Positions 1-64,000 of a DNA stretch of 64,000 nt are shown here, one piece after another (position 1 is the stretch's first letter; every line of letters begins with the position of its first letter). A program made the translations under genes and the position numbers. The stretch is taken from NCBI RefSeq assembly GCF_000613345.1, contig NZ_BAIS01000001.1, forward strand, positions 62,001 to 126,000, read 5' to 3'. The stretch comes from Prevotella disiens JCM 6334 = ATCC 29426. GTDB taxonomy: Bacteria; Bacteroidota; Bacteroidia; Bacteroidales; Bacteroidaceae. The notes beneath the pieces were generated by a model. That model was given only the letters and a program-made list of their open reading frames with translations, was not told the DNA's origin and did no database searches.

Positions 1-879
1 ATTTGCAATATCGGCAACCTCAGCACGAGTTGGTCGTGGGTTGTTAATCATTGTATGCAACATTTGGGTTGCGACAATTACAGGCTTGCGTTTGGCGATA
101 CATTTACGGATAATTCTGCGTTGGATACCTGGGATTTTTTCAATAGGAACCTCAATACCCAAATCGCCACGAGCAATCATAATACCATAAGAAGCATCAA
201 TAATTTCTTCAATGTTATCAACACCCTCTTGGTTTTCAATTTTTGAAATAATCTTTATATCCGAATGATGTGCATCGAGAATATCTTGTACCGCCTTAAC
301 ATCTGCGGCAGAGCGAACAAAAGAGTGGGCAATGAAGTCAATATCAAGTTCGATTGCAAGCTCAATATTCTTTTTATCCTTTTCGGTTAATGCAGGCAAA
401 TCAATGTGAGCACCAGGAACATTTACACTTTTATGCGCCCCTAACTCTCCGTCATTGGTTACCTTTGTCAATAACATAGGACCTTCACTCTCAAAGACTT
501 CCATATCCAAAGCCCCATCATCAAACAAAAGATGATTGCCAATTTTTATATCTTTTGCAATATCTTTATATGAAAGATTGACCATTTCACGAGTAGTTTC
601 CACATCTGGGCGACCAAATATTTTCACGACATCACCAGCTTTATATTTTATAGGCTCAGCTACCGCTGTTGTACGAATTTCTGGACCTTTCGTATCGATG
701 AGCAAAGCAATATGTGGCGACACTGCTCGCGTATTTTTTACTACTTTTCTTATCCCCTCTTCCGTGGCGTGTGCAGTATTCATGCGCACAACATTCATTC
801 CTGAAAAAAACAGTGAGCGAAGAAAATCTACTTCACATCTAAAATCACTGATAGAACATACAATCTTAGTTTGCTTCAT
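1..879 (-). CDS. pyk: Pyruvate kinase, C-terminal part outside the window
   Basis: Glycolytic enzyme turning phosphoenolpyruvate and ADP into pyruvate and ATP. Reading leftward from ATG at 879, the frame stays open to base 1, giving 293 residues of an enzyme normally near 480. It starts [13 protein letters not shown] and carries the family landmarks [11 protein letters not shown] (phosphate/K+ site), [20 protein letters not shown] and the active-site helix [16 protein letters not shown] close to the edge. The A domain and the inserted B domain are therefore visible; the C-terminal regulatory domain is not. It lies 20 nt downstream of the two zinc-ribbon genes on the same strand with no terminator or clear promoter between, so co-transcription with them is likely. 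Identification is secure. Confidence 0.95.
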
Positions 880-899
880 TATCTTTTGCTATTAAATTT

Positions 900-1196
900 T
901 TAATTTGACATTGCCTTAAAGACAATATATAATATTGTGGACAATAGGATTATAATTCCAACAAAAATGAGAAAACCTATCACCATTTTCCTACCAAACT
1001 GATTCCCATGCACCGCTTTTTGTGGTTTCACTTTCTGCGCAGGTTCACTATTTTCAGTAGACATTAATGGCGCAGCAACGATATTTTCTTTCCCACAAAA
1101 CGGACATTGACATTTTACTGTTTTTCCGTTTTCTGCCTGAACACCAAATCGTTGCGAACAATATTTGCAGTTTATCTGAAAGTATTGTATTCCCAT
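900..1196 (-). CDS. Small zinc-ribbon, single-membrane-helix protein
   Basis: A 98-residue protein of unknown function. Its N-terminus has two CxxC pairs (CKYCSQRF near residue 10 and CPFCGKEN near residue 31) that would form a zinc ribbon. A polar linker follows, then one hydrophobic segment near residues 71-94 (VIGFLIFVGIIILLSTILYI) and a very short tail, so the ribbon should face the cytoplasm from a C-terminal membrane anchor. It lies 3 nt after the larger zinc-ribbon gene and 20 nt before pyk. The N-terminal ribbon resembles that of its neighbour (both open with a short strand, then CKxC, then CPxCG), so the pair probably arose by duplication. No enzyme motif is visible. Confidence 0.75.
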   Translation of the reverse strand: MGIQYFQINCKYCSQRFGVQAENGKTVKCQCPFCGKENIVAAPLMSTENSEPAQKVKPQKAVHGNQFGRKMVIGFLIFVGIIILLSTILYIVFKAMSN

Positions 1197-1199
1197 TTT

Positions 1200-1979
1200 T
1201 TATCTTACATTATCAATTAATAATCGTCCTCCGAATTGTTTAATTCTTATAAGGCGTTGCTCTGTTTCACCATTTTGCGATAATCTGACTTTATACCAAT
1301 CGTCCTCGTAATGAGAAACACGCAAATTGCGCAGCAACTCCTCCGAATTTTCCAAACCCGATAGTGTGCCGAAGAATCCCCACCATGCTGTTTGCTTATC
1401 CAAATCGTAGGCATTTTCATCATTACCATAGATTAATCGGCGGCAATTATCGGTTAAATATTGCTCATATTGGGTAACATCAGCGCCCGAAAGTACGGCA
1501 TTTTCATAAAACGATTTCACAAAGTTACTAACTTTTTCCCACCGTTTTTCTTGCAATTTTTCTGCTGCAACTTTCTCAGCAACTTGTTTTCTTACCTGTT
1601 CAACTGAATCTCTATGATGCTGACGTTCAAGACGTTCTGTTTCTTGAACGTTTTGTCTGTACCAATAAAAAGCCATAAATCCTAAGCCATGCAAGGCTAC
1701 AACCAGTATAATAAATAAGATTTTCAGCCCTTTTCCACGTTTCTTTTTAGGAACTTGGCGCAGTGTTTCTCCATTTTCTCGTACATGATTGTTAGCTTTT
1801 TTCTTCACGTTTTCAGGCACCGCTTCTATTATATCCCCTTTCGGCTTCACCTGTTCCTTTGGAATAAGAATAGCGAGTTTCTGCCCACAATGTGGACAAA
1901 CAGAAGCAGTCTTCAGTACATTGTCTACTGTAATTCTAAACTTCCCACCGCATTTCTTACAAGTTACTTGATAGAGCAT
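1200..1979 (-). CDS. Zinc-ribbon membrane protein with extracytoplasmic domain
   Basis: A 259-residue protein of unknown function. Residues 1-40 are a zinc ribbon (CKKCGGKF and CPHCGQKL). A basic linker (VPKKKRGKG) leads into one membrane helix near residues 86-107. A predicted coiled coil rich in E, K, Q and R follows (about 113-155), then a globular domain with several Trp residues (KQTAWWGFFG) that resembles the small alpha/beta folds often found outside the membrane in Bacteroidales. This is a one-pass protein with its ribbon inside. It has its own promoter box (TAAATTTGC at 1993-2001) and heads an apparent operon with the smaller ribbon protein and pyk. I do not recognise a named family for the C-terminal domain. 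Confidence 0.75.
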   Translation of the reverse strand: MLYQVTCKKCGGKFRITVDNVLKTASVCPHCGQKLAILIPKEQVKPKGDIIEAVPENVKKKANNHVRENGETLRQVPKKKRGKGLKILFIILVVALHGLGFMAFYWYRQNVQETERLERQHHRDSVEQVRKQVAEKVAAEKLQEKRWEKVSNFVKSFYENAVLSGADVTQYEQYLTDNCRRLIYGNDENAYDLDKQTAWWGFFGTLSGLENSEELLRNLRVSHYEDDWYKVRLSQNGETEQRLIRIKQFGGRLLIDNVR

Positions 1980-1992
1980 TCTTTATTTTTCT

Positions 1993-2001
1993 GCAAATTT
2001 A
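1993..2001 (-). promoter_or_regulatory. Bacteroidetes -7 box for the zinc-ribbon/pyk operon
   Basis: TAAATTTGC on the minus strand matches the TAnnTTTG consensus and ends 14 nt before the ATG at 1979. No clear -33 TTG is visible. It would serve the zinc-ribbon pair and probably pyk. Confidence 0.55.
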
Positions 2002-2098
2002 ATACTTTTCTTTCGTATTATGAAATTTTTTCAACAGTTAGGCAAAACAAATTACGTCATAGCATATAAATTTAATTTTACATAAATAGCGAAAAGAT

Positions 2099-2186
2099 TG
2101 TGAATAGGTGCTTTAAAAATCAAAAGAGCCGCTTTTTGTATTCAAAACAATGGGTTTTGAGTTGCAAAATAGGCTGTTTTAAAATT
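2099..2186. repeat. 22-nt-period palindromic array A, four units
   Basis: Four consecutive 22-nt units begin at 2099, 2121, 2143 and 2165. Their cores are AATAGGTGCTTTA, CAAAAGAGCCGCTTTTTG, CAAAACAATGGGTTTTG and CAAAATAGGCTGTTTTA. Each is an AAAA...TTTT imperfect palindrome followed by about five variable bases. The array lies downstream of dinB and upstream of the zinc-ribbon promoter, in no plausible reading frame. The same design recurs at six other places in the window. Confidence 0.85.
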
Positions 2187-2453
2187 CAATACTTTTTCCT
2201 GCACAATACATACGCTACTTTGTTAGAAAAATAGCTATAAAATTCATGACAACAACACATTTTGTTTTCAATAACGCTATCTAATGCGCTTGATTGCGCT
2301 ATCAAGAACGTTCCATAGCGCGACTAAAAAGAGTTTGATTAGTAATGGAAAAACATTTTCGAAAAGATATTATTTTTGTGGAAATACATATTACCCAATC
2401 CGAATAATAAAATGTATATTCTTGCAATATAAAACAATATCTGTTCCATCTTT
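2187..2453. other. AT-rich gap downstream of dinB with a CGCTAT inverted/direct repeat
   Basis: No gene is visible. CGCTAT occurs at 2275-2280 and again at 2297-2302, again 22 nt apart, and its complement ATAGCG lies at 2315-2320, so a short hairpin or a degenerate 22-nt array is possible. The rest is AT-rich sequence without features I can support. Confidence 0.4.
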
Positions 2454-3515
2454 TCACTTTGCAAAATTCAAGAATCCTTCATGCCATTTCCCTTCCATTT
2501 CGCCACTCACCGATAAGCCTATTAAACGGATTGGACGATGCTTATATTCTGTCTGTTTTAGTAAGTTTTTAGCCAATGGAAGTATATCATCTTTCGACCG
2601 CAGAATATGGTCGGTAGTAACACTTCGACTTATCTGACTTGTTGCACTCCATTTAATTTTCAGGGTGAGTGTTCTACCTTCAAATTTACTTTTACTTAAT
2701 CTTTTAACAAGTTCTATTACAATATGATACAATTCTATTAAAATTTTTATTTCACCCGTAATATCTTCCATAAAAGTTTGTTCACAACCAACAGATTTCC
2801 GTTCTCTATAAGCCTCAACAGGACGTTCGTCAATGCCACGAGAGAAATTGTAAAACACTGCGCCCATTTTTCCAAAGACTTGTGTTAAATGTGCCAACGA
2901 AACTTGACGCAATTGCTTACCTGTAAAGATTCCCATTTGATGCATTGTTTCGGCAGTTTTATGCCCCACACCCCAAAATTTTTCAATCGGGAGTTCTGCA
3001 ATAAAATTCAAAGATTTCTCTGGGTGAACGATAAATATACCATTTGGCTTTCTGTAATCAGAGGCGATTTTTGCCAAAAATTTATTATAACTTACCCCTG
3101 CCGATGCTGTCAATCCTGTTTCTGCAAAGATTTCTTCTTTAATTTTCAAAGCTACATCTTTGGCTAAGACAATATTGGCTCTATTTTCGGAAACATCTAA
3201 GAACGCTTCATCTAACGAAATGGGTTCTACCAAATCGGTGTAACGATGAAAAATTTCATGAACCTGCCTTGAAACTTTCTTATATTTTTCAAAATGTGGC
3301 GCTACAATCAACAAATTAGGACATCGTTTTAAGGCTTGCGACAAAGGCATAGCTGACCGAACTCCATACTTTCGAGCCTCGTAACTTGCCGTTGTTACAA
3401 CACTTCGTGGGTGGTCATGACAAACTACTAAAGGTTTACCTATCAAACTCTTATCATCTCTTTGCTCAACCGAAGCAAAGAAGGCGTCCATATCTATGTG
3501 AATGATTTTGCGCAA
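2454..3515 (-). CDS. dinB: DNA polymerase IV (Y-family translesion polymerase)
   Basis: Error-prone Y-family polymerase that copies past damaged template bases. The catalytic signatures are present: IHIDMDAFFASVEQRD at the N-terminus, SLDEAFLDV near residue 100 (SxDE catalytic motif), SAGVSYNKFLAKIAS, and the helix-hairpin-helix region KFWGVGHKTAETM. The C-terminal little-finger domain is complete, about 353 residues in all. I place the start at a TTG at 3515 (giving M-RKIIHIDMD, the usual N-terminus), not at the farther TTG at 3539, because that one overlaps the -7 box TATCTTTGC at 3536-3544. An initiating TTG is unusual and implies modest expression. The gene stands alone, divergent from the polysaccharide locus. 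No LexA-type palindrome is apparent. Confidence 0.93.
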   Translation of the reverse strand: MRKIIHIDMDAFFASVEQRDDKSLIGKPLVVCHDHPRSVVTTASYEARKYGVRSAMPLSQALKRCPNLLIVAPHFEKYKKVSRQVHEIFHRYTDLVEPISLDEAFLDVSENRANIVLAKDVALKIKEEIFAETGLTASAGVSYNKFLAKIASDYRKPNGIFIVHPEKSLNFIAELPIEKFWGVGHKTAETMHQMGIFTGKQLRQVSLAHLTQVFGKMGAVFYNFSRGIDERPVEAYRERKSVGCEQTFMEDITGEIKILIELYHIVIELVKRLSKSKFEGRTLTLKIKWSATSQISRSVTTDHILRSKDDILPLAKNLLKQTEYKHRPIRLIGLSVSGEMEGKWHEGFLNFAK

Positions 3516-3535
3516 AATAAGATTAATTTTCTCTT

Positions 3536-3544
3536 GCAAAGATA
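3536..3544 (-). promoter_or_regulatory. -7 box of dinB
   Basis: TATCTTTGC on the minus strand fits TAnnTTTGC. It overlaps the farthest upstream TTG of the frame, which is why the start is placed at 3515. It is divergent from the + strand box at 3578. Confidence 0.6.
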
Positions 3545-3577
3545 AACAAAATCACAATTATTTAAGAAAAAAAGCAT

Positions 3578-3586
3578 TACCTTTGC
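3578..3586 (+). promoter_or_regulatory. -7 box of the polysaccharide locus
   Basis: TACCTTTGC fits the Bacteroidetes consensus and lies 104 nt before the first gene of the polysaccharide locus, predicting a leader of roughly 100 nt that contains a possible short reading frame at 3602-3667. Confidence 0.6.
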
Positions 3587-3601
3587 AACAAATTTGACAA
3601 A

Positions 3602-3667
3602 ATGGAGTTATTAAAGAAGTTAATAGTTGAAAATCTATGTACTGTTCAGCAAAGTTCCACAAAGTAG
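3602..3667 (+). other. Possible 21-codon leader reading frame
   Basis: Between the -7 box and the first polysaccharide gene lies ATG...TAG encoding MELLKKLIVENLCTVQQSST plus K. It is the first ATG of the predicted transcript. It could be a leader peptide or chance; no ribosome-binding signal or stem-loop supports it strongly. Confidence 0.25.
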
Positions 3668-3689
3668 AGCTTTAAAAAACTCCTAAACA

Positions 3690-4337
3690 ATGATGATTAC
3701 AACATACGAACAAGCAATGAGTGCGACTGAACATCATGATGCCATGGGCGAAATACAAAAGTGGCTGAAGCGAGCCATTGATTTCACCACGGCAGCTATT
3801 GGATTAGTGCTGCTTTCACCCATATTTGCTATCATTTTATTGCTCATGAAGAAGCAGGGAAATGGTTCAATTTTCTTTCGTCAAGAGAGGATAGGCTACC
3901 AAGGACGCCCATTCATTATTCTCAAATTCCGCACAATGAGTAGTGTTGTAGAAGAAGAAGGTCCCCAATTAGTAGCGAAGCCAAATGGCTGTAACTCAAC
4001 CAAATTAGAGCGATTCTTAAGAAATCATCACTTAGATGAATTGCCCCAACTATGGAACGTATTGAAAGGTGATATGTCGTTGGTGGGACCAAGACCAGAA
4101 CGAAAATACTTCATTGACAAAATCATGGAGCATACCGACCTCTACCCTATTCTCTACCAAATGCGTCCAGGGCTTACATCAGAGGCAACACTTTACAATG
4201 GATACACTGACACAATGGAAAAAATGTTGCGTCGTCTCAATATGGACATCGCATACTTAGATAAACGTTCGCTTTGGCTTGACTTCAAAATCGTAACGAA
4301 AACTTTTATTAATATTATAACGGGAAAGAAATTTTAA
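3690..4337 (+). CDS. Undecaprenyl-phosphate sugar-1-phosphate transferase (PHPT type)
   Basis: Initiates assembly of a polysaccharide repeat by moving a hexose-1-phosphate from a UDP-sugar to undecaprenyl phosphate. The 215 residues form the catalytic core of the WcaJ/PglC/WbaP class without the N-terminal membrane bundle of the long forms. Visible: one hydrophobic re-entrant helix near residues 31-53, FFRQERIGYQGRPFIILKFRTM, LERFLRNHHLDELPQLWNVLKGDMSLVGPRP, and the C-terminal MRPGLTSEATLYNGYTD. The Asp-Glu pair of the catalytic dyad is in HLDELPQ. It heads a run of co-directional genes, 6 nt before the export protein. The sugar cannot be read from sequence. A second initiating transferase of the other (WecA) type sits at the far end of the locus. 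Confidence 0.9.
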   Translation: MMITTYEQAMSATEHHDAMGEIQKWLKRAIDFTTAAIGLVLLSPIFAIILLLMKKQGNGSIFFRQERIGYQGRPFIILKFRTMSSVVEEEGPQLVAKPNGCNSTKLERFLRNHHLDELPQLWNVLKGDMSLVGPRPERKYFIDKIMEHTDLYPILYQMRPGLTSEATLYNGYTDTMEKMLRRLNMDIAYLDKRSLWLDFKIVTKTFINIITGKKF

Positions 4338-4343
4338 AACAAT

Positions 4344-6971
4344 ATGAAAAGATACATTCTTTTACTCTTTGTTATGCTAAGTGCTCTAAGCGTTTATGCA
4401 CAATCGGGTATGACCGATACGCAGGTTATGGAGTTTATTGTAAAAGAGCATAACAAGGGAACATCGCAGACACAGATTGTTACAAAACTGATGCAAAACG
4501 GTGTAGACATTTCTCAAATTAGAAGAGTTAGAGATACATACGAGAAGATGAAGAAAGGCAACTCTTCATTAGGTGCTGCATCAAGCAAGGAAAGCAATAC
4601 CGAGCGAAGTAGGAAAAACAACGGACAGCAACGTCCGGGAATGAACAAAAAGAAGATTGCAAAAAAGACTATGCAAGACTACGAAGACTCGGAAAATGAA
4701 GCCAACAAATATTCAAACAAGCGATTGGATTCTGAATCTGATTACCCAAACACATACGATGAAGAAGACGGAGATTTCCTTTTAATACAAGAGGAAATGA
4801 ACGATTGGTTGCCACAAGACACTGCCACAATGTATAAGAACCTTGTGAAGCAGATGAAGAAAAAGAAGAAACAAGTTTGGGGACGCAATATTTTCAACAA
4901 CAAGAACTTGTCGTTCGAACCTAATATGAATATGGCACTCCCTGCAAACTATCGTTTGGGACCAGGCGATGCTGTGTTTATCGATATTTATGGAGCATCG
5001 CAAAAGTCGTATGAAACAACGGTTGCACCAGATGGAATTGTTACATTAGACGGTTTCGGACCTATCCAAGTGAGTGGGCTCACCGTAAAGCAAGCCAATG
5101 AAAGAATCAGGGCAAAATTAGGCAAACGATATAGCAATTCCAAGATTAGACTTTCAGTAGGACAAACCCACACCATAATGGTGAATGTGGTAGGCGAAGT
5201 AAAAGCACCAGGAACTTACACGCTATCAGCTTTCACAACCGTGTTCAATGCATTATATATGGCAGGAGGTATCACCGACCTTGGTACACTCCGTAATATT
5301 AAGGTTTACAGGCAGGGACGTCTTATCAGCACAGTCGATGTTTACGATTTCTTGAAACGTGGGAAACTAACGGGCAACGTTCGATTGGCAGACAATGACG
5401 TTATTGCCGTTGATGCCTACGAAGTACTTGTAAATGTTAGTGGCAAGGTGAAACGCCCAATGTATTATGAAATGAAGCGTAACGAAAGTCTTGGCGCACT
5501 CATCAACTATGCAGGTGGTTTTGCTGGCGATGCCTACACGAAATCTGTTCGTGTAAGAAGAAAAACAGGTCGCCAATACTCTATATATAATGTAAACGAG
5601 TTCGATATGAACCGTTTTAGACTTTCTGATGAAGACTCTATCAGCGTTGATTCTGTTATACCACGCTACGAGAATATGGTGGAAATAAAAGGAGCCGTAT
5701 TCCGTCCTGGTATGTACGAAGTAGGCGGACAGATTAACAGTGTACGTGCATTGGTAGAAGCAGCAGAAGGTCTTACAGAAGTAGCCTTCGGGCCGCACGC
5801 TGTAATGCACCGTATGAAAGCAGACCGCACACTGGAAGTAGTTTCAGTAGATGTAGAAGGCATTTTACTTGGAAAGGTTGCCGACATTCCTTTACAGAAT
5901 GAGGACGTACTGTTTGTGCCGACGCGAACCGACGTACAAGAAGAGCAGATACTAACCATTTATGGAGAAGTGCAATACCCTGGCAAGTATAAATATGCCG
6001 ATAACGAAACACTTGAAGACTTCATTTTGCAGGCAGGTGGATTAAAACAAACAGCATCTACGGTAAGAGTTGATGTTTCGAGAAGATTTGTGAATCCACA
6101 GGCAACGGCATCTGACTCTATCATTGCTCAAAGTTTCACATTCAGTTTGAAAGACGGTTTTGTCATTGATGGACAACCAGGGTTTATCCTTGCACCTTTC
6201 GACCAAGTATTTGTACGCAAGAGCCCTGGTACAACAAAACAACAGAATGTAAGCATTGAAGGTGAAGTACTGTTTGAAGGAAACTACTCGCTTACAGGTC
6301 GCAACACTCGCTTGACAGACATATTCAAAGCTGCAGGTGGTGCAACAGACTTAGCTTATATACAAGGAGCAAGATTGGAACGCAAACCTAACAAGATAGA
6401 GAAAATGCGTATGGAGGCTGTTTATAAGATGCAGATGGAACAGGAAAACAAGAGTTTCCTTGACCTTGCTGCGAAAAGTTCGAATGCAGCAGGCATTCTT
6501 CAGGCTTCACAACAAACGCAAGATTCACTGCTGAAGAAGTTTGAAATTCCAGAAAGCTACCCTGTTGGAATTGAATTAGACAAGGCATTGGCAGCACCAG
6601 GCAGCGATGCTGACCTTATTCTTCGAGAGGGCGACCGCATTATCATTCCACAATACAATGGTACTGTGAAAATCAATGGTGCAGTAATGTATCCAAACAC
6701 AGTAAGCTACCGTGAAGGTAAAAACGTAGCCTATTACATTGACCAAGCAGGTGGTTTCTCTTCTGACGCAAAGAAAAGCCGCACCTATATATTATATATG
6801 AATGGTACACTTGCAAAAGTTGGACACAATGCTAAGGTTCGACCTGGTTGCGAAATCATTGTCCCAAGCAAGTCGCGCGCTAAGATGAGCCTTGCTGAAC
6901 TCATGACCATCGGTTCAAGTACATCAAGTATGGCCGCCGTGCTGGCTACACTTGCCAACATCTTGAAATAA
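4344..6971 (+). CDS. Wza-like SLBB polysaccharide export protein
   Basis: Outer-membrane/periplasmic export protein for capsule or exopolysaccharide. It is 875 residues, much longer than E. coli Wza (about 380). A signal peptide (MKRYILLLFVMLSALSVYAQ) without a lipobox is followed by a charged linker (about 60-180), then a Poly_export domain opening with YRLGPGDAVFIDIYG near residue 205. At least six SLBB-like repeats follow, each with the pattern GxVxxPGxY...ALxxAGG (near residues 280, 365, 445, 535, 635 and 775). It ends in a hydrophobic/amphipathic stretch (SSMAAVLATLANILK) like the helix that forms the Wza outer-membrane pore. Length and repeat number match the large Bacteroidales members. 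It sits directly between the initiating transferase and the Wzz-like pair. Confidence 0.9.
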   Translation: MKRYILLLFVMLSALSVYAQSGMTDTQVMEFIVKEHNKGTSQTQIVTKLMQNGVDISQIRRVRDTYEKMKKGNSSLGAASSKESNTERSRKNNGQQRPGMNKKKIAKKTMQDYEDSENEANKYSNKRLDSESDYPNTYDEEDGDFLLIQEEMNDWLPQDTATMYKNLVKQMKKKKKQVWGRNIFNNKNLSFEPNMNMALPANYRLGPGDAVFIDIYGASQKSYETTVAPDGIVTLDGFGPIQVSGLTVKQANERIRAKLGKRYSNSKIRLSVGQTHTIMVNVVGEVKAPGTYTLSAFTTVFNALYMAGGITDLGTLRNIKVYRQGRLISTVDVYDFLKRGKLTGNVRLADNDVIAVDAYEVLVNVSGKVKRPMYYEMKRNESLGALINYAGGFAGDAYTKSVRVRRKTGRQYSIYNVNEFDMNRFRLSDEDSISVDSVIPRYENMVEIKGAVFRPGMYEVGGQINSVRALVEAAEGLTEVAFGPHAVMHRMKADRTLEVVSVDVEGILLGKVADIPLQNEDVLFVPTRTDVQEEQILTIYGEVQYPGKYKYADNETLEDFILQAGGLKQTASTVRVDVSRRFVNPQATASDSIIAQSFTFSLKDGFVIDGQPGFILAPFDQVFVRKSPGTTKQQNVSIEGEVLFEGNYSLTGRNTRLTDIFKAAGGATDLAYIQGARLERKPNKIEKMRMEAVYKMQMEQENKSFLDLAAKSSNAAGILQASQQTQDSLLKKFEIPESYPVGIELDKALAAPGSDADLILREGDRIIIPQYNGTVKINGAVMYPNTVSYREGKNVAYYIDQAGGFSSDAKKSRTYILYMNGTLAKVGHNAKVRPGCEIIVPSKSRAKMSLAELMTIGSSTSSMAAVLATLANILK

Positions 6972-7011
6972 GAAAAATAGGCGGTACAAATATTACAAGA
7001 TAAAATAGATT

Positions 7012-8271
7012 ATGCAAAAAAATATTTGGCAAATGCTAAAGTGGTTGAAAGATAAAACAACAAAAAAAGATAAAAATAATTTGTCATCATCTGATAATAA
7101 CAATGATGACAAATTAGAAAATAACGATAATATAGAAGATTCTCAAAACGAAACTGTTTGTGAAAATAAACAAGAAAAAGAGAAAGCAGAAGAATATACT
7201 GTGAGAAAGAAAAAGCACATAGAATTTGATTTATTTGGATTCTTTTTGGTTCTAAAGAAACGCTGGTGGGTAGTTGGAATCTTTACCTTAGTGTTTGGAA
7301 CTTTTGGTGTTTGGGTTGCTTTTCAAATACCTCGCATTTATAAGGCAAACATTTTATTAGCCCCTGAAACGGCTAATAATAGTATGCTTTCAAACGTTTC
7401 TTCATTAGCAGCAATGGTTGGTCTTTATAATGATGCTAACCCAACGGGCGATGCAATTTATCCAGAAATTTACCCAGAGCTAATGAGTTCAAACGACTTT
7501 TTAGTTAATCTTTTTGACATAAAAGTTACAACACTCGACAAAAAGACCCAAACAACGTATTATGACTATCTTACCAACCATCAAGAAGAAACATGGTGGG
7601 GCAAAAAAATGAAAGTCTTTTCTGATTATATCAAAAAGAATTTCATGCAAAAAAATCAAATTACTCGTGGCGATTCTGTTCATGTAAACCCATTTGAACT
7701 GACAGAGAAACAGTCTTCAATAGTCAAATCAATGAGGGAAGACATTTTATGTTCAGTTGATAAAAAAACAAATATTATCAATATTGAAATTACAGCGCAA
7801 GACCCACTCGTAGCTGCAACAATGGCTGACTCTGTGAAAAATAAATTGCAAAAATCTATTACAAAGTATAAAACATCGAAAGCGAGAAACGATTTAAAAT
7901 ACATGGAGGGACTTTTTGCAAGTGCAAAAGCTGATTACGAGAAAGCAAGAAGAAAATATGCAGCGTATTGCGATGCAAACCAAGAGGCTATATTAGAATC
8001 TATCCGTTCTGAACAAGAAAATTTAGAAAACGATATGCAGTTGAAGTATAACATTTACACGCAACTCGTACAACAATTGCAAATGGCAAGAGCAAAACTT
8101 CAAGAAAAAGTACCAGCATTTACAGTTGTTCAATCGGCTTCTGTTCCTATAAAACATAGCAATACACCAAAAATTTATATTTTAGCGGTCTTTTTATTCA
8201 TCGGTTGGATTATTTGCTCTACACTCTTAATTATAAAATATAGAAAAGAGATTCTTATTATAAGAAGTTAA
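7012..8271 (+). CDS. Wzz-like chain-length/co-polymerase protein, first of a tandem pair
   Basis: Inner-membrane polysaccharide co-polymerase thought to set glycan chain length. It has 419 residues. The first 70 or so are cytoplasmic, low in complexity and rich in K, N, D and E, which the family does not require. A membrane helix lies near 84-106 (RWWVVGIFTLVFGTFGVW), then a periplasmic alpha/beta region, a long helical/coiled-coil stretch (about 285-365), a Pro-containing PIKHSNTPK motif and a second membrane helix near 390-410. No tyrosine-kinase domain is fused or found nearby. It is paralogous to the next gene, which begins one base after its stop. From here to 17 kb the coding sequence is visibly more AT-rich than the genes before it. 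Confidence 0.85.
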   Translation: MQKNIWQMLKWLKDKTTKKDKNNLSSSDNNNDDKLENNDNIEDSQNETVCENKQEKEKAEEYTVRKKKHIEFDLFGFFLVLKKRWWVVGIFTLVFGTFGVWVAFQIPRIYKANILLAPETANNSMLSNVSSLAAMVGLYNDANPTGDAIYPEIYPELMSSNDFLVNLFDIKVTTLDKKTQTTYYDYLTNHQEETWWGKKMKVFSDYIKKNFMQKNQITRGDSVHVNPFELTEKQSSIVKSMREDILCSVDKKTNIINIEITAQDPLVAATMADSVKNKLQKSITKYKTSKARNDLKYMEGLFASAKADYEKARRKYAAYCDANQEAILESIRSEQENLENDMQLKYNIYTQLVQQLQMARAKLQEKVPAFTVVQSASVPIKHSNTPKIYILAVFLFIGWIICSTLLIIKYRKEILIIRS

Positions 8272-8272
8272 A

Positions 8273-9235
8273 ATGACAAAGAAGAAAGGAGAAGTTACTG
8301 TAAAAGAGATATGTGCCAAAAATAAATATAAATTTTTGGTATCAATCTTCATAGCTGTTATAGGAGCTTTTCTTTTCACTAATTCTATTCCAACACTCTA
8401 TGATGCGCAAAAAAAGATTTCTATTGATGCCTCTGAAGATAAGGTTTTCAAAAGAGTAGATGCGCTTTCAATGGTTACGCAAAAGTTAGGACTCAAAGAA
8501 GGAAACGTAACAACAGAACCTATTATTTATAGAAAAATTTTAGAATCACCTTCTTTCCTTAATAGCCTTGCGGATATTACTATTTTAAAAAAAGGAGAAA
8601 CATATTCAACACCATGGAGCGAATATCTACAAAAAGATTTTGTTCAACCATGGTGGAGCAAATATACTGGAAAGAAAAATATAAAAGAATTATTAAGAGA
8701 AAATGTAAAATGCGAAGTTAATTTGCATAATGGCATTATTACTTTGCAAACATCTGCACAAGAACCTTTTATCGCTTATCAACTTCTTGACTCTGTAGAA
8801 CAACGATTGCAACAACATCTTACAAAATACTCCTTCGACAAGGCAAAAATTGATGTTGATAATAGAAAACAAGAATTGAATAACTCAAAAGAGCTATATG
8901 AAAAGGCAATGAGTAAATTGAATAAATTTCTTGATGCGAATAAAGATGTTGCCTTAGGTTCATTTAAAATAGAAGGAAACGCATTACAAAAAGAAGCTGA
9001 TAAAGCATTGGCTAAATACAATCAAGCCATTCAGCAATATCAAATGGCAAAAATGCGATTACAACGTACTAAACCATATTTCATAACATTGGTTTCAAGC
9101 GAAATACCAAAAACTCCATCGCACCCAAAACTGCTGATTAATATACTGATATGGGTATTTTATGCCGTATTAGGAACTTTTTGGTGGGTAATGATAGGAT
9201 ATAAAATGAAAATAAGAAAGGAAAGAGTACCATGA
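8273..9235 (+). CDS. Wzz-like protein, second of the tandem pair
   Basis: A 320-residue relative of the preceding protein without its long cytoplasmic N-terminus. The order is: short cytoplasmic segment, helix near 20-40 (FLVSIFIAVIGAFLFTNSIP), periplasmic domain, coiled coil (about 185-270), and PKTPSHPK before a second helix near 288-310 (INILIWVFYAVLGTFWWVM). Shared patterns with its neighbour include a WW pair after the first domain, NIINIEITAQDP versus NGIITLQTSAQEP, and QxAKxRLQ before the last helix. The 1-nt gap implies translational coupling. The two may form a mixed oligomer, or may set two chain lengths. The start is the only ATG that gives a complete first helix. Confidence 0.82.
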   Translation: MTKKKGEVTVKEICAKNKYKFLVSIFIAVIGAFLFTNSIPTLYDAQKKISIDASEDKVFKRVDALSMVTQKLGLKEGNVTTEPIIYRKILESPSFLNSLADITILKKGETYSTPWSEYLQKDFVQPWWSKYTGKKNIKELLRENVKCEVNLHNGIITLQTSAQEPFIAYQLLDSVEQRLQQHLTKYSFDKAKIDVDNRKQELNNSKELYEKAMSKLNKFLDANKDVALGSFKIEGNALQKEADKALAKYNQAIQQYQMAKMRLQRTKPYFITLVSSEIPKTPSHPKLLINILIWVFYAVLGTFWWVMIGYKMKIRKERVP

Positions 9236-10554
9236 ATTCTGAATTAAGGACATCACGTTTAAAAAAGAATATTCTCTTTTCATTTTTAATTAAAGGTTGG
9301 GCTGGCATCATACAATTGTTATTAGTCCCAATCACTTTATTTTGCTTGGGTAATTACGAAAATGGAATATGGATGACTATCAGTTCTATTCTTATTTGGA
9401 TAGATTCGTTAGACATTGGATTGGGCAATGGATTGAGAAATACTTTATCTGCTCAAATTGCTAACAATGAAATAGAAAAAGCAAGGGAAAGTGTTTCCTC
9501 TACTTTTTTTATGTTGGCTTTAATAATAATTCCAATTTGCATTCTATTAATACTTGCAATCAATTTCTTAGATGTTTATACATTGCTGAATATTGAGGAA
9601 AGCAAAGTTCCAAATCTTATTTCGGTACTCAGTTTATCAATAGCAATTGTAAGTGCAACTTTCATCTTTAAATTTATAGGGAATGTTTATTTGGCATTGC
9701 AGCTCCCAGCAGTAAATAATCTTTTAGTTGTAAGTGGACAAACTTTAACTTTGATTGGAATTTATATGCTGAATATTTTGAATATACACTCGCTAATGTT
9801 GGTGGCTTTATGTTATACGGCAGCACCGTTGATTGTCTTTCTCATAGCCTACCCTATTACTTTTGGACATTATTATCCAAATTTAAAACCCAATATTCAA
9901 TACTTTAATAAATTTGCAATAGCGAATTTATTTAATATTGGCATGAAGTTTTTTATTTTACAAGTAGCAGGAGTTATCCTGTTTGCATCATCAAATGCCT
10001 TAATTTCGTATTTTTTCACTCCAGAAAAAGTAACTCTTTATGGCATAGCATACAGATATTTTTCAATTACAATGCTCTTATTCACTGTTATAGCTGCACC
10101 TTTTTGGAGTGCAACAACAGACGCTTATACACGTAAAGATTTTGATTGGATAAAAAAATCGATGCGTAAACTACACTTTTTGCTCATCAGTTTATTCATC
10201 ATACTTGCCTTTATGATTATTTTCTCTGACCCAATTTATCATCTTTGGGTTGGAAAGAGTATAAATATCTCATTAGAATTATCTGCTTCAATGGCACTCT
10301 ATATGTTTATTATCATTTGCAGCCTTTGTTATTCTTACATTTTAAATGGAATAGGTGCTTTGAAAATTCAGCTCATTTTTACCATCGGAGCAGCTTTGGC
10401 ATATTTTCCAATTGCATACGGACTTTCAAAATTACTTGGAGTATGCGGAATTGTTCTTGCATTATCGATAGTAAATTTACCTGGCGCAATTGCAAACAGA
10501 GTGCAATATAGTAAAATTATGAACGGAACAGCTAAAGGAATTTGGAGAAAATAA
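9232..10554 (+). CDS. wzx: Wzx-type polysaccharide flippase
   Basis: Predicted to flip undecaprenyl-linked repeat units across the inner membrane. The 440 residues are almost entirely hydrophobic with about 12-14 membrane helices, and contain the MATE/Wzx-fold signature NxIWMTISSILIWIDSLDIGLGNGLRN near residue 45. An ATGA overlap couples it to the second Wzz-like gene, and the polymerase gene begins one base after its stop. The substrate cannot be deduced. A second, only distantly similar flippase lies at 55763-57259, so the organism has at least two glycan systems in this window. Confidence 0.85.
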   Translation: MNSELRTSRLKKNILFSFLIKGWAGIIQLLLVPITLFCLGNYENGIWMTISSILIWIDSLDIGLGNGLRNTLSAQIANNEIEKARESVSSTFFMLALIIIPICILLILAINFLDVYTLLNIEESKVPNLISVLSLSIAIVSATFIFKFIGNVYLALQLPAVNNLLVVSGQTLTLIGIYMLNILNIHSLMLVALCYTAAPLIVFLIAYPITFGHYYPNLKPNIQYFNKFAIANLFNIGMKFFILQVAGVILFASSNALISYFFTPEKVTLYGIAYRYFSITMLLFTVIAAPFWSATTDAYTRKDFDWIKKSMRKLHFLLISLFIILAFMIIFSDPIYHLWVGKSINISLELSASMALYMFIIICSLCYSYILNGIGALKIQLIFTIGAALAYFPIAYGLSKLLGVCGIVLALSIVNLPGAIANRVQYSKIMNGTAKGIWRK

Positions 10555-10555
10555 A

Positions 10556-11761
10556 ATGGTAGAACTCACAATTATTTTTCTTGGATTACTCTTGTTGGCT
10601 TTTGGAGTATTGAAAATTGGCGATATTTTTTCACCATGGTTCATAACAACAGGTATTTGGTTCTTCATTGTCGTGTTCTTCCAAATTTCATCAGGACTAC
10701 TTTATCCTTTACAAGACCGCTTTTACATTTGCTTATCACTTTGGGTTCCTATCATGTGTTTTACGGGAATCATGACTTATTATGCTTTACCGAGTGTCAA
10801 ATCCGAAATAGAACCAATAAGGAATGAACTTGAAATACATAAAACAATTTTCTTGATATTCTTTATAATCTCTATGATTTGTACGCCTTTGTACATTTAT
10901 AAAATATATAAAGTGGTCATCATGTTCGGAACGCAAGACCTGTTATTTAATTTAAGAATTTTAGCAGGAGCAGAAGATGAAGACCCTTTAGCTAAGCTAC
11001 TTAAATACATTAATGCAGTAAATCAAGCTCTTTATATTATAGCTATTTGGCGTTATCCTAAAATTAGCAAAACACAATTAACGCTTATAATTATAGCCAA
11101 CTTTATGTGTGCCATTGCTATCATGGAGAAAGGTGCTTTATTCTTCATGCTTTTCACAACGCTTTTTACTCTTTATCAAAAGGAAAAAATAAAGATGCGT
11201 TCTATTTTACTATGGGGAGTCGTTATAATATTTGTTTTTTATGGCATAAATATCCTTCGTCGTTCTGCAGATGCAAAGGTATCTGATAATTCTACATTAT
11301 TAGATTTTATTGCCATGTATATTCTTTCACCACCCGTGGCTTTTGAGCAAGTACAAGAAAAATTAACACCTCAATTTGGTTCACGCACATTTGCTTTCTT
11401 TTATGCAGTTGCTTCCAAACTTGGCTTTGGAAAGTTTGTGATAGAACCTAAATTACAAGAATTTGTATATGTGCCTATCCAAACAAACGTTTACACTGTA
11501 TTTCAACCTTTTTTCCAAGATTTTGGTTACAAAGGAGTTGCTTTCTTTGCCTCAATTTATGGAACTTTCACAGGTTGGTTGTACAAACAAGCAAAAAATG
11601 GAGGAGCCATTTCAAAATGTATGTACACATATATTGTCGAAATTCTAATACTGCAGTTTTTTCAAGAAAACCTCATATTAAGTCTTTCGCTACTCTTCCA
11701 ATACTTGATAGTCTTTACATTTATCTTACAAAAGAAGATAAAATTTGTAGTAAGAGCGTAA
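10556..11761 (+). CDS. wzy: Wzy-like oligosaccharide repeat-unit polymerase
   Basis: A 401-residue polytopic protein with about 10-11 hydrophobic helices, placed between the flippase and the glycosyltransferases, as expected for the polymerase that joins repeat units on the periplasmic face. Wzy proteins share little sequence, so the call rests on topology, size and position. A large loop near residues 225-300 contains charged and aromatic residues (NILRRSADAKVSD, SPPVAFEQVQEKL), as typical of the catalytic periplasmic loop. No other polymerase candidate is seen in the locus. Probably co-transcribed with its neighbours; the next gene starts 22 nt after its stop. Confidence 0.7.
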   Translation: MVELTIIFLGLLLLAFGVLKIGDIFSPWFITTGIWFFIVVFFQISSGLLYPLQDRFYICLSLWVPIMCFTGIMTYYALPSVKSEIEPIRNELEIHKTIFLIFFIISMICTPLYIYKIYKVVIMFGTQDLLFNLRILAGAEDEDPLAKLLKYINAVNQALYIIAIWRYPKISKTQLTLIIIANFMCAIAIMEKGALFFMLFTTLFTLYQKEKIKMRSILLWGVVIIFVFYGINILRRSADAKVSDNSTLLDFIAMYILSPPVAFEQVQEKLTPQFGSRTFAFFYAVASKLGFGKFVIEPKLQEFVYVPIQTNVYTVFQPFFQDFGYKGVAFFASIYGTFTGWLYKQAKNGGAISKCMYTYIVEILILQFFQENLILSLSLLFQYLIVFTFILQKKIKFVVRA

Positions 11762-11783
11762 TCTTCAAAAGGATATTTACAAG

Positions 11784-12638
11784 ATGAATATATTTGTCAT
11801 AATCGTACTTTACAACCCAACTGAAGAAGATTTGCAACATACCAAACATGTAGCAGAAATCGAAGCAGGATTTATTATAGATAATTCCGAAAAAGCATCA
11901 CTTCCTAACAAAATAGGCAAGATGAATTATATCTGTAATAAAAAGAATTTAGGCATTGCGGAGGCACAAAATATTGCATTACAAAAGATTATCTCAGAAG
12001 ATTCCGAATCGTATGTTGTGTTTTTCGACCAAGATTCAAGGTTTATTCCAACCTATGCAAAAGATATTGTTGCCGAATACATCAAAATAAAAAAAGAAAT
12101 TCCCAATTTAGGTTTATTGGGACCAACCGTATTGAATAAAGAAACAGGAAAAGAATATAAATCAGCATTCCATAATGATGCTGAAAATATAAATAATTTT
12201 ATTCCTCGCCGTGATGTTATTTCTTCAGGAAGTTGTGTTGATATAGATACATTAAAAAAGGTAGGGTTAAACGATTCAGCACTCTTCATTGATTTTGTAG
12301 ACTTTGAGTGGTGCTGGCGTGCCCAAAAATTAGGCTTTATTTGTGGCATAACCGCTAATATTTGCATTGAACATAAAGTTGGTTCTAATGAAATTTCAAT
12401 TGGAAATCACCATGTTATCATATCTTCTCCCATTAGAGAATATTATTCTTACCGAAATTATCAATGGCTGATAAGACGAAATTATGTGCCGCTTCAATGG
12501 AAAATAGCGCAAGGAGTTAAGCAATTCTTACGTTTTCTCTATTTCCCATTTGTTGTAAAAAATGGTAGAAAACATTGTAAATACATGATATTGGGCTTTA
12601 AAGATGGTATTTTAAGCCGACAAAAAATTGCACAATGA
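11784..12638 (+). CDS. GT2 glycosyltransferase, rhamnosyltransferase-like
   Basis: Cytoplasmic GT-A fold enzyme of family 2 expected to add one sugar to the lipid-linked repeat. Within 284 residues are VIIVLYNPTEED at the N-terminus, a metal-binding acidic motif VVFFDQDSRF near residue 78, and a C-terminal FVDFEWCWRAQKLGF followed by YRNYQWLIRRNY. The opening LYNPxxxD and the DQD motif are typical of dTDP-rhamnosyl transferases (RfbF/WbbL-like), but the donor is inferred. It is clearly paralogous to the next gene, with which it overlaps by ATGA. Confidence 0.82.
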   Translation: MNIFVIIVLYNPTEEDLQHTKHVAEIEAGFIIDNSEKASLPNKIGKMNYICNKKNLGIAEAQNIALQKIISEDSESYVVFFDQDSRFIPTYAKDIVAEYIKIKKEIPNLGLLGPTVLNKETGKEYKSAFHNDAENINNFIPRRDVISSGSCVDIDTLKKVGLNDSALFIDFVDFEWCWRAQKLGFICGITANICIEHKVGSNEISIGNHHVIISSPIREYYSYRNYQWLIRRNYVPLQWKIAQGVKQFLRFLYFPFVVKNGRKHCKYMILGFKDGILSRQKIAQ

Positions 12639-13504
12639 AAATAGGAGCATTAGTAATACTTTATAATCCGACAGAAGAAAACATTACCAATATTGTCAAT
12701 TGTTTAGAAAAACAAGTTGATAAAATATGTATGGTTGATAATTCTGACAAAGATAATTCTCATTTATTAAGTATAGATGAGAAGATTATTTATTTTCCAT
12801 TATGCCAAAATGTAGGCATTGCAGGAGCCCAAAATAAAGGAATAAAATATTTCATCGAACACCATTTCGATTATATTATTTCATGCGACCAAGACACAAC
12901 CATAGGACAAGATGTTGTTAAAAGATTATTATCAACCACTTTACAACTTAAAAGCCAAAATATCAATGTTGGAGCAGTTGCCCCTATTGGTATTGACCAT
13001 AACACCCAAAAGCCATTAAGTTATTCAACACCAAAAATAAAAGATATAACCGTTGGCAATTTAAGCCTCATGGAAGTTTATCACACGATGAACTCTATGT
13101 CGCTTATTAGTGTTGATTTATTTAAAAAAATAGGACTAATGGACGAAACTTTATTCATAGATGGCGTTGATTGCGAATGGTGCTGGAGAGCCAAACACCT
13201 TTTGAGCGCGCGTTTCTTCTACGACTATAACATTAAGATGAACCACACTTTGGGCATATCTACCAAAAAAATAGGAGGACGAGAAATCCACATAACACCA
13301 TCATTTAGAATGTACTATCAATATCGAAATTTTATATGGCTTGCGCAAAGGAACTACACGCCCAAAAGGTGGATAATAAGAAATGGTATTAAATACATTT
13401 TTAAATTTTTTTATTATACAATAAAAAGTACTAACCGCCGTTCTTATATTAAAAACATTCTAAAAGGAATACGTGATGGAATATCAAGTCAAACAAAAAA
13501 TTAA
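12635..13504 (+). CDS. GT2 glycosyltransferase, paralogue of the preceding gene
   Basis: A 289-residue family 2 enzyme with the same plan as its neighbour: ALVILYNPTEEN, acidic DQDTTIG near residue 88, FIDGVDCEWCWRAKHL and YRNFIWLAQRNYTP. The two C-termini end similarly (GFKDGILSRQ versus GIRDGISSQT), supporting a tandem duplication with later divergence. An ATGA overlap with the upstream stop indicates translational coupling. It probably adds a second sugar of similar type, perhaps rhamnose. The next gene starts inside its last ten codons. Confidence 0.82.
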   Translation: MKIGALVILYNPTEENITNIVNCLEKQVDKICMVDNSDKDNSHLLSIDEKIIYFPLCQNVGIAGAQNKGIKYFIEHHFDYIISCDQDTTIGQDVVKRLLSTTLQLKSQNINVGAVAPIGIDHNTQKPLSYSTPKIKDITVGNLSLMEVYHTMNSMSLISVDLFKKIGLMDETLFIDGVDCEWCWRAKHLLSARFFYDYNIKMNHTLGISTKKIGGREIHITPSFRMYYQYRNFIWLAQRNYTPKRWIIRNGIKYIFKFFYYTIKSTNRRSYIKNILKGIRDGISSQTKN

Positions 13505-14321
13505 ATTTTCTGTTTTAATGTCTGTCTATGCCAAGGAAAATCCAGAATGGTTGCGCCTTAGCTTAGATAGTGTATTTCATCAAACCCTTCCTCCTAATGA
13601 GGTTGTTCTTATAGAAGATGGACCTATTACGAAAGCACTTTCAGATGTTATAGAAGAGTTTAAATCCAAATACCATACACTTAAAGTTTTTCCACAAAAA
13701 GAAAACAAAGGTCTTGGGACAGCTCTTAATATTGGTTTGCAACATTGCTCCTACGAATTAGTAGCTCGTATGGACACAGACGACATTTGTCGTCCCAATA
13801 GATTTGAAAAACAAATAGAACTTTTTGAAAAAGATGCCGACTTAGATATTTGCAGTTCGCTAATAGATGAATTTGAAGGTAACATAAAAAATATTCGCTC
13901 TCAACGTCTATTACCTGAACATCATGAAGATATTATAAAATATGCCCACCAACGTTGTCCTGTAAACCACCCCACTGTAGTTTACAAAAAAAGCAAAGTT
14001 CTTGCAGCAGACGGCTATCAAGGATTTCCCGAAGACTATATCTTATGGATAAACATGATTATGAATGGTTGTAAATTTTATAACTTGCAAGAAAGTTTGC
14101 TATGGTTTCGGTTTTCTTACGATGTTTATCGAAGAAGAGGCGGCTGGAAATATGCAAAAAACGATATAAAAGCACAATGGAATTTCTATAAAATGGGGTT
14201 CACTTCATTTTCAGAATTTCTCACAAATGCTATTATAAGAGGAATTGTCCGCTTAGTTCCCAATTCACTTCGAGTTTTTACTTACAAATACCTTTTAAGA
14301 AAAAAATATGACAGAACTTAG
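13476..14321 (+). CDS. GT2 glycosyltransferase (AmsE/WcaA-like)
   Basis: Family 2 enzyme of about 281 residues with FSVLMSVYAKENPEWLRLSLDSV, VVLIEDGP, a GLGTALNIGL turn and ARMDTDDICRPNRFEKQ, the DxD metal site of the AmsE/WcaA type. After the catalytic domain come HPTVVYKKSKV and a Trp-rich acceptor region. I use ATG at 13476 although a GTG precedes it by one codon. It overlaps the preceding gene by 29 nt and the next (licD) by 14 nt, so the locus is tightly packed. Donor and linkage are unknown. Confidence 0.82.
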   Translation: MEYQVKQKIKFSVLMSVYAKENPEWLRLSLDSVFHQTLPPNEVVLIEDGPITKALSDVIEEFKSKYHTLKVFPQKENKGLGTALNIGLQHCSYELVARMDTDDICRPNRFEKQIELFEKDADLDICSSLIDEFEGNIKNIRSQRLLPEHHEDIIKYAHQRCPVNHPTVVYKKSKVLAADGYQGFPEDYILWINMIMNGCKFYNLQESLLWFRFSYDVYRRRGGWKYAKNDIKAQWNFYKMGFTSFSEFLTNAIIRGIVRLVPNSLRVFTYKYLLRKKYDRT

Positions 14322-15105
14322 ACATTTACAGTTGGTCATTTTGCATATAATGAAAGATATTGATGCGCTTTGTGCCAAAAACAATATCGAATATAGCCTA
14401 AACGGAGGCAGTGCTATCGGTGCTATACGTCATAAAGGTTTCATTCCATGGGACGACGATTTGGATATACAAATGACACCTACCAATTATAAGAAATTTA
14501 TCAAAGTGTGTAGAGAGCAACTTGATAAAGAAAAATATTATTTTGCAGAAGGTACAGTGGATTGGCCACTCGATTTTTGCAAAATAAAACTACGTGGCAC
14601 AAAGATGATTGAGGCCGAAGGTTATGGTGGGAAAGAAAATGAATTAGGAATATTTGTTGATATTTTTCGTGTCGATGGTGCTGCGCCTACTAAAATAGGA
14701 AGATATTGGCAATATTTTTGTGCAAAATATAGAACAGCTTATCTTATTAATCAACGTGGATATAATTCTGCTTCTCTCCTAAAAAAGATAGTAATGTTCC
14801 TTTCTTTTCCACAAAAATTCAAGCCTATCCGCAATTTTTTCAAACATGAAAAAGAAAAATATGATGGTGAAGAAACAGGTTATTATGGACTTCTATCTGA
14901 ATATACAAAAGTAAACCATTGCTTTTTTCCAAAACATATTTTTACGAATGGCACTATAAAAGTAGATTTTGAAGATACTAAATTGTCTATTTTAAAAGAA
15001 TATGATGCTTATTTAAAGCAAGTTTTTGGCAATTATATGCAACTCCCTCCTTTAGAAAAACAAGTTTGTGAACATCACAACGGAGTAGATTTTGGTCAGT
15101 ATTAA
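14308..15105 (+). CDS. licD: LicD-family phosphotransferase
   Basis: Member of the LicD nucleotidyltransferase-fold family, which transfers phosphocholine-type groups from a CDP-activated donor to a sugar. It has 265 residues. The signature NGGSAIGAIRHKGFIPWDDD lies near residues 32-51, holding the catalytic acidic cluster, followed by LDIQM. Further family features are KIKLRGTKMI, GIFVDIFRVDGAA and a C-terminal LPPLEKQV. Because LicD needs an activated donor, the LicC-like nucleotidyltransferase encoded 25 nt downstream is its natural partner. The modified residue is probably part of the repeat unit built by the surrounding enzymes. Family assignment is firm; the group transferred is inferred. 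Confidence 0.9.
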   Translation: MTELRHLQLVILHIMKDIDALCAKNNIEYSLNGGSAIGAIRHKGFIPWDDDLDIQMTPTNYKKFIKVCREQLDKEKYYFAEGTVDWPLDFCKIKLRGTKMIEAEGYGGKENELGIFVDIFRVDGAAPTKIGRYWQYFCAKYRTAYLINQRGYNSASLLKKIVMFLSFPQKFKPIRNFFKHEKEKYDGEETGYYGLLSEYTKVNHCFFPKHIFTNGTIKVDFEDTKLSILKEYDAYLKQVFGNYMQLPPLEKQVCEHHNGVDFGQY

Positions 15106-15130
15106 ATAGCGGTAAAAGATTTCAAAGAAA

Positions 15131-16945
15131 ATGCAAGCAATAATTTTAGCAGCAGGAATGGGTCGCCGTCTTGGCGAAATAACAAAAGAAAATACAAAAT
15201 GTATGCTTTCTATTAATGGTAAACGCTTAATAGATAGAACATTGGAACAATTAGCAAATAATGGCATACAAAAAGTTATCATTGTTGTTGGCTATAGCGC
15301 AAAAAATCTTATTGAACATATTGGAAACCGATATGAAAAGTTTTTTGATATAGAATTTATTAACAATCCGATATTTGATAAAACAAACAACATCTATTCG
15401 CTTGCACTTGCAAAAGAGAAGATGATTGAAGACGATACCATTCTTTTTGAATCTGATTTAATATACGAAGAAAGTGTCTTGCAAATGGCTATTGAAAGCC
15501 CCTACCCTAACCTCGCATTGGTTTCTAAATGGGAATCATGGATGGACGGAACAGTTGTACAAATTGATGAACAATATAATATTATTAATTTCATCAATAA
15601 AAAGGCTTTCAGCTACAGAGATGCAGAAACTTATTATAAAACGGTCAATATCTACAAATTCAGCAAAGAATTTTCTAAACAAAAATATATTCCTTTTTTA
15701 AATGCTTATTGTGAAGCACAAGGAAATAATGAATATTACGAACAAGTATTGCGTGTAATAGCATTTCTCAACTCTCAAGATGTAAAGGCATTACCTATTG
15801 GTAATAAGAAATGGTACGAAATTGATGATATTCAAGATAAGGATATTGCAGAAACAATTTTTGCCAACAATGATGACGAACAACTTGCAAAAATGAATAA
15901 ACGCTATGGTGGTTATTGGCGTTTTCCACAATTATTAGATTACTGTTACCTGGTAAATCCTTACTTTCCACCTAAACGAATGCTGGAAGAAATGCGTGCC
16001 AACTTTGACACACTCCTCACTGAATATCCTTCAGGAATGGGTGTAAACTCCTTGCTTGCAGGAAAATATTTTGGTATCAAACAAGAATATATAGTAGTAG
16101 GAAATGGTGCTGCCGAACTTATAAAAAGTCTTTTGGAAAGAAATATAGGCAAAATAGGTATTGTACTTCCTACTTTTGAGGAATATCCTAATCGATATTC
16201 TAAAGAAGACATCATTGCTTTTGTCCCTGACAACAAGGATTGTGCTTATAATTCATCGGATTTAATAAAGTTTTATGATAATAAACCTATAAAAACTTTG
16301 CTTCTTATCAATCCTGACAACCCTTCGGGCAATTTTATTCCAAAGAAAGAAGTTTTAGAATTAGCAGAATGGACAAAAAATAAAGGTATCAAATTTATTG
16401 TTGATGAATCTTTTGTTGATTTCTCCGATGACTTTCGCAACAATTCACTTCTTGATAACGCTACACTCAGCACATATAAGCATCTTTTTGTTATGAAAAG
16501 TATTTCAAAATCATATGGTGTTCCAGGTTTGCGCTTAGGCATTTTGGCAAGTTCTGATACCCAAACCATTGATTACATAAAGAAAGATGTAAGTATATGG
16601 AATATCAATTCATTTGCTGAATTTTATATGCAAATATTTAACAAATACAGCAGTGTCTATGATGCAGCCTGCGAATGTTTCATTGCAGAACGCACTCGCT
16701 TTGCAAAACGATTGGAAGAAATAAATTGGCTTCGAGTAATTCCTTCGCAAGCCAACTATTTCCTTTGTGAAGTTAAAACGCCTCATACATCAGCCGAAAT
16801 AACAAAACGACTTTTAAAAGAGCATTCTATACTTATCAAAGATTGTAATAGCAAGCAATCGTTAGAAAACAAAAATTTTATACGAATAGCAATTAGAAAC
16901 GAAATAGATAACGAACAGCTTATTAAAGCTTTTAAACAGCTGTAA
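15131..16945 (+). CDS. Fusion: LicC-like nucleotidyltransferase + PLP-dependent CobD/HisC-fold enzyme
   Basis: A 604-residue two-domain cytoplasmic enzyme. Residues 1-245 are a sugar-nucleotidyltransferase fold like LicC: AIILAAGMGRRLGEITKENT, the Lys-containing KCMLSINGKRLIDRTLEQL, and NNPIFDKTNNIYSLALA, which parallels the choline-phosphate cytidylyltransferase motif. Residues 260-604 are a class I/II PLP enzyme: GNGAAELIKSLL near 320, LLINPDNPSGNFIP near 393, FIVDESFVDF near 425, the Schiff-base lysine in SISKSYGVPGLRLG near 458, and a terminal Arg in NFIRIAIRNE. This second half resembles histidinol-phosphate aminotransferases and the threonine-/serine-phosphate decarboxylases. With licD next door, a plausible task is making a phospho-amino-alcohol and activating it as its CDP form. 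An aminotransferase role in a CMP-2-aminoethylphosphonate pathway (PntC type) is an alternative. Confidence 0.85.
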   Translation: MQAIILAAGMGRRLGEITKENTKCMLSINGKRLIDRTLEQLANNGIQKVIIVVGYSAKNLIEHIGNRYEKFFDIEFINNPIFDKTNNIYSLALAKEKMIEDDTILFESDLIYEESVLQMAIESPYPNLALVSKWESWMDGTVVQIDEQYNIINFINKKAFSYRDAETYYKTVNIYKFSKEFSKQKYIPFLNAYCEAQGNNEYYEQVLRVIAFLNSQDVKALPIGNKKWYEIDDIQDKDIAETIFANNDDEQLAKMNKRYGGYWRFPQLLDYCYLVNPYFPPKRMLEEMRANFDTLLTEYPSGMGVNSLLAGKYFGIKQEYIVVGNGAAELIKSLLERNIGKIGIVLPTFEEYPNRYSKEDIIAFVPDNKDCAYNSSDLIKFYDNKPIKTLLLINPDNPSGNFIPKKEVLELAEWTKNKGIKFIVDESFVDFSDDFRNNSLLDNATLSTYKHLFVMKSISKSYGVPGLRLGILASSDTQTIDYIKKDVSIWNINSFAEFYMQIFNKYSSVYDAACECFIAERTRFAKRLEEINWLRVIPSQANYFLCEVKTPHTSAEITKRLLKEHSILIKDCNSKQSLENKNFIRIAIRNEIDNEQLIKAFKQL

Positions 16946-16986
16946 AATTTTAACAAATATAAAAATACTTAAATTCGTATTTTTAG

Positions 16987-16995
16987 TAACTTTAC
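16987..16995 (+). promoter_or_regulatory. Possible -7 box of the WecA-like gene
   Basis: TAACTTTAC matches TAnnTTTG at all but one conserved position and lies 24 nt before the ATG at 17020. Just upstream, AAAAATAC and GTATTTTT (about 16961-16985) form a short AT-only inverted repeat that could weakly end the preceding transcript. Confidence 0.4.
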
Positions 16996-17019
16996 AGGCG
17001 CATTTAAATAAAATAAGAA

Positions 17020-18129
17020 ATGAAAATTTACATACTAATTAGTCTTTTAGCCTTTACTTTGAGCATCACATGCGGCTTTATCTTCATTCCCCGCATTCTG
17101 AACTTTTGCAAAAATAGGAACCTATACGATATACCTAATCAACGAAAAGTTCATAAAAATGCCATTCCACGATTGGGTGGCGTATCATTTTTGCCGAGTA
17201 TGCTGATTGCTACGATTATAGCTTTATTGGCTTGGTCGTATACCAACGATGGAAAGAAAATAGAAATTAGCCCTTGGACTATCTATTTTGCTTTGGGATT
17301 GTTTATCATTTACGCCATAGGACTGATAGATGATGTTTTTGGAGTAAGTGCGAAAAAGAAGTTTTTAGCACAGATTTTTGTTTCATCGCTCCCTCCTATC
17401 GCTTGGCTTTATATCAATAATTTTTATGGCTTTCTGGGCATTGAGCAAGTTTCATTTTGGGTTGGTGCGCCGCTAACGGTGTTTATTTTGGTTTTCATCA
17501 TGAACGCTATCAATCTTATTGATGGCATTGATGGCTTATCGGCAGGACTTTCGCTCATTGCCCTCGTCGGTTTCTTCTATTGTTTTTTTAGTGAAAGCAT
17601 TTGGATTTATAGCATTTTAATTGCTGGACTCATTGGTGTGCTTATTCCATTCCTTTATTATAATGTATTTGGAGATGCAGAAAAAGGTCAAAAAATATTC
17701 ATGGGCGATTCTGGTTCTTTGACTTTAGGTTATATATTGGGTATTCTTTTGGTAAAATTTAGCATGGATACTCCTTTGGTGAAAGATTACAAAAGAGTAT
17801 CAATATTCTTAGCTATGACGCTGATGATGGTACCAGTATTCGATGTTTGCAGAGTGGTCATCGTTAGAAAGTTGCATGGACATAATATTTTTCAACCTGA
17901 TAAGAATCATATTCACCATAAATTTATGCGTGCAGGCTTAACCCAACACCAATCGTTAGCTGCAATTTTAGGCATGGCAATTACCTTTATCGTATTGAAT
18001 GTATCGCTATACTCAATTTTTGATACAACCATTTTAATTTTGGGAGATATTGTGATTTACACACTTTTTCATCTTTTACTATTGAATCGATGGATTAGGA
18101 AAAACAAACAATTGCCTTTTATGGAATAA
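17020..18129 (+). CDS. WecA/MraY-family undecaprenyl-phosphate HexNAc-1-phosphate transferase
   Basis: Integral membrane enzyme that starts glycan synthesis by moving a HexNAc-1-phosphate from UDP-HexNAc to undecaprenyl phosphate. It has 369 residues and about 10-11 membrane helices. Family motifs are complete: IPRLGGVSF near 46, GLIDDVFG near 102 (DD pair), NAINLIDGIDGLSAG near 163, FMGDSGSLTLGY near 227, and the cytoplasmic His motif KNHIHHKF near 297. It is separated from the gene cluster by 74 nt and a possible promoter of its own. It is a second initiating enzyme in addition to the PHPT at 3690, and may serve another glycan such as an LPS O-chain or the locus at 55-60 kb. Confidence 0.9.
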   Translation: MKIYILISLLAFTLSITCGFIFIPRILNFCKNRNLYDIPNQRKVHKNAIPRLGGVSFLPSMLIATIIALLAWSYTNDGKKIEISPWTIYFALGLFIIYAIGLIDDVFGVSAKKKFLAQIFVSSLPPIAWLYINNFYGFLGIEQVSFWVGAPLTVFILVFIMNAINLIDGIDGLSAGLSLIALVGFFYCFFSESIWIYSILIAGLIGVLIPFLYYNVFGDAEKGQKIFMGDSGSLTLGYILGILLVKFSMDTPLVKDYKRVSIFLAMTLMMVPVFDVCRVVIVRKLHGHNIFQPDKNHIHHKFMRAGLTQHQSLAAILGMAITFIVLNVSLYSIFDTTILILGDIVIYTLFHLLLLNRWIRKNKQLPFME

Positions 18130-18168
18130 AGGAACGAAGAAATAAACAACAATTATTTTATACGAAAA

Positions 18169-18256
18169 ACGAGAGCAGCGCTCTTGAAATGGAAATAGGC
18201 TCTTTCGGATTATAAAACACCTTGTTTTACACTCCAAAAGAGCCTATATTATTTTG
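18169..18256. repeat. 22-nt-period palindromic array B, four units
   Basis: Units begin at 18169, 18191, 18213 and 18235. Their cores are GAGAGCAGCGCTCTTG, AAATAGGCTCTTTCGG, AAAACACCTTGTTTTA and CAAAAGAGCCTATATTATTTTG. Units two and four are largely reverse complements (AATAGGCTCTTT versus AAAGAGCCTAT), so a hairpin can form. The array lies between two convergent genes, where a bidirectional terminator would be useful. Confidence 0.85.
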
Positions 18257-18289
18257 GGAACCAATAAATTAAAACCGAAGACCTATTGC

Positions 18290-18730
18290 TTAGAACTTTT
18301 TAAAGTACAATTTGTAGGTTTCAGTAGCCAAAGTTAATTCCTTTTTACCTTTCGCAAATTCAATGGTGAATGTAGTATTCATTGCATTGATGCCATAGAA
18401 CGCAAGTAAAGTTGGTTCTGTCAAAGGCTTATCACCATGATCACGGTCGTAGAGATAAGGATTGTTAAGCTCTAAAATACTGCCATTCAAGTTGTAATGA
18501 TACAAGATGCGTGGTTGCGTACCGATTTTATCTTCTATCTGTAACAACTTAGCTTGAAACGACCAGAATATTTGTTTTTCAGCAACATCAACTGTTTGTC
18601 CATTCTGCTCCATTGCTGTGCATTTCCACATTCCTTCTAAATCGCCAGGAGTGTTATCAGTATCTAACGAACAACTGGTAATACCGAGCATTGCAAGCAA
18701 AGAAAAAAGAAGTTTAATATATTTTTTCAT
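18290..18730 (-). CDS. Lipocalin-like lipoprotein
   Basis: A 146-residue predicted lipoprotein: signal peptide MKKYIKLLFSLLAMLGITSC with a lipobox (ITSC), then a small beta-rich domain that opens LEGMWKCTAMEQNGQ and alternates hydrophobic and polar residues through LYHYNLNGSILELNN to a C-terminal TETYKLYFKKF. The GxW near the start and the beta pattern are those of Bacteroidales lipocalin-like proteins. It begins 12 nt after the stop of the Wzi-like gene on the same strand and is probably co-transcribed with it. No specific function can be assigned. Confidence 0.75.
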   Translation of the reverse strand: MKKYIKLLFSLLAMLGITSCSLDTDNTPGDLEGMWKCTAMEQNGQTVDVAEKQIFWSFQAKLLQIEDKIGTQPRILYHYNLNGSILELNNPYLYDRDHGDKPLTEPTLLAFYGINAMNTTFTIEFAKGKKELTLATETYKLYFKKF

Positions 18731-18742
18731 TGTACGATATAC

Positions 18743-20326
18743 TTAGAAAATTCCACTTTTTGAGATTGTAAATTGAAAGCCATAGTTTATTCCGCCCAAT
18801 ATAGCACCGAAATCCATGCCGTAAGCAGCTTTCAAACTTATTCCATTGAGCCACTTATGGGATATACTATGCAGTAAATAAGACGTTTCAGCCAATAAAC
18901 TCACGTTGTGATGCTTGTCGTTGTAAGGTCTATTATAAGTGCCTAAACCTTCTTGATAGGTTGCAAGAAATCGCCAATTAAGGTATTCGTTTGGAGTTCC
19001 AGCCAATCCTAAATGATAAGCCACGAAGCGATTGTCTTTAAAACTAATCGTTCCGTCCTCATTATAGATAGGTGAGCGGAAGAGAGGGTTGCCCATTGCT
19101 TGCCCCCAATGTTGGTTGCCCGTGTAAATATAATGATTATAGAAATTGTCTTGACCACCAATATGGTCAGCAATAGTAATGGTATGGTCATGGTAAATTG
19201 GACCGCTTTGATATTTTGTGTACATATATTCCAATACGATTGAATTCAACCAACTATCTTGACGATACTTATATTCAAATCCAATGAGCCAATCTTTCAA
19301 GTCATAAACCAAATATTTATGCTTTTTCTTTTGTTGCCATTCTTCACCTTCACCATAACCATCATAATCTAATTGAAACATAGCCGAATGGTCTTCGAAG
19401 TATTTGTCAGCATAAAGGGCATAACTTTTTGTTTCGCCATCGTATTGCAGACGAGCCAACCACGAGCCTAATTGATTGCCTTCTGCATTTTGATAAGTTA
19501 TTTCAGTTACATCAGCACCACCAGGAATAAAGGCATTCCAAAAAGCTTGAAAGTTATTATGCCCTTTTAAAGTTTCCATCTGCCCGTCAGAAGTAGGTCG
19601 ATAAGCAGTACCACCAAAGGTTGAAACCATTTCTAATCCTATTTGTAAAGACCAAGGAGAGAACACTTCTTCATTGCCAATCTTTAAAAATCCAGATTTA
19701 GAATGGTAAAGCACATCATCAGCATATTTGCTTTGCTTATTGGTAAAATCGTGTTGCCAATTTTGGTCTGTCATCTTTCCATATGCCAGATGCCCCTTGA
19801 AATGAAACCAACCATTGCCAAAAGGCAGTGTCCAATAGTTTGGTAAAGATAAACGAACCTGTGGAACGGGGCGAGCATTAATACCTAACGTTTGAGAACC
19901 TGTACTTAAAAGATTGTTTTTCAACTCCATAGGTTGCTCTTTCGCACCAATTGTCAATGCGCCATGAAGCCAACGCCCCTCGATATAGGCTTGTTGAACA
20001 ACAAAATTTGATGTATAATTTAGTGGAGCCGCTATATCAATACCATAGCCAATCCCCCATTTCCGTCCCTCATCAACAGAAAGTGGACGCTCTATTGCTG
20101 TGCGAAAATAGCCATTTGTCTTATCCAATGAACTCAATCCAAACTTATTGGCATTAAGCCACAAAGGCGTTTTCGTATTAGAAAAACTACCTTGCGTCTC
20201 AACTTTGTAATTTATAGCCTTAAAAACACGAGCTTTCACTGTATCTTTCTGCACTTGCACGTCATATTGAGCAAACATGGGCATGCTGATAAGCAATACA
20301 GAAAAAGCGAAAAAAAGTCTTTTCAT
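18743..20326 (-). CDS. Wzi-family capsule assembly outer-membrane protein
   Basis: A predicted outer-membrane beta-barrel of 527 residues with signal peptide MKRLFFAFSVLLISMPMFAQ. The mature protein alternates short amphipathic strands rich in aromatics, with Wzi-family landmarks: TKTPLWLNANKFGLSSLD near residue 53, RTAIERPL, a WxxGALTIGAKEQP strand near 130, RLSLPNYWTLPFGNGW near 155, and a final strand ending FQFTISKSGIF. Wzi proteins tether or assemble capsular polysaccharide at the cell surface, which fits the neighbouring polysaccharide locus even though this gene is convergent to it. A -7 box (TATTTTTGC) lies at 20353-20361. Confidence 0.85.
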   Translation of the reverse strand: MKRLFFAFSVLLISMPMFAQYDVQVQKDTVKARVFKAINYKVETQGSFSNTKTPLWLNANKFGLSSLDKTNGYFRTAIERPLSVDEGRKWGIGYGIDIAAPLNYTSNFVVQQAYIEGRWLHGALTIGAKEQPMELKNNLLSTGSQTLGINARPVPQVRLSLPNYWTLPFGNGWFHFKGHLAYGKMTDQNWQHDFTNKQSKYADDVLYHSKSGFLKIGNEEVFSPWSLQIGLEMVSTFGGTAYRPTSDGQMETLKGHNNFQAFWNAFIPGGADVTEITYQNAEGNQLGSWLARLQYDGETKSYALYADKYFEDHSAMFQLDYDGYGEGEEWQQKKKHKYLVYDLKDWLIGFEYKYRQDSWLNSIVLEYMYTKYQSGPIYHDHTITIADHIGGQDNFYNHYIYTGNQHWGQAMGNPLFRSPIYNEDGTISFKDNRFVAYHLGLAGTPNEYLNWRFLATYQEGLGTYNRPYNDKHHNVSLLAETSYLLHSISHKWLNGISLKAAYGMDFGAILGGINYGFQFTISKSGIF

Positions 20327-20352
20327 TTTTATTTTTTATGTAGATATTTGGT

Positions 20353-20361
20353 GCAAAAATA
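20353..20361 (-). promoter_or_regulatory. -7 box of the Wzi-like gene
   Basis: TATTTTTGC on the minus strand lies 26 nt before the ATG at 20326. It drives the Wzi-like gene and probably the lipoprotein behind it. Confidence 0.55.
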
Positions 20362-20485
20362 CATATTTTTTTAGTAATAACGATAAAAAAGTACCAACAT
20401 AATTAAAACTCTGTCAAATTAAAATATTTTCCTTAGGGACATAAGAAAAAACAAGTTTATTAAGGCGGTATTCACAGATTTTTAC

Positions 20486-20494
20486 TATCTTTGC
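20486..20494 (+). promoter_or_regulatory. -7 box of pyrG
   Basis: TATCTTTGC lies 50 nt before the GTG start of pyrG and matches the consensus fully. It probably drives the pyrG-yidC-S9 peptidase-MFS run. Confidence 0.6.
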
Positions 20495-20544
20495 AAGTTG
20501 AAAGTTAGTAGACTGTAAAAACAATAAAATTAAAAGATATAATC

Positions 20545-22152
20545 GTGACTGAGACAAAGTATATTTTCGTAACAGGCGGCGTTGTTTCCTCTCTTGGAAA
20601 GGGAATTATATCATCGTCAATTGGTAAACTTCTTCAAGCAAGAGGTTACAATATTACCATTCAAAAGTTTGACCCCTATATCAATATCGACCCGGGTACG
20701 CTGAATCCGTATGAACACGGAGAGTGTTATGTAACGGTCGATGGTATGGAGACAGACTTAGATTTAGGTCATTACGAAAGATTCACAGGTATTCAGACCA
20801 CAAAAGCCAACTCGATGACAACTGGACGCATCTATAAAAGTGTTATTGACAAGGAAAGACGTGGCGACTACTTGGGTAAAACCATTCAAGTTGTACCACA
20901 TATTACCGATGAAATAAAGCGTAATATCAAGCTATTGGGTCAAAAATACCATTACGACTTTGTCATTACAGAGATAGGTGGAACCATTGGTGATATTGAA
21001 TCAGCACCATTCCTTGAGGCAATACGCCAAATGAAATGGGAATTGGGCAAACGAGCCATTAACCTTCACCTTACTTATGTGCCTTATTTAAAAGCAGCAG
21101 GCGAAGTAAAGACAAAGCCAACACAACATAGCGTAAAAGAATTGCAAAGTGTTGGAATACAGCCTGACATATTAGTTTTGCGTACTGATGAGCATCTTGA
21201 AGATGACATTCGCAAGAAAGTGGCTGCATTCTGCAATGTTGATTTGGATTGTGTGGTGCAAAGCGAAAACTTGCCAAGCATCTACGAAGTGCCTATTAAT
21301 ATGCAAGAACAAGGACTTGACGCAGCTATTTTGCGCAAATGTGGCGAAGAAGTGAAGCCTACACCTGAATTGGGACCATGGAAAGCTTTCCTTGACAAAT
21401 TAAATAAAGCCACAAAAGAAGTTCATATAGGATTGGTTGGCAAATATGATTTGCAAGATGCTTACAAAAGTATTCGTGAAGGATTGCTCCAAGCAGGTAC
21501 TTACAATGACCATAAAACCCAACTCCATTTCGTTAATTCAGAACATCTGACTGACGAAAACATCGCAGAAGAAATGAAAGGACTTGACGGCGTAGTCATT
21601 TGTCCAGGCTTCGGTCAACGCGGAATTGAAGGAAAATTGGTTGCGATTAAATACACCAGAACCCACAATATACCAACATTTGGTATTTGTTTAGGCATGC
21701 AAATGATGGTAATCGAGTTTGCCCGCAATGTTTTAGGCTACTCCGATGCGAACTCACGCGAGATGGACGAAAAGACTATCCATAACGTTATTGACATTAT
21801 GGAAGAACAAAAGAACATCACCAATATGGGTGGCACAATGCGTCTTGGTGCTTACGAATGTGTTTTGCGCCAAAACTCACATGTTTTCAATATTTATAAA
21901 GCAGAGCATATACAAGAACGTCATCGCCACAGATACGAATTTAACAACAATTTTGAAAAAGAATTTGAACGTAACGGCATGATGTGCGTGGGTAGAAATC
22001 CAGAAAGCGACTTGGTAGAAATAGTAGAAATACCTTCGCTTAAATGGTTTATAGGAACACAATTCCACCCTGAGTATCAATCAACTGTACTCAAACCACA
22101 CCCTCTTTTCCTCAATTTCATTAAGACAGCAATAGAAAATAAGAAAAAATAA
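20545..22152 (+). CDS. pyrG: CTP synthase
   Basis: Makes CTP from UTP, ATP and glutamine. The 535-residue length is standard. The N-terminal synthetase domain has FVTGGVVSSLGKGIISSSIG (ATP-binding loop) and KFDPYINIDPGTLNPYEHGE. The C-terminal glutamine amidotransferase has the nucleophile Cys in FGICLGMQMM near residue 380 and the His-x-Glu in TQFHPEYQ near 514. The start is GTG at 20545: the family N-terminus (TETKYIFVTGG) begins immediately after it and no ATG precedes it in frame before the promoter. yidC follows after 2 nt. Confidence 0.97.
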   Translation: MTETKYIFVTGGVVSSLGKGIISSSIGKLLQARGYNITIQKFDPYINIDPGTLNPYEHGECYVTVDGMETDLDLGHYERFTGIQTTKANSMTTGRIYKSVIDKERRGDYLGKTIQVVPHITDEIKRNIKLLGQKYHYDFVITEIGGTIGDIESAPFLEAIRQMKWELGKRAINLHLTYVPYLKAAGEVKTKPTQHSVKELQSVGIQPDILVLRTDEHLEDDIRKKVAAFCNVDLDCVVQSENLPSIYEVPINMQEQGLDAAILRKCGEEVKPTPELGPWKAFLDKLNKATKEVHIGLVGKYDLQDAYKSIREGLLQAGTYNDHKTQLHFVNSEHLTDENIAEEMKGLDGVVICPGFGQRGIEGKLVAIKYTRTHNIPTFGICLGMQMMVIEFARNVLGYSDANSREMDEKTIHNVIDIMEEQKNITNMGGTMRLGAYECVLRQNSHVFNIYKAEHIQERHRHRYEFNNNFEKEFERNGMMCVGRNPESDLVEIVEIPSLKWFIGTQFHPEYQSTVLKPHPLFLNFIKTAIENKKK

Positions 22153-22154
22153 GA

Positions 22155-24071
22155 ATGGATAAAAATACTATCGCAGGGTTTGCACTTATTGCCCTCGTTC
22201 TATTTGGTTTCGCATGGTGGCAGCAACCTTCTGAAAAAGAACTTGCTCAACAACGTACAGAGTTTGTAAAAGACTCTATAGCCAATGCAAAAAAAATTGC
22301 AAAACAAAAAAAGGAAGTAGCACAAACTGCCAATAAAACCATTGCAGCTAATGCCGATACAACAGCTTTATTCTATGCTGCCGCAAATGGAACAGCACAA
22401 AATATTGTTCTGAAGAATAATAAAGTAGAATTAACCCTCAATACCAAGGGAGGCGTTGTTAGACAAGCGATTATAAAAGGCTATACGGGACACAACGTAA
22501 CCAGTAAAGACCGAAAAACAGACAAGCAAGATGTTACACTTTTCAGTGGGGCTGACCAAGAATTAAACTTTATCTTGGCAACAAAGCAAGATAACATCGA
22601 AACAAAAAACATGTATTTCACACCTTCAAATGTTACCGACTCTACGGTAACCCTTACTGCTACGGACAAGAGCGGTAAGACATTGGTGTTGGACTACAAA
22701 CTAAAATCACCTTATTTGCTTAGTTTGAACATCAAGGCAACAGGTATGAATGGATTGTTCAAGCCAGGTGAAAACCAACTACTTATTGATTGGCAAGAAA
22801 AATGTAAGCAACAAGAATTGGGTTATACCTTTGAAAATCGTTACGCCACACTTACATACAAAGAGAGCGAAGGTAGTACCGATTATTTAAGTGAAACAAA
22901 AGAAGATGAAAAAGCTACGGAAGAAAGACTTGATTGGGTAGCTTTTAAAAACCAATTCTTCTCAGCTGTAATGATTTCTAAAGATGGTTTTGCAACAGGA
23001 GCAAAACTAAAAAGTATACCACAACAGAAAGAATCACATTATCTCAAGCAATATCATGCAAGCATGAATACTGCTTTCGACCCAACAGGAGCAAAAGCTT
23101 CACAATTTGAATTCTACTTTGGTCCTAATGATTTCCGCTTACTTCAAAGCGTAGAGAATCAAAGTACATTTGGGAAAAGCCTTGATATGCAACGCCTTGT
23201 ATATCTTGGTTGGCCATTATTCCGCATTATCAACCGTTGGTTTACTATCTATGTTTTCGATTGGCTGAGCAAATTATTCCCGATGGGCGTAGTACTTATA
23301 CTCATTACTTTACTCTTGAAGTTTATTACCTTCCCGATGGTAAAGAAAAGCTACATGAGTTCAGCTAAAATGCGCGTATTAAAGCCAAAACTTGACGAAG
23401 CAACAAAACAATACAATAAGCCTGAAGACCAAATACAAAAGCAACAAGCCATGATGCAGATGTATTCAGAGTATGGCGTTAGTCCACTTTCAGGTTGTTT
23501 GCCTATGCTTATTCAAATGCCAATTTGGATTGCGATGTTCAATTTCGTGCCAAATGCAATACAACTTCGTGGAGAAAAATTCTTATGGATGGACGATTTG
23601 AGTACATTTGACCCTATTATTTCATGGAGTCAGAACCTTTGGCTCATTGGGGACCATATTTCTTTAACATGTATTCTATTCTGTGCTACGAATATCCTTT
23701 ATTCATGGTTCACTATGCAACAACAGAAAGACCAAATGGTAGGACAACAAGCTGAGCAAATGAAGACGATGCAATGGATGATGTACCTTATGCCAGTATT
23801 CTTCTTCTTCATGTTCAACGACTATTCATCAGGTTTGAATTTCTACTATTTCATTTCTCTATTTTTCTCTGCTGCCATTATGTGGACATTACGCAAAACA
23901 ACAGACGATGAAAAATTGCTGTCAATCTTGGAAGCGCGTAGAGCTGAGAACAAAAAGAATCCTAAAAAGAAAGGCGGATTGGCTGCTCGCATGGCTGCTT
24001 TGCAAGAAATGCAACAACAGCAACAAGAGGAACTTAAACGCAAAAGAGAAGAGCTTAACCGAAAAAAATAA
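22155..24071 (+). CDS. yidC: Membrane protein insertase YidC
   Basis: Inserts proteins into the inner membrane with or without SecYEG. The 638 residues follow the Gram-negative plan: N-terminal helix (AGFALIALVLFGFAWW), large periplasmic beta domain (about 65-340), and the conserved five-helix core from near residue 365. Core motifs include KFITFPMVKKSYMSSAKMR, the coiled C1 hairpin with PKLDEATKQYN, and SPLSGCLPMLIQMPIWIAMF near 455. The C-terminus is basic and Gln-rich (QQQQQEELKRKREEL), a ribosome-binding type tail longer than in E. coli. Its close linkage to pyrG is observed here; no functional link is implied. Confidence 0.96.
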   Translation: MDKNTIAGFALIALVLFGFAWWQQPSEKELAQQRTEFVKDSIANAKKIAKQKKEVAQTANKTIAANADTTALFYAAANGTAQNIVLKNNKVELTLNTKGGVVRQAIIKGYTGHNVTSKDRKTDKQDVTLFSGADQELNFILATKQDNIETKNMYFTPSNVTDSTVTLTATDKSGKTLVLDYKLKSPYLLSLNIKATGMNGLFKPGENQLLIDWQEKCKQQELGYTFENRYATLTYKESEGSTDYLSETKEDEKATEERLDWVAFKNQFFSAVMISKDGFATGAKLKSIPQQKESHYLKQYHASMNTAFDPTGAKASQFEFYFGPNDFRLLQSVENQSTFGKSLDMQRLVYLGWPLFRIINRWFTIYVFDWLSKLFPMGVVLILITLLLKFITFPMVKKSYMSSAKMRVLKPKLDEATKQYNKPEDQIQKQQAMMQMYSEYGVSPLSGCLPMLIQMPIWIAMFNFVPNAIQLRGEKFLWMDDLSTFDPIISWSQNLWLIGDHISLTCILFCATNILYSWFTMQQQKDQMVGQQAEQMKTMQWMMYLMPVFFFFMFNDYSSGLNFYYFISLFFSAAIMWTLRKTTDDEKLLSILEARRAENKKNPKKKGGLAARMAALQEMQQQQQEELKRKREELNRKK

Positions 24072-24079
24072 TAAAATCT

Positions 24080-26248
24080 ATGAACAAAAACATCTCATTA
24101 ACAATTGCAACTGCATTGATTATGAACAGTGGAGCAGCATTGGCACAGAATGTCAATATTGGAAAGAGCAATGTTACGCTTAAAAGCGACATTATGACCC
24201 CTGAAACGATGTGGGAAATGGGTCGTGTTGGAAGTGCGAAAGCAAATCCTGACGGTAGTAAAATCATTTATCAAGTGGGTTATTATAGCGTTAAAGAAAA
24301 TAGAGGACACCAAGTTCTTTACATTATGGACGCTAACGGAAAGAACGCAAAATTGTTGACAACATCAGCTAAAAGCGAGACCAGCGCAGAATGGCTTAAT
24401 AACAATACTATCGCATTTATGTCAGGAGGACAAGTTTGGACGATGGATAGTAACGGGGGAAATAGAAAGCAAATTTCAAATTCTGAAATTGAAATTGAAG
24501 GTTTTGCTTTCTCTCCTGATAGAAAACAAGTTGTGCTTTTAAAGAGCATTCCTTATTATGGCTCTATCAAGAAGAACCCTGACGACCTTCCAAAGACAAC
24601 TGGCATGGTCGTTACCGATATGAATTATCGCCATTGGGATCACTGTGTACAATCAATTGTTCACCCATTCCTTGCCAATGTTGTAGCTGACGGAAGCATT
24701 AACGAAGGCTACGATATATTGGAAGGTGAACCATACGAAAGTCCTTTGGCACCATTTGGTGGCATTGAACAAATAGCATGGAGCAAAGATTCAAAGTCTA
24801 TTGCTTATACTTGCCGTAAGAAAGAAGGCGTAGATTACGCAACTTCAACCGATGCCGACATTTACCTTTATAATATAGCAAACAAAAAATCAGTCAATCT
24901 TTGTAAGCCTGCTGGCTATGTTGCTCCTAAAAAGGATATGACAAAGAGTTTGAGAAATCAAGCTGTTAATAACCAATCAGGTGATTTTAACGTGGGTTAT
25001 GATGTAAATCCTAAGTTCTCTCCTGACGGAAAGTATATTGCTTGGCAAAGTATGAAGCACGATGGCTACGAAAGCGACCGTAATCGTCTTTGCGTTTACG
25101 AACTTGCGACGGGCAAAAAGACTTACGTTAGCGAAGCTTTCGACTCAAACGTTGATAGCTACGTTTGGGCTCCAAACTCTAAAGATTTCTACTTTATTGG
25201 TGTTTGGCATGCAGTACAAAATATTTACCAAACCAATCTTAAAGGTGAAGTAAAACAACTTACAGAAGGACAACATGATTATGTAGACGTTTCATTGCTT
25301 GGCAATAGCGGTAAAAAATTGCTTGCTATGCGTCAAAGCCACCAAATGCCAACAGAAATTTTTGTCGTGACTCCTTCAAAGAAAGAGAAGATGAGCGAAC
25401 AAGTTCAGATTAGTTTTGAAAACAAAGCTATTCTCGACCAACTCACAATGGGCAAGTCAGAGGCACGTTGGACAAAAACAACTGACGGGAAAGACTTATT
25501 GTATTGGGTAATCACTCCTCCTCATTTCGACCCAAATAAGAAATATCCAGCATTGTTGTACTGCCAAGGTGGTCCACAAAGTCCTGTTTCTCAATTCTGG
25601 AGTGTACGTTGGAATTTCCAAATGATGGCAGCAAATGGTTATGTTATCATAGCTCCTAACCGCCGTGGTTTGCCAGGTTTCGGTAGCGAATGGAACGAAA
25701 AGGTTAGCCAAGATTGGACAGGTCAATGTATGAAAGACTATCTTTCAGCAATTGATGATGCCGCTAATAATCTCCCTTATGTAGATAAAGACCGCCTCGG
25801 TGCCGTTGGTGCATCATTCGGTGGCTTCTCTGTATATTGGTTGGCTGCTAACCACAACAAGCGTTTCAAGGCTTTCATCTCTCACGATGGTGCTTTCAAT
25901 CTTGAAAGTATGTATACTGACACTGAAGAAGCATGGTTCAGCAATTGGGAATACGATGATGCTTATTGGAACAAAGACCTTACTGATGCTGCAAAACGCA
26001 CTTACGATTATAGTCCACACAAAATGGTAGACAAATGGGACACTCCTATTCTCTGCATTCATGGCGAAAAGGATTATCGTATCAATGCTAACCAAGGTAT
26101 GGGTGCATTCAACGCTGCTCGCCTCCGTGGCATTCCAGCAGAATTGCTTTTATTCCCTGATGAAAACCACTGGGTATTGAAACCACAAAATGGTATTCTT
26201 TGGCAACGTACATTCTTTAATTGGCTTGACCGCTGGTTGAAGAAGTAA
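24080..26248 (+). CDS. S9-family dipeptidyl/oligopeptidyl peptidase
   Basis: Secreted serine peptidase of the prolyl oligopeptidase family, 722 residues. A signal peptide (MNKNISLTIATALIMNSGAALAQ) leads to an N-terminal beta-propeller with repeated NPDGSKIIYQ / SPDGKYIAWQ blades (about 40-420). The C-terminal alpha/beta hydrolase domain has the nucleophile in GASFGGFS near residue 578, Asp in HGEKDYRI near 662 and His in DENHWVL near 695. The plan resembles the periplasmic DPP5 of Porphyromonas, which removes dipeptides from peptide N-termini. It starts 8 nt after yidC and is followed by an MFS transporter, suggesting that released di- or oligopeptides may be its cargo. Confidence 0.88.
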   Translation: MNKNISLTIATALIMNSGAALAQNVNIGKSNVTLKSDIMTPETMWEMGRVGSAKANPDGSKIIYQVGYYSVKENRGHQVLYIMDANGKNAKLLTTSAKSETSAEWLNNNTIAFMSGGQVWTMDSNGGNRKQISNSEIEIEGFAFSPDRKQVVLLKSIPYYGSIKKNPDDLPKTTGMVVTDMNYRHWDHCVQSIVHPFLANVVADGSINEGYDILEGEPYESPLAPFGGIEQIAWSKDSKSIAYTCRKKEGVDYATSTDADIYLYNIANKKSVNLCKPAGYVAPKKDMTKSLRNQAVNNQSGDFNVGYDVNPKFSPDGKYIAWQSMKHDGYESDRNRLCVYELATGKKTYVSEAFDSNVDSYVWAPNSKDFYFIGVWHAVQNIYQTNLKGEVKQLTEGQHDYVDVSLLGNSGKKLLAMRQSHQMPTEIFVVTPSKKEKMSEQVQISFENKAILDQLTMGKSEARWTKTTDGKDLLYWVITPPHFDPNKKYPALLYCQGGPQSPVSQFWSVRWNFQMMAANGYVIIAPNRRGLPGFGSEWNEKVSQDWTGQCMKDYLSAIDDAANNLPYVDKDRLGAVGASFGGFSVYWLAANHNKRFKAFISHDGAFNLESMYTDTEEAWFSNWEYDDAYWNKDLTDAAKRTYDYSPHKMVDKWDTPILCIHGEKDYRINANQGMGAFNAARLRGIPAELLLFPDENHWVLKPQNGILWQRTFFNWLDRWLKK

Positions 26249-26297
26249 CCAACGTTTAATTTTAAAATTGAAACAAAATATTAAAAATATAAATATT

Positions 26298-27922
26298 ATG
26301 ACAGACCAAATTCAAAAAACTCTTAGAGACTCGGCTGGTGCACGTTGGACTGCCCTTTTGCTTTTGTCTCTTGCAATGTTCTGTTCTTACATTTTTGTGG
26401 ACATCTTGTCTCCTATTAAAGACTTGATGCTTTCACAACGTGGTTGGGACTCAACAGCATTCGGAACAATGCAAAGTTCTGAAACCTTCCTCAACGTGTT
26501 CGTATTCTTCCTCATCTTTGCGGGTATCATTCTCGACAAGATGGGTGTACGCTTCACTGCTCTCCTTTCAGGTGCCGTAATGCTTACAGGTGCTTGTATC
26601 AAGTATTATGCCATTAGCGAAAGCTTTATGGGTAGTGGACTTGAAGCATGGTTTACTAACAATTTGAACCATATTCCTTTGTTTGAACAATTAGGTGTTT
26701 CTCCTTTCTATGAAGGTATGCCTGCTTCTGCCAAACTTGCTGCCATTGGCTTCATGCTCTTTGGTTGCGGTACAGAAATGGCTGGTATCATGGTTTCTCG
26801 TGGTATCGTAAAATGGTTTAAGGGTAAGGAAATGGCGCTTGCTATGGGTTCTGAAATGGCACTTGCTCGTTTGGGTGTTGCTACTTGTATGATTTTCTCA
26901 CCATTCTTCGCTAAGTTGGGCGGCAACGTTGATGTTTCTCGTTCAGTAGCTTTCGGTGTTGTTCTCATTTGTATCGCTGTAATCATGTTTGTTGTTTACT
27001 TCTTCATGGATAAGAAACTCGATTCACAAACAGGCGAAGCTGAAGAACAAGAAGAACCATTTAAAATTAGCGACCTCGGACAGATTCTCAGCAGTATGGG
27101 TTTCTGGTTGGTCTCTTTGCTTTGCGTTCTTTATTACTCTGCAATTTTCCCATTCCAAAAGTATGCGGTAAATATGTTGCAATGTAACTTAACTTTCACT
27201 CCTGTTGAAGAAGGTTCTTTCTGGGGTTCAACACAAGTAACAATCGTTCAATATGGTGTGATGTTGGTAGTAGCTGCAACCGCTTTCATGTTCAACTTTA
27301 TGAAGAACAAGAGCGTTAAGTACTCAGTACTTTGCATCTCTATCCTTTCTCTCATTGCTTATTGCTACATGGGTTATATGCGTCAATCAGCTGAATCAAT
27401 CTTTGCTGTGTTCCCATTGCTAGCTGTAGGTATTACACCTATCCTTGGTAGCTATGTTGACCACAAGGGTAAGGCTGCTTCAATGTTGATTCTTGGTGCT
27501 ATATTGCTCATTAGCTGCCACCTTACATTTGCCTTTATCCTCCAATGTTCAAGGGTAACACTATTGGTGGTGTCATCATCGCTTACATGACAATTCTTGT
27601 ACTCGGTGCTTCTTTCTCACTCGTACCAGCTTCATTGTGGCCAAGTGTGCCAAAGCTCGTAGACCCAAAGATTATTGGTTCAGCTTATGCACTTATTTTC
27701 TGGATTCAAAACATTGGTCTTTGGTTGTTCCCATTGCTTATCGGTAAGGTACTCGATAATTCTAATGTAGGTGTAACCGACCCAACAAAGTATGATTACA
27801 CAAACCCATTGCTCATGCTTGCAGGTCTTGGTGTAGCTGCTTTGGTAATCGGTATTTTCCTCAAGGCTGTTGACAAGAAGAAGGGTCTTGGCTTGGAATT
27901 GCCAAATATCACAGAAGAATAA
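26298..27922 (+). pseudogene. MFS transporter, frameshifted near 27540
   Basis: Major facilitator transporter of about 540 residues and 12 helices, read in two frames. The first frame runs from ATG at 26298 (MTDQIQKTLRDSAGARW) to about 27540, then drifts into nonsense and stops at 27590. The continuation MFKGNTIGGVIIAYMTILVL to NITEE is in another frame and ends at 27922. Restoring one C in CTCCAATG (making CTC CCA ATG) joins them without loss. The family resembles MFSD1-like carriers, some of which carry dipeptides; that assignment is tentative. An upstream TTG at 26268 is not needed. A strong terminator follows. The gene is either recently inactivated or a base was missed in sequencing. Confidence 0.82.
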
Positions 27923-27942
27923 ATTTTTATTCAAACTACAAT

Positions 27943-27979
27943 AAAAAAAGACTGAACTCTTACGGGTTCAGTCTTTTTT
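27943..27979 (+). terminator. Intrinsic terminator after the pyrG-yidC-S9-MFS run
   Basis: AAAAAAGACTGAAC and GTTCAGTCTTTTTT are exact complements around a short CTCTTACGG loop, followed by a T-run. The flanking A-run makes it functional in both directions in principle. Confidence 0.85.
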
Positions 27980-28009
27980 CATTTTATAGCAAAATTATTG
28001 GTTCGAAAA

Positions 28010-28075
28010 TAAAACCTATTGTTTCATAATGAAAAACCCATTGTTTTGACACTCAAAATAGTCTATTTCAAAATT
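28010..28075. repeat. 22-nt-period palindromic array C, three units
   Basis: Units begin at 28010, 28032 and 28054, with cores AAAACCTATTGTTTCA, AAAAACCCATTGTTTTG and CAAAATAGTCTATTTCA. A weaker fourth unit may precede at 27988. The array lies between a convergent gene pair, immediately after the terminator at 27943-27979. Confidence 0.8.
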
Positions 28076-28104
28076 CGGAGATGATGAAACACAGATGGAA
28101 TGTA

Positions 28105-28806
28105 TCAAAGAATATTTATCAACTCTGAAAAACTTTTTAAAATGACAAGTCTTTCATGTTCATATTCCTCGGCCATTTCATGCTGCCAAAGCGTTTGGGA
28201 AGGAAGATAAATAGCTGAACCACCCAATTGCAAGACTGGGTCTATATCGGAACGGAACGAATTGCCTACCATAACTAAGTCTTCAATAGTACAATCAAAA
28301 CGCTTGCAAAGGTTTAAATATTCTTTTTGAGTTTTATCGGACACTACTATTATTTCATCGAACAACTCCGATAGCCCTGACCGCTTTAGTTTATTCTCTT
28401 GGTCTAATAATTCTCCTTTTGTAAACACGATTGTTTTATAGTTGCCTTCCCTTTTCTTCAACGTTTTAAGCGTAGCCACCACATTGGGTAAAGGCGTTGC
28501 AGGCATGTTTAATAGTTCCTTTCCTAAAGTCATTATCTCCCCTACTTTCTCAGTTGGTAAACTGCCATGACTTATAGCAATGGCATTCTCTATCAACGAT
28601 AATATAAATGCTTTACAGCCATAACCCAAACTTGGCATATTGGCACTTTCGATTTTAAAAAGCGAAGCTGAAATATCATCAGGCGAACCATAATCGGATA
28701 AGATTGTAGTATATTTTTCTTCCACAACATCAAAATAGGATTGGCAATCCCATAATGTATCATCGGCATCAAAAGCAAGGAGCTTTATTCGTTTCGCATC
28801 TATCAT
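28105..28806 (-). CDS. HAD-superfamily hydrolase
   Basis: A 233-residue cytoplasmic phosphatase-type protein. The HAD motifs are in order: motif I LLAFDADDTLWD near residue 9 (nucleophile DxD), motif II TIVFTKGE near 124, and motif IV MVGNSFRSDIDP near 177. A helical cap domain lies between motifs I and II. The DADDTLWD form is found in a Bacteroidales group of HAD hydrolases with unknown substrate. Its promoter box TAATTTTG at 28811-28818 lies only 4 nt before the ATG, so the transcript may be nearly leaderless. Confidence 0.85.
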   Translation of the reverse strand: MIDAKRIKLLAFDADDTLWDCQSYFDVVEEKYTTILSDYGSPDDISASLFKIESANMPSLGYGCKAFILSLIENAIAISHGSLPTEKVGEIMTLGKELLNMPATPLPNVVATLKTLKKREGNYKTIVFTKGELLDQENKLKRSGLSELFDEIIVVSDKTQKEYLNLCKRFDCTIEDLVMVGNSFRSDIDPVLQLGGSAIYLPSQTLWQHEMAEEYEHERLVILKSFSELINIL

Positions 28807-28810
28807 ACGA

Positions 28811-28818
28811 CAAAATTA
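28811..28818 (-). promoter_or_regulatory. -7 box of the HAD hydrolase, adjacent to the start codon
   Basis: TAATTTTG on the minus strand ends 4 nt before the ATG. If the usual -7 spacing holds, transcription begins at or next to the start codon. Confidence 0.45.
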
Positions 28819-28927
28819 CAAAATAATTCTCAAAATATAATTGCGTTTTTAGTAAATACTACAATATTTCTGCTACCCTACTCAAAGTTTTTTCTGTTAA
28901 ATCATAATTATTTTGCCTATTTATTTT

Positions 28928-28951
28928 ATTAGTTAGGATTAACTAACTAAT
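28928..28951 (+). promoter_or_regulatory. Palindromic operator, candidate MarR site
   Basis: ATTAGTTA and TAACTAAT are exact complements separated by eight bases, directly downstream of a -7-like TTATTTTGC (28907-28915). The position and 24-nt span suit an autoregulatory MarR-family operator in front of the marR remnant at 29032. Confidence 0.4.
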
Positions 28952-29031
28952 TTTATAGCATCAAATTTAATGCTTATCATTTTAGCATAATGCATCATAT
29001 AAACATCTGAACGATAGAAAGCAATCATACA

Positions 29032-29643
29032 ATGAATGAAAAAATAGTAACAGCCATCTCACTTTTTTCACGCTTGATTACGGAATCTGAATCAAAAGCA
29101 AAAAGTCTTTTTGATGTAAGCGACCTTACCTCTTCACAATTGAACTATCTGAAACAATTGGCGAATTAGGAAATCCTAACGTTACAGAACTTTCTGTGGC
29201 ATTAGGCGTAAAAAACATCAGTAATAGGGGTTATAGATAAACTAATAACCAAAGGTTGTGTCTACAAAACTCATACCGATAACGACCGCTGTCCCTCTCA
29301 TTTACACTTGACAGATATAGGTGAGCAACTTAATCAACGCCATATTTATGCCCACGAGAATGCAAAAACAACCACAGAGTTTCCCGAAGAATATCACGAT
29401 ATTATTGAGTTTGGAATCCTTTCCAGCCAAACAAATCCATTTGACCCAATGGAAAAAGCCATTGTAAAACTCGGATATGATTTTCTTGAACATACCGAAC
29501 ATATCCATACAAACGTAAGCATCCAATTTGCACATTTAGGAATTAAAGAAGTTATCACTTCGATTGTAATAGGAGCGTTAACCATAACGTGGTTTGAGCT
29601 TTACAAATGGAAGCATAGACGACAAATTAACAACACCCAATAG
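29032..29643 (+). pseudogene. marR-type regulator fused to deletion remnants of a P-type cation ATPase
   Basis: Three segments are visible. At 29032-29169 ATG opens MNEKIVTAISLFSRL...LTSSQLNYL, the start of a MarR-family regulator, which stops after 45 codons. The HTH continues in other frames as ETIGELGNPNVTELSVALGV and VIGVIDKLITKGC up to HLHLTDIGEQLNQRH. Without a stop this runs into FPEEYHDIIEFGILSS and NPFDPMEKAI, which I recognise as nucleotide-binding-domain sequence of calcium/cation P-type ATPases. It then passes to a terminal helix ITSIVIGALTITWFELYKW with KHRR, like the end of such pumps. The ATPase core, including the DKTGT phosphorylation site, is missing. A marR-ATPase gene pair collapsed by internal deletion explains it best; the ATPase reading comes from memory of the family. 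Confidence 0.65.
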
Positions 29644-29660
29644 CAAATAAAGCATTATCA

Positions 29661-29702
29661 TCGCCCATGAACATATTTTAAACAAATTATGTTCATGGGC
29701 GA
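29661..29702. promoter_or_regulatory. 15-bp inverted repeat at the oxyR promoter
   Basis: TCGCCCATGAACATA and TATGTTCATGGGCGA are perfect complements around a 12-nt loop. No T-run follows on the + strand. Its right arm ends 12 nt before the oxyR -7 box and covers the expected -33 region, so it may be an operator or a terminator of the upstream remnant. Confidence 0.5.
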
Positions 29703-29714
29703 AAAATAAATAAT

Positions 29715-29723
29715 TATCTTTGC
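29715..29723 (+). promoter_or_regulatory. -7 box of oxyR
   Basis: TATCTTTGC fits the consensus and implies a leader of about 75 nt before the ATG at 29802. Confidence 0.6.
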
Positions 29724-29801
29724 ACTTGTTGGCAATATCGTTGGGTTCAGCTACATTTTTGCTTTCATACTATTTAAAAGAACAAAGTTTAAATCCGAAA
29801 C

Positions 29802-30725
29802 ATGACACTTCAACAACTAGAATATGTAATGGCAGTTTACCGATGCAAACATTTTGCAAAGGCAGCCGAATATTGTAACGTTACACAACCTACACTGAGT
29901 TCAATGATTCAAAAGCTTGAAGACGAACTTGGAATTAAAATATTCGACCGTAGCAAGCAGCCTATTCACCCAACTGCTGCGGGACAACTTGTCATAGAAC
30001 GAGCTTGGAACATACTTGTCAGAGCAAAACATCTCAAAGAAATTGTTGAAGAAGAGCGCAAATCTATTACGGGAACGTTCAATGTAGCTATTTTGCCGAC
30101 AATAGCCCCTTATCTGCTTCCTCGTTTTCTTCCTCAACTCATGAACGAATACCCCGAAATGGATATTCGAGTTACAGAAATGAAGACTGAAGACATTCAT
30201 AAAGCACTCAAACACGGAGATATTGATGCAGCCATATTAGCCAAACTTGATGGACAAGATGACTTTAAAATGCACCAACTCTACGTTGAAAAGTTCTTCG
30301 TTTACGTTTCTAAAAACGATAATTTGTTTAACAAACAAAACATACGCACCACCGATTTAAGTGGCGAATTTCTTTGGTTGCTTGATGAAGGGCATTGTTT
30401 CCGCGACCAACTTGTAAAGTTTTGTCATCTAAAATCAGCTGTAAAAAGCAAAAAAGCCTATAATCTTGGTAGCATAGAAACTTTTATGCGAATCGTTGAA
30501 AGCGGAAAAGGTGTAACTTTTATTCCCGAATTGGCACTACAACAATTCACCGATGTGCAGAAGGAATTAGTACGACCCTTCGCCCACCCTATTCCAACAC
30601 GCAGTATCGTTCTTTTAACCCAAAAGAACTACATCAGAACAACCCAATTGCAATTGATTATTGACAGAATTCAAGCATCAATCCCAGCTGAAATGCTCCA
30701 ATCTGGTAAAATAAAAACATTGTAA
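29802..30725 (+). CDS. oxyR: Hydrogen-peroxide sensor OxyR (LysR family)
   Basis: Transcription factor that senses peroxide through a disulfide and activates peroxide-defence genes. The 307 residues show the LysR HTH (MTLQQLEYVMAVYRCKHFAKAAE, then CNVTQPTLSSMIQKLEDELG) and a substrate-binding-fold effector domain. In LDEGHCFRDQLVKFC the two cysteines fall at residues 199 and 208, the same numbers as in E. coli OxyR, which separates it from other LysR regulators. It stands alone between its own promoter and eno. A matching operator lies 2 kb downstream at the ahpC promoter. In Bacteroides, OxyR is known to activate ahpCF, dps and catalase. Confidence 0.95.
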   Translation: MTLQQLEYVMAVYRCKHFAKAAEYCNVTQPTLSSMIQKLEDELGIKIFDRSKQPIHPTAAGQLVIERAWNILVRAKHLKEIVEEERKSITGTFNVAILPTIAPYLLPRFLPQLMNEYPEMDIRVTEMKTEDIHKALKHGDIDAAILAKLDGQDDFKMHQLYVEKFFVYVSKNDNLFNKQNIRTTDLSGEFLWLLDEGHCFRDQLVKFCHLKSAVKSKKAYNLGSIETFMRIVESGKGVTFIPELALQQFTDVQKELVRPFAHPIPTRSIVLLTQKNYIRTTQLQLIIDRIQASIPAEMLQSGKIKTL

Positions 30726-32347
<1,622 letters not shown>

Positions 32348-32371
32348 GAAACTTACTTTATCAACATAAAA

Positions 32372-32410
32372 CATAAGGGAATGGACGAAAGTCTGTTCCC
32401 TTATTTTATT
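32372..32410 (+). terminator. Intrinsic terminator of eno
   Basis: ATAAGGGAATGGAC and GTCTGTTCCCTTAT pair around a GAAA tetraloop with one mismatch, followed by TTTATT. Confidence 0.85.
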
Positions 32411-32581
32411 GTAAAGAGGCGATATTGTTGGATTAAAAGAATAAATGAAGACTCCGTAGAACAAAAATGAGGAATTCTTTTATTTGTTTGTCTGCCTGAT
32501 TTAGGCGGAAGCAACCTCATTTATATTTCAGCATCAACAAAAACTTGTGCCTTCATTTATAAAGAGTTCACTTCTGATTTC

Positions 32582-32647
32582 CAAAACCGCCTATTTCGGA
32601 GTGCAAAATAGGCTGTTTTGAACATAAAAACAGGCTCTTTTGAAAAT
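32582..32647. repeat. 22-nt-period palindromic array D, three units
   Basis: Units begin at 32582, 32604 and 32626, with cores CAAAACCGCCTATTTCGG, CAAAATAGGCTGTTTTG and AAAAACAGGCTCTTTTG. A degenerate unit may precede at 32560. The array lies in the 700-nt gap between eno and ahpC, outside any gene; 32648-32771 after it holds nothing I recognise. Confidence 0.85.
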
Positions 32648-32771
32648 GGGATAATATGGTGTTATGCCTCCTACTATAAACTTTGATTGATTTTCCCGAT
32701 TATAATATCAAGAAAACAAAAGTTTATTTTAAAGTTATAACATTTTGATTTCCAGCAATTTATCCTACTTA

Positions 32772-32807
32772 ATAGATTCTTTCTATTGTTGTATAGATTT
32801 TATCTGT
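32772..32807 (+). promoter_or_regulatory. OxyR operator of ahpC
   Basis: ATAG-N7-CTAT-N6-ATAG-N7-CTGT reproduces the four-tetranucleotide OxyR motif (ATAG/CTAT spaced about one helical turn apart) with one base changed in the last element and one base less in the central gap. Its end overlaps a -33 TTG (32807-32809), 20 nt from the -7 box, the geometry expected for an activator. Confidence 0.75.
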
Positions 32808-32829
32808 TGTCAGCCTAAAAACAAAGTAC

Positions 32830-32838
32830 TATCTTTGC
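32830..32838 (+). promoter_or_regulatory. -7 box of ahpC
   Basis: TATCTTTGC with a -33 TTG at 32807-32809. The predicted leader is about 210 nt, unusually long, and contains no terminator-like stem that I can see. Confidence 0.65.
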
Positions 32839-33051
32839 ATTGTCAAAAGAAAATAAAGAATAACAAACACCTCATACAACGTATGATATAAAGTGATTTT
32901 TAGGTAAAAGATTGTAACGGATACACAAAAGAAAGTTTGCCATAAACTTCTCATAGCAATAGAATTGAAATTTAATAATTAACAGTAACATATCAGAAAG
33001 CAGAAGACAGAAAAGTCGGAAGCTACTGAATTAAAAAACAAAACATTTAAA

Positions 33052-33618
33052 ATGGAAACAATTATCAACGCAGCAGCTCCTGAATTTAAGGTTCAGGCAT
33101 ACCAAAACGGTGAATTTAGAACAGTATCAAACGAAGATATTAAAGGTAAATGGGCGATTTTCTTCTTCTACCCAGCTGACTTTACATTCGTTTGCCCTAC
33201 CGAACTTGTAGACCTTGCAGGCAAGTACGAAGAGTTGAAAGGCATGGGCGTAGAAGTATTCTCAGTAAGTTGTGATACTCATTTCGTACACAAGGCTTGG
33301 GCAGACGCTTCAGATAGCATCAAGAAAATCAATTATACCATGCTTGCCGACCCTCTCGGAGTATTGGCAAAGGGTTTCGGTGTTTACAAAGAAGACGAAG
33401 GTTTGGCTTATCGTGGTACATTCGTTATCGACCCAGAAGGCAAGGTTAAGTTGGCTGAAATGCAAGACAATAGCATCGGACGTAATGCTGACGAACTTGT
33501 TCGCAAGGTTAAAGCAGCTCAATTCGTAGCCTCTCACCCTGGTGAAGTTTGCCCAGCAAAGTGGAACGAAGGTGCTGAAACTATCAAACCAAGCATCGAC
33601 CTCGTTGGTAAAATTTAA
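33052..33618 (+). CDS. ahpC: Alkyl hydroperoxide reductase, peroxiredoxin subunit
   Basis: Typical 2-Cys peroxiredoxin that reduces hydrogen peroxide and organic peroxides and is recycled by AhpF. The 188 residues contain the peroxidatic Cys at position 48 in DFTFVCPTEL, the resolving Cys at 167 in HPGEVCPAKW, and the catalytic YRGTFVIDPEG and SVDTHF-like SCDTHFVH segments. Codon bias suggests high expression. It is preceded by an OxyR operator and followed by ahpF after a stem-loop, which would give more AhpC than AhpF. Confidence 0.97.
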   Translation: METIINAAAPEFKVQAYQNGEFRTVSNEDIKGKWAIFFFYPADFTFVCPTELVDLAGKYEELKGMGVEVFSVSCDTHFVHKAWADASDSIKKINYTMLADPLGVLAKGFGVYKEDEGLAYRGTFVIDPEGKVKLAEMQDNSIGRNADELVRKVKAAQFVASHPGEVCPAKWNEGAETIKPSIDLVGKI

Positions 33619-33714
33619 AACATAAAGTTTAATCCTATCCTTGCTCATAGCCCATAAGTATGATAGAAAACTATTAGCAAGAGGATTAAGATTTTACACA
33701 ATACATTATGAATT

Positions 33715-33784
33715 ATCCCTCGCTTTCCTACTATCCAATTTCCTTATGGAAATAATGGTAAAGAAGAAAAGTGAGGGATTTTTT
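33715..33784 (+). terminator. Stem-loop attenuator between ahpC and ahpF
   Basis: ATCCCTC (33715) pairs with GAGGGAT (33773), extended by CTTTCC against GAAAAG with wobble. An inner hairpin ATTTCC-TTAT-GGAAAT fills the loop, and six Ts follow. It lies 9 nt before the ahpF ATG, so partial readthrough probably sets the ahpC:ahpF ratio. Confidence 0.7.
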
Positions 33785-33792
33785 ATTAACTA

Positions 33793-35367
33793 ATGACATC
33801 ACATTTTATGTTAGACCAGAATATATTAGAACAAGTAAAAGGCATATTTGCGTCCCTAAACTCGAATATAACCCTTGATGCTACGTTCCAAAATAATGAT
33901 AAAAAGGCAGAAGAACTGAAGGAATTTCTCAATGACTTTGCTTCTACTTCTGAAAAATTGTCTGTTCAATTCACAGAAAAGGGTAATGCTCAGTTGCAAT
34001 TTAGTTTACTAAAAGACAATAAAGAAACAGGTATTACCTTCCGAGGCATACCCAATGGACACGAATTTACTTCACTATTATTAGCAGTTCTCAATACTGA
34101 CGGACAAGGGAAAAACTTCCCTGACGAAATGATTCAAAGCAGAATTAAAGCATTAAAGGGAAACATTAAACTAAAAACATACGTTTCATTGACTTGTACC
34201 AACTGTCCTGACGTCGTCCAAGCACTCAACCTCATGTCGCTTATCAACCCAAATATCAAACACGAAATGGTTGATGGGGGCATTTATCAACAAGAAATAA
34301 GCGATTTAAACATACAAGGCGTACCAGCAGTTTACTGTAATGAAGAATCATTACATATCGGTCGTGGCGATTTGGGCATGCTTTTGCAAGAATTAGAAGA
34401 CAGAGTAGGCAGCGAAACCATTGAAAACGAGGAACCAATAGAACGCCAATATGACGTAATGGTTATTGGAGGCGGACCCGCAGGTGTCTCTGCTGCTATC
34501 TATTCTGCTCGCAAAGGATTGAAAGTAGGCTTAATAGCAGAGCGTATTGGTGGACAAGTAAACGACACAACGGGCATTCAAAATCTTATTTCGGTGCCAC
34601 AAACAAACGGAACACAATTGGCTGCCGACTTAAAAAGCCACTTATCCGATTACCCAATCGACTTGTTTGAGCATCGCAAAATAGCAAGCGTAGAACTAAA
34701 AGACAAGCTAAAAAGTATCCATGTAAAGGGTGGAGAAGTTTTCAAAGCACCAGCTGTAATCATCGCAACAGGCGCAAATTGGCGTAGATTGAACGTTGGC
34801 GACGAAGCGAAATACATCGGACATGGCATTCATTTCTGCCAACACTGCGATGGTCCATTCTATAAAGGAAAAAATGTTGCCGTCATTGGCGGCGGAAACT
34901 CAGGACTTGAAGCAGCCATTGACTTAGCAGGAATTTGTAAAAACGTTACCGTTTTCGAGTTTGGCGACACCCTTCGTGCCGACACAATATTGCAAGAAAA
35001 AGCAGCAACAATGCCAAATCTTACAATCATAAAGAATGCACAAACCACCAATGTGAAGGGTGATGGCACTAAACTCACAGCCTTAACCGTTAAAAACCGA
35101 TTAACAGAGGAAGAAAAAGATTATGCCTTTGACGGCGTTTTCGTACAAATTGGTCTTGCAGCCAATAGCGACCCATTCAAAAAAGACTTAGAACTCACAC
35201 CAAGACAAGAAATAAAAGTTGATGAATTTTGCCGCACTTCCCTTCCAGGCGTATATGCCGCAGGCGATGTAACTAATGTTCCATACAAACAAATCGTAAT
35301 TGCCATGGGCGAAGGAGCAAAAGCTGCGCTCTCAGCATTCGACGACCGTTTGCGAGGCATCATCTAA
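33793..35367 (+). CDS. ahpF: Alkyl hydroperoxide reductase, flavoprotein subunit
   Basis: NADH-dependent FAD disulfide reductase that passes electrons to AhpC. The 524 residues comprise an N-terminal double-thioredoxin domain with the active CxxC at 135/138 (LTCTNCPDVV) and a thioredoxin-reductase-like part: FAD-binding VIGGGPAGVSAAIYSARKGL near 222, the redox pair C349/C352 in CQHCDGPFYKGKNVAVIGG, and AAGDVTNVPYKQ near 495. An in-frame ATG (MLDQNIL) five codons in is a possible alternative start. No separate promoter is seen, so expression depends on readthrough of the stem-loop behind ahpC. Confidence 0.96.
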   Translation: MTSHFMLDQNILEQVKGIFASLNSNITLDATFQNNDKKAEELKEFLNDFASTSEKLSVQFTEKGNAQLQFSLLKDNKETGITFRGIPNGHEFTSLLLAVLNTDGQGKNFPDEMIQSRIKALKGNIKLKTYVSLTCTNCPDVVQALNLMSLINPNIKHEMVDGGIYQQEISDLNIQGVPAVYCNEESLHIGRGDLGMLLQELEDRVGSETIENEEPIERQYDVMVIGGGPAGVSAAIYSARKGLKVGLIAERIGGQVNDTTGIQNLISVPQTNGTQLAADLKSHLSDYPIDLFEHRKIASVELKDKLKSIHVKGGEVFKAPAVIIATGANWRRLNVGDEAKYIGHGIHFCQHCDGPFYKGKNVAVIGGGNSGLEAAIDLAGICKNVTVFEFGDTLRADTILQEKAATMPNLTIIKNAQTTNVKGDGTKLTALTVKNRLTEEEKDYAFDGVFVQIGLAANSDPFKKDLELTPRQEIKVDEFCRTSLPGVYAAGDVTNVPYKQIVIAMGEGAKAALSAFDDRLRGII

Positions 35368-35408
35368 AAAGTAAGCTTCCCCAACAAAACAACACGATAA
35401 AACGTCGA

Positions 35409-35540
35409 ACACTATCCCCATAGAAAGACGATAACGAACGCAATAGATGAACAGCAGTTTCCCATAGGGAAACTGCAGTACAATCACAAGAGGACTGCCA
35501 TAGAACAATGCTAATAGAAATAGAACAGATAGAGGGATAA
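35409..35540. repeat. Degenerate 22-nt-period array I between ahpF and prs
   Basis: ACTG recurs exactly 22 nt apart (35472 and 35494), and ATAG elements appear at about 22-nt steps from 35420 onward. One unit is a perfect palindrome, GCAGTTTCCC-ATA-GGGAAACTGC at 35454-35476. CCATAGGGAA-ACTGC resembles the last unit of the array at 45829-45916. No credible gene covers the region. Confidence 0.5.
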
Positions 35541-35592
35541 CGACAAAACAAAAGAATGAGCGCATCATTATAAACATTAGCCCACACAACAC

Positions 35593-35640
35593 AAAAGAAC
35601 CATAGCAACTCTAAAAACAGAGTTTAGCTATGGCTCTTTT
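35593..35640. terminator. Bidirectional terminator between ahpF and prs
   Basis: CCATAGC-AACTCT and AGAGTT-TAGCTATGG pair around an A-rich loop, flanked by AAAAGA on the left and TCTTTT on the right, serving the convergent ahpF and prs transcripts. Confidence 0.8.
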
Positions 35641-35670
35641 CTATCTTATAATAATCTAATTTCTAACGTT

Positions 35671-36609
35671 CTATACCAAATATTGGTCAGAAATACTTTC
35701 ATTTTTTACAACACGAAGAATCGTTTCAGCAAACATATCAGCAACAGAAATTTGCTTTACTTTTGAACATCTGTCAGTATAAGGAATAGAATCAGTGAAA
35801 ACCAACTCTTCCAAAGCAGAAACATCGACACGTTCGTTAGCAGGACCACTCATAACACAGTGTGATGCACAAGCACGAACACTCTTAGCACCAGCCTTTT
35901 TCATAATATCAGCAGCCTTCGACATCGTACCTGCGGTATCCACCATATCATCAACGATAACAACATTCTTATCCTTTACATCACCAATAATCTGCATTGT
36001 AGCAACTTCATTGGCACGTGCGCGAGTCTTATTGCAAAGCACCAATGGACAGCCAAGGTACTTAGCGTATGTATTAGCACGCTTAGAACCACCCACATCA
36101 GGACTGGCAATTACCATATCCTTTAAGCGTAAACTCTGCAAATAAGGCAGTAACACACCACTTGCATAAAGGTGGTCAACAGGAACATCGAAGAAACCTT
36201 GAATCTGATCAGCGTGTAAATCCATCGTAATCAGACGGTCGATACCTGCAACACTCAATAAATCGGCAACCAATTTAGCACCAATGCTAACACGTGGCTT
36301 GTCTTTTCTATCCTGACGCGCCCAACCAAAATATGGTATTACAGCAATGATGTTACGAGCTGATGCACGTTTCGCAGCGTCAATCATCAGGAGTAACTCC
36401 ATTAAATTGTCAGAATTTGGGAATGTACTTTGCACAAGAAATACGTCCTTACCGCGGATACTCTGTTCGTATGACACGGCAAATTCTCCGTCAGAGAAAC
36501 GTGTCATAACTGAATTTCCTAAAGGACAATTCAAGCTTGCACAAATTTTTTCTGCTAAGTATCTCGTTTTTGTTCCCGAGAATACTAAAAAAGAGTTTTC
36601 TTCACTCAT
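35671..36609 (-). CDS. prs: Ribose-phosphate pyrophosphokinase
   Basis: Makes PRPP from ribose 5-phosphate and ATP for nucleotide, His and Trp synthesis. The 312 residues are standard for class I. Motifs: FSDGEFAVSYEQSIRGKDVFLVQS near 38-61, YFGWARQDRK near 97, the PRPP loop VVIVDDMVDTAGTM near 215-228, and MDLHADQIQGFF near 129. It starts 34 nt after the stop of the ThiE/TenI-like gene on the same strand, with no promoter box between, so the two are probably co-transcribed. Confidence 0.96.
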   Translation of the reverse strand: MSEENSFLVFSGTKTRYLAEKICASLNCPLGNSVMTRFSDGEFAVSYEQSIRGKDVFLVQSTFPNSDNLMELLLMIDAAKRASARNIIAVIPYFGWARQDRKDKPRVSIGAKLVADLLSVAGIDRLITMDLHADQIQGFFDVPVDHLYASGVLLPYLQSLRLKDMVIASPDVGGSKRANTYAKYLGCPLVLCNKTRARANEVATMQIIGDVKDKNVVIVDDMVDTAGTMSKAADIMKKAGAKSVRACASHCVMSGPANERVDVSALEELVFTDSIPYTDRCSKVKQISVADMFAETILRVVKNESISDQYLV

Positions 36610-36643
36610 CTTTAATAGTTATTAAATATAGGGGTTATGTTGA

Positions 36644-37258
36644 TTATTCTGTTGCTTGTCGAAGTTGATGAAAGTAGTTTAATATTCCTTTGAAATCGGT
36701 ATCAGCACGCAAATCAATCTTATTCCAAAAATCATTGCCCACTACTACTCCTCCAAAACCATAGTTTTTTAACTCTGGTATACGTTCTAATGTTACTCCT
36801 CCCATTGCATATACATGTTTACCAAGCCTTCCTTGCTTCTTGAGTTCAGTAAGTTCCATACTTGATAACACAGGGGTTTTCGTTGCATCACTACTATCTT
36901 CATAAACATTTTTAAGGATAACATAATCAGAATTCTTACGCATTTCTTTTAAAAGCATTGAGTTCTTACATGTTCTTCCTATCTGTCCTTTGTAGCCAAT
37001 TGGTGGTTCTACCTCTAAATTATCCAGATGAATGCCCGCCAACGACAACTTTTTCGCCATATCGAAGTGTTGATAAACAATAATGTACTTGTGATATTTG
37101 GTTGGAATAAGCATCAATAGTCGTTCAAGATACAAAGACGATTCATCTGTCTTCGAGATGTGCAGATTTTCAAGTCCCGCCTCGAAGAGTAGCGTTAATA
37201 TCTTGTCTTCCTCCACAAAATACGTGGATTTAGTCATGACGACCAATTTCATACCCAT
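36644..37258 (-). CDS. Thiamine-phosphate synthase-family protein (ThiE/TenI-like)
   Basis: A TIM-barrel protein of about 204 residues related to ThiE and TenI. It has KLVVMTKSTYFVEEDKIL at the N-terminus, GIHLDN-type strand ends (LAGIHLDNLE), GRTCKNSMLLKEM where ThiE has its G(x)S(x)H segment, and YAMGGVTLERIPELKNYGFGGVVVGNDFW near the C-terminus, matching the barrel's phosphate-binding GG. ThiE-specific catalytic residues are not obvious, so a TenI-like or divergent role is possible. The start is ATG at 37258 (or 37252); a farther start at 37297 would lie upstream of the -7 box at 37268-37276. Confidence 0.75.
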   Translation of the reverse strand: MGMKLVVMTKSTYFVEEDKILTLLFEAGLENLHISKTDESSLYLERLLMLIPTKYHKYIIVYQHFDMAKKLSLAGIHLDNLEVEPPIGYKGQIGRTCKNSMLLKEMRKNSDYVILKNVYEDSSDATKTPVLSSMELTELKKQGRLGKHVYAMGGVTLERIPELKNYGFGGVVVGNDFWNKIDLRADTDFKGILNYFHQLRQATE

Positions 37259-37267
37259 TATTTTGGT

Positions 37268-37276
37268 GCAAAGGTA
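37268..37276 (-). promoter_or_regulatory. -7 box of the ThiE/TenI-like gene
   Basis: TACCTTTGC on the minus strand, 9 nt before the ATG at 37258. It shares a 60-nt divergent promoter region with nspC. Confidence 0.6.
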
Positions 37277-37308
37277 GATATTATTTCCGAGTTTCACAAA
37301 CTTTTCTG

Positions 37309-37317
37309 TATATTTGC
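37309..37317 (+). promoter_or_regulatory. -7 box of nspC, adjacent to the start codon
   Basis: TATATTTGC ends 3 nt before the nspC ATG at 37321. The predicted transcription start falls within a few bases of the ATG. Confidence 0.55.
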
Positions 37318-37320
37318 AGA

Positions 37321-38484
37321 ATGAAAATTAACGCATTAACATTCGAAGAACTGCATCGCCCCACTTATATATTAGAAGAGGCGAAATTGCGAAACAACTT
37401 GTCGCTGATTTCAAAAGTTGCGAAAGAAGCCGATATAGAAATCATATTGGCTTTTAAGGCATACGCACTTTGGCGAACGTTTCCTATTTTTCGTGAATAT
37501 ATCAAGGCTACTACAGCCTCATCACTATACGAAGCGAAGTTAGGTTTTCAAGAATTTGGCGCTCCCACCCATACTTTTTCGCCTGCTTATACCGATTACG
37601 AAATTGACGAAATAGCGCGTTGTTCGTCGCATTTAGTTTTCAATTCGCTTTCTCAATACAACCGTTTCCATGCGCATATCAAGCAAATTAATAAGGAAAC
37701 GAGCATCGGATTACGCGTAAACCCTGAATATTCCGAAGTGGAAACCTTACTATATAATCCTTGCGCACCAGGCACTCGCTTTGGTGTTTCTGCCGATAAA
37801 CTCCCTAAAACTTTGCCAAACGACATTGAAGGATTCCATGTTCATTGCCATTGCGAGAATGGTAGCGATGTATTTGAACGCACCTTAGCCCACATAGAAC
37901 AGAAGTTTTCGCCTTGGTTTAGCCAAATAAAGTGGATTAATTTTGGGGGCGGACACCTCATGACTCGTAAGGATTATGACATTCCACGCCTTATCAAACT
38001 GTTGAAAACCTTTAAGGAAAAATATCCGTGGCTAAAGGTTATCTTAGAGCCAGGCAGTGCTTTTGCATGGCAAACGGGATCTCTTGTTGCTCAAATTGTT
38101 GATATTGTGGAAGATAAAGGTATACAAACTGCTATTCTCAATGTTAGCTTTACTTGCCACATGCCCGATTGTTTGGAAATGCCCTACCAACCTACTGTGC
38201 GCAATGCAGCTTGTGTTGAGGAGATCGAACAACATGCTACCAACACTTATCGCTTAGGTGGTAACAGTTGTTTGAGTGGCGATTGGTTGGGTTATTGGCA
38301 CTTTGACCATGCGTTAGAGATTGGTGAGAACATTATTTTCGAGGATATGCTCCATTACACGACCGTTAAAACAAATATGTTCAATGGCATTACCCACCCT
38401 GGCATAGCCCTACTCCACCCAAATAACGAGTTGGAAATTTTGCGCCAATATGCTTACGAAGATTACAAACAGCGCATGGATTAA
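37321..38484 (+). CDS. nspC: Carboxynorspermidine/carboxyspermidine decarboxylase
   Basis: PLP enzyme of the alanine-racemase fold that completes spermidine or norspermidine synthesis by the carboxy-polyamine route. It has 387 residues. The N-terminal barrel contains the PLP lysine in ILAFKAYALW near residue 47, FHVHCHCENGSD near 175, WINFGGGHLM near 213 and VILEPGSAFAW near 240. The C-terminal domain has LNVSFTCHMPDCLEMPYQP near 274 and the substrate Cys motif NSCLSGDWLG near 317. The partner dehydrogenase gene is not in the window. The promoter abuts the ATG, so the message may be nearly leaderless. Confidence 0.95.
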   Translation: MKINALTFEELHRPTYILEEAKLRNNLSLISKVAKEADIEIILAFKAYALWRTFPIFREYIKATTASSLYEAKLGFQEFGAPTHTFSPAYTDYEIDEIARCSSHLVFNSLSQYNRFHAHIKQINKETSIGLRVNPEYSEVETLLYNPCAPGTRFGVSADKLPKTLPNDIEGFHVHCHCENGSDVFERTLAHIEQKFSPWFSQIKWINFGGGHLMTRKDYDIPRLIKLLKTFKEKYPWLKVILEPGSAFAWQTGSLVAQIVDIVEDKGIQTAILNVSFTCHMPDCLEMPYQPTVRNAACVEEIEQHATNTYRLGGNSCLSGDWLGYWHFDHALEIGENIIFEDMLHYTTVKTNMFNGITHPGIALLHPNNELEILRQYAYEDYKQRMD

Positions 38485-38587
38485 CTGCAAAACAATCGTT
38501 TTATATGACAATTTACTGCCAAAATGATAAAAAACGTTGCTATGGCATATATTTTGCTTATGAAATAGTGGAATAAAAAAAATAAGC

Positions 38588-38593
38588 AGGAGG
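38588..38593 (+). promoter_or_regulatory. Consensus Shine-Dalgarno before the dnaJ-like gene
   Basis: AGGAGG lies nine bases before the ATG at 38603. Such a strong site is exceptional among the genes of this window, which lack recognisable ones. Confidence 0.5.
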
Positions 38594-38602
38594 AAAATAA
38601 AA

Positions 38603-39249
38603 ATGGCATTTGTAGATTATTATAAAATATTAGGCGTAAAGAAGGATATTCCGCAGAAAGATGTTCGTGCGGCTTATCGTAAGCGTGCGAAGCAATTTCA
38701 CCCCGACCTACACCCTAACGATGCAAAAGCAAAGGCTAAATTTCAAGCATTGTCAGAGGCTTACGAAGTCATTGGCGACCCTGACAAGCGTGCGAAATAC
38801 GATAAATATGGCGAACAGTGGCGCAATGCCGAAGCTACGAAAACTTTGGTGGCGGCAGACAAGGTGGCTACAACACATCGTTCGAGGGCTTTGACTTCGG
38901 AAGTATGGGAGGCGGATTCAGTAGTTTCTTCCAAGACTTGTTTGGGGGTGGCACTCGTGGCAGCTATCGCCGTCAAAGCAATTACACAAACACCGCTCCA
39001 CAAGCGCAAGAGAAGGAAATCAACATCGACATGTACACGGCTTTGCTCGGTGGCGAGGTGGTTGTACAACTTCCAGAAGGCAAAAAGGTGAAACTAAAAG
39101 TAAAACCTTACACGCAAAACGGAACAAAAGTCAGACTCAAAGCTACTGCCCAGCGCAGCGAAATCATCTTAAAATATAATGTGAAGCTGCCTACTGTTTT
39201 GACAGAAAACCAAAAAGAACATCTCACAAAGATGCGTGATAATCTTTGA
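38603..39249 (+). pseudogene. CbpA/DnaJ-type co-chaperone, frameshifted near 38835
   Basis: J-domain co-chaperone for DnaK, of the zinc-finger-less CbpA type. The first frame gives DYYKILGVKKDIPQKDVRAA with the HPD motif in KQFHPDLHPND, to KYDKYGEQWRNAEA. The Gly/Phe linker and client domain (YENFGGGRQGG, GFSSFFQDLFGGG, then EINIDMYTALLGGEVVVQLP) continue in a second frame to 39249. One extra C in GAAGCTACG (GAA GCC TAC) would join them. The client domain also looks short: between VRLKATAQ and ILKYNVKLP the usual Gly-rich turn is missing. It is therefore either a true pseudogene with two lesions or a divergent gene with one missed base. Confidence 0.8.
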
Positions 39250-39268
39250 TGAAAATTGTTTCAAAAAA

Positions 39269-39334
39269 AGAAACCTATTGTTTTGAAACGCAAAACCTAT
39301 TGTTTTGCGGCTCAAAACAATAGGTTTTTCATTT
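39269..39334. repeat. 22-nt-period palindromic array E, three units
   Basis: Units begin at 39269, 39291 and 39313. Unit two (core CAAAACCTATTGTTTTG) and unit three (CAAAACAATAGGTTTT) are reverse complements, so AAAACCTATTGTTTTG and CAAAACAATAGGTTTT form a perfect 16-bp hairpin with a 5-nt loop, followed by T-rich sequence. It sits 20 nt after the dnaJ-like gene and could act as its terminator. Confidence 0.9.
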
Positions 39335-39483
39335 TAAAGAATATATGCTCATTTCAGGGATAGGATATTTCATCCTATGAAGCATACTCCATTTTCATGA
39401 AAAAGTATGGAGCAGAAACGCAAAATAAGCCCTATTTCAAACAAAATTCAAGGAAAATATTCGTTATATACGAAAGAAAACTT

Positions 39484-39492
39484 TAACTTTGC
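39484..39492 (+). promoter_or_regulatory. -7 box of the exporter operon
   Basis: TAACTTTGC lies 23 nt before the ATG at 39516. A TTG inside the box is formally in frame with the gene but cannot be its start. Confidence 0.6.
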
Positions 39493-39515
39493 AAATAGTT
39501 CATACTTATTTACTT

Positions 39516-40790
39516 ATGAAACATTTTATAATTATAATATTTCTCTGTTTGCCAATTCCCATGTTGGCTCAAACCAAGACACTTGCCGAATGTCAAGAAC
39601 TTGCCGTGCAAAATTATCCATTGATTAAGAAACACGACCTAATTGCCCAAACAACAGCCACCGAAACAGATAACGTTGCCAAACAATGGTTGCCTAAAAT
39701 CAGTGCATACGCCCAAGCAACCTTGCAAAGCGATGTGGTTACGTTGCCCGAAACAATGAACAATCTCTTAAAAATCACTGGTGTAGCGTGGGAAGGATTA
39801 AAGCGCGACCAATACAAAATAGGCATTGATGTGAACCAAATTATCTACGATGGAGGTGCCATAAAAAGTCAAAAAAACATCATTCGGCGACAAGGCGACT
39901 TGCAAGCAGCGCAAAACGATGTGAATATTTATGCGGTAAGGAAACGTGTAAACGAAATTTTCTTCTCCATTCTCTTTGCCAACGAAATGATAAAATTAAA
40001 CGCTGACCGACAAACGCTGCTGCTTGCTAACGAAAAACAATTAGAGGCTATGCTCAAAGGCGGTGTTGCCACCGAAAGCGACTATGCTTCTGTGCGTGCC
40101 GAACGCCTCAATGTTATACAAGAAGAAAACAGTTTGCGAGCCAAACAAAAGAGCTTGCTCAGTTTACTATCTGCTTTCGTCGGAACAACCGTTAGTAACG
40201 TGGAAAAACCTGCCTCTATTCCATTGGCAAAGGGTGAAAACTATCGCCCAGAACTGCGCCTTTTAGATGCGCAAATCAAAGTTATCGATGCACAAGAAGC
40301 TGCTTTACATAGTCAGTTAATGCCAAAGTTAGGGGCTTTTGCAAGTGGTTTCTATGGTTATCCAGGCTTCGACATGTATGCCGATATGATGAATCGCCGC
40401 TTTTCACTGAACGGAATCGTGGGCTTAAAACTAAGTTGGGATATTTCTCCACTATACACTCGAAAAGGCGACAAGACTCGTTTACAATTGAAGCGTGAGA
40501 CTGCTGAAACAGAACGTGCTACTTTCCTTTTCAATAGCAAGTTGGAGGAAATTCAGAACGACACTGAAATAGAGCGTTTCCAACAATTAATAGCAACCGA
40601 CAACGAGATTATTCAACTACGAAGCAAAGTGAGAAAGGCTTACGAATCTAAACTCCGACACGGCATCATAGAAACAACATCACTCTTACAGGAGATTACG
40701 AAGGAGAATGCAGCAAAAACAAATCTTTCAACTCACGAAATAGAGTTATTAAAGCAACTTTACGATAAGAAAATCCTCTTGGCACAATAG
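39516..40790 (+). CDS. TolC-family outer-membrane efflux protein
   Basis: Outer-membrane channel of an export system, 424 residues with signal peptide MKHFIIIIFLCLPIPMLAQ. Two halves of the TolC/OEP repeat are visible: TKTLAECQELAVQNYPLIKKHDLI at the mature N-terminus, long Gln/Glu/Arg-rich helices, and NGIVGLKLSWDISPLYT near residue 300, the strand region of the second repeat. The start is ATG at 39516, not the in-frame TTG at 39489, which is part of the -7 box. It is the first gene of a five-gene exporter operon. Confidence 0.88.
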   Translation: MKHFIIIIFLCLPIPMLAQTKTLAECQELAVQNYPLIKKHDLIAQTTATETDNVAKQWLPKISAYAQATLQSDVVTLPETMNNLLKITGVAWEGLKRDQYKIGIDVNQIIYDGGAIKSQKNIIRRQGDLQAAQNDVNIYAVRKRVNEIFFSILFANEMIKLNADRQTLLLANEKQLEAMLKGGVATESDYASVRAERLNVIQEENSLRAKQKSLLSLLSAFVGTTVSNVEKPASIPLAKGENYRPELRLLDAQIKVIDAQEAALHSQLMPKLGAFASGFYGYPGFDMYADMMNRRFSLNGIVGLKLSWDISPLYTRKGDKTRLQLKRETAETERATFLFNSKLEEIQNDTEIERFQQLIATDNEIIQLRSKVRKAYESKLRHGIIETTSLLQEITKENAAKTNLSTHEIELLKQLYDKKILLAQ

Positions 40791-40864
40791 TAGAAAAATT
40801 ACTATTTTAAAGCGAAGGAAAACAAGTTGTTATCATCAAAAAAAGAAAATAAAAAACTCAAAAT

Positions 40865-41899
40865 ATGAAAAATAAACTATATTTTGGCTTACTTGTGGCG
40901 GCAACCATGATGAGTTGCAGCGATAAAGATTTGACCAACAAAGCCACAGGAACATTTGAAGCGACCGAAATTACCATATCAGCAAAGGCGTCAGGGCAAA
41001 TCGAACGCCTCAATATTGTAGAAGGTCAGCAGCTGAAACAGGGCGAATTGGTGGGATTAATAGATGCCACTCAATTGCAATTGAAACGTAATCAATTGGC
41101 TACATCGAAGAAAAAGCTAAATGCAAGCCGACAGCAAATAGCGACAACGCAACGCCAAATGGCAGCCAATCGGGCGGCTAACGATAGCAGAACTTTAGAT
41201 TTGGGAAATCAAATCGCATCTTTGCAACAACAAATCGCCAATTTAAAGCGAGAAAAACAACGCTTTCAAGAACTTTTAGACGATGGTGCAGCGACACGAA
41301 AGCAAGTAGACGACATTGAATACAATATCTTGGTGTTGCAAAAGCAATTGGTTGCCACACAAGAACAATTAGCAAGTGCGAACGAAAGTCTATCCCAACA
41401 AAGCAAAGGCATTAATGCGCAGATAGAAGGCTTAGATGCTCAACGTGCAATGGTCAAGGCTGACGATGAGAATTTAACCATAGAAACATCGCAGATTGAC
41501 GACCAAATTAGCAATACCAACATTGTTTCGCCTATCAATGGTATCGTTTTGGAGAAGTATATGGAACAAAGTGAATTTGCAGTAGCAGGCAAACCGCTTT
41601 TCAAAATGGCTGATACCAACCAAATGATAATGCGTGCTTACATCACTTCCGAGCAATTGATGAATGTAAAAGTGGGACAAATAGTGAAAGTTTTTGCCGA
41701 TTACGGAAATGAGCAACGCAAGGAATATAAAGGAAAAATTACATGGATAAGCAATAAAAGCGAGTTTACACCAAAGACAATACTCACCGATGACGAACGA
41801 GCCGACTTGGTTTATGCCATAAAAATAAGGGTGAAAAACGATGGTTACATCAAAATCGGAATGTATGGGGAAGTAGAATTGTTGGGCGAAAATGATTAA
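40865..41899 (+). CDS. HlyD/YbhG-type periplasmic adaptor lipoprotein
   Basis: Membrane-fusion protein linking inner-membrane ABC permeases to the TolC-like channel. It has 344 residues. A lipoprotein signal (LVAATMMSCSDKD) is followed by the split lipoyl half-motif ASGQIERLNIVEGQQLKQGE near residue 40. A long coiled-coil hairpin (about 75-200, rich in QQQIA and KREKQR) follows, then the second lipoyl half with SPINGIVLEKY near 223 and a beta-barrel domain (VGQIVKVFADYG). The architecture is that of YbhG/HlyD adaptors. Its last codons overlap the ABC gene by 8 nt, indicating coupling. Confidence 0.88.
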   Translation: MKNKLYFGLLVAATMMSCSDKDLTNKATGTFEATEITISAKASGQIERLNIVEGQQLKQGELVGLIDATQLQLKRNQLATSKKKLNASRQQIATTQRQMAANRAANDSRTLDLGNQIASLQQQIANLKREKQRFQELLDDGAATRKQVDDIEYNILVLQKQLVATQEQLASANESLSQQSKGINAQIEGLDAQRAMVKADDENLTIETSQIDDQISNTNIVSPINGIVLEKYMEQSEFAVAGKPLFKMADTNQMIMRAYITSEQLMNVKVGQIVKVFADYGNEQRKEYKGKITWISNKSEFTPKTILTDDERADLVYAIKIRVKNDGYIKIGMYGEVELLGEND

Positions 41900-43340
41900 A
41901 GTAACTGACCTTTCAAAGTCGTACGGAAACGTTTGTGCGTTAAACAACGTTTCATTCGAAGTTGGTAAGGGCGAAATATTTGGTTTAATAGGACCTGACG
42001 GAGCAGGGAAAACCACGTTGTTTCGCATTCTTACCACACTCTTGCTGCCAGATGAAGGCACAGCAATCGTAGATGGGTGCGACACTGTCAAAGATATGAA
42101 ACGCATAAGGCAAAATGTTGGCTACATGCCCAGCAAGTTTTCGCTTTATCAAGACTTAACTGTGGAAGAAAATCTTGACTTTTTTGCTACTTTATTTGGG
42201 ACAACTATCGAAGCTGGTTACGAACTTATCAAACCCATTTACGCCCAAATTGAACCTTTCAAAGATAGGAAAGCAGGGGCATTGTCGGGTGGAATGAAAC
42301 AAAAATTAGCCCTTTCGTGTGCCTTAGTGCATAAGCCTATGGTGCTATTTCTCGATGAACCCACAACGGGAGTAGACCCTGTCAGTCGCAAAGAGTTTTG
42401 GGAAATGCTGCAATCGCTGCGCAATCAAGGCATTACCATTGTAGCCTCAACCCCTTATCTTGATGAGGTTAGACAATGCGAACGCGTAGCTTTCCTTGCC
42501 GAAGGGAAGATACAAGGCATTGATATGCCCGAAATCATACTTGAACGCTTTGCTAACGTGTTCAATCCGCCACCAATTGACAAACTTAAAGCGGAAGTAA
42601 CGGAAAGTGAAAACGTGATTGAAGTAGAACATTTGGTCAAGGCTTTTGGCACTTTCAAGGCGGTTAATGACATCAGTTTTAAGGTTAAACGTGGAGAAAT
42701 CTTTGGTTTCTTAGGAGCAAATGGTGCAGGAAAAACCACTGCAATGCGCATTCTGACAGGATTGAACCAACCTACGAGCGGCAAAGGCATGGTTGCAGGC
42801 TACGATGTGGCTACGGAATACGAACAAATCAAGCAGCATATTGGTTATATGAGCCAAAAGTTCACGCTCTACGAAGACCTCACTGTAAAGGAAAACATTC
42901 GTTTGTTTGCAGGTATCTATGGTTTATCTACTGCGGAAATTAGCAAACGCACTAACAAATTATTGGAAAGCATGCACTTTACAGAACATAAAAACGACAT
43001 TGTAGCCTCATTGCCACTCGGTTGGAAACAGAAATTAGCCTTTTCTGTAAGCATTTTGCACGAACCCGATGTGGTTTTCTTGGACGAACCAACGGGGGGT
43101 GTAGACCCAAAGACACGCCGCCAATTTTGGGAACTCATCTACGAAGCTGCCAAACGAGGTATCACCGTCTTTGTTACTACCCACTATATGGACGAAGCCG
43201 AATATTGCGACCGCCTAAGTATCATGGTAGACGGAAAAATTGCAGCAATGGGAACGCCCAACGAGTTGAAAGAAAAGTATAAACAGGCGGATATGAACCA
43301 TGTTTTCACCTATTTGGCACAACAAGCCAAACGCACTTAA
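41892..43340 (+). CDS. ABC transporter ATPase with two fused nucleotide-binding domains (YbhF-like)
   Basis: Cytoplasmic ATPase of 482 residues with two NBDs in tandem. NBD1: Walker A GPDGAGKTT near residue 34, signature LSGGMKQKLAL near 134, Walker B VLFLDEPTTGVDP near 154. NBD2: Walker A GANGAGKTT near 276, Walker B VVFLDEPTGGVDP near 396, but the signature is LPLGWKQKLAF, a form lacking LSGGQ. This asymmetry is usual in YbhF-type proteins, so one ATP site is probably weak. NBD1's Walker B glutamate is followed by an unusual ASTPYLDE where NBD2 has TTHYMDE, so the H-loop His is replaced by Pro in NBD1. It partners with the two permeases downstream. Confidence 0.92.
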   Translation: MIKVTDLSKSYGNVCALNNVSFEVGKGEIFGLIGPDGAGKTTLFRILTTLLLPDEGTAIVDGCDTVKDMKRIRQNVGYMPSKFSLYQDLTVEENLDFFATLFGTTIEAGYELIKPIYAQIEPFKDRKAGALSGGMKQKLALSCALVHKPMVLFLDEPTTGVDPVSRKEFWEMLQSLRNQGITIVASTPYLDEVRQCERVAFLAEGKIQGIDMPEIILERFANVFNPPPIDKLKAEVTESENVIEVEHLVKAFGTFKAVNDISFKVKRGEIFGFLGANGAGKTTAMRILTGLNQPTSGKGMVAGYDVATEYEQIKQHIGYMSQKFTLYEDLTVKENIRLFAGIYGLSTAEISKRTNKLLESMHFTEHKNDIVASLPLGWKQKLAFSVSILHEPDVVFLDEPTGGVDPKTRRQFWELIYEAAKRGITVFVTTHYMDEAEYCDRLSIMVDGKIAAMGTPNELKEKYKQADMNHVFTYLAQQAKRT

Positions 43341-43379
43341 AAGAGAGGAAACTTTGATTTGTTTTTAAAAGATAGAATT

Positions 43380-44552
43380 ATGAACGCAAAGAAAGGAAAT
43401 CAACAACAAGAAAACTTGACTACCATACACCAAAAAGGGTGTAACAAGGGAGCAAAACCGCTTTTCTTATCGTTCGTTATCAAAGAAATGCGGCATATCT
43501 TCCGGGACAAACACACGTTATTAATACTTTTTGGAATGCCCATTATATTGATGTTTCTCTTTGGATTTGCGCTATCCATTGAAGTAAGAAATATCAGAAC
43601 TGTCGTGGTTACTTCGTCTATGGACAACCAAACGCAAGCCATGGTAGAGGCATTGAGGGTCAGTGAATATTTCAAAATTACCCATTGTGTTGCGACACCC
43701 ACAGAGGCAGAACGATTAATGCGCAACCAAGAGGCTGATATGGCAGTTACCTTTTCGCAAAACTTTGCCAATAAACAGGGCGGAATACAGTTGATAACCG
43801 ACGGAACAGACCCAAACATGGGACAACAATACAGCAATCTTGCCACACGCATACTGCAACAACACCTCACAAGCAAACAGTTGAAAGGAAAAAGCCCTAC
43901 CCTTTCGGCATCGCCTGTAAGTATCAAATTGCTCTACAACCCACAAATGAAAAGTGCTTATAACTTTGTACCAGGTACAATGGGATTGCTTTTAATTTTG
44001 ATTTGCACCATTATGACTTCTATAAGCATTGTGCGAGAAAAAGAACGTGGCACCATGGAAGTGCTTTTGGTAAGTCCCATCCGTCCTATCCTCATCATTG
44101 TGGCAAAGGCAGTCCCCTATATGCTCGTATCATTCGGCATTCTTAGCATTATTTTACTCATGGCACGCTTCGTTTTGAACGTTCCTTTGGCAGGTAGTAT
44201 CTTTTGGATTGTAGCCATTTCTGCAGTTTATATCATCATGTCGCTTGCCTTAGGACTGCTCATTTCAACCATTGCAGAAACCCAAATTGTCGCCCTGCTC
44301 ATGTCGGCAATGCTACTCTTAATGCCCAGTATGTTGCTCAGTGGAATGATGTTCCCTATCGAAAGTATGCCAGATGCGTTGCAATGGATTTCCATAATAA
44401 TGCCGCCACGCTATTATATCAGTGCCATGCGCAAGCTCATGATTATGGGTGTGGGATTGGAAAGTATCTTGAATGAACTCGCAATGTTGGTTGGAATGAT
44501 GACTTTCTTCCTCTTCATCGCCCTCAAAAAATTTAAAACACGATTAGAATAA
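43380..44552 (+). CDS. ABC-2 type permease (YbhS-like), first of two
   Basis: Inner-membrane permease of about 390 residues: an N-terminal helix (HTLLILFGMPIILMFLFGFAL) preceded by the amphipathic FVIKEMRHIFRDK, a periplasmic domain (about 65-195), and five C-terminal helices beginning LLLILICTIMTSISIVREKERGTMEVLLVSPI. The ExE-type EKERGTMEVL motif after the second helix is typical of ABC-2 permeases. I start at ATG 43380; an in-frame TTG at 43359 adds seven unsupported residues. It is paralogous to the next gene, with which it would form the transmembrane heterodimer. Confidence 0.87.
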   Translation: MNAKKGNQQQENLTTIHQKGCNKGAKPLFLSFVIKEMRHIFRDKHTLLILFGMPIILMFLFGFALSIEVRNIRTVVVTSSMDNQTQAMVEALRVSEYFKITHCVATPTEAERLMRNQEADMAVTFSQNFANKQGGIQLITDGTDPNMGQQYSNLATRILQQHLTSKQLKGKSPTLSASPVSIKLLYNPQMKSAYNFVPGTMGLLLILICTIMTSISIVREKERGTMEVLLVSPIRPILIIVAKAVPYMLVSFGILSIILLMARFVLNVPLAGSIFWIVAISAVYIIMSLALGLLISTIAETQIVALLMSAMLLLMPSMLLSGMMFPIESMPDALQWISIIMPPRYYISAMRKLMIMGVGLESILNELAMLVGMMTFFLFIALKKFKTRLE

Positions 44553-44569
44553 CAAACAGTAAACGACAG

Positions 44570-45700
44570 ATGGATAATAAAGAACCGAAAAAACATAAAA
44601 GGCAAAACATAAAACGGTTGCGCTTTTTGTTAGAGAAGGAGTTTTTACAAATCTTTCGCAATGGTTTCATGCCTAAAATGATAGTTGCCTTTCCACTGTT
44701 TGTTATGTGCATTATGCCATGGGTGCTGACAATGGACGTAAAAAACATAAAGGTGGATGTGGTAGACAACGACCATTCTACCCTTTCGCAACAACTTGTA
44801 CAACACATTGTAGCAAGCAATTACTTTATTTTCCACAAGCAGCAGAACACATATACCGAAGCAATGAAGAGTATTGAGAAGTCGGAAACCGATATTATCA
44901 TTACTATTCCACAACATTTTGAGCGCGACAAGATGAATGGACTGATGCCACAGGTGTTCATTGCTGCCAATACTGTGAACGGAACAAAGGGAATGATGGG
45001 CAGTAGCTATTTAAGTAACATCGTTACACGCCAATTGTATCCCGAAATAGATGTGATAGAATCAAACATTTCGACCCTTTATTTGTACAACAAACACTTG
45101 AATTACAAACTCTACATGATACCTTCATTGATAGCAATGTTGCTGATGATGCTCTGCGGATTTCTTCCAACATTGAACATTGTGGCAGAAAAAGAAGCGG
45201 GAACCATTGAAGCTATCAACGTTACCCCAGTTGGGAAATGGACGTTTATTTTGGCAAAGCTCATTCCTTATTGGCTCATTGCTATTTTAGTCGTTACGAT
45301 TTGTTTCATCATCGCATGGCTACTCTACGGCATAACATCGGTGGGCAGCCTGCCGCTGGTATATTTGCTTTGCATTTTGCTTGCCTTTGTCTTCAGCGGC
45401 TTAGGCTTAGTCATTTCCAATTACAACGAAACCATGCAACAAGCTGCCTTCACCATGTGGTTCATCATCATGATAATGATAATGATGAGCGGACTTTTCA
45501 CACCTTCACGCTCTATGCCCGATTGGGCATATGCTACCACTTACCTCAACCCAATGCACTATTTCATAGGTGCCATAAGAACCATTTTTGTACGTGGAGG
45601 CGACTTCCAAAGTATAGCATCGCAAGTTTGGTCGCTCCTTGCATTTGCCATTGCCATGGATACTTGGGCGGTGGTAAGCTATAAGAAGAATAGTAAATAA
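44570..45700 (+). CDS. ABC-2 type permease (YbhR-like), second of two
   Basis: A 376-residue permease with the same plan as its neighbour: basic N-terminus, RFLLEKEFLQIFRNGFMPKM, helix 1 (FPLFVMCIMPWVLTM), periplasmic domain, and five C-terminal helices containing NIVAEKEAGTIEAINVTPV near residue 205 and TYLNPMHYFIGAIRTIFVRG near 322. Together with the TolC-like channel, adaptor and double ATPase it completes a YbhFSR-type exporter. The substrate is unknown; relatives move drugs, cations or lipids. A strong terminator follows. Confidence 0.87.
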   Translation: MDNKEPKKHKRQNIKRLRFLLEKEFLQIFRNGFMPKMIVAFPLFVMCIMPWVLTMDVKNIKVDVVDNDHSTLSQQLVQHIVASNYFIFHKQQNTYTEAMKSIEKSETDIIITIPQHFERDKMNGLMPQVFIAANTVNGTKGMMGSSYLSNIVTRQLYPEIDVIESNISTLYLYNKHLNYKLYMIPSLIAMLLMMLCGFLPTLNIVAEKEAGTIEAINVTPVGKWTFILAKLIPYWLIAILVVTICFIIAWLLYGITSVGSLPLVYLLCILLAFVFSGLGLVISNYNETMQQAAFTMWFIIMIMIMMSGLFTPSRSMPDWAYATTYLNPMHYFIGAIRTIFVRGGDFQSIASQVWSLLAFAIAMDTWAVVSYKKNSK

Positions 45701-45738
45701 CCGATAGTATCTCTCCCACACCTTAAAAACAAAACAAT

Positions 45739-45783
45739 TAAGGGCTAACACACTTTCACGAGACGTTAGCCCTTATCGTTTTT
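45739..45783 (+). terminator. Terminator of the exporter operon
   Basis: TAAGGGCTAAC and GTTAGCCCTTA are exact complements around a 15-nt loop, followed by TCGTTTTT. Confidence 0.8.
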
Positions 45784-45828
45784 CATTTGTTCCCCTATCT
45801 TCCAAACTCCAATTAACGGTATTCTGTG

Positions 45829-45916
45829 TCAGTACTCTTGCGAGAGTACCAGAGTACTTATGGGAAAGTACCAGAGTACTCATAGGAAAGTACTGCAATA
45901 CTTCCATAGGAATACT
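45829..45916. repeat. 22-nt-period array H with AGTAC core, four units
   Basis: Units begin at 45829, 45851, 45873 and 45895. Each has an AGTACT or ATACTT left arm and a GAGAGTAC, GAAAGTAC or GAATACT right arm around a CTTGC, TATGG or CATAGG centre. The exact 22-nt step and palindromic units match arrays A-G although the bases differ. It lies between convergent operons, after the exporter terminator. Confidence 0.85.
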
Positions 45917-46161
45917 GCTACGAAAGCCTTTGCATCGTAAGCATCCAATATTAGCCGAAATCTTAGAAATATTTAGTAGATTCTTACAAGAAGAAGTTAC
46001 TACGCAACTTTTCAGCAAGACTTTTCGGACTGAAAGATTCTTTTTTCATAACATAACTTCCTCTGTTCCATCTCTCCTTTGCTTGTCTTTTCAATCTGCC
46101 TATATTATTTTAAACAATATTCCACCACCTTTGTCTTCAAATGAATATCATTTATATATAA
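45917..46161. other. Gap between array H and the atp terminator
   Basis: AT-rich sequence with no credible gene; the longest open frame starts with a non-ATG codon, has no promoter box and shows low-complexity composition. No further structure was seen. Confidence 0.4.
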
Positions 46162-46203
46162 ATAAAGCACCCCAAAAAGTTTTGTATCGAACTTTTGGGG
46201 TGC
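46162..46203 (-). terminator. Terminator of the atp operon
   Basis: On the minus strand GCACCCCAAAAGTT pairs with AACTTTTTGGGGTGC around a short loop, followed by TTTATTTATATA, 33 nt after the atpG stop. Confidence 0.85.
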
Positions 46204-46235
46204 AATTCAGTTTGTTTATTATGCGAATTGAAGGA

Positions 46236-47210
46236 TTAGTTGTTTACTGAACCTCCAACAATATCTAATAATTCAGAAGTAATAGCAGCCTGACGAGACT
46301 TATTATACTGAAGATTTAAGCCACGAAGTAATTCGTCAGCATTATCTGTTGCTGTTTGCATCGCCACCATACGCGCAGCATGTTCAGAAGCATTACTATC
46401 TAACAATGCCGTATAGACCATTAAATGAAGCAATTTAGGCACCAGAGAAGTCAAGACTGTTTTAAGGTCTGGTTCAACAATAAAATCATCGTTCAGTGGT
46501 TTCACCTCTTTACTTTCTCTTGGTTGCTCCGCTTTACCATGTTTCTTGAGATATTCTTGCGTCTTTTTCGTTACGACATTTGTAGTTAAGTCGCGTTCGT
46601 GGTCAGCATTCAACTCTGTTTCCAAATCAATAGGCAAATAAGTTTTGCGTGTAAGAATTTGAGTTCCCGCACTTTTAAAATGATGATAAATCATTTCTAC
46701 TTTGTCTATTTTCTCTTCCAACCAAAGTTTTTCAATCTCTATGGCAATACGTTGGCATTCTCCAGAATTGGGCTTATCGGCTAACTCTATGAACGAGCCA
46801 GCACTTTTAAGTCCCATCTTAGCCACCTTCTCAGCCACTTTGCGCCCAATTGGATAAACAATAATATTATCTTTTTCTATGCCTGTAGCCAAATATTCAT
46901 TGACTGTATTTTGTAGCATTTTGATAACATTACCATTGAAACCTCCACACAACGAGCTATTTGAAGAAAAAACAAGCAAAGCAACACGCTTAACAGGTCG
47001 TTCTTGGGCGAAAGGAGTATCCACATCAGGAGTAGACACCAAGAATGCTTTTAAAATATGTTCAAGCATATTTTCATAAGGGAGCATATTCTCGATAGCT
47101 ACTTGAGCATGGTGAAGTTTACTCGATGCCACCATTTTCATAGCACTTGTAATTTTACGAGTGTTATTAACGCTGGCAATTCGAATTTTAATTTCTTTTA
47201 AAGATGGCAT
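46236..47210 (-). CDS. atpG: ATP synthase subunit gamma
   Basis: Central rotor shaft of F1. The 324 residues begin PSLKEIKIRIASVNNTRKIT and end LDIVGGSVNN, with long terminal helices forming the coiled-coil shaft (ITSAMKMVASSKLHHAQ; AARMVAMQTATDNADELL). It is about 35 residues longer than E. coli gamma because of a Lys/Glu/Pro-rich insert near 205-235 (KKTQEYLKKHGKAEQPRESK), an insert I associate with Bacteroidetes gamma subunits. Last gene of the atp operon, 11 nt after atpA. Confidence 0.96.
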   Translation of the reverse strand: MPSLKEIKIRIASVNNTRKITSAMKMVASSKLHHAQVAIENMLPYENMLEHILKAFLVSTPDVDTPFAQERPVKRVALLVFSSNSSLCGGFNGNVIKMLQNTVNEYLATGIEKDNIIVYPIGRKVAEKVAKMGLKSAGSFIELADKPNSGECQRIAIEIEKLWLEEKIDKVEMIYHHFKSAGTQILTRKTYLPIDLETELNADHERDLTTNVVTKKTQEYLKKHGKAEQPRESKEVKPLNDDFIVEPDLKTVLTSLVPKLLHLMVYTALLDSNASEHAARMVAMQTATDNADELLRGLNLQYNKSRQAAITSELLDIVGGSVNN

Positions 47211-47221
47211 TTCTACTTCTC

Positions 47222-48805
47222 TTATTTATATTGTGCAGTAATATTGCTCATAACCTCTTTGATAACATTCACGTCATCATCAAGAAGTTTTCCAGATGCA
47301 AGATTGTCAATAATTTCCTTATGTGTATTACGCATACTTTCAAGGAATTGGTCTTGACATTCGCGAACATTCTCTACTGGTACAGCTGACATTAAGCCAT
47401 GCACACCGCAATAAAGAATTGCAATTTGTTCACCTACAGGCATTGGGTTGTATTGAGGTTGGATAAGCAATTGGTTGTTCTTACGTCCACGATCCAAAGT
47501 CATTGCTGTAACCTTGTCCATATCAGATGAGAACTTTGAGAAAGCTTCCAACTCACGATACTGAGCCATATCAATTTTTAATGTACCAGCAACCTTCTTC
47601 ATACTCTTTACTTGTGCAGAACCACCCACACGAGATACAGAGATACCTACGTTAATAGCTGGACGGAAACCTTGATTGAAGAGGTCGCTCTCCAAATAAA
47701 TCTGACCGTCAGTAATTGAAATTACGTTGGTTGGAATATAAGCTGATACGTCGCCTGCTTGTGTTTCAATAATAGGAAGAGCGGTCAATGAGCCACCACC
47801 CTTAACGTGTCCTTTCATACATTCTGGAAGGTCGTTCATTTTCTCTGCAATTTCTTGTTGGTCGTTGATACGTGCAGCACGTTCCAACAAACGAGAGTGA
47901 AGGTAGAAAACGTCTCCAGGATATGCTTCACGACCAGAAGGACGACGAAGAATCAATGAAACTTCACGATAAGCTACTGCCTGTTTTGACAAGTCATCGT
48001 AAACTACCAATGCAGAATGACCACGATCGCGGAAATATTCTCCAATAGCAGCACCTGCGAAAGGAGCGTAATACTGCATGGCAGCAGGGTCGGCAGCCGT
48101 TGCACTAACAATAATAGTGTAAGGCAAAGCACCATGGTCGCGCAATGTTTGCACAAGGTTAGCCACAGTTGATGCTTTTTGACCAATCGCTACATAAATG
48201 CAATATACAGGTTTTCCTTGTTCATAGAATCCCTTTTGATTGATAATAGTATCGACAGCAATTGCAGTTTTACCTGTTTGGCGGTCTCCAATGATAAGCT
48301 CACGTTGTCCACGACCAATAGGAATCATAGAGTCTACACCCTTGAGACCTGTCTGCAATGGTTCTTTTACAGGCTGACGATAAATCACTCCAGGAGCTTT
48401 TCTATCCAATGGCATTTCAAACGATTCAGACAAGTCTATCTCACCTTTCCCATCAATAGCTTGACCAAGAGGATTAACGACACGTCCTAAGAAGTTGTCA
48501 TTTACACGAATAGAAGCAATACGGTGAGTACGCTTTACGCTCTGTCCTTCTTTGATACCCGCAGTTGGACCGAGAAGAATACAACCGACATTGTCTTCTT
48601 CCAAGTTCATGACAATAGCCATCGTGCCATTTTCAAACTCCAAGAGTTCATTAGCCTCAGCATTGCGAAGTCCATAAATACGAGCCACACCATCACTGAT
48701 TGTCAGTACGGTACCAACTTCATCAAACTTTTCCTCCGCATTAATGCCTTGAAGTGCTTTTAACAGAACTTCAGACACTTCACTTGGTTTAATTTTATCT
48801 GACAT
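47222..48805 (-). CDS. atpA: ATP synthase subunit alpha
   Basis: Non-catalytic nucleotide-binding subunit of the F1 hexamer, 527 residues. Walker [14 protein letters not shown] near 175, [12 protein letters not shown] near 270, LLERAARI near 345, and [35 protein letters not shown] near 370-405, with the catalytic-site Arg in the last stretch. The N-terminal [21 protein letters not shown] is longer than the E. coli form. It lies 13 nt after atpH and 11 nt before atpG. Confidence 0.97.
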
Positions 48806-48818
48806 GTGTAATTTTCTT

Positions 48819-49355
48819 TTATTTCTTTAACTGTGTGAGGACTGCATTGAGCTTTGTCTTCACGCTTGCATCCATTTTGTATGTATCATACTCAAGGATG
48901 AATCCACCAATAATATCGGGGTCTACGTTGGTATTAAATTCTACAGTACCTTGCGCTTTTGCATGTACTAAGTCTTTCATTTTTTCCTCGATACTTGGGG
49001 TAACAGGAACAGCTGTTGTAAGCTTTCCCTGAATAATATTCTTCTGCTTCCTATAAAGCGTGATGTAAGAGTTCGCAATAAAAAGGAGGATTCCTTCACG
49101 CCCTTCTCTCAAAACAAGAGCAAAGAATGTTTTTAAAAGCTCGCTAACGTTACCGCCAGTTGCTACCTCCAACAACTCTTGTTTTTTATCTTTAGGGAGC
49201 ATAGGATTATCTATTGTGAAACGCAATTCAGCTACTTCCGAATAACTTCCGAGCAGTGTTTGTATTTCGTGATAGATTTCATCTTCTTGCTGATGCACCA
49301 TTGCACCTTTGAGGAGCGCCCGTGCATAGCGAACAGATATTACACCTATATCCAT
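48819..49355 (-). CDS. atpH: ATP synthase subunit delta
   Basis: Peripheral-stalk subunit joining F1 to subunit b. The 178 residues start [19 protein letters not shown], the usual RYAxAL opening, with a helical N-terminal domain and the C-terminal region [25 protein letters not shown], which matches the conserved DPxLIGGxxIxxxxxxxDxSV pattern. It lies 7 nt after atpF. Confidence 0.94.
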
Positions 49356-49362
49356 AATCTAT

Positions 49363-49875
49363 TTATTTACTTACGTTGCTTACAGGTGAAGAAACATTAT
49401 CCAGCAATTTTCCTATTAATTCCATCTGCTTATCATTGTCAGCAAGCTGCCCACGTAGAATTTGCTCTGCTACCTTTACACTGATTTCAGCTACCTGACC
49501 ACGAATATCATTGAATGCATTTTGCTTCTCTGCTTCGATTTCGGTTTTTGCTTCAGCTATGATACGAGCACTTTCTTCATGTGCCTTATCTTGCGCTTTT
49601 CCAACAATTGCATCACGTGTAGCAGTTGCCTCTTTCAAAAGAAGAGCTTGCTGCTCACGTGCTTGCTGCATGACGGATTCACCTTCTTTCTGAATATTGG
49701 ACAACTTTTGATTGGCTTCCTTTGCCTTTCTAAGACTATCGTCTATATATTCCTTTCTTTCGTTGACCATGTTAATAATCACTGGGAAACCAAATTTTAT
49801 AACAATGACTGCAACGATAAGGAAGACGAGTGTCATCCAAAATAGAAGTCCACTATTGGGAATTAATAAATCCAT
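49363..49875 (-). CDS. atpF: ATP synthase subunit b
   Basis: Peripheral-stalk subunit: 170 residues with one N-terminal membrane helix (GLLFWMTLVFLIVAVIVIKF) followed by a long charged, heptad-like helix (VNERKEYIDDSLRKAKEANQ onward, rich in A, E, K and Q) that dimerises and reaches to F1. Only one b gene is present, so a b2 homodimer is expected. It lies between atpE and atpH. Confidence 0.94.
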   Translation of the reverse strand: MDLLIPNSGLLFWMTLVFLIVAVIVIKFGFPVIINMVNERKEYIDDSLRKAKEANQKLSNIQKEGESVMQQAREQQALLLKEATATRDAIVGKAQDKAHEESARIIAEAKTEIEAEKQNAFNDIRGQVAEISVKVAEQILRGQLADNDKQMELIGKLLDNVSSPVSNVSK

Positions 49876-49936
49876 ACGCTGGTTTTGTTCTTTCTAAATT
49901 TATTGGGTACAGCACTAAGTGCTTGTAGCCCCACTA

Positions 49937-50197
<261 letters not shown>

Positions 50198-50230
50198 TTA
50201 TTATTAATTTTAATTTTCTATCTCTTTATT

Positions 50231-51342
50231 TTATGCTTCGTGTCCTTTTACATGTGCTTGCGAAATAAATACGGCGCTCAACATTGTGAACACTAATGCT
50301 TGGATATAACTTACCAACAATTCAAGCAACATCATGAAAACACTCAAACCTACTCCTAAGATTGACATACCCGTACCTGCTCCCCAATTGGCAATTGCAT
50401 TGTCGGCAATACCAAACATGATGAAGATGATAGCACAGAAACACAATGCGATGGCGTGTCCAGCAAACATATTTGCAAAAAGACGGATAATCAACGCCAA
50501 TGGTTTTGTGAAAATACCAAAGAGTTCGATAATAGGCATCAATGGCACTGGAAACTTCATCCATACAGGCACTTCTGGCCAAAATATTTCTTTCCAATAT
50601 TCTTTTGTTCCTGTAAAATTGGTAATGAGGAACGTACAAGTACCTAAGAAGAAGGTACAAGTGATGTTACCTGTCAAGTTACCACCTCCTGGGGGGAAAG
50701 GAACCAACCCCATAAGGTTAGCAAAAAAGATGAAGAAGAAACAGGTGAGTAACCATGGAGCATACTTTGGAGTTTCTTCGCCCATACATGGTTTGATGAC
50801 ATCGTCATGAACACTCATGATAAACATGTGCATCAAGCCTGTAAAGCCCTTTGGGGCTGGGTCGGTAGCTTTATGCTTGCGACACCAACGAGCTGGAATA
50901 AGAATGACTAACAGCAGCAAAATACCATCGATAAATACGGTACATGCAGCTTTTGTTAATGATATATCAAGTGGTCTTACCTCTTGTCCATCTATTTTTT
51001 CAACGATTAAGTTGGATTTGTTTTATCGTCGCCATTCTTAATAAGAAGATTATAAGGACCTGGTCGGTCGCCATTTGCATCACGTTCTTCTGAAAATTCT
51101 TCGCTACTAAATACATGCCAGCCTGTTGAAGACTTTACTATAATAGGAAGATGGATAATAACAGGGTGGGAATTTCCTTCCGAACCCAATTCTGTTATGT
51201 GCCATTCATAAGAATCTTTGATATGTCCCCATAAAATCTCTTTCACGTCTACTTCGCCTTTCTTCGACATATCGCGAGCGAAAGTCGGAGCAAAAGCTGT
51301 AAACAAGAACAACAAGAGTAATACTTGTTTGATACGTTTCAT
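50231..51342 (-). pseudogene. atpB: ATP synthase subunit a, frameshifted near 51021
   Basis: Proton-channel stator subunit, read in two frames. From ATG at 51342 the first gives a signal-peptide-like MKRIKQVLLLLFLFTAFAPTFA and a periplasmic-type extension (KGEVDVKEILWGHIKDSYEW, GWHVFSSEEF) to NGDDK, then stops at 51007. The continuation KSNLIVEKIDGQEVRPLDIS leads into the helical core, with FFFIFFANLMGLVPFPPGG and the essential Arg region ALIIRLFANMFAGH, and ends at 50231. One additional A in GATAAAACAAATCC (GAT AAA AAC AAA TCC) joins them into about 370 residues, normal for Bacteroidales. Because the rest of the operon is intact, a missed base is more likely than a real lesion. Confidence 0.88.
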
Positions 51343-51351
51343 ATCGTCTTA

Positions 51352-51777
51352 TTATTTATTTTTATTATTTTTTTCTATGCGGAAGAAATAAACACTATCG
51401 AAAATCATGGTTGCAATATAGTATATTACGAACACAGATACGAAAGTTAAAATCTTTTCGCTTTCCCCACGATTGACAAGCGCACCAATAAGGATTGCTA
51501 TTATCGCAAGAAACATTCTCAACATAGACCCTGCTAAATAGAATTTACCTAATACATTAGGCGAATTAGTAGCAAAATATTTCCATGCCTTGCCATAGAA
51601 TTTACCTGTAACAAGGAAGAAAATAGCACTAACCATAAGTGGAATTTCAAAATTAAACTGCAAAAACACCTGCGTTAGGAGCAATCCCAACAGGGTAAGT
51701 CCTACGACAAGCCACAGATTAATCTTTTGATACCTTTTTTCTACTTTAGCTATATCCACGTTTTCAAAGATTTGCAT
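51352..51777 (-). CDS. AtpI-like membrane protein of the atp operon
   Basis: A 141-residue protein with four hydrophobic helices (INLWLVVGLTLLGLLLTQVF; IPLMVSAIFFLVTGKFYG; MLRMFLAIIAILIGALV; TFVSVFVIYYIATMIFDSVY), lying between atpC and atpB where many bacteria carry atpI or another small Fo-assembly gene. Size and topology fit an AtpI-like role in c-ring assembly or cation uptake; sequence similarity is weak. I start at ATG 51777. An upstream in-frame TTG at 51795 would overlap atpC and is not needed. Confidence 0.7.
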   Translation of the reverse strand: MQIFENVDIAKVEKRYQKINLWLVVGLTLLGLLLTQVFLQFNFEIPLMVSAIFFLVTGKFYGKAWKYFATNSPNVLGKFYLAGSMLRMFLAIIAILIGALVNRGESEKILTFVSVFVIYYIATMIFDSVYFFRIEKNNKNK

Positions 51778-51784
51778 TAAGTTT

Positions 51785-52024
51785 TTACAACTCAACGCAG
51801 AGGTTTACCTCATTTCGTTTCACTTCCACAAAGCCACCTTTGACCATGATTGGTTTTTTCTCATCGTTGATAGTATAAACTACTCGTCCTTCTACCAATG
51901 TAGAAATGATAGGTGCGTGATTGTTGAGAATTTCAAATTCTCCCATTTCACCTGGAACGAGTACGTTTTCTACTTCGCCTTGAAAAAGTATCTTCTCTGG
52001 TGATATAATTTTTAGAACTAACAT
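51785..52024 (-). CDS. atpC: ATP synthase subunit epsilon
   Basis: F1 central-stalk subunit of 79 residues. It has the N-terminal beta-sandwich only: LKIISPEKILFQGEVENVLVPGEMGEFEILNNHAPI, then VEGRVVYTI and KGGFVEVKRNEVNLCVEL. The C-terminal helical hairpin that inhibits ATP hydrolysis in E. coli epsilon (about 139 residues) is absent; short epsilons of this kind are what I would expect in Bacteroidales. It lies 26 nt after atpD. Confidence 0.94.
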   Translation of the reverse strand: MLVLKIISPEKILFQGEVENVLVPGEMGEFEILNNHAPIISTLVEGRVVYTINDEKKPIMVKGGFVEVKRNEVNLCVEL

Positions 52025-52050
52025 TAGTAAACTTTTTTATTTGTTTCTAA

Positions 52051-53598
<1,548 letters not shown>

Positions 53599-53641
53599 TT
53601 ATGCTTTAATTTTCTTGGTTAACAATTTATCCTTTCAAGGA

Positions 53642-54619
53642 TTATATGCTTAGCACTTCCAATATTTTAATTAGTTTTTTATCAAAAGGCTTATCTGAAC
53701 GAATAGCCTCAGATAGTGGTACATAAACTACTTCATTATTTCGGACTCCTACCATAATGTTTCGTTGTCCTTGCATAATTGCCTCTATTGCGCCATATCC
53801 CGTTCTACTTGCAAGAATTCTATCGCGCGCCGATGGGCGTCCTCCTCGTTGCAAATGTCCAAGTATTGAGACTCGAACATCGTAGTTTGGGAATTCTTTT
53901 TTAACACGGTCAGCATAATACATCGCTCCGCATTTGGGGCTTTCTGAAACGATTACAATACAACTTCTTTTCGACTTTCTAATCCCTCGTTCCATGAACA
54001 TTGCCAATTGGTCTACGTCGGTAGAATCTTCTGGAATGATAGCCGCTTCTGCTCCAGAAGCTATTGCTGAGTTCTGTGCAAGGAATCCTGCGTCACGTCC
54101 CATTACCTCAACGAAAAATATTCGCTCGTGACTTTGTGCTGTATCGCGGATTCTATCCACACATTCCATGATTGTATTGAGGGTTGTGTCGTAGCCTATC
54201 GTGCTATCGGTTCCATACAAGTCGTTATCAATTGTACCTGGCAGCCCTACACAACATAAGTCGTACTCTTGAGCAAAGTTCATTGCTCCTGTCAAAGAGC
54301 CATTACCTCCGATTACAACAAGTGCCGAAATACCTTCTTTTTTAATATTTTCGTAAGCTTTTTTGCGTCCTTCTTTTGTTTTAAATTCTTCCGAACGTGC
54401 AGACTTTAGGATTGTCCCTCCTTCATCAATGATACCACTTACGTTTTCTGTTGTGAATGTTTTTATTTCTCCAGAAATTAATCCGTCAAAGCCCCGATAG
54501 ATTCCTTTTACAGAAAAACCATTATAAATACCAGCACGTGTTACGGCTCTAACAGCAGCATTCATACCTGGAGCATCGCCGCCCGAGGTTAAAATGCCTA
54601 TTGTTTTAACTTTAGCCAT
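53642..54619 (-). CDS. pfkA: 6-phosphofructokinase
   Basis: Glycolytic kinase phosphorylating fructose 6-phosphate. The 325 residues match bacterial Pfk[22 protein letters not shown] near 10, [38 protein letters not shown] near 125-150 with the catalytic TIDND, and [11 protein letters not shown] near 172. At the Mg-ATP site the usual GGDGS reads GGNGS (near residue 100), an Asp-to-Asn change relative to E. coli PfkA; the effect on phosphoryl donor or cooperativity is not predictable from sequence. Its promoter TAACTTTG lies at 54660-54667. It may be co-transcribed with the atp operon. Confidence 0.95.
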
Positions 54620-54659
54620 ATTTTTGTTTTTGTCTAAATCGTAGTATTTTAATTTGGCA

Positions 54660-54667
54660 CAAAGTTA
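54660..54667 (-). promoter_or_regulatory. -7 box of pfkA
   Basis: TAACTTTG on the minus strand, about 40 nt before the pfkA ATG; array F begins 43 nt further upstream. Confidence 0.5.
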
Positions 54668-54709
54668 GTGAAAAATTATTTAATACAAAAATTGTTATGG
54701 AATTATTTT

Positions 54710-54775
54710 TTTTAGTGCCTATTTTAGCATTTAAAACAGGCTGTTTTGAACATTAAAACAGGCTCTTTTCACAAA
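54710..54775. repeat. 22-nt-period palindromic array F, three units
   Basis: Units begin at 54710, 54732 and 54754, with cores TAGTGCCTATTTTAG, AAAACAGGCTGTTTTG and AAAACAGGCTCTTTTC. It abuts the 3' end of the GT2 gene that stops at 54781 and lies upstream of the pfkA promoter. Confidence 0.85.
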
Positions 54776-54780
54776 TCGAT

Positions 54781-55776
54781 TTATAGTTGCTCTTTATTTT
54801 TTCTCAACAATGCACGCAAAGAAAAGAACAATTCTTCTTGCAATCTGAAAGTTATCCACGAATTTTTCAGGGGTATATAACCAAACCTTCTTGACAAATG
54901 CTTAGGCAATCGATTGACTTCAATTGTCTTCCATGTTTCTTTCAATAGGTGTAAACCTTCTTTTCGTTCGTTTGGTTTCAATTCGTTACGATGCAAGAAA
55001 TAAAACATGTAAAGCCCGATAAGATTTCTCCATCGCACTTCTTCGTATAAATCAAGGATTTGTTCAGATTCTTTTAGCAATTCTAATTGTCGCTTCATAC
55101 TCTTATTGGCTAACAAATAATCGAATCGACGAAGGTTTATTCTATGGGTTACTGACGATTCGTGTTGGCGATAATAGTAGATAGCATCGCATACTCTCAC
55201 TTCTCTTGAATTTAAATAATGTAAGCGTGTTGTGTTGTCGTCGCTATATGACAAGGCACTTTCATCGTATGGAAATTGCAAATGTATGGTTTTTCGAACG
55301 ACATAAACGCCATGTATTTTCCAAGTTAAGCTATCGATAAAAGCGGTATACCCATCTTTCTTTTCAAATTCGTCCATGGAATAATCTTCTTCTCGTCCAT
55401 CGGGGAATACGTTTTTAACATGAAAAAGAACTGCATCGGTAATGGGGAAAGCTACGAAAGTATGGTAAATATGCTCAAAAGCATCAGCTGAAACCCAATC
55501 ATCGCTATCTACAAAAGCTACAAAATCGCCAGTAGCAACTTTCAAACCTGCGTTTCTCGCTTTTGCGCTACCGCTATTTTGGGGCATTTCTACTATCTTT
55601 ATGCGTTTATCCTGTTGGGCATAAGTGTGCAAAATGGCAAGCGAATCATCGGTTGAAGCATCATCAATACAGATAATTTCAATATCTTCAAGTGTCTGTT
55701 TCATCAACGAATTTAAACATTGCGCCAAATATTTTTCAGCATTATAAACTGCTACCAATATGCTAACTTTCGCCAT
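54781..55776 (-). CDS. GT2 glycosyltransferase
   Basis: Family 2 GT-A enzyme of about 331 residues: MAKVSILVAVYNAEKYLAQC, IIEIICIDDASTDDSL-type UDP-binding segment, SGSAKARNAGLKVATGDF and the metal site FVDSDDWVSADAFE near residue 85. The C-terminal half is helical, probably for acceptor binding. The start is ATG at 55776; an in-frame TTG three codons upstream is less likely. It overlaps the end of the Wzx-like gene by 14 nt, so the two are translationally coupled. Its stop abuts the 22-nt array F. Confidence 0.85.
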   Translation of the reverse strand: MAKVSILVAVYNAEKYLAQCLNSLMKQTLEDIEIICIDDASTDDSLAILHTYAQQDKRIKIVEMPQNSGSAKARNAGLKVATGDFVAFVDSDDWVSADAFEHIYHTFVAFPITDAVLFHVKNVFPDGREEDYSMDEFEKKDGYTAFIDSLTWKIHGVYVVRKTIHLQFPYDESALSYSDDNTTRLHYLNSREVRVCDAIYYYRQHESSVTHRINLRRFDYLLANKSMKRQLELLKESEQILDLYEEVRWRNLIGLYMFYFLHRNELKPNERKEGLHLLKETWKTIEVNRLPKHLSRRFGYIPLKNSWITFRLQEELFFSLRALLRKNKEQL

Positions 55777-57259
55777 GCTTCCCAAAAAACTTTAAAAATT
55801 TATTTACTAAACTGTTCCAAAGATTGGTTTTCTTCCTTAATATAGAGAGCGAAATAGCGGCACTAATAAGAGCCAATAAGAACCCTCCACCCCAATAAAT
55901 CAAAGGATTAGCACTTTGAGTAACTGCAAACGTCAAGAAGCCTATCGGTATTTGAAGTGAGGAATAGCGCAAAACTTCTTTTGATAGCTTATAATTGTAA
56001 CGCCAACGAGTATAAACAACAGTAAAAAAGGTATCAATAACTCCCGCAAAAGTTACTCCCAAACCTGCTCCAAAGAGTCCATAACGATTGAAACTATAGA
56101 GTACTGCCACAACCAAAATAATGTCGTAAATGGCTTCAAGCAACAAATATGAAACGGAATCGCCTTTGGCTAACGGAATATATTGCACAGGAAGGCACAT
56201 TGCACGAAAGTACATTGCTAACATTATAACTTGCATCATGCCCAAAGCTGGCAAGAATTTGCCCGTATATAATAATGGTAGAAGAATAGGAAGAAGCAAA
56301 GCAAACAAAACTAACAAGGGGGATACCAACAATAACATTACTTCTATTTGCCTATTTACAATCTGATTGAAGCTGAAACGCAACTGATTGACACCTGAAA
56401 GGCGTGGAAAATAATCGGTTTCCATGGCTGCAAAAACCATTCCAACATAGGTCATCGTCAGCATATAACCTGCATTGAACAATCCCACAGTGTCTATTCC
56501 GTCTACATTATTCATGTAACTTCGTATCACAAAGTCGGCTCCCGAACCTAAAACGCCAGCTAAAACAAAGGCAATACCCAAACGTATCATATCCAAACCA
56601 TCGCGTAAAGACCGAAATTTATTCATTAATTTCAACGAATAAGTACGATATGAATAAACAATGGTCAATATCATTTGGATAAAAGCCATAATGATAAGCG
56701 AGGGAACAATGGCTTTTTCTCTAAAAAAATAGTAAAGCGGAACGGACGTTATCAATGCTCCTAATACATTATAAATAGAGATGAAAGCCAAGTTTTTTAG
56801 TTTTCTGATGCCTTTTAATATAGCAAGTTCACCACTTGATATGGCCATCATGAACACAATAGGCGATAAAAGTATAAAATGAAGTGTGTGTCCATTCCAT
56901 GAAAAAGTAAACTTACTGAGCAGTGGACTTAACAAAATGCAAAGCAACATACCCAACAATCCTGCCAATAAACTCCACGAACGCACTAATTTAACAGTAT
57001 CTGCTAATTTTATTTCATCGCTTTTATCGAAATATTCTGAAATGTTTTTTACGGCACTAATAGAGATTCCAAAGTTTGTAGAGTCGCTCATTAGCTTCAA
57101 AGTGGAATTGAACAATGATATTAAACCCATTCCGTCAGGTCCTAATATCATTGCCACCAACTTATTCCTAACCATTCCCACCAATATATTAAGCGTCTGA
57201 ACTCCGCCAAAAAGTCCAGTATATTGAAGAATATGCTTGTAGCCGTTTGTTTTTTTCAT
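55763..57259 (-). CDS. Wzx-type O-antigen/polysaccharide flippase
   Basis: A 498-residue polytopic protein with about 14 helices of the MATE-like polysaccharide transporter fold, opening KHILQYTGLFGGVQTLNILV and carrying VAMILGPDGMGLISLFNSTLKL near 37-58, a motif of the WzxE/O-antigen translocase group. It differs clearly from the flippase at 9232-10554. It is divergent from the GT2 gene at 57313 and sits with it in a second glycan locus. Promoter signal: TAACTTAC upstream on the minus strand, only a partial match. Confidence 0.85.
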   Translation of the reverse strand: MKKTNGYKHILQYTGLFGGVQTLNILVGMVRNKLVAMILGPDGMGLISLFNSTLKLMSDSTNFGISISAVKNISEYFDKSDEIKLADTVKLVRSWSLLAGLLGMLLCILLSPLLSKFTFSWNGHTLHFILLSPIVFMMAISSGELAILKGIRKLKNLAFISIYNVLGALITSVPLYYFFREKAIVPSLIIMAFIQMILTIVYSYRTYSLKLMNKFRSLRDGLDMIRLGIAFVLAGVLGSGADFVIRSYMNNVDGIDTVGLFNAGYMLTMTYVGMVFAAMETDYFPRLSGVNQLRFSFNQIVNRQIEVMLLLVSPLLVLFALLLPILLPLLYTGKFLPALGMMQVIMLAMYFRAMCLPVQYIPLAKGDSVSYLLLEAIYDIILVVAVLYSFNRYGLFGAGLGVTFAGVIDTFFTVVYTRWRYNYKLSKEVLRYSSLQIPIGFLTFAVTQSANPLIYWGGGFLLALISAAISLSILRKKTNLWNSLVNKFLKFFGKHGES

Positions 57260-57290
57260 TATTATTTAAACGTAAGTTAAAAGTTTTTAT

Positions 57291-57299
57291 TATTTTTGC
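57291..57299 (+). promoter_or_regulatory. -7 box of the rightward glycosyltransferase genes
   Basis: TATTTTTGC, 13 nt before the ATG at 57313. It rules out a start at 57247. Confidence 0.55.
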
Positions 57300-57312
57300 A
57301 ACAAGGAAAAAT

Positions 57313-58206
57313 ATGGAACTAAGTATCATCATACCCGTTTATAATGTTGAAAACACACTCCGTCGATGTGTGGAAAGTGTTCTCAATCAATCGTTTCAAG
57401 ACTTTGAAATGATTCTTGTGAATGATGGTTCTAAGGATAAATCGGCTAAAATTGCTGACGACTATGCTGCAAAAAATAATAAAATTCGTGTTATTCATCA
57501 GCAAAATCAAGGACTTTCAGCTGCTCGTAACGCAGGAATAAGACTTGCAAAAGGTAATTATATCACCTTTATTGACTCCGATGATTTTGTGGATTTGCAC
57601 ACTTACCAACAGCTTATGGAGCGTTTAGCCCAGCATTCTGAATATGATATACTTGAATTTTCGGTCATTGAGAAATATGGTTCAAAGCAAGAAAGGCAAC
57701 TCATTTTGCCCGAAAAGCTCTACACCGACCCATCTAAATATTGGTTAGAAGGTCAAACTTACTTGCATACATACGCTTGTAACAAAATATATCGACGAGA
57801 ACTTTTCGACAAAATAGAGTTTCCACGAGGCAAAAACTTTGAAGATGCGCACACACTTCCAAAGCTAATAAATGCAGCAAAAGTCATAGCAACAACGAGT
57901 ATCGGAACATATTATTATTGTTGGAACGATGCAGGTATCACTGCTAATGCTAACGGACAAGACTTAACCAGCTTATTAGAAGCTCACTTGAACTACATCA
58001 ACAATGGTGGAAGAATTGATAGCAGATATTACGCTCATATATTAAACATTCAATTAGATGTTTACGAGGCTACAAAGGCAAAACCATTGCTCCCTACTCT
58101 CCCCTATTATGGAACTCTGAAACTTCTATTACTTCACTTTTTAGGATTAAAAGGCTTATGCAAACTCAACCAAATCATACACAAATTAGTAAAAAAACAC
58201 CATTAA
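57313..58206 (+). CDS. GT2 glycosyltransferase
   Basis: Family 2 enzyme of 297 residues: MELSIIIPVYNVENTLRRCV, MILVNDGSKDKS near 37, NQGLSAARNAGIRLAKGNYI near 70 and the DxD-type FIDSDDFVD near 92. The C-terminal part carries the acceptor region with TYACNKIYRREL and FEDAHTLPKL. The upstream extension to 57247 crosses the promoter box and is discarded. The following gene begins 49 nt before its stop, in another frame. Confidence 0.87.
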   Translation: MELSIIIPVYNVENTLRRCVESVLNQSFQDFEMILVNDGSKDKSAKIADDYAAKNNKIRVIHQQNQGLSAARNAGIRLAKGNYITFIDSDDFVDLHTYQQLMERLAQHSEYDILEFSVIEKYGSKQERQLILPEKLYTDPSKYWLEGQTYLHTYACNKIYRRELFDKIEFPRGKNFEDAHTLPKLINAAKVIATTSIGTYYYCWNDAGITANANGQDLTSLLEAHLNYINNGGRIDSRYYAHILNIQLDVYEATKAKPLLPTLPYYGTLKLLLLHFLGLKGLCKLNQIIHKLVKKHH

Positions 58207-59150
58207 TAAGTTTCATTATTACCTACTATAATGAGCCAGTCAATATGCTAAAAGCGTGTATTGAGAGTGTTCTTGCGCTCTCTCTGACTGATGAAGAACG
58301 AGAAATCATAGTCATTGATGATGGTTCTAACCTTTCTCCGCTTGATTTGCTGACCGATATTACTAACGAAATTTTCTATATTCGACAGCCCAATCAAGGA
58401 TTAAGTCAAGCCCGCAATACTGGTATTACGATGTCATCAGGTCAATATCTCCAATTCATTGATGCTGATGATTATCTTATTCCGCACAACTATGAGAAAT
58501 GCTTGGACTTTATACGATTTAAAAATCCTGATATGGTCTTGTTCGATGAAACAAGTAAGGAGACAACAAGCCTACAATTACCAAAAGATGAGGTGATTTC
58601 AGGAACAGAATATATACGCAATAACAATTTAAAAGCAAGTGCTTCTGGCTATATTTTTAAGAAGAATTTATTACTAAACCTTCGCTTTACGAAAGGAATT
58701 TTGCACGAAGACGAAGAGTTTACACCACAACTTATTATTCGTGCCGATAAAGTTTACGATACGCAAATAGCTGCTTATTTTTATAGACAGCGAAACGATT
58801 CTATTACACACAAGAAGGATAAACGTTGGAAAATAAAGCGTTTGCAAGACACAGAGCAAATTATTAAAACGTTACAAGATAAGGCTGACCTCATGCCACC
58901 TAAGGAACGTAGCGCAATGAACCGTCGTGTAGCTCAACTTACAATGGATTACATTTACAATACAATTATTCTCACACACGATGAGCAATATCTTAATCAT
59001 GTAATTCAGCGACTTGAGAAACGTGGATTGTACCCTTTGCCAGCAAAAAACTATACGAAAAAGTATAAAACATTTAGCATCTTAATCAAAACAAAGATTG
59101 GTCGCAAAATTTTAATCAACACGCTCCCATTGATTAAAAGTGGACATTAA
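58158..59150 (+). CDS. GT2 glycosyltransferase
   Basis: Family 2 enzyme of 330 residues: PLISFIITYYNEPVNMLKAC near 14, IIVIDDGSNLSPLDL near 50, NQGLSQARNTGITMSSGQYL near 78 and QFIDADDYLIPHNYE near 98. A conserved HEDEEFTPQLI segment near 190 is typical of this Bacteroidales GT2 type. It starts 49 nt inside the preceding gene; no later ATG before the catalytic domain gives a better N-terminus. Two paralogous GT2 genes back to back suggest addition of successive sugars. Confidence 0.85.
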   Translation: MQTQPNHTQISKKTPLISFIITYYNEPVNMLKACIESVLALSLTDEEREIIVIDDGSNLSPLDLLTDITNEIFYIRQPNQGLSQARNTGITMSSGQYLQFIDADDYLIPHNYEKCLDFIRFKNPDMVLFDETSKETTSLQLPKDEVISGTEYIRNNNLKASASGYIFKKNLLLNLRFTKGILHEDEEFTPQLIIRADKVYDTQIAAYFYRQRNDSITHKKDKRWKIKRLQDTEQIIKTLQDKADLMPPKERSAMNRRVAQLTMDYIYNTIILTHDEQYLNHVIQRLEKRGLYPLPAKNYTKKYKTFSILIKTKIGRKILINTLPLIKSGH

Positions 59151-59174
59151 ACCCACTTGAATAAATAAAAACAA

Positions 59175-60278
59175 ATGCGTATACTATTATTTGGCGAATA
59201 CAGCAACGTTCATCATACGCTAAAACAGGGGTTAGAACAACTTGGACACACGGTTGTTATAGCCTCTAATGGGGATTATTGGAAAAATTATCCACGCGAT
59301 ATTGACTTAGCTCGCCCCAAAGGAAGGTTCTCAGGCATACGTCTGTTGCTTCAACTCTTCGCCAATTTAAGAAAAATGCGTGGATTTGACATTGTACAAA
59401 TTATCAATCCTATCTTCATAGACTTAAAAGCACCTCATAATCTTCGCCTTTACAAGTACTTACGCAAGCACAATAAAAAAATAATTATGGCCGCTTTCGG
59501 CATGGATTACTATTGGGTGCACGTCAATAGCACCACTATGCCACTGCGTTATAGCGACTTTAATATCGGAAAAGAACTGCGTACCAACAAAGATGCTATC
59601 ATTGAAAGAAAAGATTGGGTGGGTACTGCAAAAGAAACATTGAACAAACTCATTGCCAACGACTGCGATGGCATTGTAACAGGACTCTACGAATACGATG
59701 TTTGCTATCGTCCTATCTTTCCAAACAAAACAAAATTTATTCCATTCCCTATCGTTACAGAGGGGAAAAGTCAGACTATTAAGCGACAAGAAAGACCACT
59801 CCGATTGTTTATTGGCATCAGTAAGAATCGTTCAGAATACAAAGGAACTGATATTATGCTGCGAGCTGCACAAGCTGTAAAGGCTGATTACCCTGACAAA
59901 ATAGAATTACGCATTGCTGAAGGCATTCCTTTTGATGAATATGTAAAATTAATGGAAGGGTCAGATGCTATTCTCGACCAACTTTATAGCTACACTCCGT
60001 CTATGAATCCATTAGAAGCAATGAGCCGTGGTCTTATTTGTATTGGTGGCGGAGAACCTGAAAACTACGAAATTATTAACGAAACCGAATTGCACCCTAT
60101 CATCAATGTTGAACCAAACTACGATAGTTGTTACCAACAAATAAAAGATTTGGCACTTCACCCTGAGCGCATTCCACAACTCCAACAACAAAGCATTGAT
60201 TATATTCGTAAACATCACGACCACATGAAGGTGGCAAAAAGCTACGAAGAATTTTACAAATCTTTCCTTGAAAAATAG
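59175..60278 (+). CDS. GT-B fold glycosyltransferase (GT4-like)
   Basis: A 367-residue enzyme of the GT-B fold: N-terminal Rossmann-like MRILLFGEYSNVHHTLKQGL, a central IISAAFGMDYYW-like segment (IIMAAFGMDYYWVHVN), and a C-terminal nucleotide-sugar domain with RLFIGISKNRSEYKGTDIML near 218, the DAILDQLYSYTPSMNPLEAMSRG stretch with an acidic/Glu pair near 275 and GLICIGGGEPENYE near 297. The EX7E motif of GT4 is approximate. It ends the rightward part of the second glycan locus and is followed by a terminator. Confidence 0.78.
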   Translation: MRILLFGEYSNVHHTLKQGLEQLGHTVVIASNGDYWKNYPRDIDLARPKGRFSGIRLLLQLFANLRKMRGFDIVQIINPIFIDLKAPHNLRLYKYLRKHNKKIIMAAFGMDYYWVHVNSTTMPLRYSDFNIGKELRTNKDAIIERKDWVGTAKETLNKLIANDCDGIVTGLYEYDVCYRPIFPNKTKFIPFPIVTEGKSQTIKRQERPLRLFIGISKNRSEYKGTDIMLRAAQAVKADYPDKIELRIAEGIPFDEYVKLMEGSDAILDQLYSYTPSMNPLEAMSRGLICIGGGEPENYEIINETELHPIINVEPNYDSCYQQIKDLALHPERIPQLQQQSIDYIRKHHDHMKVAKSYEEFYKSFLEK

Positions 60279-60300
60279 AAAGAAACAAGAACCCTATAAA

Positions 60301-60340
60301 AACAAGAACGCCAAACTCTGAGAGTCTGGCGTTGTTTTTA
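60301..60340. terminator. Terminator at the end of the second glycan locus
   Basis: AACAAGAACGCCA and TGGCGTTGTTTTTA pair around ACTCTGAGAGT, with T-tracts at the right and A-tracts at the left. It lies between a rightward and a leftward gene and can serve both. Confidence 0.8.
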
Positions 60341-60356
60341 CTTGTGTAAGCAGTAA

Positions 60357-60539
60357 TTACTTAACAGAGTCTGTAGCAACTGCTGAATCTGCAACTGCTG
60401 AATCTGCTGTCATAGAGTCAGCATTAACTGTTGTATCAACCTTAGCTGAGTCAGCGTTAGCTGCTGGTTTGCTGTTACCACCGCAAGATGCGAAAGAGAT
60501 AGCTACGAAAGCTACTGCTACAAAAAATAACTTCTTCAT
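60357..60539 (-). CDS. Tiny Ala/Asp/Ser-rich lipoprotein
   Basis: A 60-residue predicted lipoprotein: signal MKKLFFVAVAFVAISFASC with lipobox FASC, followed only by a low-complexity tail of A, D, S, T and V in which ADS recurs (ADSAKV, ADSMTADS, ADSAVADSAV). No globular domain is possible at this length, so it is a surface-tethered acidic tail. It has a clear promoter (60591-60599) and a terminator, which argue that it is real. Function unknown. Confidence 0.7.
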   Translation of the reverse strand: MKKLFFVAVAFVAISFASCGGNSKPAANADSAKVDTTVNADSMTADSAVADSAVATDSVK

Positions 60540-60590
60540 TTTCTTTTGCTTTTTAAATCTGTAAAACGATCATTTGTTTCTTAAAACGTT

Positions 60591-60599
60591 GCAAAGGTA
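60591..60599 (-). promoter_or_regulatory. -7 box of the tiny lipoprotein
   Basis: TACCTTTGC on the minus strand, 51 nt before the ATG at 60539. Confidence 0.6.
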
Positions 60600-61049
60600 G
60601 GTATTTTTTTTAATTACAGCATACTTTTTAGACTTTTTTTTTACCTCTTTTTGTAACAAAAACGTAAAGCTCTGATTTACAATACAATACAAAATTATTT
60701 TCATTGTTAAATATTGCTAACGATAAAAGGATACGTATCATTTTACGCTTTTTATGAGTTTTTGCGACAATATTGAGATGAAAAAAAGTAAGAAATAGGC
60801 GACTAATAAGAATAGTATTATATATAATAAGGTAAAAGAGCAAGAAAAATATTGCAGACATAAGTATTTAGAGTTTCATTTACTCAAAAATAGGCTGAAA
60901 GAAGATAGGGTTCTAACGTTTTTACAATCTGGATAAATATTTATTCTAATCTTATTTATACTGCTATTTATGCAAATAAAGCTACAAAAGAGGCACTTCC
61001 GTAAACCACTGAATATAAAGCAATTACAAAACTCATATTTCCTGTAATA
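60600..61049. other. AT-rich gap without a gene
   Basis: No credible gene. One perfect 10-bp palindrome, GATACGTATC at 60730-60739, is flanked by partly complementary AAAA/TTTT. An open frame on the minus strand (60628-60861) lacks a promoter box and has a random-looking composition. Confidence 0.4.
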
Positions 61050-61137
61050 AAAAACCTATTGTTTTGCGCTTCAAAACAATAGGTTTTGGGCTTCAAAAGA
61101 GCCTGTTTTGAAAATTGAAACAATGGGTATGATGTTT
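61050..61137. repeat. 22-nt-period palindromic array G, four units
   Basis: Units begin at 61050, 61072, 61094 and 61116. Unit one (AAAACCTATTGTTTTG) and unit two (CAAAACAATAGGTTTT) are exact reverse complements and form a perfect 16-bp hairpin with a 5-nt loop, nearly identical to that of array E 22 kb away. Unit three has core CAAAAGAGCCTGTTTTG. The array lies between two divergent promoters, unlike most others. Confidence 0.9.
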
Positions 61138-61225
61138 TCATTGTGTATTTATATTCATTAATATAATAAAAAATAGAGAGAGTAAAAGATACTTTTTAAG
61201 CAATGTTTTATTGGAAAAATTATCG

Positions 61226-61233
61226 TACTTTTG
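61226..61233 (+). promoter_or_regulatory. -7 box of the HAD phosphatase
   Basis: TACTTTTG, 28 nt before the ATG at 61262. It excludes the in-frame TTG at 61211. Confidence 0.5.
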
Positions 61234-61261
61234 TAGCAATAAAACTACAATAAAACAAGAA

Positions 61262-61897
61262 ATGAGTTATAAACACATCGTTTTTGATGTTGATGGAACA
61301 TTGGTTGATAACAAAAAAGCTGTGATTTCAACGTGGCAAGAAACCATTTTACAACTAACTGGACGTACCTATGAAGCCAAAAAGTTAGCGTTTGTAATGG
61401 GTGTGAATAGCGAAACGGCATTGAAAGAATTAGGATTGAGCCGTGCTGACGAAGTGTTTAAAACATGGGAAAATATCTATCTGAAACATCAAGATGAGGT
61501 ACAGTTGTTCGAAGATATTGAGTTCACCTTACGAAAACTACAAGATGAAGGTTATCAATTAGGTATCGTTACGTCAAGAACACGCTATGAACTATGCAAT
61601 GACATCACTCTTACCAACTTACTTCCATGCTTCCAACAAATAATTTGTGCCTCAGACATCACAGAACCCAAACCCTCACCTGCTCCACTTTTGGCTTATT
61701 TGAAAAAAAGCAATGCCACAACCAACGAAACACTTTACATTGGCGACATTCTCAACGATGCTTTATGTGCAAATGCTGCAAATGTAGCTTTCGCATGGGC
61801 GGCTTGGAGCGACAACGACCCAACAATAGCCAACAAAGCCAAATACATTTTGCACACTCCCAAAGACTTATTCTTGCAAAATATTCTGAACAAATAA
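61262..61897 (+). CDS. HAD-family phosphatase (phosphoglycolate-phosphatase-like)
   Basis: A 211-residue cytoplasmic HAD hydrolase: motif I HIVFDVDGTLVDNKKAV at residue 6, motif II LGIVTSRTRYEL near 105, motif III Lys in TEPKPSPAPLL near 140 and motif IV YIGDILNDALCAN near 163, with a four-helix cap after motif I. This is the Gph/PpaX layout, but the substrate is unknown and could be another sugar phosphate or pyrophosphate. It is unrelated in detail to the HAD protein at 28105-28806. The start is ATG at 61262, downstream of the -7 box. Confidence 0.88.
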   Translation: MSYKHIVFDVDGTLVDNKKAVISTWQETILQLTGRTYEAKKLAFVMGVNSETALKELGLSRADEVFKTWENIYLKHQDEVQLFEDIEFTLRKLQDEGYQLGIVTSRTRYELCNDITLTNLLPCFQQIICASDITEPKPSPAPLLAYLKKSNATTNETLYIGDILNDALCANAANVAFAWAAWSDNDPTIANKAKYILHTPKDLFLQNILNK

Positions 61898-61928
61898 TAC
61901 GAAATTTGGTGTTATAGCAGAATAGCAT

Positions 61929-61937
61929 TACCTTTGC
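61929..61937 (+). promoter_or_regulatory. -7 box upstream of mtaB
   Basis: TACCTTTGC lies 197 nt before the mtaB ATG, so the leader would be long. It holds a short ATG frame (MPTLFTRRKKGK... , 61954 onward) without further support. Confidence 0.45.
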
Positions 61938-62134
61938 AAAGAAAAGAAGCTCAATGCCAACGCTTTTCACAAGAAGAAAGAAAGGAAAAGTTTCTTTATT
62001 GCGGATAGCACTGCATGCTTGTTCAGCGTAAAAGTCGAATCAAACGGAGGAAATATTCGGACTTGTGAACAACATGAGAGGCATCATGAACGCCCCACCC
62101 CACATATATTAATAGAAAATCCTCCACAAAAAAT

Positions 62135-63493
62135 ATGATAGATACATCTTCCTTTCAAGGTAAAACAGCAAAATATTACACATTAGGTTGCAAGCTAAAC
62201 TTCTCAGAAACAAGTACCTTTGCACGCAGCTTGCGCGAAATGGGTGTCAGAGAAGCCAAAAAAGACGAAATTGCTGATATTTGCCTTATCAATACTTGCT
62301 CGGTAACCGAAGTTGCCGACCACAAATGCCGCCAAATCATCAACCGTATGGCAAGACAAAACCCTGGTGCATTTATCGTGGTTACAGGGTGTTACGCCCA
62401 GTTGGGAAGCGAACGAGTGGCAGAAATACCAGGTGTAAACTTGGTTTTGGGTAGCAATGAAAAAGCAAACTTAATACAATTTTTGAGCGATGCATGGAAC
62501 AACCCTACAATAGGCACAAATAGTGATGAAGAAAAGAAGAAAGCAATCTTCCATTCCGTTAAAACAAAGGATATTGTAACCTTCCAGCCCAGTTGTTCAC
62601 GAGGCAACAGAACTCGCTATTTCTTGAAAGTACAAGACGGATGTAACTACTTTTGCACCTATTGCACCATACCTTATGCACGAGGTTTTTCACGCAATCC
62701 AACAATACAATCCTTAGTTGAGCAAGCCGAACAAGCAGCAAAAGAAGGCGGAAAAGAAATAGTTTTGACAGGTGTAAACATTGGCGATTTTGGCAGAACA
62801 ACAAGCGAAAGTTTCTTAGATTTAGTCAAAGCATTAGACCAAGTAGAAGGCATTGAACGTTTCCGTATAAGTTCTTTAGAACCAGACCTTATCGACGATG
62901 AACTGATAAGATATTGCGCTACATCGAGAGCCTTTATGCCTCACTTCCACATTCCACTACAAAGTGGCTCAGACGAAGTTTTAAAACTTATGCATAGACG
63001 CTACGACACAGCACTTTTTGCCCACAAAATAAACTTAATAAAAGAAATTACGCCCGATGCTTTCATTGGTGTCGACGTTATGGTGGGCTGCCGTGGCGAA
63101 GAGCCGCAATACTTCGATGATTGCTATAACTTTCTTTCTTCTCTGCCAATCACCCAACTTCACGTTTTCCCCTACTCGGAACGCCCAGGCACATCGGCGC
63201 TCTCAATTCCTTACGTTGTAGACGAAAAAGAGAAAAAATGCCGTGCTCGTCAATTGTTGCAACTCTCTGACGAGATGACCCACAAGTTTTACGCAGAACA
63301 TATCGGAAAAGAAGCCGAAGTTTTGCTCGAAAAAGCAGTACGTGGAAAATCAATGCACGGATTTACAAAGAATTACATTCGAGTGGAATTAAATCCAACA
63401 CAAGTGCGTGAAGAATATGATAATCAAATCATAAAAGTGCGCTTGGGCGATTTCAATTTCGATAAAACAGCCTTAAAAGTAGAAATCCTATGA
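62135..63493 (+). CDS. mtaB: tRNA t6A37 methylthiotransferase MtaB
   Basis: Radical-SAM enzyme that converts N6-threonylcarbamoyladenosine at tRNA position 37 to its 2-methylthio form. The 452 residues contain the three parts of the family: N-terminal UPF0004 domain with Cys ligands in LGCKLNFSE, INTCSVTEVAD and VVTGCYAQLG; the radical-SAM CxxxCxxC in QDGCNYFCTYCTIPYARG near residue 168; and a C-terminal TRAM-like domain (LLEKAVRGKSMHGFTKNY). The spacing and GCKLN form distinguish it from MiaB. It overlaps the following GT2 gene by ATGA. Confidence 0.94.
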   Translation: MIDTSSFQGKTAKYYTLGCKLNFSETSTFARSLREMGVREAKKDEIADICLINTCSVTEVADHKCRQIINRMARQNPGAFIVVTGCYAQLGSERVAEIPGVNLVLGSNEKANLIQFLSDAWNNPTIGTNSDEEKKKAIFHSVKTKDIVTFQPSCSRGNRTRYFLKVQDGCNYFCTYCTIPYARGFSRNPTIQSLVEQAEQAAKEGGKEIVLTGVNIGDFGRTTSESFLDLVKALDQVEGIERFRISSLEPDLIDDELIRYCATSRAFMPHFHIPLQSGSDEVLKLMHRRYDTALFAHKINLIKEITPDAFIGVDVMVGCRGEEPQYFDDCYNFLSSLPITQLHVFPYSERPGTSALSIPYVVDEKEKKCRARQLLQLSDEMTHKFYAEHIGKEAEVLLEKAVRGKSMHGFTKNYIRVELNPTQVREEYDNQIIKVRLGDFNFDKTALKVEIL

Positions 63494-64000
63494 GAGTAGC
63501 CATCGTTATTTTAAACTGGAATGGGCGCACCATGTTGGAAAAATATCTACCCTCTGTGGTAAGATTTTCCCAAGAAGAAGCAGAAGTTATCATAGCCGAC
63601 AACGCCAGTACGGACGATTCTTTGGAGTGGCTGGAGCAAAATTTTCCACACATCAGAACGATAGTTCTTGACAAAAACTACGGCTTTGCAGGTGGCTATA
63701 ATATGGCTTTAAAACAAGTGGAAAGCGAATATTACATCTTATTGAATAGCGATGTAGAAGTAACCCACCATTGGTTGTCGCCCTTAATCGAACAGATGGA
63801 CGCCCACAAAGAAATAGCAGCTTGCCAACCGAAATTACTTGCCATGCACGACAAAGGAACTTTCGAATATGCAGGGGCAGCTGGAGGCTTCCTCGACAAA
63901 TATGGCTACCCTTATTGTAGAGGGCGCATTTTTGACACTATTGAGCAAGATTTAGGACAATACGACTCCAATCTTGAAATATTTTGGGCTACTGGCGCCT
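63490..64000 (+). CDS. GT2 glycosyltransferase, C-terminal part outside the window
   Basis: Family 2 enzyme cut by the window end after 170 codons. MRVAIVILNWNGRTMLEKYL opens it, followed by VIIADNASTDDSLEWLEQ near 33, NYGFAGGYNMALKQ near 62 and YYILLNSDVEVTHHWLSPLI near 80. This VILNWNG / NYGFAGG type is typical of rhamnosyl- or galactofuranosyltransferase-like Bacteroidales GT2 proteins. Translationally coupled to mtaB by an ATGA overlap, which is an odd functional pairing. Confidence 0.88.
   Translation, partial: MRVAIVILNWNGRTMLEKYLPSVVRFSQEEAEVIIADNASTDDSLEWLEQNFPHIRTIVLDKNYGFAGGYNMALKQVESEYYILLNSDVEVTHHWLSPLIEQMDAHKEIAACQPKLLAMHDKGTFEYAGAAGGFLDKYGYPYCRGRIFDTIEQDLGQYDSNLEIFWATGA

Follow-up and report, generated by a model that had tools for sequence, protein, structure and literature searches.

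The window, i.e., the whole 64,000-nucleotide stretch of DNA that was analysed, encodes a single protein in which a cytidylyltransferase (CT) domain is joined to a PLP domain, and this CT–PLP fusion is a real family that was read at 87 loci. The link of the family to the activation of an amine as its CDP derivative is strong. On the reading to which we lean, ethanolamine phosphate would most likely arise in the PLP domain by decarboxylation of O-phospho-L-serine, which is formed as an intermediate during serine synthesis, and the CT domain would use CTP to convert ethanolamine phosphate to CDP-ethanolamine. The adjoining LicD-family protein would then transfer phosphoethanolamine to the Wzx/Wzy-type surface polysaccharide of the locus, with no need for choline, ethanolamine or a lipid precursor. 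In most near relatives, an adjoining or fused reductase of the octopine-dehydrogenase (ODH) or OCD type would probably first couple the free amine to an alpha-keto acid, so that the group transferred would be an N-(carboxyalkyl)aminoethyl phosphate ("phospho-opine"). The identities of the domains, the conserved residues, the linkage of the genes and their fusions were observed; from these we infer each of the reactions, the substrate phosphoserine and the order of the steps.

The CT–PLP fusion and its polysaccharide locus

The fusion gene lies downstream of a block of polysaccharide genes assigned by Pfam and NCBIfam. The features of the locus are as follows.

7012–14321, + strand, polysaccharide genes as a block
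7012–8271, + strand, Wzz-type protein
8273–9235, + strand, unassigned protein
9232–10554, + strand, Wzx-type flippase
10556–11761, + strand, Wzy-type polymerase
11784–14321, + strand, three GT2-like glycosyltransferases
14308–15105, + strand, LicD-family protein (PF04991), presumed user of the CDP-activated product
15131–16945, + strand, bifunctional CT–PLP fusion protein, 604 aa, ATG start (ORF list, Pfam/NCBIfam, CT–PLP ORF in 87 loci read)
17020–18129, + strand, WecA/MraY-type sugar-phosphate transferase (PF00953, 108.6 bits, cut-off 27)

The original prediction described a fused CT and PLP protein tied to LicD, and both parts of this description were borne out. The protein is a single ORF in which the two Pfam domains scored above their cut-offs (PF00483, NTP_transferase, residues 3–157, 51.5 bits vs. 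21.2; PF00155, Aminotran_1_2, residues 311–600, 107.6 bits vs. 19.7). The Schiff-base motif quoted at that time, SISKSYGVPGLRLG, was found in the ORF, with K460 as the expected Schiff-base lysine. The 3' end of licD lies 25 bp upstream of the fusion gene, and the LicD protein passed the Pfam threshold (PF04991, 136.5 bits vs. 22.6) over the complete profile (1–227 of 227). The gap between the fusion gene and the WecA/MraY-type gene downstream is 74 bp. The second and third glycosyltransferases scored above the PF00535 cut-off. The first scored 20.4, below the cut-off of 23.3, and was assigned from TIGR01556, for which its score of 159.4 was likewise below the cut-off (200.55).

The breadth of the family was evaluated in two sets of loci. 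Full-length or near-full-length CT–PLP loci numbered 35 in 34 of the 149 genomes searched, with the window's genome counted, and 16 relatives aligned with the window in alignment A1 were 51–67% identical to its protein. When a collection of species genomes was scanned with an alignment headed by SMUL_1544 of Sulfurospirillum multivorans, at least 525 relatives were confirmed, the best 80 of which were kept as named loci. A CT–PLP ORF was present in 52 of these 80, and the two sets (35 and 52) together form the 87 fused loci read. Holders of the 52, among the matches listed, included Bacteroidales, Clostridia, Treponema, a Campylobacterales MAG, an endosymbiont, a Marmoricola MAG and others. 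The fusion is thus no assembly accident, given its recurrence in both sets. At locus L033, the CT and PLP halves are separate adjoining genes. No description of a CT–PLP fusion was found in the literature searched, which lay mostly outside subscription journals.

The activated amine and the chemistry of the PLP domain

The two domains and the residues discussed below are encoded at the following positions.

15131–15874, + strand, CT domain of LicC/PntC type, about residues 1–248 (sequence and fold comparison)
15449–15451, + strand, codon of E107, aligned with E104 of Tde-PntC and D105 of LicC (profile alignment)
15740–15742, + strand, codon of E204, aligned with E196 of Tde-PntC and D192 of LicC (profile alignment)
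15905–16942, + strand, PLP domain of fold type I, CobD/HisC branch, about residues 259–604 (sequence and fold comparison)
16508–16510, + strand, codon of K460, the expected Schiff-base lysine (Lys in 89 of 89 rows)
16853–16855, + strand, codon of K575, also Lys in SMUL_1544, Tyr in CobD and Phe in 3ftb
16883–16885, + strand, codon of R585, aligned with R337 of CobD (Arg in 88 of 89 rows, one gap)

Residue conservation was evaluated in an alignment of 89 rows of fused proteins, with L151 trimmed to its CT–PLP part. The CT half was closest in sequence to LicC (1jyk, E = 7.5e-13) and then to the fused PntC-AEPT of Treponema denticola (6pd1, 1.5e-12). With profile A3, the values were 3.1e-23 for LicC and 4.2e-21 for PntC-AEPT. 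Its fold matched that of LicC (1jyl, Z = 27.3, rmsd 2.0 over 225 residues). The earlier assignment of the domain to the LicC type thus stands, with the refinement that the two amine-contact residues are of the PntC type, as E107 and E204 are Glu in 89 of 89 rows; the numbering offset of LicC in this alignment was inferred. In the portion of the PntC study available, E104 and E196 of the T. denticola enzyme lie near the primary amine of AEP, with D105 and D192 as their LicC counterparts (PMC6697681). The same portion indicates that substrate choice is governed mainly by size rather than charge and that another PntC retains the aromatic residues of LicC (PMC6697681). Because of these two points, the glutamates are a pointer to a small primary amine and not a proof of one. 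Hence, the CT half likely activates a small primary amine, and its residues fit ethanolamine phosphate, serinol phosphate and AEP alike.

It is hardly credible that the CT half is a phosphocholine cytidylyltransferase joined to a PLP domain of unrelated function. By sequence, the CT half is closest to LicC and a LicD gene adjoins the fusion, in keeping with the cytidylyltransferase and LicD logic of the phosphocholine pathway. However, the amine-contact positions carry Glu as in Tde-PntC and not the Asp of LicC, the two domains occur as a fusion in 87 loci, and no choline kinase match was found in the window's genome, which also agrees with the earlier claim that no choline precursor is needed. 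The choline reading was rejected on these residues and the missing kinase match. The predicted pathway further differs from that of LicC/LicD in that the amine would be made in place.

The PLP half was nearest in sequence to the decarboxylase SMUL_1544. In a search of solved structures, SMUL_1544 (6oux) was the best match (E = 2.8e-40; 2.4e-71 with a profile), the annotated transaminase 3ftb ranked second and CobD (1lc5) gave 8.7e-29. An enzyme assay of SMUL_1544 on phosphoserine has reportedly been carried out. Its structure entry is entitled "SMUL_1544, a decarboxylase from Sulfurospirillum multivorans", and the available part of one study names the protein as a possible source of the ethanolamine phosphate in the norpseudo-B12 of that organism (PMC4585668). 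SMUL_1544 and the window protein have in common the Lys at the K575 position (88 of 89 rows, one gap) and the DESF and NPY motifs. SMUL_1544 differs in that it is 29% identical and stands alone with no CT domain, and its gene (L191) lies among apparent cobamide genes, named by eye. The threonine-phosphate decarboxylase CobD (1lc5/1lc7/1lc8) shares the fold and the core PLP residues; it is 27% identical and has Tyr at the K575 position. R585 aligns with CobD R337, to which we ascribe a substrate-anion role, and the position of CobD R323 is occupied by Lys in 64, Arg in 18 and Ser in 6 fused proteins. The YGG start of the PLP domain resembles the HGG start of CobD.

The fold was explored with a structure model built with 17 sequences (mean pLDDT 80.2; below 50 at residues 263–278, 460–466 and 491–493). 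PntC-AEPT ranked first over both halves (Z = 28.6), with an rmsd of 20.2 since the two domains do not superpose jointly, followed by CobD 1lc7 (27.4), LicC (27.3) and 6oux (26.3). Foldseek ranked 6oux ahead of CobD. This fold is common to decarboxylases and transaminases. Decarboxylation by the PLP half, and with it the formation of ethanolamine phosphate, is our best guess.

Decarboxylation of O-phosphothreonine, with CDP-aminopropanol as the product, or a service of the protein in cobamide synthesis is improbable. TIGR01140 (CobD) was the top NCBIfam match of the fusion, and CobD 1lc7 lay slightly above 6oux by Z. However, the score of 172.8 is far below the CobD cut-off of 290.55, which no protein of the window's genome reached, the fusion itself being the best match there. 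The cobamide reading was rejected on this score and on the position of the gene in a polysaccharide locus.

A tree of the PLP domain was built by a quick method, with long branches flagged, from 50 chosen rows, including 23 of the 87 fused loci as well as the homologues L192 and L193; L151 was trimmed and the empty row L184 was excluded. The CobD and HisC side comprised one CobD, 3ftb and four HisC-like rows and was thinly sampled, because the rows were gathered with a query led by SMUL_1544. The four HisC-like rows were named by eye and taken from a SMUL_1544 sequence search of 248 genomes from the order to which L134 belongs, sampled evenly from a larger group; among the matches listed, this search gave four at 100% identity, three fused proteins and then a tail at 22–33%. 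A branch of 44 rows (SH-aLRT 100) united the fused, SMUL_1544-like, L036-like and L033 rows, and CobD, 3ftb and the HisC-like rows stood apart. Within this branch, the support was 97 for the fused clade and 80 for a group of SMUL_1544-like and L036-like rows. The SMUL_1544-like clade itself (8 rows, SH-aLRT 100) held no fused rows; the fused proteins fell outside it.

Relatives outside the fused clade were found in other settings. At L036 (4939–8744), a stand-alone PLP relative lies beside a GlnII-like glutamine synthetase (404.1 bits, cut-off 500), a peptidase C26 protein and a protein resembling, by eye, a HAD phosphatase. The gene order was the same in L088, and the locus perhaps encodes a route to a gamma-glutamylated amine. 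SMUL_1544-like PLP proteins also occur in apparent polysaccharide loci (L076:6878–8565 and L087:6875–8606), each adjoined by a small protein resembling, by eye, a HAD phosphatase.

The homologues L192 and L193 (Campylobacterales) lie inside the fused clade. Their PLP halves are 42–46% identical to that of the window and equal it at 25 of 27 positions compared, positions 394 and 589 being different. In both, a phosphonate operon surrounds the CT–PLP fusion (L192:4452–12911, L193:762–9209) and encodes a PEP mutase with a CTP_transf-like N-terminus, a TPP decarboxylase, a radical SAM/SPASM protein, two APS-kinase-like proteins (one with a GNAT domain), a formyltransferase-like protein and an inositol-phosphatase-like protein. 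No second transaminase was found among the seven neighbours scanned (Pfam on L193). Transamination to AEP is hence the natural reading for these operons and is expected of the L192/L193 fusions. The clade would then hold both chemistries, or the whole clade would transaminate, e.g., from DHAP to serinol phosphate. As an observation in its own right, the operon is reminiscent of the 3'-phosphorylated CDP donor of the Campylobacter capsule, as the available part of one study describes it (PMC11800397). At another locus (L122:6200–11751), LicD precedes the fusion, and behind the fusion come a separate CT-like gene and a stretch that resembles PEP mutase and is 48% identical to that of L193, so that both routes lie side by side.

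These homologues bear on two alternatives. The first, which we consider unlikely, is that the PLP domain is a transaminase that converts DHAP or another aldehyde or ketone phosphate to serinol phosphate or a similar amine, which would be activated as CDP-serinol and transferred by LicD. The fold is the same as that of HisC, and the nearly identical active sites of L192 and L193 imply that transamination is possible in the clade. The CT residues indicate a small primary amine and nothing narrower. In the accessible part of a Campylobacter jejuni study, the capsule-locus PLP enzymes Cj1436 and Cj1437 give ethanolamine phosphate or serinol phosphate, with Cj1437 making (S)-serinol phosphate from DHAP (PMC11800397). 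The two are likened here by that description, and they differ from the fusion in being separate genes whose products enter amides (PMC11800397). Against transamination stand the position of the decarboxylase SMUL_1544 as the nearest solved relative by sequence and the lysine at K575 common to both.

The second alternative, that the PLP domain is an AEP transaminase and the CT domain makes CMP-AEP, is a poor prospect for the window. PntC-AEPT (Tde1415; 6pd1/6pd2) resembles the fusion in that a LicC-like CT domain precedes a PLP enzyme, the making and the activation of a small phosphorus-bearing amine both fall to one polypeptide, and the two amine-contact glutamates are the same. It was also the top structural match over both halves, and L192 and L193 lie in phosphonate operons. 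However, its transaminase is a class V enzyme, a PLP family different from the class I/II CobD/HisC branch (PF00155) of the window protein, and the sequence match to 6pd1 covers residues 2–179 of the fusion only. Earlier, no PEP mutase had been seen in the window; this was extended to the whole assembly (94% complete), which gave no match to TIGR02320 at E ≤ 0.001. Among relatives, PEP mutase was independent of the fusion (above cut-off in 2 of 34 fused genomes vs. 8 of 115 others, p = 1), and in the two fused genomes the mutase was on a different contig from the fusion. The phosphonate reading was therefore rejected for the window's genome and stands for L192 and L193. The pairing of a PEP mutase with the fusion, once named as a sign against the ethanolamine route, was not found in the window's assembly and is present at these homologues. 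Of the original claim that one polypeptide turns phosphoserine into CDP-ethanolamine, the choice of a small amine by the CT residues and the nearness of SMUL_1544 speak in favour, and L192 and L193 count against the decarboxylation step.

Phosphotransferases and imine reductases beside the fusion

Neighbours were counted by a profile search of the flanks read at the 87 fused loci, with Pfam run on examples; some contigs end nearby. CDP-alcohol phosphotransferases of three unrelated families flank the fusion in 58 of the 87 loci (LicD in 45, CDP-OH_P_transf in 7 and Glyphos_transf in 7). The LicD neighbours, where matched, were just 27–36% identical to the LicD of the window. Moreover, imine reductases of two unrelated families occurred in 49 of the 87 loci (ODH type, PF02317, in 42; OCD type, PF02423, in 9; both in 2). 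A reductase was found beside the fusion in 30 of 35 loci of related genomes vs. 19 of the 52 named loci from the best 80 of at least 525 relatives. Both a phosphotransferase and a reductase were present in 36 of the 87 loci, and neither in 16.

ODH was present in 26 of the 35 related-genome loci and lay directly downstream on the same strand in 24 of these. By genome, it was found in 28 of 34 with the fusion vs. 7 of 115 without (Fisher 4e-18, kinship not corrected). OCD was above its cut-off in 13 of the 149 genomes, 7 of which have the fusion; in the window's genus this held for six of six, with G063 barely above the cut-off. Furthermore, gene fusions join CT–PLP, ODH and LicD into one chain: a Muribaculaceae MAG (L151) encodes a CT–PLP–ODH triple fusion of 946 aa, separated from LicD by 25 bp, and L064 encodes an ODH–LicD fusion of 590 aa right behind CT–PLP. 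An opine-type imine reductase thus belongs to the module in most near relatives, a component absent from the original prediction. The fusion follows the logic of PntC-AEPT with a different PLP domain, to which most near relatives add this step; none of the literature searched placed an opine-type step beside CT–PLP.

The simplest reading of the reductase is that it joins the free amine reductively to a keto acid ahead of the transfer. As background, a Proteus O-antigen reportedly carries N-(carboxyethyl)ethanolamine phosphate, and tauropine dehydrogenase is a further case; the literature search for this O-antigen found nothing. H212, R324 and D329 of scallop octopine dehydrogenase (family of 3c7a) were conserved in 40 of 40 ODH partners checked, which were sequences of 280–420 aa at fused loci, both fusion proteins and one truncated sequence being left out. 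The position of T143 was Arg in all 40, and the substrate of the partners need not equal that of the scallop enzyme because other positions differ. In the available portion of the enzyme's description, which treats H212 and R324, H212 coordinates the carboxylate of arginine (PMC2924402). The predicted ethanolamine derivative has no such carboxylate, which counts against the reductase reading.

A wider reading, to which we give slightly less than even odds, places the family at the centre of a CDP-activated "phospho-opine" pathway not described so far and consisting of the fusion, N-alkylation by ODH or OCD and a transferase, with the window as its short form. N-alkylation would take place on the amine of CDP-ethanolamine or ethanolamine phosphate, and a LicD, CDP-OH or Glyphos transferase would place the group on surface glycans or lipids.

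A separate association was observed at L110 (2132–6180), where the fusion is accompanied by a Glyphos_transf-like protein and by a protein of 911 aa that has a 60KD_IMP (YidC-like) domain and matches a sulfatase model below its cut-off. Clustering places this pair in L139, L141, L144, L145 and L147 as well.

The short form in the window's genome and its implications

ODH or OCD was found anywhere in 31 of the 34 fused genomes, the exceptions being the window's genome, G026 and G021. The window's assembly (94% complete) gave no match to PF02317 or PF02423. G026 (99% complete) had no reductase and the same LicD–fusion order, and G021 (50% complete) had no reductase. LicD with no reductase in the flanks read was also seen in the named set from the best 80 of at least 525 relatives, e.g., at L107, L116, L122 and L150. 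With neither reductase matched in the window's genome, the plain amine is probably used there, and the window is probably a short form of the module. A serC-like gene of this genome (G000:C152:10668–11728) lies in two overlapping frames, neither piece of which scored above the cut-off, perhaps owing to a frameshift or an assembly error. The chain from phosphoserine through ethanolamine phosphate and CDP-ethanolamine to LicD would thus call for none of the parts that were sought in this genome and not found. The genome also has a second LicD-family gene (G000:C184, L073:7749–8549), and no relatives of CT, PLP, ODH or OCD were found near it by blastx in the 16 kb read.

The way in which a host perceives its bacteria can be influenced by charged groups, phosphoethanolamine among them. 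If the proposed route is true, many anaerobes would derive these groups from their central metabolism and would not have to scavenge choline or ethanolamine; among the matches listed, the holders of the family include several gut, rumen or mouth anaerobes by their record titles. The linked opine-type reductases predict a charged surface substituent that is as yet undescribed. Moreover, the two-domain enzyme lets the outcomes of decarboxylase and transaminase chemistry in the CobD/HisC fold be compared across relatives, with the main clade and the phosphonate-operon members (L192 and L193) as the comparison pair for the two chemistries.
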